Shown here one piece after another: positions 1-29,754 of a stretch of 29,754 bases of DNA. A model generated the notes under the pieces. It did not search any database, was not told the origin of the DNA, and saw only the letters and a program-made list of their open reading frames with translations. How positions within the stretch are numbered: the first letter of the stretch is position 1; each line of letters starts with the position of its first letter. Made by a program: the position numbers and the translations under genes. The stretch is from a virus: the IMG/VR virus record IMGVR_UViG_3300024518_003531, positions 1 to 29,754 of that record. The stretch is one strand, 5' to 3'.

Positions 1-1
1 A

Positions 2-2308
2 CCGCAGGGTAGCAAGATCGACGACTTCGAAATTAAACCCGACAACGAGATGCGCCGGTACCTGTATGTGTACCCGAAGAATGCGGACGACCTCGAGAAG
101 ATCTCCGAATACTTCATGACACCTGCGGTGGGTGGCGGGAAAGCGAACGAGACGTTCGCCCGCATGCGTGGCGTTGACGCACCTGAGGTGAACCCTGCGG
201 AGAACTTCCGGGCTGACCCGATCATCGGCGAGAAGATCGCTGTCGAGTACAGCCGTCTCCCCAAGTTCGTGACAAACGAGTCGGTTCGCCTGTCTTACGA
301 TTCGTTCATCCGAGACACCGTGGATCAGTTGCGGGAGATGGTGCAAGGGAATGGTGTCAGGGTGACGTTCACTGACGATGACCCTTACGGCAACATGCAA
401 GCCCTGTTTAGGGACCTCGACGAGAACAACCACATGTACGTCTTCAAGACCGAGGAAGGTATGAACCCTCTCATGGCAGACGAGTTGGATGTCTCTCTGT
501 TTGGCGACAACCTCGTGAACGAGGGTTCTACCGGTGTGATGCACAACGACATGTTCCGGGCGGTGCACGACTACTTCGGCCACTACGCTGCGAAGAACGA
601 TTTCAACCGGCACGGTGAGGAGCTCGCTTGGGCCCTCCACGCAGAACTGTACTCCGACGACGCCATGTCGGCGATGACATCAGAGGCTCGAGGGCAGAAC
701 GCCTACCTGAACTTCTCACCGGACAACCGGATCCCCCGAGACGCCTCCCCCTACGACTTGACGGCCACCGGGTCGGGATCTGGACCGAAGCCTGAAGCGC
801 AGCGGGTGGCGGAGATCGGATCGGATGCCCCTGGCATGATGCGTGTCCGGGTCCCACTCGAGGACGCCGACAGCATTCTGACCGACGGGTTCAAGCCGGA
901 CATCGCCAAGTCCCGTGGCGTGTCCGACCCGGCCCGTCGGGCGGTCGGCGAAGAAGCGCTTGGCGTGCCAGCGACAGCCGACCGGCCGGTGTTCGGGTAC
1001 CTCGGCGACGCCTACAGCCACAACGACACTGCCGGCTACGGTGAGATCGTCCTGCATGTGAAGCCGAAGGTGGCCGGCAGGGCCACCGTCACCTTCGGTG
1101 ACAGTCTCCAGGCTGCCGAAAGTCCCGGCGGTGTGCGCCCTGTCGGCGTAGACGCACTGGCCGGCGCCGACGACGCCGCCCTGTCCGCCGCCTCCGCCCC
1201 CCGTCCAGGCGCAGCCGACTCGACGGCCAAGAGGTACTACGAGGTCCAGTACCACGGTGGCCTCCAGCCGGAAGATCTTGCGAAGGTCGTGGAGTATTCA
1301 GCCGAGACGGCTGATGACTGGATCCAGCCTCCGGTGGCCTACCACAAGCTGGATCAGGCCGCCGACCTAGCCCGGAAGCATGACGCCAAACTGTTGGTCC
1401 AGGCGCCCCTGGACGGCAACACCGACGCCATGGATTCCTGGGTGGCCCGTGCACGTCAGGAAGGGTTGAACGTCGAGGTGGTTGACTCGTCGAAGGGCTC
1501 GAAGCGCAGCTCGCAGGGCCTCGGAAAGTTCATCGATCAGCGTGTCGCACCGACACCTGTCGAATGGGAAACCATGGGACGCTATGACACGTTGCAGTTC
1601 TCCAAGCCAGCCTCGACACGTCTAGCAGATTTGACCGGCGACGAGGTTCCAGAGATCCTGGTGTGGGGCGACCCTGAGTCGGGCGCACCACGAGGGTTCA
1701 AGAAAGCGCAGCAGCTCATATATTGGGACGGCGAGGAACAGTTCTCGACGTTGACCGGCAACATCGATGAGACCCGCCCGAACGGTCTCACCGTCTATGT
1801 GGGATCGGACTTCGGTCAAGAGTCCTTGTCCAAGTATTTCGCTAACGTGGAATCACCTTTGACAACTCCTGGGGTGAAGGGGTACGTCTTCGAACCTGAT
1901 GGCGGTGGTGGTGGAATGTTGGCCGGTATGGCGGAAATCCAGTTCGCTAAGACTGTCGACGAGGACATCATCGGACACGTCCACAAGGAACCGCAGCATG
2001 GTTTGACGGGCCTCCATTTCTCTAGTAAGCAGAATGTTGATATCGACGAGGGTCGTGTCAACCAGATGATTATCACCCACAGGGAAGAGGGTGTACCTCT
2101 TGTCGAGGTGGGGCACAAGAAGCGTGCACCGTTGCCGATGGAAACCGATGAAGGCACCGACAAGATTTGGTTGCAGCGTTCCGGTGCCGGCGCTTGGACC
2201 GTCAAGAAATATAAGGGGAGAGGTCAGCCCGTTTGGCTGATCGAGAAAGCCCGCACCGTACTAGACCACATTGGATCTGAATTCACAATGAAGGTAGCCC
2301 GCAAATGA
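2..2308 (+). CDS. Multidomain polyvalent/virion-associated protein, partial at 5' end
   Basis: The reading frame is open from base 2, so the gene starts outside the window; the first internal Met is at base 50, and residues below are numbered from it. Residues 1-235 resemble a domain found in large phage polyvalent proteins. Its hallmark is H165 and the FRAVHDYFGH motif (169-178), followed by GEE (189-191), H197 and an EARGQNAYLNF-like stretch. Residues about 250-370 end in a YGEIVLHVKP...TVTFGDSLQ pattern that resembles ART-like (DUF3626-type) domains of phage head-associated proteins; this is a motif impression only. Two further regions (about 400-490 and 510-710) are not recognised. The 4-base overlap with the next giant gene suggests co-production. 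A role as a virion-packaged or DNA-injected effector is inference. Confidence 0.6.
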   Translation, partial: PQGSKIDDFEIKPDNEMRRYLYVYPKNADDLEKISEYFMTPAVGGGKANETFARMRGVDAPEVNPAENFRADPIIGEKIAVEYSRLPKFVTNESVRLSYDSFIRDTVDQLREMVQGNGVRVTFTDDDPYGNMQALFRDLDENNHMYVFKTEEGMNPLMADELDVSLFGDNLVNEGSTGVMHNDMFRAVHDYFGHYAAKNDFNRHGEELAWALHAELYSDDAMSAMTSEARGQNAYLNFSPDNRIPRDASPYDLTATGSGSGPKPEAQRVAEIGSDAPGMMRVRVPLEDADSILTDGFKPDIAKSRGVSDPARRAVGEEALGVPATADRPVFGYLGDAYSHNDTAGYGEIVLHVKPKVAGRATVTFGDSLQAAESPGGVRPVGVDALAGADDAALSAASAPRPGAADSTAKRYYEVQYHGGLQPEDLAKVVEYSAETADDWIQPPVAYHKLDQAADLARKHDAKLLVQAPLDGNTDAMDSWVARARQEGLNVEVVDSSKGSKRSSQGLGKFIDQRVAPTPVEWETMGRYDTLQFSKPASTRLADLTGDEVPEILVWGDPESGAPRGFKKAQQLIYWDGEEQFSTLTGNIDETRPNGLTVYVGSDFGQESLSKYFANVESPLTTPGVKGYVFEPDGGGGGMLAGMAEIQFAKTVDEDIIGHVHKEPQHGLTGLHFSSKQNVDIDEGRVNQMIITHREEGVPLVEVGHKKRAPLPMETDEGTDKIWLQRSGAGAWTVKKYKGRGQPVWLIEKARTVLDHIGSEFTMKVARK

Positions 2309-5300
2309 TGCCCATGACCCCTGACCTTGCGTTCGGTGATACGGCTGCCACAGACCTGGCCTCCCCGGACCTCGCCATCGATTTCGGTGGGCTGGATCAG
2401 AAGTTGAGCGGCACCCGGGACGTCGATTCCGCAGCGGACTACCCAACTATCCCTGACCCGGTACGGTACGATCTTGCAATCGACCCTGCGTTCTCGTCGG
2501 CGGCCGACCTAAAGGGGTTCCTGTTTGGGTTGCAGGACGATGTTCGGGCTCTGGCTAACAGTCAGATGATGGACCCCGAAGAGGAACAATTCGCCAACTT
2601 CCAATACCAGTTGCCAGGGCAATCGTTCGATGTGCTCGCCAATCAGGGCCGTGGGCTCACCAACATTTCCGAGGGCAGGTCAGCAGCCCCGGACGACTTT
2701 AAGAGCCAGAGGTTCCTACCTCCTGGCTCCGCACTGAACGATGTCCGCCGTGGGATGGCCGGTCTTGGCGGCAAACAGTCAGCGGGCGTGTTCTCCGCAG
2801 ACGCCCCGACGCAGTGGAAGAACGAGGCGTTCGAACGTGGCCTTCTGACTGCTGACCAGTTGAATTCTAGGCATTGGTCGCCGACCCTGTATAAGCAGGT
2901 CAACTATGAGATGATGTCTCAACAGTTGACCGAGACGATGGGTGGAACTCGCACGGGCGCCATCTCTGCCGGTGTAGGTCAAGCTCACATTGATGGCGAA
3001 GAACAGGGCATGATGGGCCTGTTCGACAAATGGCTGTCACCGTCAGGGCTGATTGCTACAGCCGTGGCAATGGACTTCCTACCCGACTTCACTGCGATTC
3101 AAAGGGAGTCGCAGGAGTGGGGCAATAAGTGGCGGACATGGTGGGATAACCCAACGTCAGCCCGTGATTTTATTGATGCGGCCACAGGGCCCCTTGACGA
3201 CATCCTCTTCCCGGTTCTGAACACGGCGCTCCTGTTCTCAGGTGTAGGTCAGGTTGCGGTAGGTTTCCGTCTTGGGGTGACGGCCGGCCGGTTCGCTCAG
3301 ATGGGCCGTTCAGCAACCATGCTCGGTAAGGTTGGTTCGGGTGGCGGTAAGGTTGCTCGAGCGATGGGCATGGCAGAGGGTACAGTCCAATCCGGTTTGA
3401 ACATTATGAAAGAACAGTCGCTCATGGCTATGGGCGCATCAAAGATGGGTAGCTGGGGTGCTCCTGGCGGCAAGCTTGCCGCCAAGGGTATGGACGGGTG
3501 GAGGAAATTTCATTCCGTCCAGCAGGCGAAACTCGCCACTCGTGGCGGCATGCGGTTGGGTTTGGCCGGTAACGTGGAGACCTTCATCCTTCCTGAACGT
3601 AAAGGTGGTCACGGTTTAGTGCGTGGCGCTGGCACCGCTGAGGCTCAGGCTGCGGCCCGGGAGTGGCGTATAGACCCCTTGACCCCTCAGGGGGCAATCG
3701 CTATGGCTGCGGAAGTGATGTTCCAGCCGTCCCGCATATTCCTGCCGGGTACTATAACCAACTCGGTCAAGGGTGTCGGGCGGGTAGCTCGACGTTCAGT
3801 CGAATACGGTGAAGCGTCGAACCTGTTCGACAAACAGGTCGGACGGCTCGAGTACGCTCGAGGGTATTCCGACCAGGCTCAGGCGATGCAGACTAACCTC
3901 AGGGCTGTCGGTAACCGTGAGGAGCTCACTGGAGGATTTGCTGACTGGTGGCATGCCCGCATGCTTGACCGTGACGCCCAGCAAGCCCTAAACAAGTTGG
4001 AGCCAGGTAAGCGTGGGCTGGCCGCAGCTATGCTGTTGACTGACGCCGCCGAGATCGAGAAGTTCGCTGTCAAGATGGATAACCCTAAGGCGCTTGACGA
4101 CGCCAAGAAGAAGGCCGGCGAGTTTATGTTGTATGTGGTCGGGGGCGGCGCTGTGGACGCTGCGACTATGAGAAAGGCGATGTTGCTCGGCGTTCACAAC
4201 GATCAGGAAGCCTTCCTCCAGCTGCGCCGCTCACAGATGGCTTTGATAACTCCGGCCCGTGGACAGATCCTGCATGGGGTCACCTACGGTAAGCTGGCGG
4301 AGCTGCAAGAGCAAATAACGAAGGGGTCGTCAAAGTACCTCACCAAGGATAAGGCCCGCCATGCGGCAGAGGCTGAACTTGACGAGTACGCTGCCGAGTT
4401 CCGCCTCTTCGCTGAGGAGGACTTGGGGTACAAGTATCTGGACGACCTGGATGGTGCAGAGATCTCCCGTGCCCGCATGGAAGCGGGCGAAGATCCGCTA
4501 CCTAGCACAGCCTTCGAGGGTGAACAGAACGCCGTCAACATCAAAGAGATCAAAGCTCGAGAGATCAAAGCTATCACCGATCAGTTCGCCGACCCCCTGA
4601 GAGCGGACGACGCTATCGAGTCTATGAGTAAGCACATCAAGGACCACGAGGCTCAACGTCAGTTCCATTTCGAGCAGGTCCTCGCCGACTACGATGTCAC
4701 CCACCTGTCATCCTATCTGGATGATCTGGTGGATGGTGACGCCGACGTATTCAAACATTGGGACGAGTTCATGGAGGTCGACGACGTACTGTCGAGCGGC
4801 CAATTGAGCCTCGACGACATCCATCAACGTCCGGTTGCTGAGAACATCGGGCAGCAGGCGTCGGTGCGTTCCCCCGAGATGCAGAAGAGGCTCGAGGAGA
4901 TGGGGGAGCTCTCCTTCGAGGACGGCCGGTTCTCCATGTCCGAGCCACTCATGCGGGATCTCTCTGAGGAGATCCGCAAGCTACCCCTCCCCAAGTGGGC
5001 GAAGAAGATGGGCGTCCCTTCACACATGGTTGACGGGTATCGGAAGCCGATCACTCACTTGCAGTCGTCTACGTTGACGGCTGTCCGTCGTGACACCCCT
5101 GTGAAACAGGATTTGGATGCGATCGCTTTGATTGCCGGCCAGTTGCGTCGCATACATGAGCGTGTCACTCTTACCCCTCAGTACCGTCAGTATTCGGCGA
5201 AGCTCCGTCAGGCGGCGGAGGACTTCGAGCTGGGCACCTTTGACGACCTTTCCCCGGCCGACGTCGAGGCCGGGTTCGCTAATTGGTCTGACGATTCTGT

Positions 5301-8202
5301 CGTCAAATTTATGGCGTCGAAGGGATACAAAGAGCTAGGGTTGACCGGCACGAATAGGGAGCAGCGCAAGTTCGTTAAAGCTCTCCGCTGGATCGACGAG
5401 GCGGGCGGCGACATGGATGACCCCGGCGCTTGGGTCGCCAAGATGGAGCAGGATCTCCTCGGCTCCGACTTCGTGAAGAAGTTGAAATTCTCAGAGCCCA
5501 AAGACATCGCAGAGTTGGAGAAGTCTCTGGCGCAGCTGCGAAAGACGACTGCTTCGGAGATGGCGTTCGTAGCTGGATCTAAGGGGGCTGAGGACATTGA
5601 GGCGTTCCTCGCTGCCCGTGGGTACAAGCTGGCTCGTGGCGTCAGTTTCACTTCCTTAAACGACATGCGTTCCTTGAACGGGCCGTTCGCTATGATCCGC
5701 CAGTCGTCGATGAATCGCCGATCCCTCGGCCGGTTCTTCTCCAAGATGACCGAGCTGGACAAGATGAAGATAAGGGACCGGAATTTCCGGATCCTCATGG
5801 CCGACAAGATGGCGAAAGTGAAGCCGAACTGGACGGTCTACGACTCGGACGCCCTTCTTCGGGAGTTGACCGATGCGGTCCGCACTAACCGTGATGACTT
5901 GGAGAAGGCTCTCACGGAGGACGCTCAGGGTATCGCCCGTAGGTTCACTGGCCGTCTTCAAATGTCGATGTCAGCTCGCACCGCATTCGACTACGGATTC
6001 AAAGAGGGGGACATTGCCAAGTTCCTTCCTGAACTAGATTTCGAAACCCTGCAGGCCGTTAAGGGCTCTCTGATCCAGGCCAGGAAACTGGGTTGGGAGA
6101 AGAACGGGTTGCAGGATATAGAGAACATCCTGATCGAGCAACCGATGTTAAAGAAGATCCTCCGCACCTTTGATGCTACGGAGGCCGGCCGTGACCCGAT
6201 TGAGCGTGGCCGGATGGCCGCCATCTTGAAGGGCGACGAAAGATTCAAGACCGGTTGGGACGATTTCGCTGGCGCTAAACGGGCTGCGATTATGGCTGGA
6301 GGCGCTCTCGCCGGCGGCGCTATGAGCGAACGGCTTGGCGGCGAATGGTATGAGGGTGCTCTGTTCGGTGCTGGCGCTGCCGCCATTCCCGGTGCCGGCA
6401 GTGCTGTTGGTAAGAAGCTGATGGCTTCCGGGTCGAGTAAGACTATCAATTTCGGGGCGTCGTTGAAGAGGTACGGCGACTACAATCCGTTCTCAACTCG
6501 CACGCTTGCCCGTGGTGTCACAGGCTACGTCGGTGGCACTATCGGCAACAACATCGCCCCCGAGGATGACGGTCAGCAATCCGGTGCGATCATCGCTGGC
6601 ACCGTCTTGGGCGCCTTCGGCACACCCGGCATGTTCCGTGCTGGCGCTAAAGCCTACGACCTGTCTCAGCCTGCCGTTCTGGCAGCTACTGGCGGGAAGC
6701 TGGGCGGCCGAGACTACTCCCGTCTGGGGAGTTCGATGTTGCAGACCAGAGACTTTCTCCGGTTTACGATCAACCCTTGGTTCGACGCTCAGAGGTACTC
6801 TGAGGCTATCGTCATGGGGGCCACGAAAGATTGGGGTGACAGGGCCCTCCATCTGCCGTTCAACTACTCGCCGTCCAAGTCCCGCAAGATGCTGAAGCAG
6901 GGGAAGTTCAACACTGACGTGTTGGAGGACGCTCTCGAGCAGTCGATCGACGTGAACAACCCGAAAGCTTTCGAGAGTCAGATGGGTGCGGCCCTCAACG
7001 ATGCTAGCGGGGGCCGGATGAATCCGGACCTCATGGAAGCTACAACGAAACGGTTCACCGATGAGGGTGTCCTTGGGTTCTCCAACCACAGGTGGCAGAC
7101 GTGGGCTGCTACCCACCTTATCTCTCAGGGGATGCCTCTCAAAGAGGCGGCCGCTAAGGTTCAGGACCTATACTCCTACGGTAGGGCCGGCCGTTCAGCT
7201 GCCGAGCTGTCAGCAAACTTCGTGTTCTTCCCGTTCTCCTACATGAAGAAGTTCACCACGCAGGTGGGCACCTATTTGACGGATGACCTTTCGAGGGCTA
7301 TCATCCTGCATGACGGGTTGAAGGCGTATGAGACGTTGGATGAGAACTTCGATCTACAGGGGAAGATGGAAGCCCATCTCCCTGTTCTGAAAGAGTTGCG
7401 GACTTTGAACCCGCTGGCCTACGGGCTCTCTCCCGGACAATTGGGGGGTATCAACCGTCCCCTCTTGGATGTGGCGTACAACACCCCTATGGGTGACGCC
7501 GCACGGGACATTGCGAACGTCTTCCTACCGCAGGCTTTGCTGCTGGAAACACCAGAACAGCACAGTCAGGCGGAGGACCTCATGTTCAGGGCTGTGCCGG
7601 CAATCAGGCAGGCTCAACGTCTCCTTGAATCCCTAAAGGATCAAGGTAACGTCGCTACGTCCCCTTCCCATACTTCTAAGTCTGTCGAGATCGACAGGGG
7701 CATGGAGGAGCTCAGCGAGCTCCGTGAGCAGTTCAGCGGATACGCCGAGTCCCAAGGGATGACGCTCGATCAGGTGATGAGGACCAAAGAGTCGGGCTTT
7801 TCCGGTCAGCAAGGATCCAGGATCATCCTCAAACGCCAGTACAAGAACCGTGAGCGGCAAATTTCGCAGCGGTATCCGGCGATGGTGGCCGCCAGGTCCG
7901 AGTGGGTCTCTAAGCGTATAGCCCGGGATTCGGAGTTGAAGCAGATTGTTGATAGACCCAATCCGGCGGGGTTGTCCCGTGTTGAGCAGGCGGTTTGGAC
8001 GTTCGATCCGCTGGTCAAGCAGTTCCGTTCTGATATGGAGGCGGCCGGTTTGGGGGAAGGGGATGAGGACTTCTATCCTGATGACCTTCTTGGTGAGATC
8101 CGTCGAGTTGCTGTGGCGTTGGCTGCGGAAGAACCGTCTTTCGGTTCGTGGTACAACATTTACTGGGCGTCCGAGTTTGGCCCAATTGAGAGGGACATCT
8201 GA
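2305..8202 (+). CDS. Giant (1965 aa) internal virion-type protein
   Basis: The gene encodes a very large protein with no enzyme motif that I recognise. It has an acidic Asp/Ala/Leu-rich N-terminus and a hydrophobic Gly-rich stretch at about residues 290-370. Two more glycine/alanine-rich, possibly membrane-interacting segments lie at about 1325-1375 and 1400-1455. A FFPFSYMKKF motif falls near residue 1645, and the C-terminus is charged, helical and coiled-coil-prone. The size, the amphipathic segments and the position with other large structural genes suit an internal core/ejection protein of a podovirus, comparable in role to T7 gp15/gp16, but I see no homology to those. A lytic transglycosylase motif was looked for and not found. 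It starts inside the stop of the preceding gene (ATGA); a second in-frame ATG follows immediately at 2308. Confidence 0.6.
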   Translation: MMPMTPDLAFGDTAATDLASPDLAIDFGGLDQKLSGTRDVDSAADYPTIPDPVRYDLAIDPAFSSAADLKGFLFGLQDDVRALANSQMMDPEEEQFANFQYQLPGQSFDVLANQGRGLTNISEGRSAAPDDFKSQRFLPPGSALNDVRRGMAGLGGKQSAGVFSADAPTQWKNEAFERGLLTADQLNSRHWSPTLYKQVNYEMMSQQLTETMGGTRTGAISAGVGQAHIDGEEQGMMGLFDKWLSPSGLIATAVAMDFLPDFTAIQRESQEWGNKWRTWWDNPTSARDFIDAATGPLDDILFPVLNTALLFSGVGQVAVGFRLGVTAGRFAQMGRSATMLGKVGSGGGKVARAMGMAEGTVQSGLNIMKEQSLMAMGASKMGSWGAPGGKLAAKGMDGWRKFHSVQQAKLATRGGMRLGLAGNVETFILPERKGGHGLVRGAGTAEAQAAAREWRIDPLTPQGAIAMAAEVMFQPSRIFLPGTITNSVKGVGRVARRSVEYGEASNLFDKQVGRLEYARGYSDQAQAMQTNLRAVGNREELTGGFADWWHARMLDRDAQQALNKLEPGKRGLAAAMLLTDAAEIEKFAVKMDNPKALDDAKKKAGEFMLYVVGGGAVDAATMRKAMLLGVHNDQEAFLQLRRSQMALITPARGQILHGVTYGKLAELQEQITKGSSKYLTKDKARHAAEAELDEYAAEFRLFAEEDLGYKYLDDLDGAEISRARMEAGEDPLPSTAFEGEQNAVNIKEIKAREIKAITDQFADPLRADDAIESMSKHIKDHEAQRQFHFEQVLADYDVTHLSSYLDDLVDGDADVFKHWDEFMEVDDVLSSGQLSLDDIHQRPVAENIGQQASVRSPEMQKRLEEMGELSFEDGRFSMSEPLMRDLSEEIRKLPLPKWAKKMGVPSHMVDGYRKPITHLQSSTLTAVRRDTPVKQDLDAIALIAGQLRRIHERVTLTPQYRQYSAKLRQAAEDFELGTFDDLSPADVEAGFANWSDDSVVKFMASKGYKELGLTGTNREQRKFVKALRWIDEAGGDMDDPGAWVAKMEQDLLGSDFVKKLKFSEPKDIAELEKSLAQLRKTTASEMAFVAGSKGAEDIEAFLAARGYKLARGVSFTSLNDMRSLNGPFAMIRQSSMNRRSLGRFFSKMTELDKMKIRDRNFRILMADKMAKVKPNWTVYDSDALLRELTDAVRTNRDDLEKALTEDAQGIARRFTGRLQMSMSARTAFDYGFKEGDIAKFLPELDFETLQAVKGSLIQARKLGWEKNGLQDIENILIEQPMLKKILRTFDATEAGRDPIERGRMAAILKGDERFKTGWDDFAGAKRAAIMAGGALAGGAMSERLGGEWYEGALFGAGAAAIPGAGSAVGKKLMASGSSKTINFGASLKRYGDYNPFSTRTLARGVTGYVGGTIGNNIAPEDDGQQSGAIIAGTVLGAFGTPGMFRAGAKAYDLSQPAVLAATGGKLGGRDYSRLGSSMLQTRDFLRFTINPWFDAQRYSEAIVMGATKDWGDRALHLPFNYSPSKSRKMLKQGKFNTDVLEDALEQSIDVNNPKAFESQMGAALNDASGGRMNPDLMEATTKRFTDEGVLGFSNHRWQTWAATHLISQGMPLKEAAAKVQDLYSYGRAGRSAAELSANFVFFPFSYMKKFTTQVGTYLTDDLSRAIILHDGLKAYETLDENFDLQGKMEAHLPVLKELRTLNPLAYGLSPGQLGGINRPLLDVAYNTPMGDAARDIANVFLPQALLLETPEQHSQAEDLMFRAVPAIRQAQRLLESLKDQGNVATSPSHTSKSVEIDRGMEELSELREQFSGYAESQGMTLDQVMRTKESGFSGQQGSRIILKRQYKNRERQISQRYPAMVAARSEWVSKRIARDSELKQIVDRPNPAGLSRVEQAVWTFDPLVKQFRSDMEAAGLGEGDEDFYPDDLLGEIRRVAVALAAEEPSFGSWYNIYWASEFGPIERDI

Positions 8203-8246
8203 TGTTATTCGATAACGAGAAGACTAGAGAGGTGCTCCATGGGTGA
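8202..8246 (+). CDS. Possible 14-codon coupling micro-ORF
   Basis: The only gap between the two giant genes (8203-8238) is completely read through by a tiny ORF, MLFDNEKTREVLHG. Its ATG shares one base with the upstream stop (TGATG at 8200-8204). Its TGA overlaps the next gene's ATG by eight bases (ATGGGTGA, 8239-8246). Both junction types recur elsewhere in this window. A ribosome finishing the upstream gene could translate it and be delivered to the next start, so it may work as a coupling device and not as a functional peptide. Chance is a real alternative at this length. Confidence 0.3.
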   Translation: MLFDNEKTREVLHG

Positions 8247-10467
8247 TTCCTCACGTCGTGAGCAGCAGCAGGCTAACCTCGAGGAGTGGTTGGAGGGCTT
8301 CGGAATAGAGAGGGAGTTAATTGAGCTCACCGTGAGGAGGGTGTTCGGCAGCTGGGCACGGAAATCTGAGGTCGATGACGACTCTTCCGACGAGACAATT
8401 CGTGTTCTCGCTGACTCCTTCCTGCGACCGGGTGACCGGTCGGAGGATGATGGGGGGTGGAGCAAGGAACACCGAGGTGAGATATTCACCGACGGGGCGG
8501 CTAAGCGGCTGTATGTCGCCGATGTGCAGTCCGCCTCCAAATACGTTGATACTGAGGCGAAGCTTAAACTGATAGACGAGCAGGAGGAGCAGGAGCTAAT
8601 CAGTGCGGAAGACGCTGAGGAAGCACGGGACTTTGCAGGGGCCGGCGTTCGAACGGCGGAAGATATTGCGAATATGACCAACCGTGAGAAGTGGGGAGCG
8701 GCTTCCGAAGACGGCGACGATAATCCACTTTCTACCGTCTCCAAGGGTATGGGTGGGGGTCTTTCGGGCATGTTCCGTCAGGTCTTCGGTTTCGATCTTG
8801 ACGACGGTGACATCGACAACCTGTTGGGAGTCATGTTTGATTCCGGCGAGGTGGGGTCGTCTATAGATCCCGACGAGATGTTGGATGTTCTGGAGACCCA
8901 GCTGGTCGCTTACGTATCCCCAACTGATGGTGGTGCCAACAACCTCAAGCCTGCGATGCTTGAAGCGTTCGAGAAGCTGGCGAACCCGAACGCCTACCTC
9001 AAGAACGACCGTCTTAAGATCGGCTCGCAGTGGCACGACTTCGACATGGACGAGCAGCTGGTCGCCTTCGGCGGCGAGAAGGAGGATGGTAAATGGGGGT
9101 TCATGAAGGGCATGTCCTATGCGACCGAAATAGATGGTTTCGCTCCGATGGAGTGGGAAGTGGGCGGCTGGTTTCATGACGAGCAGCGTAGGAGGGATCT
9201 CCCCATACTCAAGCAGCTCTCTATGGATGCAGGTGTTGACACATACCTTGTTGCGGCCATCCTCGAACAGATTGACGGTTGGGGGGCCGGATACACCGAA
9301 GAGGAGATGGCGTTTATGGAGCAGCATCCTCGAGAGTTCGGCCTGTCCGGTGACGGATGGTTGGCTCAGGTGAAGAGGTCGTCGTCGGGGAAGCGTTCGA
9401 TAAAACAGGGTGGCACGAAACTGGATATAGCGAAAGCGAACTATGCTGCCTACAACGAGCGGGTTGCGGCGAAGCGCAAGAAGTATAAGGACGGTGGGAA
9501 GAAGCGGGGCGGGCTCATGGGGAGCATCGCCGGCGAATACAAGCGAGGTAGAGTCAACCCTAAGCAGTCCAGGATCGCTGTCGACAAAGCTGTCAATAAG
9601 GCTCTTGAGAAGCAACGCAAGGTGCAGGCGGGGATCAAAGATAAGAGGTTGAATACCACTCGTCTTTGGAAGCAGGTTATCACCCGGGCGAAAGGGTATG
9701 TCGACAGGTTCGGCAGCTCTAACGCTGCGCTGATCGCCTTCCAGGATGAGGGTATGGCGGGCCGTGTGCGGGATGGCACTGAGACTGGCGCTGACATGAT
9801 GGAGATCGATCAGATCCATGCTCGGTCCCGTTACTCAATCGAGCTCGACATGCAGCGGAACAAAAACTTGAAGCAGGGGCGTGCGAACTATCAGAAGTAT
9901 TTGAATGCGTGGTCCCGGTACGGCGAGCAGATGGCGAACGCCAAACGCAACGGCCCCGGTGGTGGTGGCGCTGAGATAAAGGCGGTGGCTCAGCTTCCAT
10001 CTAACGAGGAAGTGAGGCAGTCTGTTGCCACACTGTTCACCTCATGGTTCCAGCGTGAAGCTACGGCCAGCGAGATTTCTACGATCAAGTCCCGGTTGGA
10101 CGGGGCGATCATCCGTGAGGCGAATGACCGTGCGTTGGCTCAGGCTAACGGCGGTTCGTACACGACTTCGGACAAGGAGGGGCTCATCATGGATACCGTG
10201 AAGAACCTTCCAGAGTATGCCCGCCTGTTTGGCAACAAGCAGGGGTCGGAGTCGGAGGAGCAGTACGCCAACAAGTTTAAGCAGGCTGCGACGAACATGT
10301 TTGGCGCCGATCTTGGCGCCGATACGGGCGGCCTTCAGGCTGGCATGGCTGAGGGTACCACAGCGACAACGCTGGGGTACCTGTCCGGCAAGACGGATGC
10401 CGCTGATTCGTCCAAATATCAGGAGACGCTGGCTAACGCTGCGATGATTATTGCGAGGCTCACATGA
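8239..10467 (+). CDS. Large virion structural/internal protein (742 aa)
   Basis: I recognise no named domain. The N-terminus (1-130) is acidic and helical, with many Glu/Asp/Ser. A central region is followed by a strongly basic stretch at about residues 410-475, dense in Lys/Arg with repeated KRKK/KKR-like clusters. The C-terminal half is helical and Gln/Asn-rich. The basic patch could contact packaged DNA, which would suit an internal core protein; this is inference. The ATG at 8239 follows AGAGAGG at 8226-8232 with six bases between, a good ribosome binding site. The 3' end overlaps the next gene by ATGA, placing it in one operon with the flanking structural genes. Confidence 0.55.
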   Translation: MGDSSRREQQQANLEEWLEGFGIERELIELTVRRVFGSWARKSEVDDDSSDETIRVLADSFLRPGDRSEDDGGWSKEHRGEIFTDGAAKRLYVADVQSASKYVDTEAKLKLIDEQEEQELISAEDAEEARDFAGAGVRTAEDIANMTNREKWGAASEDGDDNPLSTVSKGMGGGLSGMFRQVFGFDLDDGDIDNLLGVMFDSGEVGSSIDPDEMLDVLETQLVAYVSPTDGGANNLKPAMLEAFEKLANPNAYLKNDRLKIGSQWHDFDMDEQLVAFGGEKEDGKWGFMKGMSYATEIDGFAPMEWEVGGWFHDEQRRRDLPILKQLSMDAGVDTYLVAAILEQIDGWGAGYTEEEMAFMEQHPREFGLSGDGWLAQVKRSSSGKRSIKQGGTKLDIAKANYAAYNERVAAKRKKYKDGGKKRGGLMGSIAGEYKRGRVNPKQSRIAVDKAVNKALEKQRKVQAGIKDKRLNTTRLWKQVITRAKGYVDRFGSSNAALIAFQDEGMAGRVRDGTETGADMMEIDQIHARSRYSIELDMQRNKNLKQGRANYQKYLNAWSRYGEQMANAKRNGPGGGGAEIKAVAQLPSNEEVRQSVATLFTSWFQREATASEISTIKSRLDGAIIREANDRALAQANGGSYTTSDKEGLIMDTVKNLPEYARLFGNKQGSESEEQYANKFKQAATNMFGADLGADTGGLQAGMAEGTTATTLGYLSGKTDAADSSKYQETLANAAMIIARLT

Positions 10468-12335
10468 CGAAGAGTTGGTCGACGAATGCGTTCCGTGTCC
10501 GGGGTACCGACGACTGGGCTATGCACCAAATGTCGCAGCTGCATCCGAAGGTGCAGAAGTGGATTCGGGATCAGCCCGATCATGTGCGCCAGCAGATATA
10601 TGAATCTGCGAAGCAGAACACCTACCAGGATCTGAACAGATTCTTGCAGAATGTGATGCCGAGTTCACCTACGTCGGCACGGGGTGCCGAGCAGTCGTTG
10701 CCGAAGAACAGGAGGGGCACGAACGAGTATGCAATGCACCAATTGTCGCAGCTACACTCCTCGATACAGACGTGGATCAAGGCTCAGCCGGACCATGTCA
10801 AAGCCCAAATCTTCGAGTCTGCGAAGCAGAACGATGCCGCCAATCTGAACAAGTTTCTGAGTCAGGTCGTTCAGGCTGAGCATCATGCTGGGATCGCTCA
10901 GGATGAGCAGCGGTACGCTGCCGATCAGGCGAACAACAGGGCATGGCAGGTCATGTCCACACTGTCGGAGGATGTCAAGCAGTGGATCAGCAATCAGCCG
11001 CCCGATGTGCGAGCCAAATTCTTTGACTCCGCTAAGACGAGCGACCCTCAGGACCTTGAGAACTTCGCACAGGGGTTGATGGGGAACGCTGCTGCCGGCG
11101 ATGCCCCAACCTATGACATGCCGCCACCGTTCACTCCTGGCAGTGGTACTGGTGCCGGCGTACAGCTCCTGCCTGGTGGTGGGTCTCCGGGTGGCGCTGG
11201 TGGCGGTTCAGGTGGCAAACCGGAACCGGGTAAGAAGATCAATGGCGGCACGCTGGGTGGTACGATCTACCGGTTTATGGGTAAGGCTGTCATCGTGTTC
11301 GTGGTCGACGGCATCGCCATCTGGTATGACGAGTCCGCCGAGAATCCGCTCGAGGGTGGAATTGTTCTGACGACGGCAGCTCAGATGAACAATCTGAAAG
11401 CTACGATGGATCAGGGCGTCGATGGTGGCAACTCTACCGAGCTGCTAGGTATGCAGCAGGACGGGTTGACGTACCAGAAGTATTGGGATCGGATCCTCGA
11501 CAAGGTGTTCCCTAGAGATTCGGATGCCCGTAAAGATAAGGGCGTGTTGAAGATCATTGCACAGCTCGCCGGTCGACCTGACATGTCGGAGTCGGAGCTG
11601 ACGAACCTGTTGATGTCGACGGAGTATTTCAACAACCTGACTGCGGAGCAGGCCAAGTGGAACGACTATTCTGATGCGGAACAGAAGTTCCGGATCGATG
11701 AGGCTTCTGCCGATCTGGCTAAAGAGTTCTGGGAGAAGACCGGATCGCAGATCGCTTTGACTGACAACGATTTGAAGATGTACGCCCATATGGTTGCGTC
11801 CGGGCAACGGTCGTTCGATTCTATTGTTGCTACTTGGATCAAACCTGAGGCTGAGAAGAATGGTGAGTCCCCGTGGTCGAGGTCTCTCCGCAATGAAACG
11901 GAGAACCAGCGTCGACGTGGGTTCGACATTGAGAACAAGCAGGCTGACATTCAGGCGTTGGCGAACCAGTGGGGTGTCAAGTTGCAGGCCAGTGTGATCG
12001 AGTCGTGGGCTAAGGGTATCATTTCGATGAACCGATCTGACGATGACCTCCTCGAGTACATGAAGGATCAGGCGCAAGTCTTGTACCAGTGGAAGGACCG
12101 TGAGCAGGTCACTGAGGAGGCGGCTCAGCCGTTCTTGCAGGCGTATGGTGCGACGATGGAGAAGAATGGAACTGTGTTCACTCCTGAGGTTCAGCAGGCG
12201 ATGCAGCAGGGTGTGAATGTGTTTGAGTTTGAGAAGCAGTTGAAGTCCGGCGACGGTTGGATGGAGACAAAGAATTTCCAGAAGTCTGCGGAGCAGACGT
12301 TGGGCAGTATATCACAAGAGATGGGCTTTAGCTGA
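10464..12335 (+). CDS. Virion structural protein with triple N-terminal helical repeat (623 aa)
   Basis: Residues 14-65, 85-136 and 155-206 are three copies of one helical module with a spacing of 70-71 residues. Each has the pattern A-M/W-x2-[ML]-S-x-L, then QxWIxxQPxxVxxxxFxSAK, then DLxxFxxxV/L (W33, W104 and W174 are equivalent). A Gly/Pro-rich linker follows (about 213-265). The remaining 350 residues are mainly helical, and their final segment (FEKQLKSGDGW...) resembles the end of a structural-protein family seen in actinobacteriophages. The repeats may be an oligomerisation or binding module. It starts on the ATGA overlap with the previous gene and ends in a TGATG overlap with the next. 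Confidence 0.6.
   Translation: MTKSWSTNAFRVRGTDDWAMHQMSQLHPKVQKWIRDQPDHVRQQIYESAKQNTYQDLNRFLQNVMPSSPTSARGAEQSLPKNRRGTNEYAMHQLSQLHSSIQTWIKAQPDHVKAQIFESAKQNDAANLNKFLSQVVQAEHHAGIAQDEQRYAADQANNRAWQVMSTLSEDVKQWISNQPPDVRAKFFDSAKTSDPQDLENFAQGLMGNAAAGDAPTYDMPPPFTPGSGTGAGVQLLPGGGSPGGAGGGSGGKPEPGKKINGGTLGGTIYRFMGKAVIVFVVDGIAIWYDESAENPLEGGIVLTTAAQMNNLKATMDQGVDGGNSTELLGMQQDGLTYQKYWDRILDKVFPRDSDARKDKGVLKIIAQLAGRPDMSESELTNLLMSTEYFNNLTAEQAKWNDYSDAEQKFRIDEASADLAKEFWEKTGSQIALTDNDLKMYAHMVASGQRSFDSIVATWIKPEAEKNGESPWSRSLRNETENQRRRGFDIENKQADIQALANQWGVKLQASVIESWAKGIISMNRSDDDLLEYMKDQAQVLYQWKDREQVTEEAAQPFLQAYGATMEKNGTVFTPEVQQAMQQGVNVFEFEKQLKSGDGWMETKNFQKSAEQTLGSISQEMGFS
10503..11081 (+). repeat. Three tandem coding repeats (period about 210-213 bases)
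   Basis: Units lie at 10503-10658, 10716-10871 and 10926-11081. At protein level units 1 and 2 are the closest (for example QLSQLH and QPDHV shared almost exactly), while unit 3 has diverged (QPPDV, FDSAK). This fits successive internal duplication within the structural gene. Confidence 0.8.
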
Positions 12336-13714
12336 TGGCTAACTGGGACAACTTTACGTTCACTAACCCACGGGAGTCGGCTGCAACCGTTCAGGCGTAC
12401 ATCGATAAGTACAATGAGATGGGGCAGCCGGTCCCTCAGGACCTGTTGGATCAGTCTGCTGCTGCGAGGCGGCAGGAGCGGGAGGTTGGCACCTCGACGA
12501 ACACCGATTCGGCGGGGTATGGCGGCCAGTGGAAGTCCGGCACGAACCCTAACAGGGAGGTTCCGGAGCAGACTACCTTCACGGACGCTTGGGCGAACAA
12601 TGGCAGCAACAACTATCAGTCCGAGTACGACGAGCAGGTTGCCCTCCAGGGGCAGGCGTACATCTACTCTGCGTTCCCTTGGGTGGAGCAGATGGGTATT
12701 GGTGCTCAGCTTCGTGAGTGGCTGATCGAGGGCCTGGAGGGCACCGCCCTGTTGGGGAAGCTGCGTCAGCTGCCACAGTATCAGGCGTATTTCCCTTGGA
12801 TCCGCCGTGATGACGGTACGATGAGGATGACTGAGGCCGAGTATCTGCGTTCACAGCAGGGCTACGGTGTGCTTCTCCGCCAGTACGGGCATGAGGTTCC
12901 GACCGACCCTCAAGGGTTCGGTCACTTCTTCAACGGAGAGGTCTCTCAGGACGAACTGAAGGACAGGCTGGAAACGTACAGTAACGTGCAGCGTTCTGGT
13001 AGGTCTGTGAAAGAGGCGTTCTACATTTATGCTGGGATCCGGTTGACGGACGATCAGCTGTATGATGCCCTGATTCAGCCTGAACGGATGCAGCAGTTGC
13101 AGTCCGAGTACAACATTAGGGTAGCATCGTCCCCACTCAATTATGACACTTGGGCGGATCGTGCTACAGAGGTCGGCCTTCAGCGTGTCGTTGACACTCT
13201 CGAGAAACTTGAGGGTGCGGGTGTGATAACCTCCACAGCTATCGAGCGTGTGCGTTCGGTGAATCCCGAGTTCGCTAAGCAGATGATTGCGACACTATAC
13301 ACTGGTGGCGATCCGAATGCAGGCGATTACATGACGAACATCGATGACATCATGGCAACCTTTGAGGAGGCCATGATCGGTGGTGCTGCTACCGCTGCCG
13401 GCTTCACCCTTCCCGGTAGGGAACGGGTGCAGGAGCTGAGGCAGGCCGGTGTGAGTAGGGCTCAGGCGTTGCAGAAGTACAGCGACTTCGGTGCAGACAG
13501 CCGTCGTATCAGCGCAGCAGCTGGCCGTCGTGGCGACACGTTCGGTGTCAGAGACTTTGAGGAGGCCTCGATGTTGGGGGCCGGTGACGAACGGGCTCGA
13601 CTCGACCAGATCCTGGCTCAGGAGAAGGCGATGGGGCAGGCCAGCGGCGGGATCGCTGTCCGCCGTGAGGAACATGGTTTGGAGCAGGCAGGGTTTCAGT
13701 CGTTCCGGACCTGA
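12335..13714 (+). CDS. Virion structural protein (459 aa)
   Basis: The protein has features I associate with a virion protein family of actinobacterial and marine phages. These are a PQYQAYFPWIRRDDGTMRMTEAEYL-type segment (about residues 147-172), a YGVLLRQYG helix, a 'GEVSQDELKDR' segment, and a C-terminus with E-E-A and D-E-RARLDQILAQEKA followed by a short Gly-rich tail. No catalytic motif is visible. With its three upstream neighbours it forms a block of large structural genes before the capsid cassette; an internal core or neck component is the likeliest role. The ATG shares one base with the previous stop (TGATG). The 87-base gap after it is the longest non-coding stretch in the window. 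Confidence 0.55.
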   Translation: MANWDNFTFTNPRESAATVQAYIDKYNEMGQPVPQDLLDQSAAARRQEREVGTSTNTDSAGYGGQWKSGTNPNREVPEQTTFTDAWANNGSNNYQSEYDEQVALQGQAYIYSAFPWVEQMGIGAQLREWLIEGLEGTALLGKLRQLPQYQAYFPWIRRDDGTMRMTEAEYLRSQQGYGVLLRQYGHEVPTDPQGFGHFFNGEVSQDELKDRLETYSNVQRSGRSVKEAFYIYAGIRLTDDQLYDALIQPERMQQLQSEYNIRVASSPLNYDTWADRATEVGLQRVVDTLEKLEGAGVITSTAIERVRSVNPEFAKQMIATLYTGGDPNAGDYMTNIDDIMATFEEAMIGGAATAAGFTLPGRERVQELRQAGVSRAQALQKYSDFGADSRRISAAAGRRGDTFGVRDFEEASMLGAGDERARLDQILAQEKAMGQASGGIAVRREEHGLEQAGFQSFRT

Positions 13715-13801
13715 CCGGGTACGGGAGGCTAAGTAGATCCCCTGACGGCATCCCCGAGCCAAGCAGGGCGTAGGTTTCATCGGGCGGACTGGAGAACAGC
13801 A
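13715..13801 (+). other. Non-coding gap before scaffold/capsid genes
   Basis: This is the only gap above 25 bases between late genes apart from 8203-8238. It contains no ATG-led ORF and no recognisable -35/-10 promoter. Its only inverted repeats are weak four- or five-base pairs. It ends in GGAG (13791-13794), seven bases before the scaffold ATG. It is a plausible place for a late promoter or an mRNA processing site, but I cannot show one. Confidence 0.4.
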
Positions 13802-14269
13802 ATGAGTGGATCAGAAGAAGAAGTCGACGCCGGTATCGGAGAGTCGGGTTCAGGACTCAGAGGTCAACTCGAAGCGCAGATCCAGACCAACAAGGAGCTC
13901 ACCTCAAAGCTGACCGCAAGGGAAGCTGAGGCTGCGATCCGAGATGGTGGACTCGACCTCGTGAAGGTTGAGGATCTGACGGACATTCCGTTGGACGAGA
14001 TTTCAGGTAGAGCATCAGCTTTGCAGGAACGTCGTCTGGCAGACACCCGTTCGGTTCTTGTCACTCGTGTGGGAGAGGAAGAAGCAGACCGCATATTGGC
14101 GGCAGAATCCAGTGAGGGTACAACCTCGCAAGTGAGTTCCGCCGATGAAGATGCGATCCGTCGAACCCGCCAAGTCGGTGCCACTCAGGGGGCTCCGCCC
14201 CGTGAAAGCCCATTCGAGGGCAAAGTCGGTCCCGACCGCATGCGTGCGGCCCTCGAATCTAAGAAGTAG
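13802..14269 (+). CDS. Capsid scaffolding protein
   Basis: A 155-residue, highly charged and low-hydrophobic protein lies directly upstream of the major capsid gene. It has an acidic N-terminus, a predicted coiled-coil (about residues 18-50, with QLEAQIQTNKELTSKLTARE), a second helical region, and a Ser/Thr-rich spacer. The short basic C-terminus ends in DRMRAALESKK. This is the classical plan of phage scaffolds, which template procapsid assembly through a C-terminal basic helix and are then lost. No protease motif is visible. The assignment rests on architecture and position, not on a sequence signature. The ribosome binding site is GGAG at 13791-13794. Confidence 0.75.
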   Translation: MSGSEEEVDAGIGESGSGLRGQLEAQIQTNKELTSKLTAREAEAAIRDGGLDLVKVEDLTDIPLDEISGRASALQERRLADTRSVLVTRVGEEEADRILAAESSEGTTSQVSSADEDAIRRTRQVGATQGAPPRESPFEGKVGPDRMRAALESKK

Positions 14270-14284
14270 CCCCTTGGAGGGGGC
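14269..14284 (+). promoter_or_regulatory. GC hairpin around the capsid ribosome binding site
   Basis: GCCCC (14269-14273) can pair with GGGGC (14280-14284) around a six-base TTGGAG loop. The Shine-Dalgarno for the capsid ATG at 14291 sits in the loop and right arm, and the stop of the scaffold gene abuts the left arm. It could tune capsid translation or the capsid:scaffold ratio. The stem is only five pairs. Confidence 0.3.
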
Positions 14285-14290
14285 ACTCAA

Positions 14291-15307
14291 ATGGCAACCT
14301 ATGATCCTTTCTCTGGAGGAGTAAGCCTCCTCGAAGCCGCCAAGTGTGGCGATGACCAATTCAAAACCGGTGTAGTTGAGACTTTCATTCAGGAGTCTCC
14401 TATCGCCGAAATGCTGCCGTGGACTACCATCGCCGGCAACGCATACAAGTCGAGTGAAGAGGGAACTCTTCCTGACACCCAGTTCCGTTCAGTGAACGAG
14501 GGCTACACCCGAGTGTCCGGTTCAGATACCGAGCACATCTGGGGCGTAACCATCCTCGGTGCTGAAGTGTTCATTGACAACTTCCTCACAAAGGTTACGG
14601 CTAACAAGTCGGACCTCAAGGCGAAGCAGTGGGCCAAGGTTGTTCGCAGCCTTTCTCGCAAGCTCGACGTCACTGCCGTTAACGGTACTGGCTCGGCTGC
14701 GAACAAGGACTTCAAGGGTTTCCAGCAGCTCATCAAAGACGGCTTCGGCCAGGATCTCTCACACGCTGAGAGCGCCACACCCAAAGGCATCATCGACAGT
14801 GAGGCTAACGCCAACACCTTCCTTGACAAGCTCGACGAAGCGAACGACCTTCTCCGCAATCAGGAGATGGCAGATTTCATTCTGCTCAACCGTCAAACTC
14901 GCCGTGCGATCACCAAGGCTGCCCGCCTTGCGAACACAGGGTTCTCCCTGATCGACGTTGGCACTGACAGCTTCGGTCGTCAGGTCACACAGTGGAATGG
15001 CATTCCTCTGAAGATCGTCGGAGACGACCATGAGGGCAACGCCATCCTGGGCCAGACCGAAGATTCGGTCGACACTGGTGGCGATCCTGATGCAGCGACC
15101 GACACTTCTTCAAGCCTCTACTTCGTTTCTACCGGCGACGAGGGTGTCTCCGGACTCCTTGGTGCTGGCGGTAGCTTCGACGTCAAGGACTTCGGCGAAA
15201 CCGAAACTGCACCCGGTGCGGTCGGACGCCTCGAGCTCTACCCGGGCTTGGCATCATTCAGCAAATACGGACTCGTGCGCCTGCACTCGTTCGACCCAAC
15301 GGCATAA
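14291..15307 (+). CDS. Major capsid protein
   Basis: The 338-residue protein has the look of an HK97-fold major capsid protein. The N-terminal region has ESPIAEMLPWTTIAGNAYK and 'FRSVNEGYTRVSG', typical of the N-arm/E-loop part of phage capsid proteins with MLP...IAGNAYxY...LP...FRxVNE. A helical spine follows with 'MADFILLNRQTRRAITKA'. Then come the FGRQVTQWNGIPLKIV strand and a C-terminal beta region ending in GLASFSKYGLVRLHSF. The HK97 crosslink residues are not identifiable. It follows the scaffold by 21 bases with a strong purine-rich binding site (GGAGGGGG, 14276-14283). It is likely the most highly expressed gene of the window. Confidence 0.88.
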   Translation: MATYDPFSGGVSLLEAAKCGDDQFKTGVVETFIQESPIAEMLPWTTIAGNAYKSSEEGTLPDTQFRSVNEGYTRVSGSDTEHIWGVTILGAEVFIDNFLTKVTANKSDLKAKQWAKVVRSLSRKLDVTAVNGTGSAANKDFKGFQQLIKDGFGQDLSHAESATPKGIIDSEANANTFLDKLDEANDLLRNQEMADFILLNRQTRRAITKAARLANTGFSLIDVGTDSFGRQVTQWNGIPLKIVGDDHEGNAILGQTEDSVDTGGDPDAATDTSSSLYFVSTGDEGVSGLLGAGGSFDVKDFGETETAPGAVGRLELYPGLASFSKYGLVRLHSFDPTA

Positions 15308-15317
15308 GAGGTCTGAC

Positions 15318-15731
15318 ATGGGAACATTAGTCCGTGACGCACAAGCTGCGACACTCTACACAGCACAAAGCGTTGCTGCGGATGACGACGGCGATTCAGT
15401 TGAAGTCAATTATCCGCTCGACGTGGCCTCTGCTGAGATCACTGTCACAACCGACATCACAGGTGACGGGGCTGCTGCGGTAGTCATCGAAGGTTCCGAG
15501 GACGACACCAACTTCATCGTTGTGTCGGCCTCTAGCCTTCAGGTTGGCGCCGAAGCGGACGACGTGTTCGTCCTTCCGCTCTACGCCCCCTTCCGGTATG
15601 TGCGTGCCCGTATCGCTGCTGACGGCACTGTCGCCGGCAACGTGACTGTGACCCTCGAGCAGGATCACATTGGTCGGATCAATCCTCATCCTGGGGCTAA
15701 CGGTTCGGCTACTGCTGCTGGAGCTGAGTAA
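15318..15731 (+). CDS. Small beta-rich head accessory (decoration-type) protein
   Basis: The 137-residue protein is dominated by Val/Thr/Ala beta strands with almost no Cys or Trp. A segment 'VIEGSEDDTNFIVVS' is followed by a 'PLYAPFRYVRARI' strand, like small jelly-roll or discoidin-like domains in phage virion proteins. Its position immediately after the capsid gene, where decoration or stabilising proteins usually lie, is the main argument. The start at 15318 has AGAGG (15307-15311) six bases upstream; the longer open frame reaching back into the capsid gene is a shadow. A head fibre or a minor neck component remains possible. Confidence 0.5.
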   Translation: MGTLVRDAQAATLYTAQSVAADDDGDSVEVNYPLDVASAEITVTTDITGDGAAAVVIEGSEDDTNFIVVSASSLQVGAEADDVFVLPLYAPFRYVRARIAADGTVAGNVTVTLEQDHIGRINPHPGANGSATAAGAE

Positions 15732-15734
15732 TAG

Positions 15735-16217
15735 ATGAGCGCCCTTAGCCAAGCCTATCTGAACAACCTCCTTACGGCTGGTTCGTTCGACCACGAGGGT
15801 GATGACAAGATCCGTGTCATCCTCGTGGACAGGGACAGTGTTACCGACAGCTATTTCGCTGGCATCGAGTTTGTCAACGAGATAGATGAGACGTACATTG
15901 CCCGTGGCGGCAACCAGTTCTGGACTGACGGTGTGAGTGGTGCCGAGATCGCTTATGACACGCTCACTAGCATTTCTGTCACTGCCTCTGGCGTTGTCAC
16001 TTCGGGTGACGACACCTCGGAGCTGGATGACCCTGACGTGTCGGAGACTTCTCAGACATTCAACGGTGTTGTTCTTCTCCGCTGGATCAATGACGAGACG
16101 GATTCACCTGTGATCTGTTTGCTGAACGCTGCGACGTCTCCTGTGCCTGTGAATGGTGCTGCAATCACGATCACTTGGCCGTCAGCAAACGCTCTATTCC
16201 AGATCCCTACGACGTAG
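15735..16217 (+). CDS. Small virion-associated protein (160 aa)
   Basis: The N-terminus (SQAYLNNLLTAGSFDHEGDDKIRVILVD) fits a common small phage protein pattern in which 'Y-x-LL-x-G-x-D...DxIkVxLvd' opens a beta-rich fold. The rest is beta-strand-rich with alternating Thr/Val/Asp and an ITITWPSANALFQI tail. Proteins of this kind sit in head or tail gene clusters, and their exact role is not known to me. It is separated from its neighbours by three and sixteen bases. The start at 15735 has only a distant GGAG, so translation may depend on coupling to the previous gene. Confidence 0.5.
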   Translation: MSALSQAYLNNLLTAGSFDHEGDDKIRVILVDRDSVTDSYFAGIEFVNEIDETYIARGGNQFWTDGVSGAEIAYDTLTSISVTASGVVTSGDDTSELDDPDVSETSQTFNGVVLLRWINDETDSPVICLLNAATSPVPVNGAAITITWPSANALFQIPTT

Positions 16218-16233
16218 GGGATGGTGAGCCTTT

Positions 16234-18789
16234 ATGGCTGACCTACTACTCTGGGCCGGCGATGGTCTAACAGCTGGCGCATGGGACGGTGAGCTCGGCG
16301 ACGGGTCCGTTTCTGGTACAGCTGATTCTGTTCATGCTAGTGCTACTCTGTCGGAGTGGACGACTGGTTCTGGTGCTGTTGCTCTTGTCGAGGAGTACGC
16401 CGATCCGGCGCATACCGATTCGGTATCCGGCGATTCGGAAACCCTTCGCCTCTATCAGCCTACGTTTGCTACCGCCCGTATAAGGTTCCTGTACGACACG
16501 GATCACACGACCTCTTCGGGTCGGTTCTACTGGCGTCGTGGTGCGGATCAGGGCGGCTACAGCCCGTACATCGGTGCCTTCTATTCAAACGGTGCGTTGG
16601 CTTGGCGTATCCAGCTGCTGAGCAACGACAATATCCGTGTGTCGAACCAGTCGTCTACAACGGCTGGTACCGATTACGCCTATGGTGCTGGCGGTGCGGG
16701 TGATTGGCTGCGGTTCGAGTGGCAGCAGGACGGGTCCGATTATGACGTCCAAATGTGGGCGGAGTCGGACAACGGCCACGATGACGACGGTACTCCAACT
16801 AAAACTTGGACTGGTACTACGACTGCGACGTCTGCCGATGAGATGCGGTTGGGGTCGCATTCTCAAGCGGCTTTGATCCAGTACATGTACTATGACTCGA
16901 TTCGGGTCACTGATACTGCGACAGCTGTCGGCCCCTACACTGTGGCGGGCTCCTCCCCGGGCGCTCTCACCATGGACCAACACGATTGGGAAGAGGATCC
17001 TGATACGATCCTCTTCGGTGATGACGGTACAGGTCCAGGTGTAGCCCCTGAAGGTTTCGTCAGTCTCACGTCGTTGAACTCTACGACGCAGCCCACGTTT
17101 GTGAACGTGTTCGGTGCCGCTGACACCGGTCCGACTGTGGTCGCTGATACGGCCATCTATTACGGTCCGCCTTTGTTGAAGGCCGACAATCAATCTGACC
17201 ATTACGACGATTACCGTGGCGGTGTTCCTGAGTCGTTGACTCATCGCCGCTACATGGAAGTGTACTACCCTGACGACACTGTGCCGGTCACGCCGGCACC
17301 TGTTGTCGTGTTCATTCCGGGTGGCGGCTTCCAGTCTCACAACATTATACTGGGTACGTCTGCGGGCGCCGGGGGTGCAGCTAGTTTGAAGGCCGCTGTG
17401 TTGGCGGAGGGCTGGGTGTTCGTCGTCATGGATTACCGTTCTGCTCGTGGCGGCGGCGGGCCTAATGGGGTGTTCCATCCGGATCAGATCCATGACATCA
17501 AGATGGGGCTTGAAACCTTATCGTTGACTGCCGGCAATCATGGTATCGATGTCGATGAGCTCCATGTGTGCGGTCATTCTGCTGGCGGCTATCTGGCTTT
17601 GATGTCGCTGCTCACTGCTGGTGTGACGAGTTTGCCTGACGTGTCGTTCGACTCTAACGGGTTGGACCAGACTGGCCTGACGATTGACCCGTCGTTGACG
17701 GACTATTTCAACAGCGGTCTCCCTTATGCTGGGGGTCAGCTGCCGGGTGCCACTACTGTGGTGCCTACGTCGGCGGCTGCGTTTGAGGGTGTCGTCGATT
17801 TCGATATTGCTATCGCTCAGGCTGGTGCGGGTGTGGTGGCGGCGCAGGATGCGGGCCGTGCCTATATCGGTGCTCCGGGTCTTGGGTCTGGGAACTTTGT
17901 TGACGCTTGGTCGTTGCATTGTGAGATAGCGTCGAAGGACGGGTCGAACCCTAGCGTCGTGTCTCCTGTCATGGCGATTTATGCGGGCGAGGGTCACTCT
18001 TCGCCTGTCTACTATTCGTTCGGTCCGGTCGCTAGCACTGGTATGGTGACGGGCTGGAATGGTTCGGAATCGGATTCCGGTCAAGGCTGGGCTCTCCGGT
18101 TGGGCTGTGCAGATTACAGTATCCCTCACACGGAGGAGCGGTACGCTTCTTCGAGCCATGACGACATTACGAACGATTCCGCTGGCGGCTATGTGGCGTG
18201 GCTGCAAAGTCAGATCAACCGGCAGGACGCTGATGTCCTCGGGAAACTCGACATCTCTTCGATCGTCTTCAGTGATGACACGTTGGGGCCGAATGTGGTT
18301 GGGACGGAACCGACAGTCCTCGATGTTGAGGAGGCGGCATTCACTGAGATCATCTTCGGCGACGGCGGTGATGGCCCTGTTCTAGCTGTCGGTGCCGGCA
18401 TCCAGACCACCCAGTACCTTACGCACACTTGGGAGAACGATCCCACTATCGTGTTCGGTGATGCTGGTACGGGCCCGTCGATTGCCGGTGTCTCTCCTCA
18501 GGGTATCACGATGGAGGCGATGGTTGCCGGGTCGGCTACACCGTTCCCGGACATCGTGTTCCAGGAGCCGGATGTCATCAACGGTACGCCTACCGGGTTG
18601 ACGTTGGAGCAGCATTCGGGGCAAGCTATCGTGTTCTCGAGGCCGTTGCCTCATGGTCAGGTTAACACGGATGACCCTTGGCAGCAGGGCACTCTCACTC
18701 GTTTGGATACGGGCGGTTCAGACTTCGCTCGCAAGGTGCGGCGCAGGATGCGTCCGGTTTATGTTGGAGGTCTGAATGTCGACTCGTAA
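16234..18789 (+). CDS. Virion protein with LamG-like domain, inserted alpha/beta-hydrolase (esterase) and FGDxGTGP repeats
   Basis: The order of parts is as follows. Residues 1-235 are a LamG/concanavalin-like jelly-roll (WAGD start, 'TARIRFLYD', 'RFEWQQDG', 'YYDSIRV'). A repeat array follows with FGD-D-GTGP-like units at F261 and F293. Residues about 330-665 are an alpha/beta-hydrolase with an oxyanion-type PGGGF (362-366), a MDYRSA strand and a nucleophile elbow GHSAGG (447-452, nucleophile S449). H642 (SSHDD) is a candidate catalytic His, and the acid may be E586 or a nearby Asp. The repeats then resume at F679, F708, F741, F776 and F801. The C-terminus is basic. The fold resembles carbohydrate or feruloyl esterases (BD-FAE/CE10-like). 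It lies between capsid accessory and adaptor genes, so it is probably a virion surface enzyme that deacylates host glycans; that substrate is inference. Confidence 0.75.
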   Translation: MADLLLWAGDGLTAGAWDGELGDGSVSGTADSVHASATLSEWTTGSGAVALVEEYADPAHTDSVSGDSETLRLYQPTFATARIRFLYDTDHTTSSGRFYWRRGADQGGYSPYIGAFYSNGALAWRIQLLSNDNIRVSNQSSTTAGTDYAYGAGGAGDWLRFEWQQDGSDYDVQMWAESDNGHDDDGTPTKTWTGTTTATSADEMRLGSHSQAALIQYMYYDSIRVTDTATAVGPYTVAGSSPGALTMDQHDWEEDPDTILFGDDGTGPGVAPEGFVSLTSLNSTTQPTFVNVFGAADTGPTVVADTAIYYGPPLLKADNQSDHYDDYRGGVPESLTHRRYMEVYYPDDTVPVTPAPVVVFIPGGGFQSHNIILGTSAGAGGAASLKAAVLAEGWVFVVMDYRSARGGGGPNGVFHPDQIHDIKMGLETLSLTAGNHGIDVDELHVCGHSAGGYLALMSLLTAGVTSLPDVSFDSNGLDQTGLTIDPSLTDYFNSGLPYAGGQLPGATTVVPTSAAAFEGVVDFDIAIAQAGAGVVAAQDAGRAYIGAPGLGSGNFVDAWSLHCEIASKDGSNPSVVSPVMAIYAGEGHSSPVYYSFGPVASTGMVTGWNGSESDSGQGWALRLGCADYSIPHTEERYASSSHDDITNDSAGGYVAWLQSQINRQDADVLGKLDISSIVFSDDTLGPNVVGTEPTVLDVEEAAFTEIIFGDGGDGPVLAVGAGIQTTQYLTHTWENDPTIVFGDAGTGPSIAGVSPQGITMEAMVAGSATPFPDIVFQEPDVINGTPTGLTLEQHSGQAIVFSRPLPHGQVNTDDPWQQGTLTRLDTGGSDFARKVRRRMRPVYVGGLNVDS
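17014..18660 (+). repeat. Interrupted array of FGDxGTGP-type protein repeats
   Basis: Seven units have the core (I/V)FG-D-x-G-T-GP. They begin at residues F261, F293, F679, F708, F741, F776 and F801 of the 16234 gene, normally 25-35 residues apart; the last two keep only the (I/V)VF core. A gap of about 386 residues between units 2 and 3 contains the hydrolase, so the enzyme looks inserted into a pre-existing array. Confidence 0.6.
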
Positions 18790-19708
18790 TGTTACTATGG
18801 CTTCGATGGTGGACGACGTGTACCGTCGTCTCTATTCGCCTGCGGAGTGGCCGTTGCAGGTCACTGTCGGCACGTCCGCCCTGTCGAACGCTTCGACCAC
18901 CTCTTTGGAGGTGTCGAGCCCTGAGAAGGTGGCGTCGACTGACGTGTTGGAGTTCGGTTCGGAGCTGGTGTTGGTTTCGGATAAGTCGCAGTCGAACATT
19001 CTGACGGTGGCCCGTGGGTACATGGGCACACCGGTCAACGAGGTTGTGCTGTCTGGTACTCAGGGTATCAAGAACCCTCGGTGGCCTCGCTTCCAGGTTA
19101 AGCGGGCCCTCGAGCAGGCGGTTTCGTCTGGCCTTGTCGCTGCGTTGCCTGAGGTTCATGGGTTCGCTGCGAGTCCTTTGGAGGACTCTACGATCCTTGA
19201 GGTTGCGGCTGACATTGTGGATGTGACTAGGGTTGCGGTCCTCGATTCTGAGGGCCGTGTCATCGAGTTATCCCGCTGGGATTTCCTCGATCATTTGCCG
19301 GCGACGATGGTGCCGGATGGTAAAGCGATTCAGGTGCAGGGTGGCCCGGATGAGGACGACACGTTCTGGTGTACGGGGATCCGCCCGTATCACTGGTACA
19401 GCGAGGAGGGTGTCGACCGGGGTATTGGCGGTGCGCCAACCGAAGAGGAAGATTATGTGAAGTTGCCGGTGTTCGGCGACGATCTGCCCATGTTGTGGGC
19501 TGCGGCGAAGATGGCTACGGGACGTGAACTGTCCCGTGGCGAGTTGGACCGTGTGGAGGAGTGGAATCAGGAAGCGGCTATCGCTCAGGGTGTGAACATC
19601 CGGCTGATCCGTGAATTGTGGGGCGAGTTCTATCGTCGTGTCGACGAGGTTCGCAAGCATCAGCCGGTGAAGAAGCATCGGCCTTATCAACGTATGAGGA
19701 GTTTCTGA
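18776..19708 (+). CDS. Head-tail adaptor-like protein
   Basis: The 310-residue protein has an N-terminal helix (VDDVYRRLYSP), then a beta segment of the kind 'EFGSELVLVSDKSQSNILTVARGYMGTP'. That segment matches a pattern common in phage adaptor/connector proteins (G-E-x-h-x-V...LTVxRGxxGT). A helical region 'PRFQVKRALEQAV' follows, and the C-terminus is basic (KHQPVKKHRPYQRMRSF). Such proteins join the portal to the tail nozzle in short-tailed phages. The ATG is preceded by GGAGG at 18766-18770 (five-base spacing) and overlaps the end of the esterase gene by 14 bases. The adaptor role is inferred from pattern and position; a tail-tube protein A equivalent is a close alternative. Confidence 0.55.
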   Translation: MSTRNVTMASMVDDVYRRLYSPAEWPLQVTVGTSALSNASTTSLEVSSPEKVASTDVLEFGSELVLVSDKSQSNILTVARGYMGTPVNEVVLSGTQGIKNPRWPRFQVKRALEQAVSSGLVAALPEVHGFAASPLEDSTILEVAADIVDVTRVAVLDSEGRVIELSRWDFLDHLPATMVPDGKAIQVQGGPDEDDTFWCTGIRPYHWYSEEGVDRGIGGAPTEEEDYVKLPVFGDDLPMLWAAAKMATGRELSRGELDRVEEWNQEAAIAQGVNIRLIRELWGEFYRRVDEVRKHQPVKKHRPYQRMRSF

Positions 19709-19709
19709 G

Positions 19710-20702
19710 ATGGGTTTCGTGCACAGGAATTATATGCGGGGCACCCTGTCTTCGAGTATCGACAACACGCAGCTGACAGCGGAGTCTGCTGCGTTCGCTA
19801 ATCTCCCTGAGATGGTTTCTGGCGATCACACTTACATCACTTTGGACCCTGAGGGCACTGCGGGTGACCCTGAACGGCTGTGGGTTTGGCTGCATGCGGC
19901 GGGTTCTACCGAGGTCAGCATGTATGGTCGTGGCTATCCGTCGATTGATCCGGGTTCATCGGTGCGGTCTCATTCGGCTGGCACAGTGTGGACGATGGGT
20001 ATTGATGCCGCTGAGATGGACAGTATCACAACTGATGTGGCGGGTGCTGTTACGGCAGCTCAGGCTGCCGCAACGACGTCGAACGAAACCTTTACGGGTA
20101 CGACTACGATGGCGAAGGCGATTCTCTCTTCCGGCTATGTGGATCCTGTGGTGGATGCAGAGTTGACGTCGAAGGCGTATGTTGACGCTCAGCTGTCGGC
20201 GGGTGCCGACATTGTACCCATGGACACTTCTGGTGTTTCGATCTCGAAAGAGGCCGGCATGGAGTTCACGATCCGCAACATGTCGTTGTTGCAGACGGGC
20301 GCCTACTACCAGTTCAAGATGAACGGGTGGGTTTCGACGGCCCATTCGAGCAACACGATCTTCTACATCAACGCTCTCCCGTTGGGGTACAGTTCGGATC
20401 AGGGCTACCCTGAGCTCGCCAACGTCTTCTTCATTAACCCGGCGTCGTCCGCCAAGTTTGCGTACACGCCGCTGGCCTACGATGAGACGGTGCTCAACAA
20501 CAGGTTCCGCATCGAGCTCGGCTCGGTTGTCGGTACCACCAACACGACCGACCCGACGATGTACACTATCGATCACGAACACAATCCGGGTACAGGGCCT
20601 GTCGATCTGACGGCGACCACGGAGATCCCTTTGATAGGTGGCATCGATGGTGTGGGGTCGAACTTCTGGTTGACGTTCTCCTACCTGCGTGCAAATGCCT
20701 GA
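19710..20702 (+). CDS. Tail fibre/baseplate-like protein
   Basis: The 330-residue protein has an N-terminal domain of a type frequent in phage tail fibre and baseplate proteins. It opens with 'FVHRNYMRGTLSSSIDNTQLT' and reaches 'YITLDPEG', 'MYGRGYPSIDPGSSVRSHSAGTVWTMGI', matching the widespread R-G-x-x-G-T...HxxG-x-V pattern. A helical Ala/Thr-rich linker (about 105-145) ends in 'SKAYVDAQLSAG', a trimeric-fibre-type segment. The C-terminal 170 residues form a beta-rich tip with aromatic strands ('YYQFKMNGW', 'FWLTFSYLRA'). It probably forms a receptor-contacting appendage. The ribosome binding site is GAGGAG (19696-19701). Its stop overlaps the following gene by eight bases. Confidence 0.6.
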   Translation: MGFVHRNYMRGTLSSSIDNTQLTAESAAFANLPEMVSGDHTYITLDPEGTAGDPERLWVWLHAAGSTEVSMYGRGYPSIDPGSSVRSHSAGTVWTMGIDAAEMDSITTDVAGAVTAAQAAATTSNETFTGTTTMAKAILSSGYVDPVVDAELTSKAYVDAQLSAGADIVPMDTSGVSISKEAGMEFTIRNMSLLQTGAYYQFKMNGWVSTAHSSNTIFYINALPLGYSSDQGYPELANVFFINPASSAKFAYTPLAYDETVLNNRFRIELGSVVGTTNTTDPTMYTIDHEHNPGTGPVDLTATTEIPLIGGIDGVGSNFWLTFSYLRANA

Positions 20703-23205
20703 TCTAGGGAGCTTCCTCCCGGTCAACCATGAGGAACCTACTGGTGGTTCCTCTAGTTCGCCGGCACCCGGCGTCACGATCCTCAAACCTGAGAGCGTCG
20801 ACGTTTCTGGTGGGCCTAGCCTTCTGGTACAGTGGTCGATTGAGGAGCATTGGGGTATCACCCCGACGACGTACCGGGTGCGTGTCCTGTCGGGCAACTC
20901 GGTGCTGTTCGATTCGGGTTTGCGTTCCGGGTCTGACACCCAATACATTATCGCTGACGCTGCTGCGAGTTTGCCTTCGGGGCAGTCGCTAACAGTTGAG
21001 GTTCAGGCGGGTGCCGGTTCTCTGGTGGCCCCCGTTATCACGACTGCCACTAAAGCGTTCCAGCTGTCTTGGGGTGGGCCGACTATCGTGCTCGGCACGG
21101 TACAGTATTTCACCACACCGTTCATTGTTGTTTCGTGGACTTACGATGACACGATAGTTCAGCAGTCGTGGAGGGTTGGGGTTCGTAACGATCAGGGTGT
21201 CGAGGTGTGGGCTTCTGGCTGGCAGGAGGGTGCGGCTACGTCTGTGCCTGTGTCGGTGTCTTTGCCTTCGGGCGAGTGGCGGGTGGCCGCTCAGGTGCGG
21301 AACGCTTCTGGTGTGCCATCTCCTGAGGTGTCTTCGATCTTCACTGTCGACGTGTCGGAACCTTTGGGTTCCGTTGCCGACTTGTTCCTCGATGTGGGCA
21401 CGATTTCTGAGGTCGGCATTCAGGGTATCCCGTTCATGTTGTATGACAACAGGGATGACCGGCAGGATTGGCGTTGGGGTCGCCGGCATGTGCCTTTGGA
21501 TGCACCTCGTTTCTCTACGTCGGACACTCCTTTCAATGAGGCGTTTGACAGGTACACGTTTGTCGGTCAGGGTGATTGGGCTGGCGGTGCTGGTCAGACT
21601 TGGGCGCAGCGTGACGACAGTGACGATCAGGCGTTCTTCCAGTCGTGGGGTATCGATCCGTTCACTGACCTTGACGGTGTGACGTTGCTACCTGAGACTG
21701 AAACGATGTCTGCTTCTGGTACTGTGACGAAGATCGTGACGGCTGGTAGCTTCTTGTACTGGTTGACGGATGTCGGCAACTTGTACCGTATCGGCACTTG
21801 GGATGATCCACTGGGGCCGACTCTGGTTGAGTCCGGCTACGGTGCGAACGCTGATCTGTCGTCTAATGGTTCTGACGTGTTTGTCTCTGAGCCGGGTGAG
21901 CTGGTGGAGTCCGGTTCGGACACTATGACGGACTATGGTTCGACGGGTAACGAGGCCGACATTTGTGAGTGGGCTGCGGATCAGTTGTTCGTCGCTTACC
22001 CTGACGGGTCGACGTCTACGAACCGGATAGACAGGTTGGACCCCACGACCGGTGCGCCTGTTGAGATCGCTGGCCTTCTGATCCTCCCTGACGGCTGGGA
22101 CATTACGTCTATCGCTGGCGGTTCCGGTTTCGTCTGGTTCTGTGCGAGCTCCGCCGATCAGTCTGCGATCTATTCGTGGAACGCTTCCGGTGATGATGCA
22201 CCTATTCAGGCGGCTAAGATGCCGGCTGGTGACAGGGCGTTGGAAGTGTTCGAGTACCAGTCGACACTGTTTGTCCGTGCCGAGGGCGACACTGGTGAAG
22301 TGCAGCTGTGGCGTGGTGTTATCACTACGGACGGTAAGCTGTCCCTGTTCCTTGTGACGGACCAGTTGGGTCCGGGCGGTTCGGGTATGGTGGCTGAGGG
22401 TTCCAGGGTCTTGTTCGGGTGGCCTTCGATGGGCCCGAACGGCGAGTCCGGTCTTGGCTGTGTGAACCTTGTGACTGGCGGCTGGTCCCGCTGGGTGTAT
22501 GACGATTCGACTGACCCCGTGCAGGGTGCTACACGCTGGCAGGGTAGACTCGTGTTCGGTGTGGGCACGGAACTGGTCCGGGAGTCTGACACCACCGTGT
22601 CTACCGGGTGGATCGAGACGTCGATGTATGATGGCGGCGGATCTGGCCTGTCTAAGGTGTGGGATACCGCCTATGTGACGACCGCACCGCTGCCCGTTGG
22701 GGCTACGGTCGAGACGTCGATCACTTACGATCAGCGGCTAACCTATGAGACGGTCGGCTCGTCCCTGTCTGAGGCCGGCTCGAGGGGTGGCGACTGGGGG
22801 CTCCTGGGCTCCGCCCGTGAAGCCGCTATGCGTATCACCTTGAATGCGGGCACCCTGTTCGCACCTACGGTGCAGAACGTGCAGATCAGGATGCACCCTA
22901 AGGGCCTATCCGATCAGGTGCTCACCATGCCGATAGCCTGCTTCGACAGGGTGGCAGGGTTGAACGAGAAGGAGTTGCCGTTGCAGTCGGGGCAGCAGGG
23001 TGCGGGCCGTAGGGCTACCGCCTTGTTGGAGTCCTGGGTGAATGAACTGCTACTCATACAGGATGTCGACTGGACAGCTGACGGGGAAGCGCATCTGTAT
23101 GAGCTCCTCGGTATAGATTTACAGAAGGTGTCTCTCATGGATCCCCATGAAGGGCGCAACAGTATCGGGTTTGTCACCGTGCTAGCATTGAGGCGGGCGA
23201 ACTGA
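20695..23205 (+). CDS. Tail nozzle/minor tail protein with FN3-like domains and beta-propeller
   Basis: The 836-residue protein has two fibronectin-III-like beta sandwiches (about 25-130 and 130-220; 'VTILKPESVDVSGGPSLLVQW', 'WRVGVRNDQG'). A linker follows (FLDVGTISEVGIQGIPFMLYDNRDD). A long array of blade-like repeats (about 310-640) gives the look of a beta-propeller. The C-terminal domain has 'VQIRMHPKGLSD' and 'PIACFDRVAGLNEK', a pattern I know from minor tail proteins of actinobacteriophages. In short-tailed phages a beta-propeller protein next to the adaptor forms the tail nozzle. I prefer ATG 20695 over the upstream GTG at 20689, because it gives the recurring eight-base overlap (ATGCCTGA). 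Confidence is good for a tail protein, lower for nozzle. Confidence 0.65.
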   Translation: MPDLGSFLPVNHEEPTGGSSSSPAPGVTILKPESVDVSGGPSLLVQWSIEEHWGITPTTYRVRVLSGNSVLFDSGLRSGSDTQYIIADAAASLPSGQSLTVEVQAGAGSLVAPVITTATKAFQLSWGGPTIVLGTVQYFTTPFIVVSWTYDDTIVQQSWRVGVRNDQGVEVWASGWQEGAATSVPVSVSLPSGEWRVAAQVRNASGVPSPEVSSIFTVDVSEPLGSVADLFLDVGTISEVGIQGIPFMLYDNRDDRQDWRWGRRHVPLDAPRFSTSDTPFNEAFDRYTFVGQGDWAGGAGQTWAQRDDSDDQAFFQSWGIDPFTDLDGVTLLPETETMSASGTVTKIVTAGSFLYWLTDVGNLYRIGTWDDPLGPTLVESGYGANADLSSNGSDVFVSEPGELVESGSDTMTDYGSTGNEADICEWAADQLFVAYPDGSTSTNRIDRLDPTTGAPVEIAGLLILPDGWDITSIAGGSGFVWFCASSADQSAIYSWNASGDDAPIQAAKMPAGDRALEVFEYQSTLFVRAEGDTGEVQLWRGVITTDGKLSLFLVTDQLGPGGSGMVAEGSRVLFGWPSMGPNGESGLGCVNLVTGGWSRWVYDDSTDPVQGATRWQGRLVFGVGTELVRESDTTVSTGWIETSMYDGGGSGLSKVWDTAYVTTAPLPVGATVETSITYDQRLTYETVGSSLSEAGSRGGDWGLLGSAREAAMRITLNAGTLFAPTVQNVQIRMHPKGLSDQVLTMPIACFDRVAGLNEKELPLQSGQQGAGRRATALLESWVNELLLIQDVDWTADGEAHLYELLGIDLQKVSLMDPHEGRNSIGFVTVLALRRAN

Positions 23206-23420
23206 TGGATGACAACGAACTGAGAGATCGCCTTGACAGACTCGAGGACAGTCTCGAGGACAAGATAGGCGACCTCGAAGATATGGTGCGGCGTGAGTAC
23301 ACGCTGCTCGCATTGTTCGAGCGCAACGAGAAGACCCTGTTCTGGCTGCTCACCACCACCGGCGGGATGATAGCACTGCTGATAGCCACGTCGGCTATCC
23401 GACTGATCTGGGGTTCCTGA
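23205..23420 (+). CDS. XhlA-like small membrane protein (lysis accessory)
   Basis: This is 71 residues: an N-terminal charged heptad-like coiled-coil (residues 1-40, Asp/Glu/Arg/Leu-rich) and one C-terminal transmembrane helix (about 44-66, FWLLTTTGGMIALLIATSAI) with a short tail. This matches the layout of the XhlA haemolysin family, small membrane proteins that work with holins in phage-mediated lysis. It shares one base with the tail gene (TGATG) and is followed by two more membrane proteins, which supports a lysis role. Another possible role is a generic membrane anchor. Confidence 0.55.
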   Translation: MDDNELRDRLDRLEDSLEDKIGDLEDMVRREYTLLALFERNEKTLFWLLTTTGGMIALLIATSAIRLIWGS

Positions 23421-23421
23421 T

Positions 23422-24015
23422 ATGGCCGTTCCACCGATGTCACCGCATTCGCCGAGGAATTCCGCTGGCCGTAGTGGTCGGCTCACAAATCTGCTCCCAT
23501 GTAGCGGCCGCCGATGTGAGGTTGCAGCTAGGGTCCTTGCTGGCGTCGTTCTGGTTCTACTTCTGGTCACCTTCGTGACGCAGGTGTCCTGGTTCTGGCC
23601 TCACTCGTCGATCAGTCAGCCGTCCGCACTCTTCTCCACCGAGCACACGTCCGAAGGGATACCAGTGTACCGGGTCGGCGGAGAGATCCGCTACACGACA
23701 TCCATCCAGAACGACGGCGTGGACATCACAGCGGTACGCTGGTTGGACAGGTACTCCCCAAGGGGCGAACCTGACGGGATCGCCGACACGGTGCAATCAG
23801 AGCTGTGGTTGCGGCTCGAGAAGTTCCCCATCGACCAGAGGGTAGACCTAAAGGACATCCCTGTGACAGTGGAGATTTCCGGCCCTATCGACGTGCCCGG
23901 ATACTACAAGCTGCGTACCGAGAACATGTACAATGCGAACGCTCTACACACACACACGAACGAAACGGAGACCGGACTGTTCTACCTGACAGACCCGGGC
24001 TCACCGATACCGTAG
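23422..24015 (+). CDS. Single-pass membrane protein with beta-rich ectodomain
   Basis: The 197-residue protein has a Pro/Ser/Arg-rich cytoplasmic N-terminus (1-33) and one hydrophobic helix (about 34-57, VAARVLAGVVLVLLLVTFV). The extracytoplasmic domain has 'IPVYRVGGEIRYTTSIQNDG', 'ELWLRLEKFPIDQ' and 'VPGYYKLRTENMYN', strands reminiscent of an immunoglobulin-like fold. I do not recognise the family. Its place between an XhlA-like and a holin-like gene suggests an envelope role: a lysis helper, spanin-like bridge, or superinfection-immunity factor. It starts one base after the preceding stop. The N-terminal two Met codons (23422 and 23437) are both possible starts. Confidence 0.45.
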   Translation: MAVPPMSPHSPRNSAGRSGRLTNLLPCSGRRCEVAARVLAGVVLVLLLVTFVTQVSWFWPHSSISQPSALFSTEHTSEGIPVYRVGGEIRYTTSIQNDGVDITAVRWLDRYSPRGEPDGIADTVQSELWLRLEKFPIDQRVDLKDIPVTVEISGPIDVPGYYKLRTENMYNANALHTHTNETETGLFYLTDPGSPIP

Positions 24016-24024
24016 GAGAAACAC

Positions 24025-24213
24025 ATGATCGAATGGTTTAGCAAAGAACGCAACAGGGCGATAGTGTACCGTGTACTCGTCGCCGTCGTACCACTACTAC
24101 TCGCAGCAGGGTGGATCTCAGAAGAGGTCTCCGTGCAAGTTCTCGGTATCGCTACCGCAGTGTTCGGAGGCGTCCTCGCCTCTGGTAACACGTCGTTGAA
24201 CCCGCCGGACTAA
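24025..24213 (+). CDS. Holin-like small membrane protein
   Basis: This is 62 residues with two hydrophobic segments (about 16-29 and 36-52) joined by a short turn 'GWISEE'. It opens with a charged W-F-S-K-E-R-N-R-A-I-V-Y-R segment and ends with 'GGVLASGNTSLNPPD'. The R-x-x-(I/V)Y-R...PLL...G pattern is recurrent in small actinobacteriophage membrane proteins often called holins. Two helices, small size and the lysis context fit a holin that permeabilises the membrane for a muralytic enzyme. It has GGAG (24015-24018) seven bases upstream of the ATG. It is the last gene of the + arm. Confidence 0.6.
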   Translation: MIEWFSKERNRAIVYRVLVAVVPLLLAAGWISEEVSVQVLGIATAVFGGVLASGNTSLNPPD

Positions 24214-24344
24214 ACCTTCGGTATGTTCTCGGGACGCAAACGGAGCGGGCTGCCTTGGTTGGCCCGCTCTAATGCGTTCCTGTTCAACCATTTCTTGTCG
24301 ATGCCTAGACGGACCCACTGTTCAAAGTGGGCCCGTTCACTCAT
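24210..24344 (-). CDS. Small terminal protein of the - strand operon (44 aa)
   Basis: The 44-residue ORF has a pattern MSERAHFEQWVRLGIDKKWL followed by a basic tail. The W-V-x-L-G-I-x-K-x-W element resembles tiny proteins of actinobacteriophages with unknown role. Its ATG overlaps the upstream gene's stop by eight bases (ATGAGTGA, 24344-24337), the same junction as elsewhere. Its stop (24212-24210) overlaps the stop of the convergent holin-like gene. A longer open frame to 24656 is the out-of-frame shadow of the coiled-coil gene and was not used. Confidence 0.5.
   Translation of the reverse strand: MSERAHFEQWVRLGIDKKWLNRNALERANQGSPLRLRPENIPKV
24243..24269. terminator. Candidate bidirectional hairpin between convergent arms
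   Basis: GAGCGGGC (24243-24250) and GCCCGCTC (24262-24269) form a perfect eight-pair GC-rich stem with an 11-base loop, about 30 bases after the stop of the + arm. It can fold in transcripts from either strand. No good U-run follows on either side, so intrinsic termination is uncertain. It lies inside the coding part of the 44-residue - strand ORF. Confidence 0.45.
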
Positions 24345-24861
24345 CGGTATCTGACTCGCTGACATTGGGTCCTCCAAAGATTTCGTCGGCGGAGTCTTCC
24401 CACCATGGTTGGAGTGCGATGGGTCGACGTCCGGCCCAGTCGTCTCGTTCTGTGAGGTCGGCGTTGAACTCCCAGCCGGCAGCGTAGAGCTCACCGAGCT
24501 CAGCTTCGGTTTGTTCGATGACCCATTCGTCGGTGCCGGCTTGCGTGCCGACCGGGGCTTCTCTCCCAATTTCGATGGACGCTTGTATCCGGGCGAGCGC
24601 CCTGATGAGTTCGGTGTTCGCTGCTTTGATTCCGAGGATGTACGTTTGGGCGGCATTCCTCAGCTCCACGTTCTCTGCGTACAGTTCAGCGTTCTCGTCA
24701 CTGAGGGCCTCTTCGTTTGCGCTGAACGTCTCCTCCAATCGCCAGTGGGCGACCGTCTCGGCTAATGCGGACAGGAGTACCCACAAGTCCCGTCGCATAC
24801 TGGTCCGACCTTCGCCCTTCCCCATGATCTTTCGGACGTGCGATCCAATCCAGCTCGTCAT
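24337..24861 (-). CDS. Coiled-coil hypothetical protein
   Basis: This is 174 residues from the first ATG. Residues about 25-95 form a long Glu/Ala/Leu-rich helix with heptad character (ANEEALSDENAELYAENVEL, 'AANTELIRALARIQ'). A Trp/Asp-containing C-terminal region ends in an acidic tail. I do not recognise a function. Two starts are possible. ATG 24861 has GGAGGAG ten bases upstream but overlaps the preceding gene by 164 bases. ATG 24798 (MRRDLW) shortens the overlap to about 100 bases and begins where the helix-like sequence starts, but has a weaker binding site. The region before residue 22 looks like the shadow of the upstream gene. Confidence 0.55.
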   Translation of the reverse strand: MTSWIGSHVRKIMGKGEGRTSMRRDLWVLLSALAETVAHWRLEETFSANEEALSDENAELYAENVELRNAAQTYILGIKAANTELIRALARIQASIEIGREAPVGTQAGTDEWVIEQTEAELGELYAAGWEFNADLTERDDWAGRRPIALQPWWEDSADEIFGGPNVSESDTDE

Positions 24862-25012
24862 CAGTGAACGTCTCCTCCAACGGGGTTACAAGACCCCGTG
24901 CTATCTTGTCAAGGTAGTAGGGGTTGCAGGTGTCTTCGGTGTTGTCTTCGCAGTACCGGCAGATGCGTGGCTGATGCACACATTCGCCGTCGTATAGGCA
25001 GTCGTCAGCCAT
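24698..25012 (-). CDS. Cys-rich, putative zinc-binding small protein (overlapping 3' end)
   Basis: The 104-residue protein has five cysteines near the N-terminus (C5, C11, C18, C21, C29) including a C-R-Y-C pair, which suggests a zinc knuckle. The next segment, LVTPLEETFTDDELDWIARPKDHG, looks like genuine coding sequence. The last about 45 residues are Arg/Gly-rich and coincide with the start of the coiled-coil gene in another frame, so the C-terminus may be poorly constrained. The ATG lies in an eight-base overlap (ATGGCTGA, 25012-25005) with the HTH gene. A regulatory or nucleic-acid-binding role would fit but is unproven. Confidence 0.5.
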   Translation of the reverse strand: MADDCLYDGECVHQPRICRYCEDNTEDTCNPYYLDKIARGLVTPLEETFTDDELDWIARPKDHGEGRRSDQYATGLVGTPVRISRDGRPLAIGGDVQRKRRGPQ

Positions 25013-25292
25013 CGGTGTCTACCTCTAGGTCTACAGCGAGGAGGCTGGTCGCTACTTCCAGGGTTGTCTTCACCTTATGCCTCGACCATCCGAACGTGTT
25101 AGCTATGGATCTGATCGACCGGCGTTCGTAGTAGAACGCTTCGACGAGCTCACGGTACGGTTCGTCGAGACGGTCGACGGCTTCGCCGACCTCCTCGAAC
25201 GTCTTCAATGCCGCTACCGGTTCAGGCATACCCATGTCGTCTAGGACTGCCGGGTCAATCGTGAAACCGTGGAGCCTTTCCCTGTCGCTCAC
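25005..25292 (-). CDS. Sigma-70 region-4-like HTH protein
   Basis: The 95-residue protein has a C-terminal half that reads as a helix-turn-helix of sigma region 4 type. LDEPYRELVEAFYYER (42-57) matches the lead-in helix of 'L-x-x-x-x-R-x-x-h', then SIRSIANTFGWSRHKVKTTLEVA (59-81) is the HTH with 'I-A...G-W-S...V'. The preceding region is acidic and has no region-2 sequence, so it cannot be a complete sigma factor. Phages use such proteins as late-gene activators or terminase-linked regulators. It starts with GTG (25292), overlapping the kinase stop as GTGA. It may switch on the opposite late arm; that is inference. Confidence 0.6.
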   Translation of the reverse strand: MSDRERLHGFTIDPAVLDDMGMPEPVAALKTFEEVGEAVDRLDEPYRELVEAFYYERRSIRSIANTFGWSRHKVKTTLEVATSLLAVDLEVDTDG

Positions 25293-25894
25293 AGGATGCC
25301 GGCATCTTTGAGGGTGACGTCATCGAGTATAGACACGGCGCCGTCGTTGATGATGAAGTCGTCTACCCATTCGTAGAGCTCGTCGATGTCGCCGTCGTTG
25401 CGGTGAACGTAATCGAAGTCCGCTTCGGTGAGCGACTCGGACCGCAGATCTGCCTGCGGTGAGCCTTCCCGGGTGAGGCAGATGTTGCGGCCACCGGTCT
25501 GACGGACGAACCTTACCTCGTCGAGGAAACGGACATCTGAGATCACGACATCTTTCCCTTGGTTGCGGACCTTGGCGACCTGTTCCGCTATGGCCCAGAT
25601 CCACACGTCAGGGTGGGTGTGCCTACGCACCTCGACTCCGACATCGATGAGAGCTTTGCGGACCTCGAGGTCTTCCTTGGCTTCCTCCCAGTTGGTGTGG
25701 TACACGGCGTCGGCGACGTCCGGGTAGAGGGCGGACGTGAGGGCTCTCACGTTGTCGGCGAATGCGAACTGCACCCAGCCGTGTTCGCCGACAAGGTATT
25801 CGGCTACCGTGTCTTTGCCGACACGTTGCGTGCAGCCTAGACCGAGGAGCCGCCCTTTGAGGCGCCTATTCTGTACGTTCGTTGGAACTTGCAT
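25289..25894 (-). CDS. Deoxynucleoside monophosphate kinase
   Basis: The 201-residue P-loop kinase has the Walker A variant GCTQRVGKDT (residues 20-29; K27) near the N-terminus, followed by 'FADNVRAL'. Downstream are the central helix region 'ALIDVGVEVRRHTHPDVWIWAI', a Walker-B-like strand 'DVVISDVRFLDEV', and a late 'NDGDIDELYEWVDDFI'. This matches phage dNMP kinases of the T4 gene 1-like family, which phosphorylate dNMPs to supply DNA synthesis. I chose ATG 25894 because AAAGGA lies about six bases upstream; an in-frame ATG at 25921 lacks a binding site. The gene overlaps the upstream membrane-protein gene by 29 bases. Confidence 0.85.
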   Translation of the reverse strand: MQVPTNVQNRRLKGRLLGLGCTQRVGKDTVAEYLVGEHGWVQFAFADNVRALTSALYPDVADAVYHTNWEEAKEDLEVRKALIDVGVEVRRHTHPDVWIWAIAEQVAKVRNQGKDVVISDVRFLDEVRFVRQTGGRNICLTREGSPQADLRSESLTEADFDYVHRNDGDIDELYEWVDDFIINDGAVSILDDVTLKDAGIL

Positions 25895-26033
25895 CGTCGT
25901 CCTTTCGGGACCAGTTGACATCGAAGATTAGTTCTAGTAGAGAGAGTAGCCAGACTATGGCTGCGCCTGCGAATACGAGGATGCTGAATGAGATCGCTAT
26001 GCTCAGTAGCCAGAGGATCCAGTCGACGATCAT
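25866..26033 (-). CDS. Small membrane protein (55 aa)
   Basis: A hydrophobic N-terminal two-thirds (about residues 1-38, DWILWLLSIAISFSILVFAG and on to LLSLLEL) could form one or two transmembrane helices. It is followed by a charged tail (SRKDDDASSNERTE). Function is unknown; a holin/antiholin or a membrane-targeting factor is possible. The start at 26033 forms an ATGA overlap with the nuclease gene. A longer frame upstream is a shadow of that gene. Confidence 0.5.
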   Translation of the reverse strand: MIVDWILWLLSIAISFSILVFAGAAIVWLLSLLELIFDVNWSRKDDDASSNERTE

Positions 26034-26560
26034 ACCTGTCCGATCCCTCTGCCTAGGCATGCGGATGATTTCCATGGGAGCTCGGGGAGTTCTTGCATAA
26101 TGATCGGGTTGATCTCGTCGAGGTCGTTTAGCTGGCGGAACTCGGTGAGGTCTACGACCCATTTGCCTTTGCCTTGCCTGTTGATCCGGGCTCGCCGGCA
26201 TGCGATGACTTCCCAGATGGGTGCGAGGAAGCAGCGGTTGAGGGGTACGTCTCGGAGGAGGAAGTAGACTGCCGGCCAGTGTCGGACGCCACGACGAACC
26301 GATAGTTCGTCGAGTACGAACAGGTTCTCCGGTTCGACACCTTCGAGTAGGTGCCAGCGGTCTGTTAGCGGCTGCCGTTTCTCTTTGACTTCTAGGTAGT
26401 AGCCGGGTACCCAGATGTCGAGGTCGTCGTTGTGGCTGAACCGTTGGATGTGTTCGACGCCTTGTTCGGCGAGCTGTGCGCCTACTTCTTCCTCGAATAT
26501 TCTTGCGGTTGCGAAGTCTGCTGAGGGTGATCCTGGGGGTCTGCTGTATCCTTTAACCAT
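26030..26560 (-). CDS. PD-(D/E)XK-like nuclease family protein
   Basis: The 176-residue protein has a motif core DLDIWVPGYYLEVKEK (residues 46-61). D48, E57 and K59 give the D...ExK signature of the PD-(D/E)XK fold, and an upstream helix (about 17-33) contains E23-E25. Later strands ('PENLFVLDELS', 'PAVYFLLRDVP') fit the same alpha/beta fold. Such small phage proteins are often holding or repair nucleases, but no specific family was recognised. ATG 26560 has AAAGGG upstream and the recurrent eight-base overlap (ATGGTTAA) with the preceding gene. The long upstream in-frame extension to 26773 is Ser/Thr-rich shadow. Confidence 0.6.
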   Translation of the reverse strand: MVKGYSRPPGSPSADFATARIFEEEVGAQLAEQGVEHIQRFSHNDDLDIWVPGYYLEVKEKRQPLTDRWHLLEGVEPENLFVLDELSVRRGVRHWPAVYFLLRDVPLNRCFLAPIWEVIACRRARINRQGKGKWVVDLTEFRQLNDLDEINPIIMQELPELPWKSSACLGRGIGQV

Positions 26561-26765
26561 TGTCTGCCCTTTCGACTCTTGCGAGTGCGTCGTTGATGAG
26601 TGTGCGGACCCCGAGTTCGAGGTGTGATTCGCCCCATTTGGTGGCGTAGTTGAGGCCCCATTGGGTGACGACTGGTTCGACGTCGGGCACTGGTTGCCCG
26701 TTGCCGGCGAGCGGTTCGATGGTGAGCCGGAACTGTAGGTTCCGTTTCGTTTTAGAAGGCGGCAT
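26553..26765 (-). CDS. Hypothetical protein (70 aa)
   Basis: The protein has a basic N-terminus, a beta-like 'LQFRLTIEPLAGNGQPVPD', and a C-terminal helical 'LGVRTLINDALARVERADNG'. I recognise no family. Coding status is supported by a continuous junction pattern: a 14-base overlap with the DUF4406 gene upstream and an eight-base overlap with the nuclease gene downstream. No strong Shine-Dalgarno is visible, so translation probably depends on coupling. Confidence 0.55.
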   Translation of the reverse strand: MPPSKTKRNLQFRLTIEPLAGNGQPVPDVEPVVTQWGLNYATKWGESHLELGVRTLINDALARVERADNG

Positions 26766-27132
26766 CGATCCACTGTTTCACGGTGAGGACAGGTATGTTT
26801 ACCGCATTGGCGGCGGCTACCTCGGCCATGGCACCGCTGGATTTCGTCCAGCCGGGGAGGGTTGCCACACCGGACGCCTCTGTGCAGATGACGGCGAGGT
26901 CGTTGGCGAGGGTGGCCCTACGGTCGAAGCCTACGAGGTCGGCGAGGTCTTCGGTGCCGTCCATGTCTTGAACGTCGAGTGTGGGGTATTGCTCCTCGTC
27001 CATTTCGACGGGGGAGATGACCTCGTACCCTGCTTCACGGAGCTCGGACGTGCAGTGTCTGAACTCTGGGAAGTTCCATTCGTGGATCCCGGACATGGGG
27101 CCCGCTATGTAGAGGATGTGTGGCTGGCTCAT
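26752..27132 (-). CDS. DUF4406 / nucleoside 2-deoxyribosyltransferase-like protein
   Basis: The 126-residue protein begins with YIAGPMSGIHEWNFPEF (residues 8-24), the hallmark of DUF4406 phage proteins, and ends in 'DLAVICTEASGV', 'LPGWTKSSGAMAEVAAA', 'IPVLTV'. The LPGW...S-GA-x-E pattern is that of the nucleoside 2-deoxyribosyltransferase fold, in which the Glu is the catalytic nucleophile; here it lies in the GAMAE segment. These enzymes exchange or remove bases from deoxynucleosides or nucleotides. With the dNMP kinase it suggests nucleotide-pool remodelling. The start at 27132 has AGGAG eight bases upstream and an ATGA overlap with the resolvase gene. Confidence 0.75.
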   Translation of the reverse strand: MSQPHILYIAGPMSGIHEWNFPEFRHCTSELREAGYEVISPVEMDEEQYPTLDVQDMDGTEDLADLVGFDRRATLANDLAVICTEASGVATLPGWTKSSGAMAEVAAANAVNIPVLTVKQWIDAAF

Positions 27133-27479
27133 TCGGTTGGCTCCTGGTTGTCGTAGTAGCATTGGAGTAGTTCTTCTGCGAACTCGATGTCGAGGACTGC
27201 TATCTGTCCGATCTGTTTCGAGTAAATGGTTCGCATGTCTCTGGGGGAGATGAGGATGACCCATCGGTGGTCGGATGCTACCGCCCGGATCTTCCGGATC
27301 CAGTCGGGTATGCCCCATGTCTTGCGGCATTTCGCTTCGACTGGTATGGGCTGTCCGTGGAAGTCGTTGGACGGTGTGGTTGGGGCTGAACGGTCGACGT
27401 GTTCCCCCCAGATTCGTTGGAGTCGGGGTAGGCATTCGTTCTCCCATTCTGTTCCGATACGTTTGGACGGGTTGCTCAT
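27129..27479 (-). CDS. Holliday-junction resolvase-like PD-(D/E)XK endonuclease
   Basis: The 116-residue protein begins SNPSKRIGTEWE (residues 2-13), typical of small resolvase-like nucleases in actinobacteriophages. It is followed by an active-site set E13, D39 and E48-x-K50 (PIPVEAKC). The length and layout match archaeal-Hjc/phage resolvase proteins that cut branched replication and recombination intermediates before packaging. The canonical 'DGDI' is replaced by N-D-F-H-G. The start at 27479 has GGAG nine bases upstream and overlaps the primase stop as ATGA. The in-frame upstream extension to 27962 is primase shadow. Confidence 0.7.
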   Translation of the reverse strand: MSNPSKRIGTEWENECLPRLQRIWGEHVDRSAPTTPSNDFHGQPIPVEAKCRKTWGIPDWIRKIRAVASDHRWVILISPRDMRTIYSKQIGQIAVLDIEFAEELLQCYYDNQEPTE

Positions 27480-28414
27480 GCGAATGGTCTCCATTGGTTG
27501 GCGGTTGCTTCTGCTACCCGTCCGCCGGGTACGGGTAGGATCTCTACCCCTGAAGGGCCACGAAGCCAGAGGGCTTCGAGGATGGCTTCGGTTGCTTCGA
27601 CGCCGGCTTTGTCCTCGTCGCCGTTGTCTTTCTGCGTGTCGAGTGCGAGGTAGATGTGCTTGTATAGGCCGAGCTCGCTGATGATCGATTCGGGGTGGTG
27701 GCCTGCCCCTGAGGGTAGACCCACGGCTTCTATGTCGGGCTTGTCTGTCAGCTGTGCGGCCATGCACCATGTATCCGATTCGCCTTCGCATAGGACTGCC
27801 ATCTCTGCCCGTGCGTGTGGCGCACGGTAGAGGCGAGGGTAGGTGGACCCTTTGAGGGCTTTCTTGTCGGTGTTGAGCCAGAACCTTGTCTTCACACCGT
27901 TGCAGTGTAAGCCGTCCATGTCCGTGTACCAGTGTGGTATCCACAGATGTTGGAGCGTCCACCCTAGGTGGAAGTGGGTGGTGGGGGAGAAGAGGTCTCC
28001 ACTGGGCCCGTTAGCCACACCGGGCCAGCGAGCTTGGATCCACCCGTCGCAGGTCTCCGGTCTCTCGTCGACCTCTGTCTGAACTCGCCGCAGGAAGTCG
28101 ACGGCTTCTTTGACCTTGCGCCGACCAACCCCGTCCCCTTCAATGGGTTCGAGGCCGGTCGACAGGATCCAGCGCACCGCCCGACCAAAGCTGCAACCGA
28201 AATAGGTTTTAACTAGGTCGATGGTGTCGCCGCCGGTAGCGCAACAGTATGCACGCCACCGGTTCTCATTCTCGTACACCTGAACTGAGGGGGTGTACTC
28301 CTCATGCTGCCAGCAGAACGTCTTACCGTCCCGGCTGAGAGGCTCGAGATCGAGGGCCTCTATCACGTCGAGGATGGGGATACGTTTGGCGTCTTCGAGG
28401 TCAGTCGGTTCCAT
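27476..28414 (-). CDS. dnaG-like: DnaG-type primase
   Basis: The 312-residue protein has a CHC2-type zinc domain: C34-x2-H37, then E38-E39-x-T41-P42-S43, then 'WRAYCCATGGDTIDLV' (53-68), matching the DnaG pattern including GGD. A connector of about 130 residues leads to a TOPRIM core with the acidic loop 'LCEGESDT' (E210, E212) and 'YLALDTQKDNGDEDKAG' (D259 and following acidic residues). It is shorter than bacterial DnaG and lacks the helicase-interacting C-terminal domain, like many phage primases. The second zinc pair is compressed: C57 and C58 are adjacent, where C-x2-C is usual. It makes RNA primers for the helicase encoded upstream. ATG 28414 has GGGAG seven bases upstream. Confidence 0.85.
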   Translation of the reverse strand: MEPTDLEDAKRIPILDVIEALDLEPLSRDGKTFCWQHEEYTPSVQVYENENRWRAYCCATGGDTIDLVKTYFGCSFGRAVRWILSTGLEPIEGDGVGRRKVKEAVDFLRRVQTEVDERPETCDGWIQARWPGVANGPSGDLFSPTTHFHLGWTLQHLWIPHWYTDMDGLHCNGVKTRFWLNTDKKALKGSTYPRLYRAPHARAEMAVLCEGESDTWCMAAQLTDKPDIEAVGLPSGAGHHPESIISELGLYKHIYLALDTQKDNGDEDKAGVEATEAILEALWLRGPSGVEILPVPGGRVAEATANQWRPFA

Positions 28415-28658
28415 CGTATGTCTCCCACGTTGTGCCCTTGAAGCGTAGCATCATACGCTTCCAGAGTGGCAATTGTTTCCAGTCGAGGTAACGCAGCATG
28501 GGCAGTCGCATCAGCAGCCGCTCCCCGCCCATGTCATCGAGCTCGAAGCGCCATACTGGTTGACGGTGTACAAAGCTACGGCGTCCTGAACCCAGCCGGG
28601 TGCGTACTTTGCTCGACTGTATCCGGGGTGCCCTGCTCGTGCGCTCATCGTCCGCCAT
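28401..28658 (-). CDS. Small hypothetical protein overlapping the muralytic lipoprotein gene
   Basis: From ATG 28658 this gives 85 residues, of which the first 50 lie in another frame of the lipoprotein gene. The last about 45 residues (WRFELDDMGGERLLMRLPML and a W-K-Q-L-P-L-W-K-R helix) look more like coding sequence. An internal ATG at 28532 would give a 43-residue product and reduce the overlap to 22 bases, though without a clear binding site. The stop makes a 14-base overlap with the primase start. Function unknown; the basic, Leu-rich C-terminus could bind membrane or nucleic acid. Confidence 0.4.
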   Translation of the reverse strand: MADDERTSRAPRIQSSKVRTRLGSGRRSFVHRQPVWRFELDDMGGERLLMRLPMLRYLDWKQLPLWKRMMLRFKGTTWETYDGTD

Positions 28659-28951
28659 GTACCGTCGATAAACTGGTAGGCTCCTGAGGCCGAGGAAGTG
28701 CCGTTCTGTGCTGCGTAGCCATTCCCGTGAGGATACGGTCCACGGTCTGATTCGTGATGACGTATGCACACTAGGGTTGGGTGCCGGCTCGGGCTCCATT
28801 GTGGTTTCGTCCCGTTGAGTTCGGGGTGCCTCTGGTTGACTAGCTGCTGTTGTTCCGGTGTGAGGGTCAGGTATGCTGCCACCTCTGCGGGGGTGCACGC
28901 TGTCAGGAAGACCCCTAAAGCCAGGATCGCTGTTAGTAGGATTCGTTTCAT
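28511..28951 (-). CDS. Rpf/transglycosylase-like muralytic lipoprotein
   Basis: The 146-residue protein has an N-terminal lipoprotein signal: K2-R3, hydrophobic core 4-15, lipobox L16-T17-A18-C19. A helical stretch (20-45) and linker follow. The catalytic domain contains C62-I-R-H-H-E67-S-D (E67 catalytic candidate), 'YAAQNGTSSASGAYQFIDGTWRTM' and 'GYSRAKYAPGWVQDAVALYTV', ending 'GSGC'. This is the lysozyme-fold Rpf/transglycosylase-like pattern of actinobacteria, cleaving peptidoglycan glycan strands. A lipobox is unusual for a phage endolysin and implies export by the host and anchoring outside the membrane. AGGAG lies nine bases upstream of ATG 28951. It lies among replication genes, far from the holin-like cluster. 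Confidence 0.75.
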   Translation of the reverse strand: MKRILLTAILALGVFLTACTPAEVAAYLTLTPEQQQLVNQRHPELNGTKPQWSPSRHPTLVCIRHHESDRGPYPHGNGYAAQNGTSSASGAYQFIDGTWRTMSARAGHPGYSRAKYAPGWVQDAVALYTVNQYGASSSMTWAGSGC

Positions 28952-28957
28952 TGGTGT

Positions 28958-29188
28958 TCACTCCTGCCCCCAGTTGTATCGCTCGACATCTTCGAGCTCT
29001 GTGCGGGGTCGGGGCTTGCTCCGCTTAGATTCGTTGTAGGCTGTTGCTTCTTCGACGTAGCGGTCCCATGCTTCTTCGCCTGCTTCGCCTTCGTCTTCTC
29101 TGGTGAGGTATAGGCGCATCGCTACATGGTAGGCGACGGGTGCGAGTAGTGTGGCAGCTAGGGCTGCCGCCGATAGTAAGCCTCTCAT
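28958..29188 (-). CDS. Small membrane-anchored protein (76 aa)
   Basis: The N-terminal hydrophobic segment (about residues 1-24, GLLSAAALAATLLAPVAYHV) acts as a signal anchor or transmembrane helix. It is followed by an acidic/basic soluble tail with 'EDEGEAGEEAWDRYVEEATAYNESKRSKPRPRTELEDVE'-like composition. Function unknown. It starts at the ATG inside the ATGA junction at 29188, and ends six bases before the muralytic lipoprotein gene, so the two envelope proteins may work together. Confidence 0.5.
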   Translation of the reverse strand: MRGLLSAAALAATLLAPVAYHVAMRLYLTREDEGEAGEEAWDRYVEEATAYNESKRSKPRPRTELEDVERYNWGQE

Positions 29189-29358
29189 CGGTCGCCACCG
29201 TAGATACCTCCAGCGGTGCACCGATAGCAGTGCACGGCGTCAACATCGCCGGGTTTTGTGTCTTCCCAGTACCAAGCGTGGCGGGTTATTTGCCACCACT
29301 TCTTAGGCTTGTCACACGCCACGAAGACGTGCCTTGATTCGGGGTCTGGTGTGCTCAT
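29185..29358 (-). CDS. Small Cys-containing protein (57 aa)
   Basis: The protein is rich in Trp and Lys (PKKWWQITRHAWYWED) and ends with HCYRCTAGG, a C-x2-C knuckle, plus an upstream Cys at residue 15; this could bind zinc. Function unknown. The ATG at 29358 shares one base with the helicase stop (TGATG) and has AGAGG eight bases upstream. The long in-frame extension to 29718 is helicase shadow. Confidence 0.5.
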   Translation of the reverse strand: MSTPDPESRHVFVACDKPKKWWQITRHAWYWEDTKPGDVDAVHCYRCTAGGIYGGDR

Positions 29359-29754
29359 CAGAATGCCTCTTGATTGTAGTTGTCGGATCGTTTCAGCGGG
29401 CGGATCCGCCCTGAACGAGTGTTGATTCTGTGTTCCACACCTTGAGGGTGTGTCTGATCTCCGCCACGAGTCTTCAAGAACTGCATGAAGAACTCGCCCT
29501 TGTGGAACTCCATCTGATCGAAGGTGAGCTCGGGGTCGAGGTGCGGGCGGTACGCTCCGAGCACATAGTCGGCGGCTTCTTCGCCGCCGTACTTCCCTGA
29601 CTGTAGGGTCAGTGGCATATGCCCATCGTTCTGCAACGGCTTGCCGTCCTTCTGCCCCATCTTCCCTCGGGGCACCTGATGTAGGACGAAGACGTGGACG
29701 TCCATGCGTCGGGCCCACCGCTTGATGTCCTTTGACAGGTCGGACACCTGCGAT
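29358..29754 (-). CDS. DnaB-type replicative helicase, C-terminal part (5' end outside window)
   Basis: The frame is open at the right edge, so only the last about 130 residues are seen. 'DLSKDIKRWARRMDVHVFVLHQVPRG' is the DnaB/SF4 pattern in which a helix is followed by strand and H-Q-(V/L). 'MPLTLQSGKYGGEEAADYVLGAYRP' is the following region, comparable to the motif H4 area where duplex-unwinding helicases have a D-L-x-x-S or similar. The Walker A and B lie upstream of the window. The protein would unwind the fork with the primase encoded about 1 kb downstream. A RecA-like recombinase is the alternative; I favour helicase because of the primase partner and the R-x-P-x-(K/L) context. Confidence 0.6.
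   Translation of the reverse strand, partial: SQVSDLSKDIKRWARRMDVHVFVLHQVPRGKMGQKDGKPLQNDGHMPLTLQSGKYGGEEAADYVLGAYRPHLDPELTFDQMEFHKGEFFMQFLKTRGGDQTHPQGVEHRINTRSGRIRPLKRSDNYNQEAF

Follow-up and report, generated by a model that had tools for sequence, protein, structure and literature searches.

The window that we analyzed is the whole 29,754-nucleotide stretch of an IMG/VR virus record (IMGVR_UViG_3300024518_003531). One uninterrupted open reading frame on the forward strand (16234..18789, +) encodes a protein of 851 amino acids, which we will term P0001. Upstream of it are the gene for the major capsid protein (14291..15307, +; PHROG 212, E = 7.7e-50) and a gene for a small PHROG 644-like protein of 160 amino acids (15735..16217, +; E = 3.1e-6). 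Downstream, and overlapping it by 14 bases, is an adaptor-like gene (18776..19708, +) that serves as our synteny marker; its function is assigned by position, and PDB profiles gave it no match. An earlier note on this DNA had placed the gene between head accessory and adaptor genes, which holds insofar as it lies between the PHROG 644-like gene and the gene at 18776. The P0001 gene is 100% identical in three contigs (the window, L002, and L003), which may share reads. Close relatives of P0001 were not found in isolates or plasmids, and searches of IMG/VR with peptide patterns returned only the same phage or distant esterases of the bacterial type.

P0001 begins with a putative beta-rich domain (residues 1-235; 16234..16938, +). 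The strands that AlphaFold places at residues 93-193 have low confidence (pLDDT of about 35-66). The LamG-like lectin domain that the earlier note saw here is a guess that found no support: residues 1-240 have no Pfam or PHROG match at E up to 10 and no credible PDB match. Matches of this region to armadillo repeats were rejected as artefacts with no significant stretch. In the full-length AlphaFold model, confidence is limited to about residues 341-466 and the rest is unusable, and the model's list of Foldseek matches is uninformative about the N-terminal domain and the repeats.

Two blocks of repeats flank the central part of the protein. Block 1 (residues 236-305; 16939..17148, +) has two units and block 2 (residues 666-810; 18229..18663, +) has five, with a unit of roughly P-x-G...[IV]-x-F-G-D-x-G-T-G-P-x-[VI]. 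The phenylalanine of the motif is at positions 261 and 293 and then at 679, 708, 741, 776, and 801, which gives spacings of 32, 386, 29, 33, 35, and 25. So, the regular spacing of 25-35 residues that had been described is broken only by the hydrolase interval, and the gap of 386 residues is exact. Seven units had been counted; five of these are good, while the last two, at 776 and 801, are degenerate. A strict form of the motif occurs 3 times, as compared to a mean of 0.02 and never more than 1 in 5000 shuffled sequences. The alignment of residues 235-306 to residues 665-830 has an E value of 5e-10. Therefore, the repeats on either side of the enzyme are one family. A single family on both sides is what an inserted enzyme would predict, and the earlier impression of an insertion into one repeat array is borne out by the alignment of the two blocks. 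GC content is uniform across the gene, with no shift at the esterase. P0001 ends in a basic tail (last 25 residues, with 6 K/R; 18712..18786, +), a feature that is common to syntenic genes.

The esterase interval lies between the repeat blocks (residues 306-665, with approximate boundaries; 17149..18228, +) and was identified by profile matches and by Foldseek. The BD-FAE family (PF20434) matches residues 341-467 (E = 3e-14; 53.5 bits, as compared to the curated cut-off of 26.8), although the match covers only positions 1-115 of the 215 positions in the profile. P0001 also matches the PHROG 3341 "esterase" family (2.8e-11), and its sequence relatives in the PDB include an acetyl xylan esterase (6xyc) and a carbohydrate esterase (6tkx). 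A profile of Acidimicrobiia esterases matches residues 302-465 (1.2e-31 when 3 sequences were searched) and nothing past residue 465. Both signatures of BD-FAE enzymes are present: the GGG oxyanion loop, as PGGGF (residues 362-366; 17317..17331, +), and the GxSxG nucleophile elbow, as GHSAGG with Ser449 (residues 447-452; 17572..17589, +). Thus, the alpha/beta-hydrolase that had been recognized from these two elements is confirmed. G447, S449, A450, and G451 are invariant in the esterase alignment, and the catalytic serine elbow is clear. We rejected an SGNH/GDSL domain, as only alpha/beta-hydrolase families match. Foldseek searches with a model of the domain return esterases with a probability of 1.00, although the TM-scores reach only about 0.4-0.55 because only half of the domain model is sound: the model is unreliable after about residue 467, and pLDDT is around 30 in the part that would hold the acid and the histidine. 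(The alignment behind the structure prediction had 12 rows.) The 694-residue "esterase" of Arthrobacter phage Seahorse (BFVD A0A3G3M533) resembles the domain model and is possibly a cultured counterpart of P0001.

The other catalytic residues are harder to place. One alignment puts His642 (18157..18159, +) and a GSESD stretch (residues 610-614) opposite the histidine and acid regions of a lambdoid esterase, which makes His642 an uncertain candidate for the catalytic base. Across 24 resampled alignments, the votes for the acid and the histidine of P0001 were scattered, and no aspartate was found in P0001 at the usual GxxD position. In contrast, the same procedure consistently chose D1145 and H1190 for a 1210-residue protein from another phage (L099, discussed below). 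These observations, together with the high divergence of the C-terminal half of the hydrolase, raise the possibility that the domain is catalytically dead or weakened and has been retained as the glycan-binding module of a fibre. We consider this unlikely: the GGGF loop and the GHSAGG elbow are intact, and E586, E612, D614, and H642 are still possible partners for the serine. In our preferred reading P0001 would be catalytically competent.

To place the gene in its genome, we used two further contigs of the same phage, which are 99.99-100% identical to the window wherever long common stretches were compared (one 668-base end has 98.7% identity). Upstream, the same-phage contigs add genes for a terminase (PHROG 38, 7e-80) and for a protein of portal size, as well as the beginning of a very long open reading frame; downstream, they add replication-type genes and a gene for an endolysin (PHROG 1493, 2.3e-33). 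We saw neither a tape measure nor a major tail protein, and very large proteins are encoded between the portal and the capsid, which suggests a short-tailed phage. The very long open reading frame lies between the portal and capsid genes (2-2308 in the window, extending upstream in contig L023); a region of it with an HDYFGH motif matches PHROG 3170 (1.8e-17), and it possibly encodes an injected multi-domain protein.

The host is probably an actinobacterium of the Acidimicrobiia type. The only match for the adaptor among genome contigs is in a metagenome-assembled genome (MAG) labelled Acidimicrobiaceae. Elsewhere in the window, a small lipoprotein-like product (28511-28951, -) has a weak match to Rpf-type transglycosylases (PF06737, E = 0.021), which fits an actinobacterial host, and also matches an endolysin family (PHROG 90, 8.5e-6). 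Relatives of the esterase are present in 122 of 296 genomes from the class of the Acidimicrobiaceae MAG, which is a plausible source of the domain; the family is widespread, though, and was present in 13 of 14 control genomes. PF20434 was found in this phage and in the phage of L099 (G006), and it was absent from 22 related records, many of them fragments. Because of this absence, it is likely that this phage acquired the esterase.

Phages with related capsids (about 50% identity) and adaptors (30-39% identity) have the same gene order as the window: g12335, a scaffold-like gene, the capsid, small genes, a variable interval, the adaptor, and a gene of 838 amino acids. We surveyed the interval in 27 loci, which are not independent (near-duplicates are included, and there are 19 distinct sequences). 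In 26 of the 27, the gene directly upstream of the adaptor encodes a protein of 239-524 amino acids with a basic end; the exception, L053, has a protein of 165 amino acids in this slot. The last 25 residues of the slot proteins contain a mean of 6.1 K/R, as compared to 2.2 for other genes of the interval, and all 26 have at least 5. P0001 fills the same slot and has the basic C-terminus. Several slot proteins are plain repeat arrays: the repeats are SDTGSGADAGSL in L044, KIGKGSATISHPHTV in L054, and LTGSLxGxGxLAGDL in L056. These three proteins (L044:7209-7970, L054:6396-7970, and L056:2355-3917) differ considerably in their repeat sequences, which gives the impression that the type of repeat is swapped or evolves very fast. 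The slot proteins show no sequence homology to P0001 (hhalign probability of 0.1% for the P0001 repeats against syntenic proteins of about 300 amino acids), and no homologs of the P0001 repeats were found in other relatives. P0001 is tied to the slot proteins by its position, its repeats, and its basic tail.

This syntenic set, with its basic C-termini and frequent repeats, backs the view that P0001 is encoded at a structural location. The earlier note had added that the gene is not among tail fibres, and this was misleading. Interval proteins in two relatives end in what look like S74-type chaperones (in L044, with a Pfam E value of 0.005 that is below the cut-off, and in L047, by reading). 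Therefore, the interval includes fibre genes.

We propose, with somewhat more belief than doubt, that P0001 is a virion-attached esterase or deacylase, made of a basic dock, a repeat stalk, and an acquired BD-FAE enzyme, that acts on glycans of the host surface. It would be a surface protein of the virion of an uncultured tailed phage, either a short fibre or a decoration, and probably near the head-tail junction. Its basic C-terminus would dock on the particle, and its repeats would form a stalk into which a secreted-type BD-FAE esterase was acquired. At attachment or adsorption, the esterase would strip acyl groups off a surface glycan, perhaps assisted by the N-terminal beta domain. Incorporation into the virion, docking by the C-terminus, and a glycan ester as the substrate are predictions, and P0001 plausibly works like a virion deacetylase. 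The virion reading is strengthened because basic-tailed and often repetitive proteins occupy the same slot in relatives.

Instead of glycans, the enzyme could target esters of the cell wall (O-acetyl groups on peptidoglycan) or of envelope lipids when the phage enters or lyses the cell, as a virion counterpart of lysin B. P0001 is an alpha/beta-hydrolase in a presumed actinobacteriophage, and lysin B of mycobacteriophages is an esterase (cited in PMC5559632). However, P0001 has no match to cutinase or lysin B families and we rejected an identity as lysin B; its gene is between the capsid and adaptor genes and not beside the endolysin; and carbohydrate esterases are among its closest solved relatives. 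This explanation seems to us distinctly improbable. Finally, we give very little credence to the idea that the esterase is no virion part but a stand-alone cargo gene whose fusion to a structural gene reflects a recent recombination event or an error in assembly: the same family is indeed encoded by free-standing genes in regulatory or early regions, outside of the structural region, in the isolate phages whose context was examined, but the three contigs (which may share reads) agree perfectly over the P0001 gene, the reading frame is single with the same repeats on either side of the esterase, its GC content is uniform, it overlaps the next gene, and the gene order is the same as in relatives.

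A parallel to the proposed virion esterase comes from L099, which was among the 21 stretches found by scanning the DNA of 2.9 million viral contigs for GHSAGG[YH]L. (Most of the other matches were noise from wrong reading frames, a tape measure, or unremarkable esterases of the bacterial type, and a second scan with AGY serine codons gave no further virion-type case. We also discarded MT836767.1 (L025), which was deposited as "Bacteriophage sp." but looks bacterial by its gene content, with genes for a transporter and a LysR-type regulator.) L099 (G006, 42 kb) is a siphovirus that is unrelated to the window phage. Its gene order, with names assigned by reading, is candidates for the terminase, portal, scaffold, and capsid, then the BD-FAE proteins, and then tail-tube and tape-measure-like genes. 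One BD-FAE protein has 1210 amino acids (L099:1102-4731; 1.7e-11 at residues 903-1028) and the other has 1000 (L099:5262-8261; 6.2e-7 at residues 264-361). The hydrolase of P0001 is 26-28% identical to both over its N-terminal half. In the 1000-residue protein, the enzyme is followed by 18 repeats of mostly 20 residues that match PHROG 13352 "minor tail protein" (5.3e-23) and, by tblastn, minor tail proteins of mycobacteriophages. The L099 repeats show no homology to those of P0001 (HMM scores were below those of shuffled controls). Only in P0001 does the enzyme interrupt the repeats; in L099 it lies before the repeats or at the C-terminus. Each BD-FAE protein of L099 is preceded by a small protein of about 155 amino acids; a homologous small upstream gene common to L099 and the window was not supported.

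A broader idea, which we put forward tentatively and doubt more than we believe, is that, in phages of actinobacteria, esterases of the secreted alpha/beta-hydrolase type repeatedly became part of repetitive surface proteins from the capsid-to-tail region. These would be a class of virion deacylases that is separate from the SGNH tailspikes and is possibly mounted on the head or neck and not at the tail tip. If so, then two unrelated environmental phages would show that a second enzyme family was recruited for virion deacylation, acylated surface glycans would be indicated for the hosts, and the proteins would share a three-part design of basic dock, repeat stalk, and exchangeable enzyme.

Among known systems, the bacterial BD-FAE, acetyl xylan, and feruloyl esterases (PDB 6xyc, 6tkx, and 6mly) share with P0001 the N-terminal half of the hydrolase, the GGG loop, and the GxSAGG elbow, but these are secreted cellular enzymes, and the second half of P0001 diverges from theirs and is longer. 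Stand-alone phage esterases (PHROG 3341 from lambdoid phages and the type found in mycobacteriophages Optimus and Gaia) belong to the same superfamily as P0001 but are separate genes, whereas P0001 is encoded in the structural region. The mycobacteriophage "minor tail protein" family (PHROG 13352) is, as P0001 would be, a structural protein with an array of short repeats, but it matches the repeats of the 1000-residue L099 protein and not those of P0001. DepoScope screened 1,926 phage proteins, from a set that was pre-chosen for depolymerases, for six folds including the alpha/beta-hydrolase fold; four folds were reported as found, and the alpha/beta-hydrolase was not among them (PMC11326577). 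A possible precedent is gp23 of the Arthrobacter podophage Bouclier, which has 540 amino acids and HHpred matches to esterases or hydrolases and was compared with the tail hydrolase of phi29 (PMC13286697). Both it and P0001, whose host is probably an actinobacterium, have esterase or hydrolase matches, which is a possible likeness. A functional parallel is with virion deacetylases. Those that we found described belong to phages that infect Gram-negative bacteria and are tailspikes or fibres of the SGNH type: G7C gp63.1, Aristophanes gp41, and SGNH fibres of Klebsiella prophages carry an esterase within a large modular virion protein (PMC13123978, PMC8471582). P0001 is likewise a large modular protein with an esterase domain, and for both, deacetylation of a surface polysaccharide is presumed. 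In contrast to their SGNH fold, P0001 has a BD-FAE alpha/beta-hydrolase, its enzyme lies inside a repeat array, and its gene lies between those for the capsid and the adaptor.

Follow-up and report, generated by a model that had tools for sequence, protein, structure and literature searches.

A putative lipid-anchored, Rpf-like muralytic enzyme in a phage that also carries an amidase endolysin and a holin

A virus represented by a 29,754-base record (the window, meaning the whole stretch of DNA that was analysed) encodes a short protein, P0001, in which a lipoprotein signal is joined to an Rpf/transglycosylase-like domain. P0001 is a real, well-supported molecule and, judged by its sequence and the conservation of that sequence, it is a predicted lipoprotein. 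P0001 is probably a helper enzyme, given that an ordinary endolysin and a holin are encoded by the same virus. We propose with moderate confidence that it is a phage-borne, lipid-anchored, Rpf-like muralytic enzyme, probably host-derived, which would loosen the cell wall ahead of lysis by the amidase. The same virus is present in two further records, G001 (99.96-99.98% identical to the window) and G002 (about 99.9% where the two overlap), and no near DNA match of the window was found among public phages.

Gene, lipoprotein signal and predicted fold

As outlined in Table 1, the lipoprotein gene is located between the genes of a DnaB-type helicase and a primase, and the preliminary description was right in placing it among replication genes. 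A full copy of the helicase gene is found in G002 (L010 6324-7229, PF03796 E 1.4e-23). The lipoprotein gene is preceded by a GGAG ribosome-binding site, and the small ORFs on both sides of it (87 residues and 36 codons) look translationally coupled with it. Early synthesis of P0001, previously put forward as a possibility, is suggested solely by the minus strand and the neighbouring genes, and because the lipoprotein and the amidase endolysin are encoded on one strand, gene position does not separate the two proteins in time. A promoter scan of positions 24000-29754 revealed no sigma-70 consensus sites, and terminators in the same scan were at chance level.

Table 1 Positions of the lipoprotein gene, its parts, its neighbours and the other lysis genes (window coordinates unless stated otherwise).
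Feature	Position	Strand	Remarks
Lipoprotein gene P0001	28951..28511	minus	146 aa + stop, Rpf/transglycosylase-like; ORF and translation
Signal peptide and predicted lipidated Cys, MKRILLTAILALGVFLTAC	28895..28951	minus	lipobox LTAC; C19 codon 28897-28895
Tether, residues 20-54	28790..28894	minus	contains TPAEVAAYLTLTPEQQQLV motif
Catalytic domain, residues 55-146	28514..28789	minus	Rpf-like lysozyme fold, predicted
E67 codon, predicted catalytic acid	28751..28753	minus	invariant; aligns with Glu of gp144 and RpfC
C62 codon	28766..28768	minus	invariant in alignment; possible disulfide partner of C146
C146 codon	28514..28516	minus	invariant in alignment; possible disulfide partner of C62
Small membrane-protein ORF, 87 aa	28958..29221	minus	GTG start; stop 6 nt before lipoprotein start
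36-codon ORF	28403-28513	minus	overlaps lipoprotein stop (TGATG); runs into primase start
Primase, CHC2 zinc finger	27476..28414	minus	PF01807 E 4.7e-9; next downstream gene of known function
DnaB-type helicase, C-terminal part	29358..29754	minus	runs off window
Holin, 62 aa	24025..24213	plus, late-gene strand	phrog_565 E 2.9e-9, phrog_6116 E 1.2e-8
XhlA/holin-like small membrane protein, 71 aa	23205..23420	plus	weak phrog_689 holin E 0.037
Amidase endolysin, 271 aa	G002/L010 1404-2219 (window-equivalent 34368-35183)	minus	without signal peptide

The N-terminus of P0001, MKRILLTAILALGVFLTAC, reads as two basic residues (K2 and R3), a hydrophobic core and the lipobox LTAC ending in C19, so that the basic n-region, the hydrophobic core and the lipobox cysteine of bacterial lipoproteins are all present. 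With its signal peptide and lipobox, P0001 differs from a canonical endolysin, which has no signal peptide and is released by a holin. C19 is followed by a tether of about 40 residues, whose TPAEVAAYLTLTPEQQQLV motif is common to the aligned phage relatives as TPEE[IV]AxYxT[ML]xPxEQxAV and which is partly helical, with modest confidence, in the full-length structure model. The C-terminal domain comprises the motif CIRHHESD, which holds E67, followed by SSASGAYQFIDGTW, APGWVQDAVALY and W.GSGC.

In Rpf and its related enzymes a single glutamate serves to cut the glycan strands. The Rpf family profile PF06737 scores 15.9 bits on P0001 alone and thus stays below the Pfam gathering cut-off of 27; it is matched by 31 of the 32 relatives at E<=0.1 (best E 1.9e-7). 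P0001 itself matches the phrog_90 endolysin at E 8.5e-6. When 53 diverse domains were combined into a profile, it hit phiKZ gp144 (E 5e-7); the hits to lambda lysozyme and RpfC/RpfE were weaker (E 0.01-0.03). In the profile alignment E67 coincides with the glutamate of the gp144 'IES' and of the RpfC 'CES', and the putative catalytic residue stands in an ES...Y context.

The AlphaFold2 model of residues 55-146, calculated for the isolated domain from an alignment of 53 rows, reached a pLDDT of 85.8 and a pTM of 0.80. A comparison with Rpf structures, as proposed in the preliminary description, put the Rpf domains closest. The top match was RpfB (4emn, Z 10.3, 2.2 A over 75 residues), RpfB, RpfC and RpfE together were the best structural matches (Z 9.5-10.3; next family 7.4), and lambda lysozyme and gp144 ranked after them (Z about 7). 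Foldseek E-values for the domain model were modest (best 0.005), and no informative fold match was obtained with the full-length model (pLDDT 68). Among viral proteins the best match (56% identical) was a 137-residue 'Transglycosylase-like' protein from an uncultured phage.

The domain is predicted to adopt the Rpf lysozyme-like fold, and P0001 shares with RpfB, RpfC and RpfE of Mycobacterium tuberculosis the fold, the catalytic glutamate and the likely nature of an exported actinobacterial wall enzyme. It deviates from them in being a lipoprotein, in its sub-threshold Pfam score, in an 8-residue insert (DRGPYPHG) after the Glu motif and in its first conserved cysteine, C62, which is located five residues before E67 and is adjacent to the glutamate in Rpf. 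C62 and C146, both invariant, possibly form a disulfide, by analogy with Rpf domains. phiKZ gp144 and lambda lysozyme likewise have a lysozyme fold, and their catalytic region aligns with that of P0001, but they are canonical phage lysins without a lipoprotein signal. Previously, a lysozyme-fold domain with E67 preceded by LTAC had been recognised, and the ORF, the alignment and the domain model bear this out; the proposed lipid-anchored, Rpf/transglycosylase-like wall enzyme is supported by the lipobox, the conserved cysteine and a glutamate at the predicted catalytic position.

Conservation, host homologues and origin

Relatives were gathered by scanning IMG/VR and GTDB contigs, and full-length proteins from 25 viral loci and 12 MAG loci were examined, two of the viral loci belonging to the species of the window. 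In 37 of 37 sequences a hydrophobic segment ending in a cysteine was found upstream of the catalytic domain. The spacing between this cysteine and the C62 position was 36-54 residues in 36 sequences; the exception is G003 with 12. The lipobox is canonical in P0001 and most relatives (FTAC, VAAC, LAAC, LTGC) and deviates in one clade with Ser at position -3 (SVSC, SIGC) and in G003 (GSSC). Within a 32-sequence alignment of phages and Acidimicrobiia genomes C19, C62, E67, S68, Y79, N83, S86, ASGAYQ (88-93), W99, Q122, D123, W141 and C146 were invariant. Between close phage pairs dN/dS varied from 0.05 to 0.27, indicating purifying selection on the lipoprotein in these relatives. Taken together with the invariant columns, the alignment of E67 and the structural matches to Rpf, these values argue that the lipoprotein is more than a chance reading of the sequence.

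A WhiB gene in G004 (PF02467) and WhiB-like ORFs in further relatives point to actinobacterial hosts. L098 is carried by the Microthrixaceae MAG G019, and for 25 of 33 genomes of that family a lipoprotein match at E<=1e-10 was obtained, nearly all with one copy per genome and covering the full profile. The neighbours of the MAG homologues are desaturase, P-type ATPase, VIT1 and superoxide dismutase genes, and in view of this synteny they are considered chromosomal rather than prophage-borne. The chromosomal Microthrixaceae lipoproteins (L098, L099, L096, L105) resemble P0001 in the lipobox, the tether, the CxRxHESDR motif and the whole catalytic domain, but most have a longer N-terminal extension, and they possess an acidic linker (VPDFNGDG...).

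The catalytic domain of P0001 is up to 71% identical to MAG proteins and about 67% to the nearest phage protein, and its tether motif agrees with the phage clade. In the tree the MAG genes group together with modest support; regarding the date of capture, the phage rows need three changes, the deep forks are weak and long branches meet, so that direction and number of transfers are not fixed. Probably, the phage gene was taken from a Microthrixaceae-type host of the Acidimicrobiia. The host assignment of the virus is drawn from homologues only and is hence likewise putative; a phage copy of a mostly single-copy Acidimicrobiia wall lipoprotein ties these viruses to likely hosts.

The domain was also seen, with the pattern ESxxxYxAxxxSxASGAYQFxDxTW, inside many long tail/tape-measure-type proteins of viral contigs (L039, L040, L043-L094) and is consequently common to probable virion lysins and to the lipoproteins. 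Many of the 263-268 related loci are of this virion/tail type; for P0001 such an assignment was rejected, as the protein is short and has a lipobox and its gene is not part of the structural arm.

Lysis genes and proposed role of the lipoprotein

The sibling record G002 extends 6.8 kb past the right end of the window and contains the gene of a 271-residue amidase endolysin, which exhibits the motifs HWWG and HRDWKSTGCPG, a PG_binding_1 domain (1.1e-14) and a match to the phrog_1493 endolysin (E 3.9e-33). The amidase gene is on the replication-gene strand and the holin gene stands apart on the late-gene strand; the lysis genes of this phage are therefore split. The holin-like gene that the preliminary description had located on the other arm is confirmed by its phrog_565 match. 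That description had further seen no other endolysin and had named a canonical endolysin elsewhere as the finding that would refute its model. For the 29.7 kb window alone the observation stands; for the virus it does not, since the search beyond the window found the amidase just outside it.

Similar enzymes accompany the lipoprotein in most relatives: 12 of the 15 larger lipoprotein-carrying contigs have an amidase or an M15 endolysin-type enzyme, with Amidase_2 in nine and an M15 peptidase in three more (PF13539 8e-12 in G005; homologues in G008 and G010). Neither type of enzyme was found in G004, G011 and G013, all of these records being possible fragments. The amidase gene lies 2-3 kb from the lipoprotein gene on the opposite strand in G007, G009, G014 and G017, and can be tens of kb away in other relatives; in four relatives a homologue of the window's holin is close to the amidase. 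As the lipoprotein gene does not share a cassette with the holin and its distance from the endolysin gene varies in this way, gene position does not compel a role in lysis.

A few phages are known to have exported accessory lysins. The Kayvirus enzyme Tgl is secreted; it is a transglycosylase with homology to autolysins of the host, is expressed from an early promoter and works beside LysK, lysis occurring only after pore formation or membrane depolarisation (PMC7150955). P0001 resembles Tgl as a phage-encoded, presumably exported, transglycosylase-type homologue of an exported host wall enzyme that coexists with a canonical endolysin and a holin. P0001 carries the lipobox LTAC, whereas the signal peptide of Tgl is of type I (AXA) and Tgl is released; the host of Tgl is Staphylococcus, and that of P0001 probably belongs to the Actinomycetota. 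The domain is also shared by a 'hydrolase' of Streptomyces phages (Beuffert gp16, Gilson; 46% over residues 62-124) that also have a LysM-like endolysin; this protein differs in lacking a lipobox, in its long charged stalk and in coming from large-genome phages. A direct report of a lipid-anchored phage lysin or of an Acidimicrobiia phage transglycosylase was not found in the open-access literature searched. P0001 is best read as a lipid-anchored variant of the exported accessory phage lysins, i.e. a lipoprotein counterpart of the Kayvirus Tgl.

Proteins with a lipobox receive their lipid from Lgt and are cleaved by LspA. Following this route, P0001 would be exported by Sec, lipidated at C19 by the host Lgt, cleaved by LspA and anchored on the outer face of the membrane, where E67 would protonate and cut the MurNAc-GlcNAc glycan strands of the inner wall. 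P0001 alone would not lyse the cell but weaken or remodel the wall during infection, until the holin collapses the membrane potential and the amidase endolysin finishes lysis. This role would be the one proposed for Tgl beside LysK, with the enzyme held on the cell by its lipid instead of being released. Because bacteria carry the same kind of protein, P0001 is presumably not freely lethal. Milder functions as an accessory lysis factor or in wall remodelling may apply.

The original proposal, in which P0001 serves as the lysin of the phage and acts without a holin, is favoured by its export signal and predicted catalytic domain. The amidase of the 99.9% identical sibling, the holin of the window and the presence of the same kind of protein on bacterial chromosomes speak against it; holin-free lysis by P0001 as the sole lysin is rejected in view of the amidase and the holin, and a part as the main lysin is scarcely credible. 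The main rival of a helper in lysis is a growth or resuscitation factor of the phage, which would sustain growth of the host wall and prevent dormancy of the cell so that replication can go on. This is a real possibility, if clearly the less probable one: the closest fold is Rpf, homologues are common host lipoproteins (25/33 genomes), the gene is placed among replication genes, and upon infection of Rhodococcus by phage WC1 four of six host rpf genes were upregulated, which the authors link to preventing dormancy (PMC10986025); however, no resuscitation activity is known for the lipoprotein clade and the cysteine spacing differs from that of classic Rpf.

Superinfection exclusion, by which a lipoprotein outside the membrane changes the wall or keeps the DNA of a second phage from entering, ranks below an anti-dormancy function and is regarded as unlikely. 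Several phage lipoproteins, among them Ltp of TP-J34 and Llp of T5, act in this way (PMC3952083, PMC9586334), and a lipid anchor would suit such a task at the cell surface, but these proteins need neither a conserved catalytic glutamate nor an Rpf fold, and a non-exhaustive look at the window noticed no lysogeny genes. It is very improbable that P0001 is merely a captured passenger without a strong role in the phage: homology to a host core gene would fit, but the gene is kept in many divergent phage contigs, with cysteine and glutamate intact and under the purifying selection described above. We also consider, as a doubtful generalisation, that a widespread class of actinobacterial phages uses a captured, membrane-tethered, Rpf-like core lipoprotein of the host to govern the condition of its wall during infection, by growth upkeep or exclusion of rivals, separately from lysis. 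The preferred reading remains a wall-loosening helper of the amidase, and the question raised by P0001 is whether a phage borrows a growth enzyme of its host as a preparation for lysis, to maintain growth of the host or to exclude competing phages.

Further features of the virus and its relatives

In G005 a second small ORF (L177, 18841-19122, minus strand) begins with MRKLLLIVALLAAAGCGSEYDNG; it is lipoprotein-like and lies near holin-like genes. At the end of the window opposite to the G002 extension, G001 adds portal- and terminase-like genes, which were assigned by eye. Two very large proteins of 1703 and 1965 residues are encoded at 2-8202 of the window (plus strand), continuing in G001 (L009 8377-13488, minus strand). 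Their location, with the portal-like gene on one side and the major capsid protein on the other, is unusual for genes of this size; they are possibly internal virion proteins. At the end of G001 (L009 18280-18737) about 450 GC-rich bases with many short repeats and without a clear gene are found beside the terminase-like gene, possibly representing a genome end.
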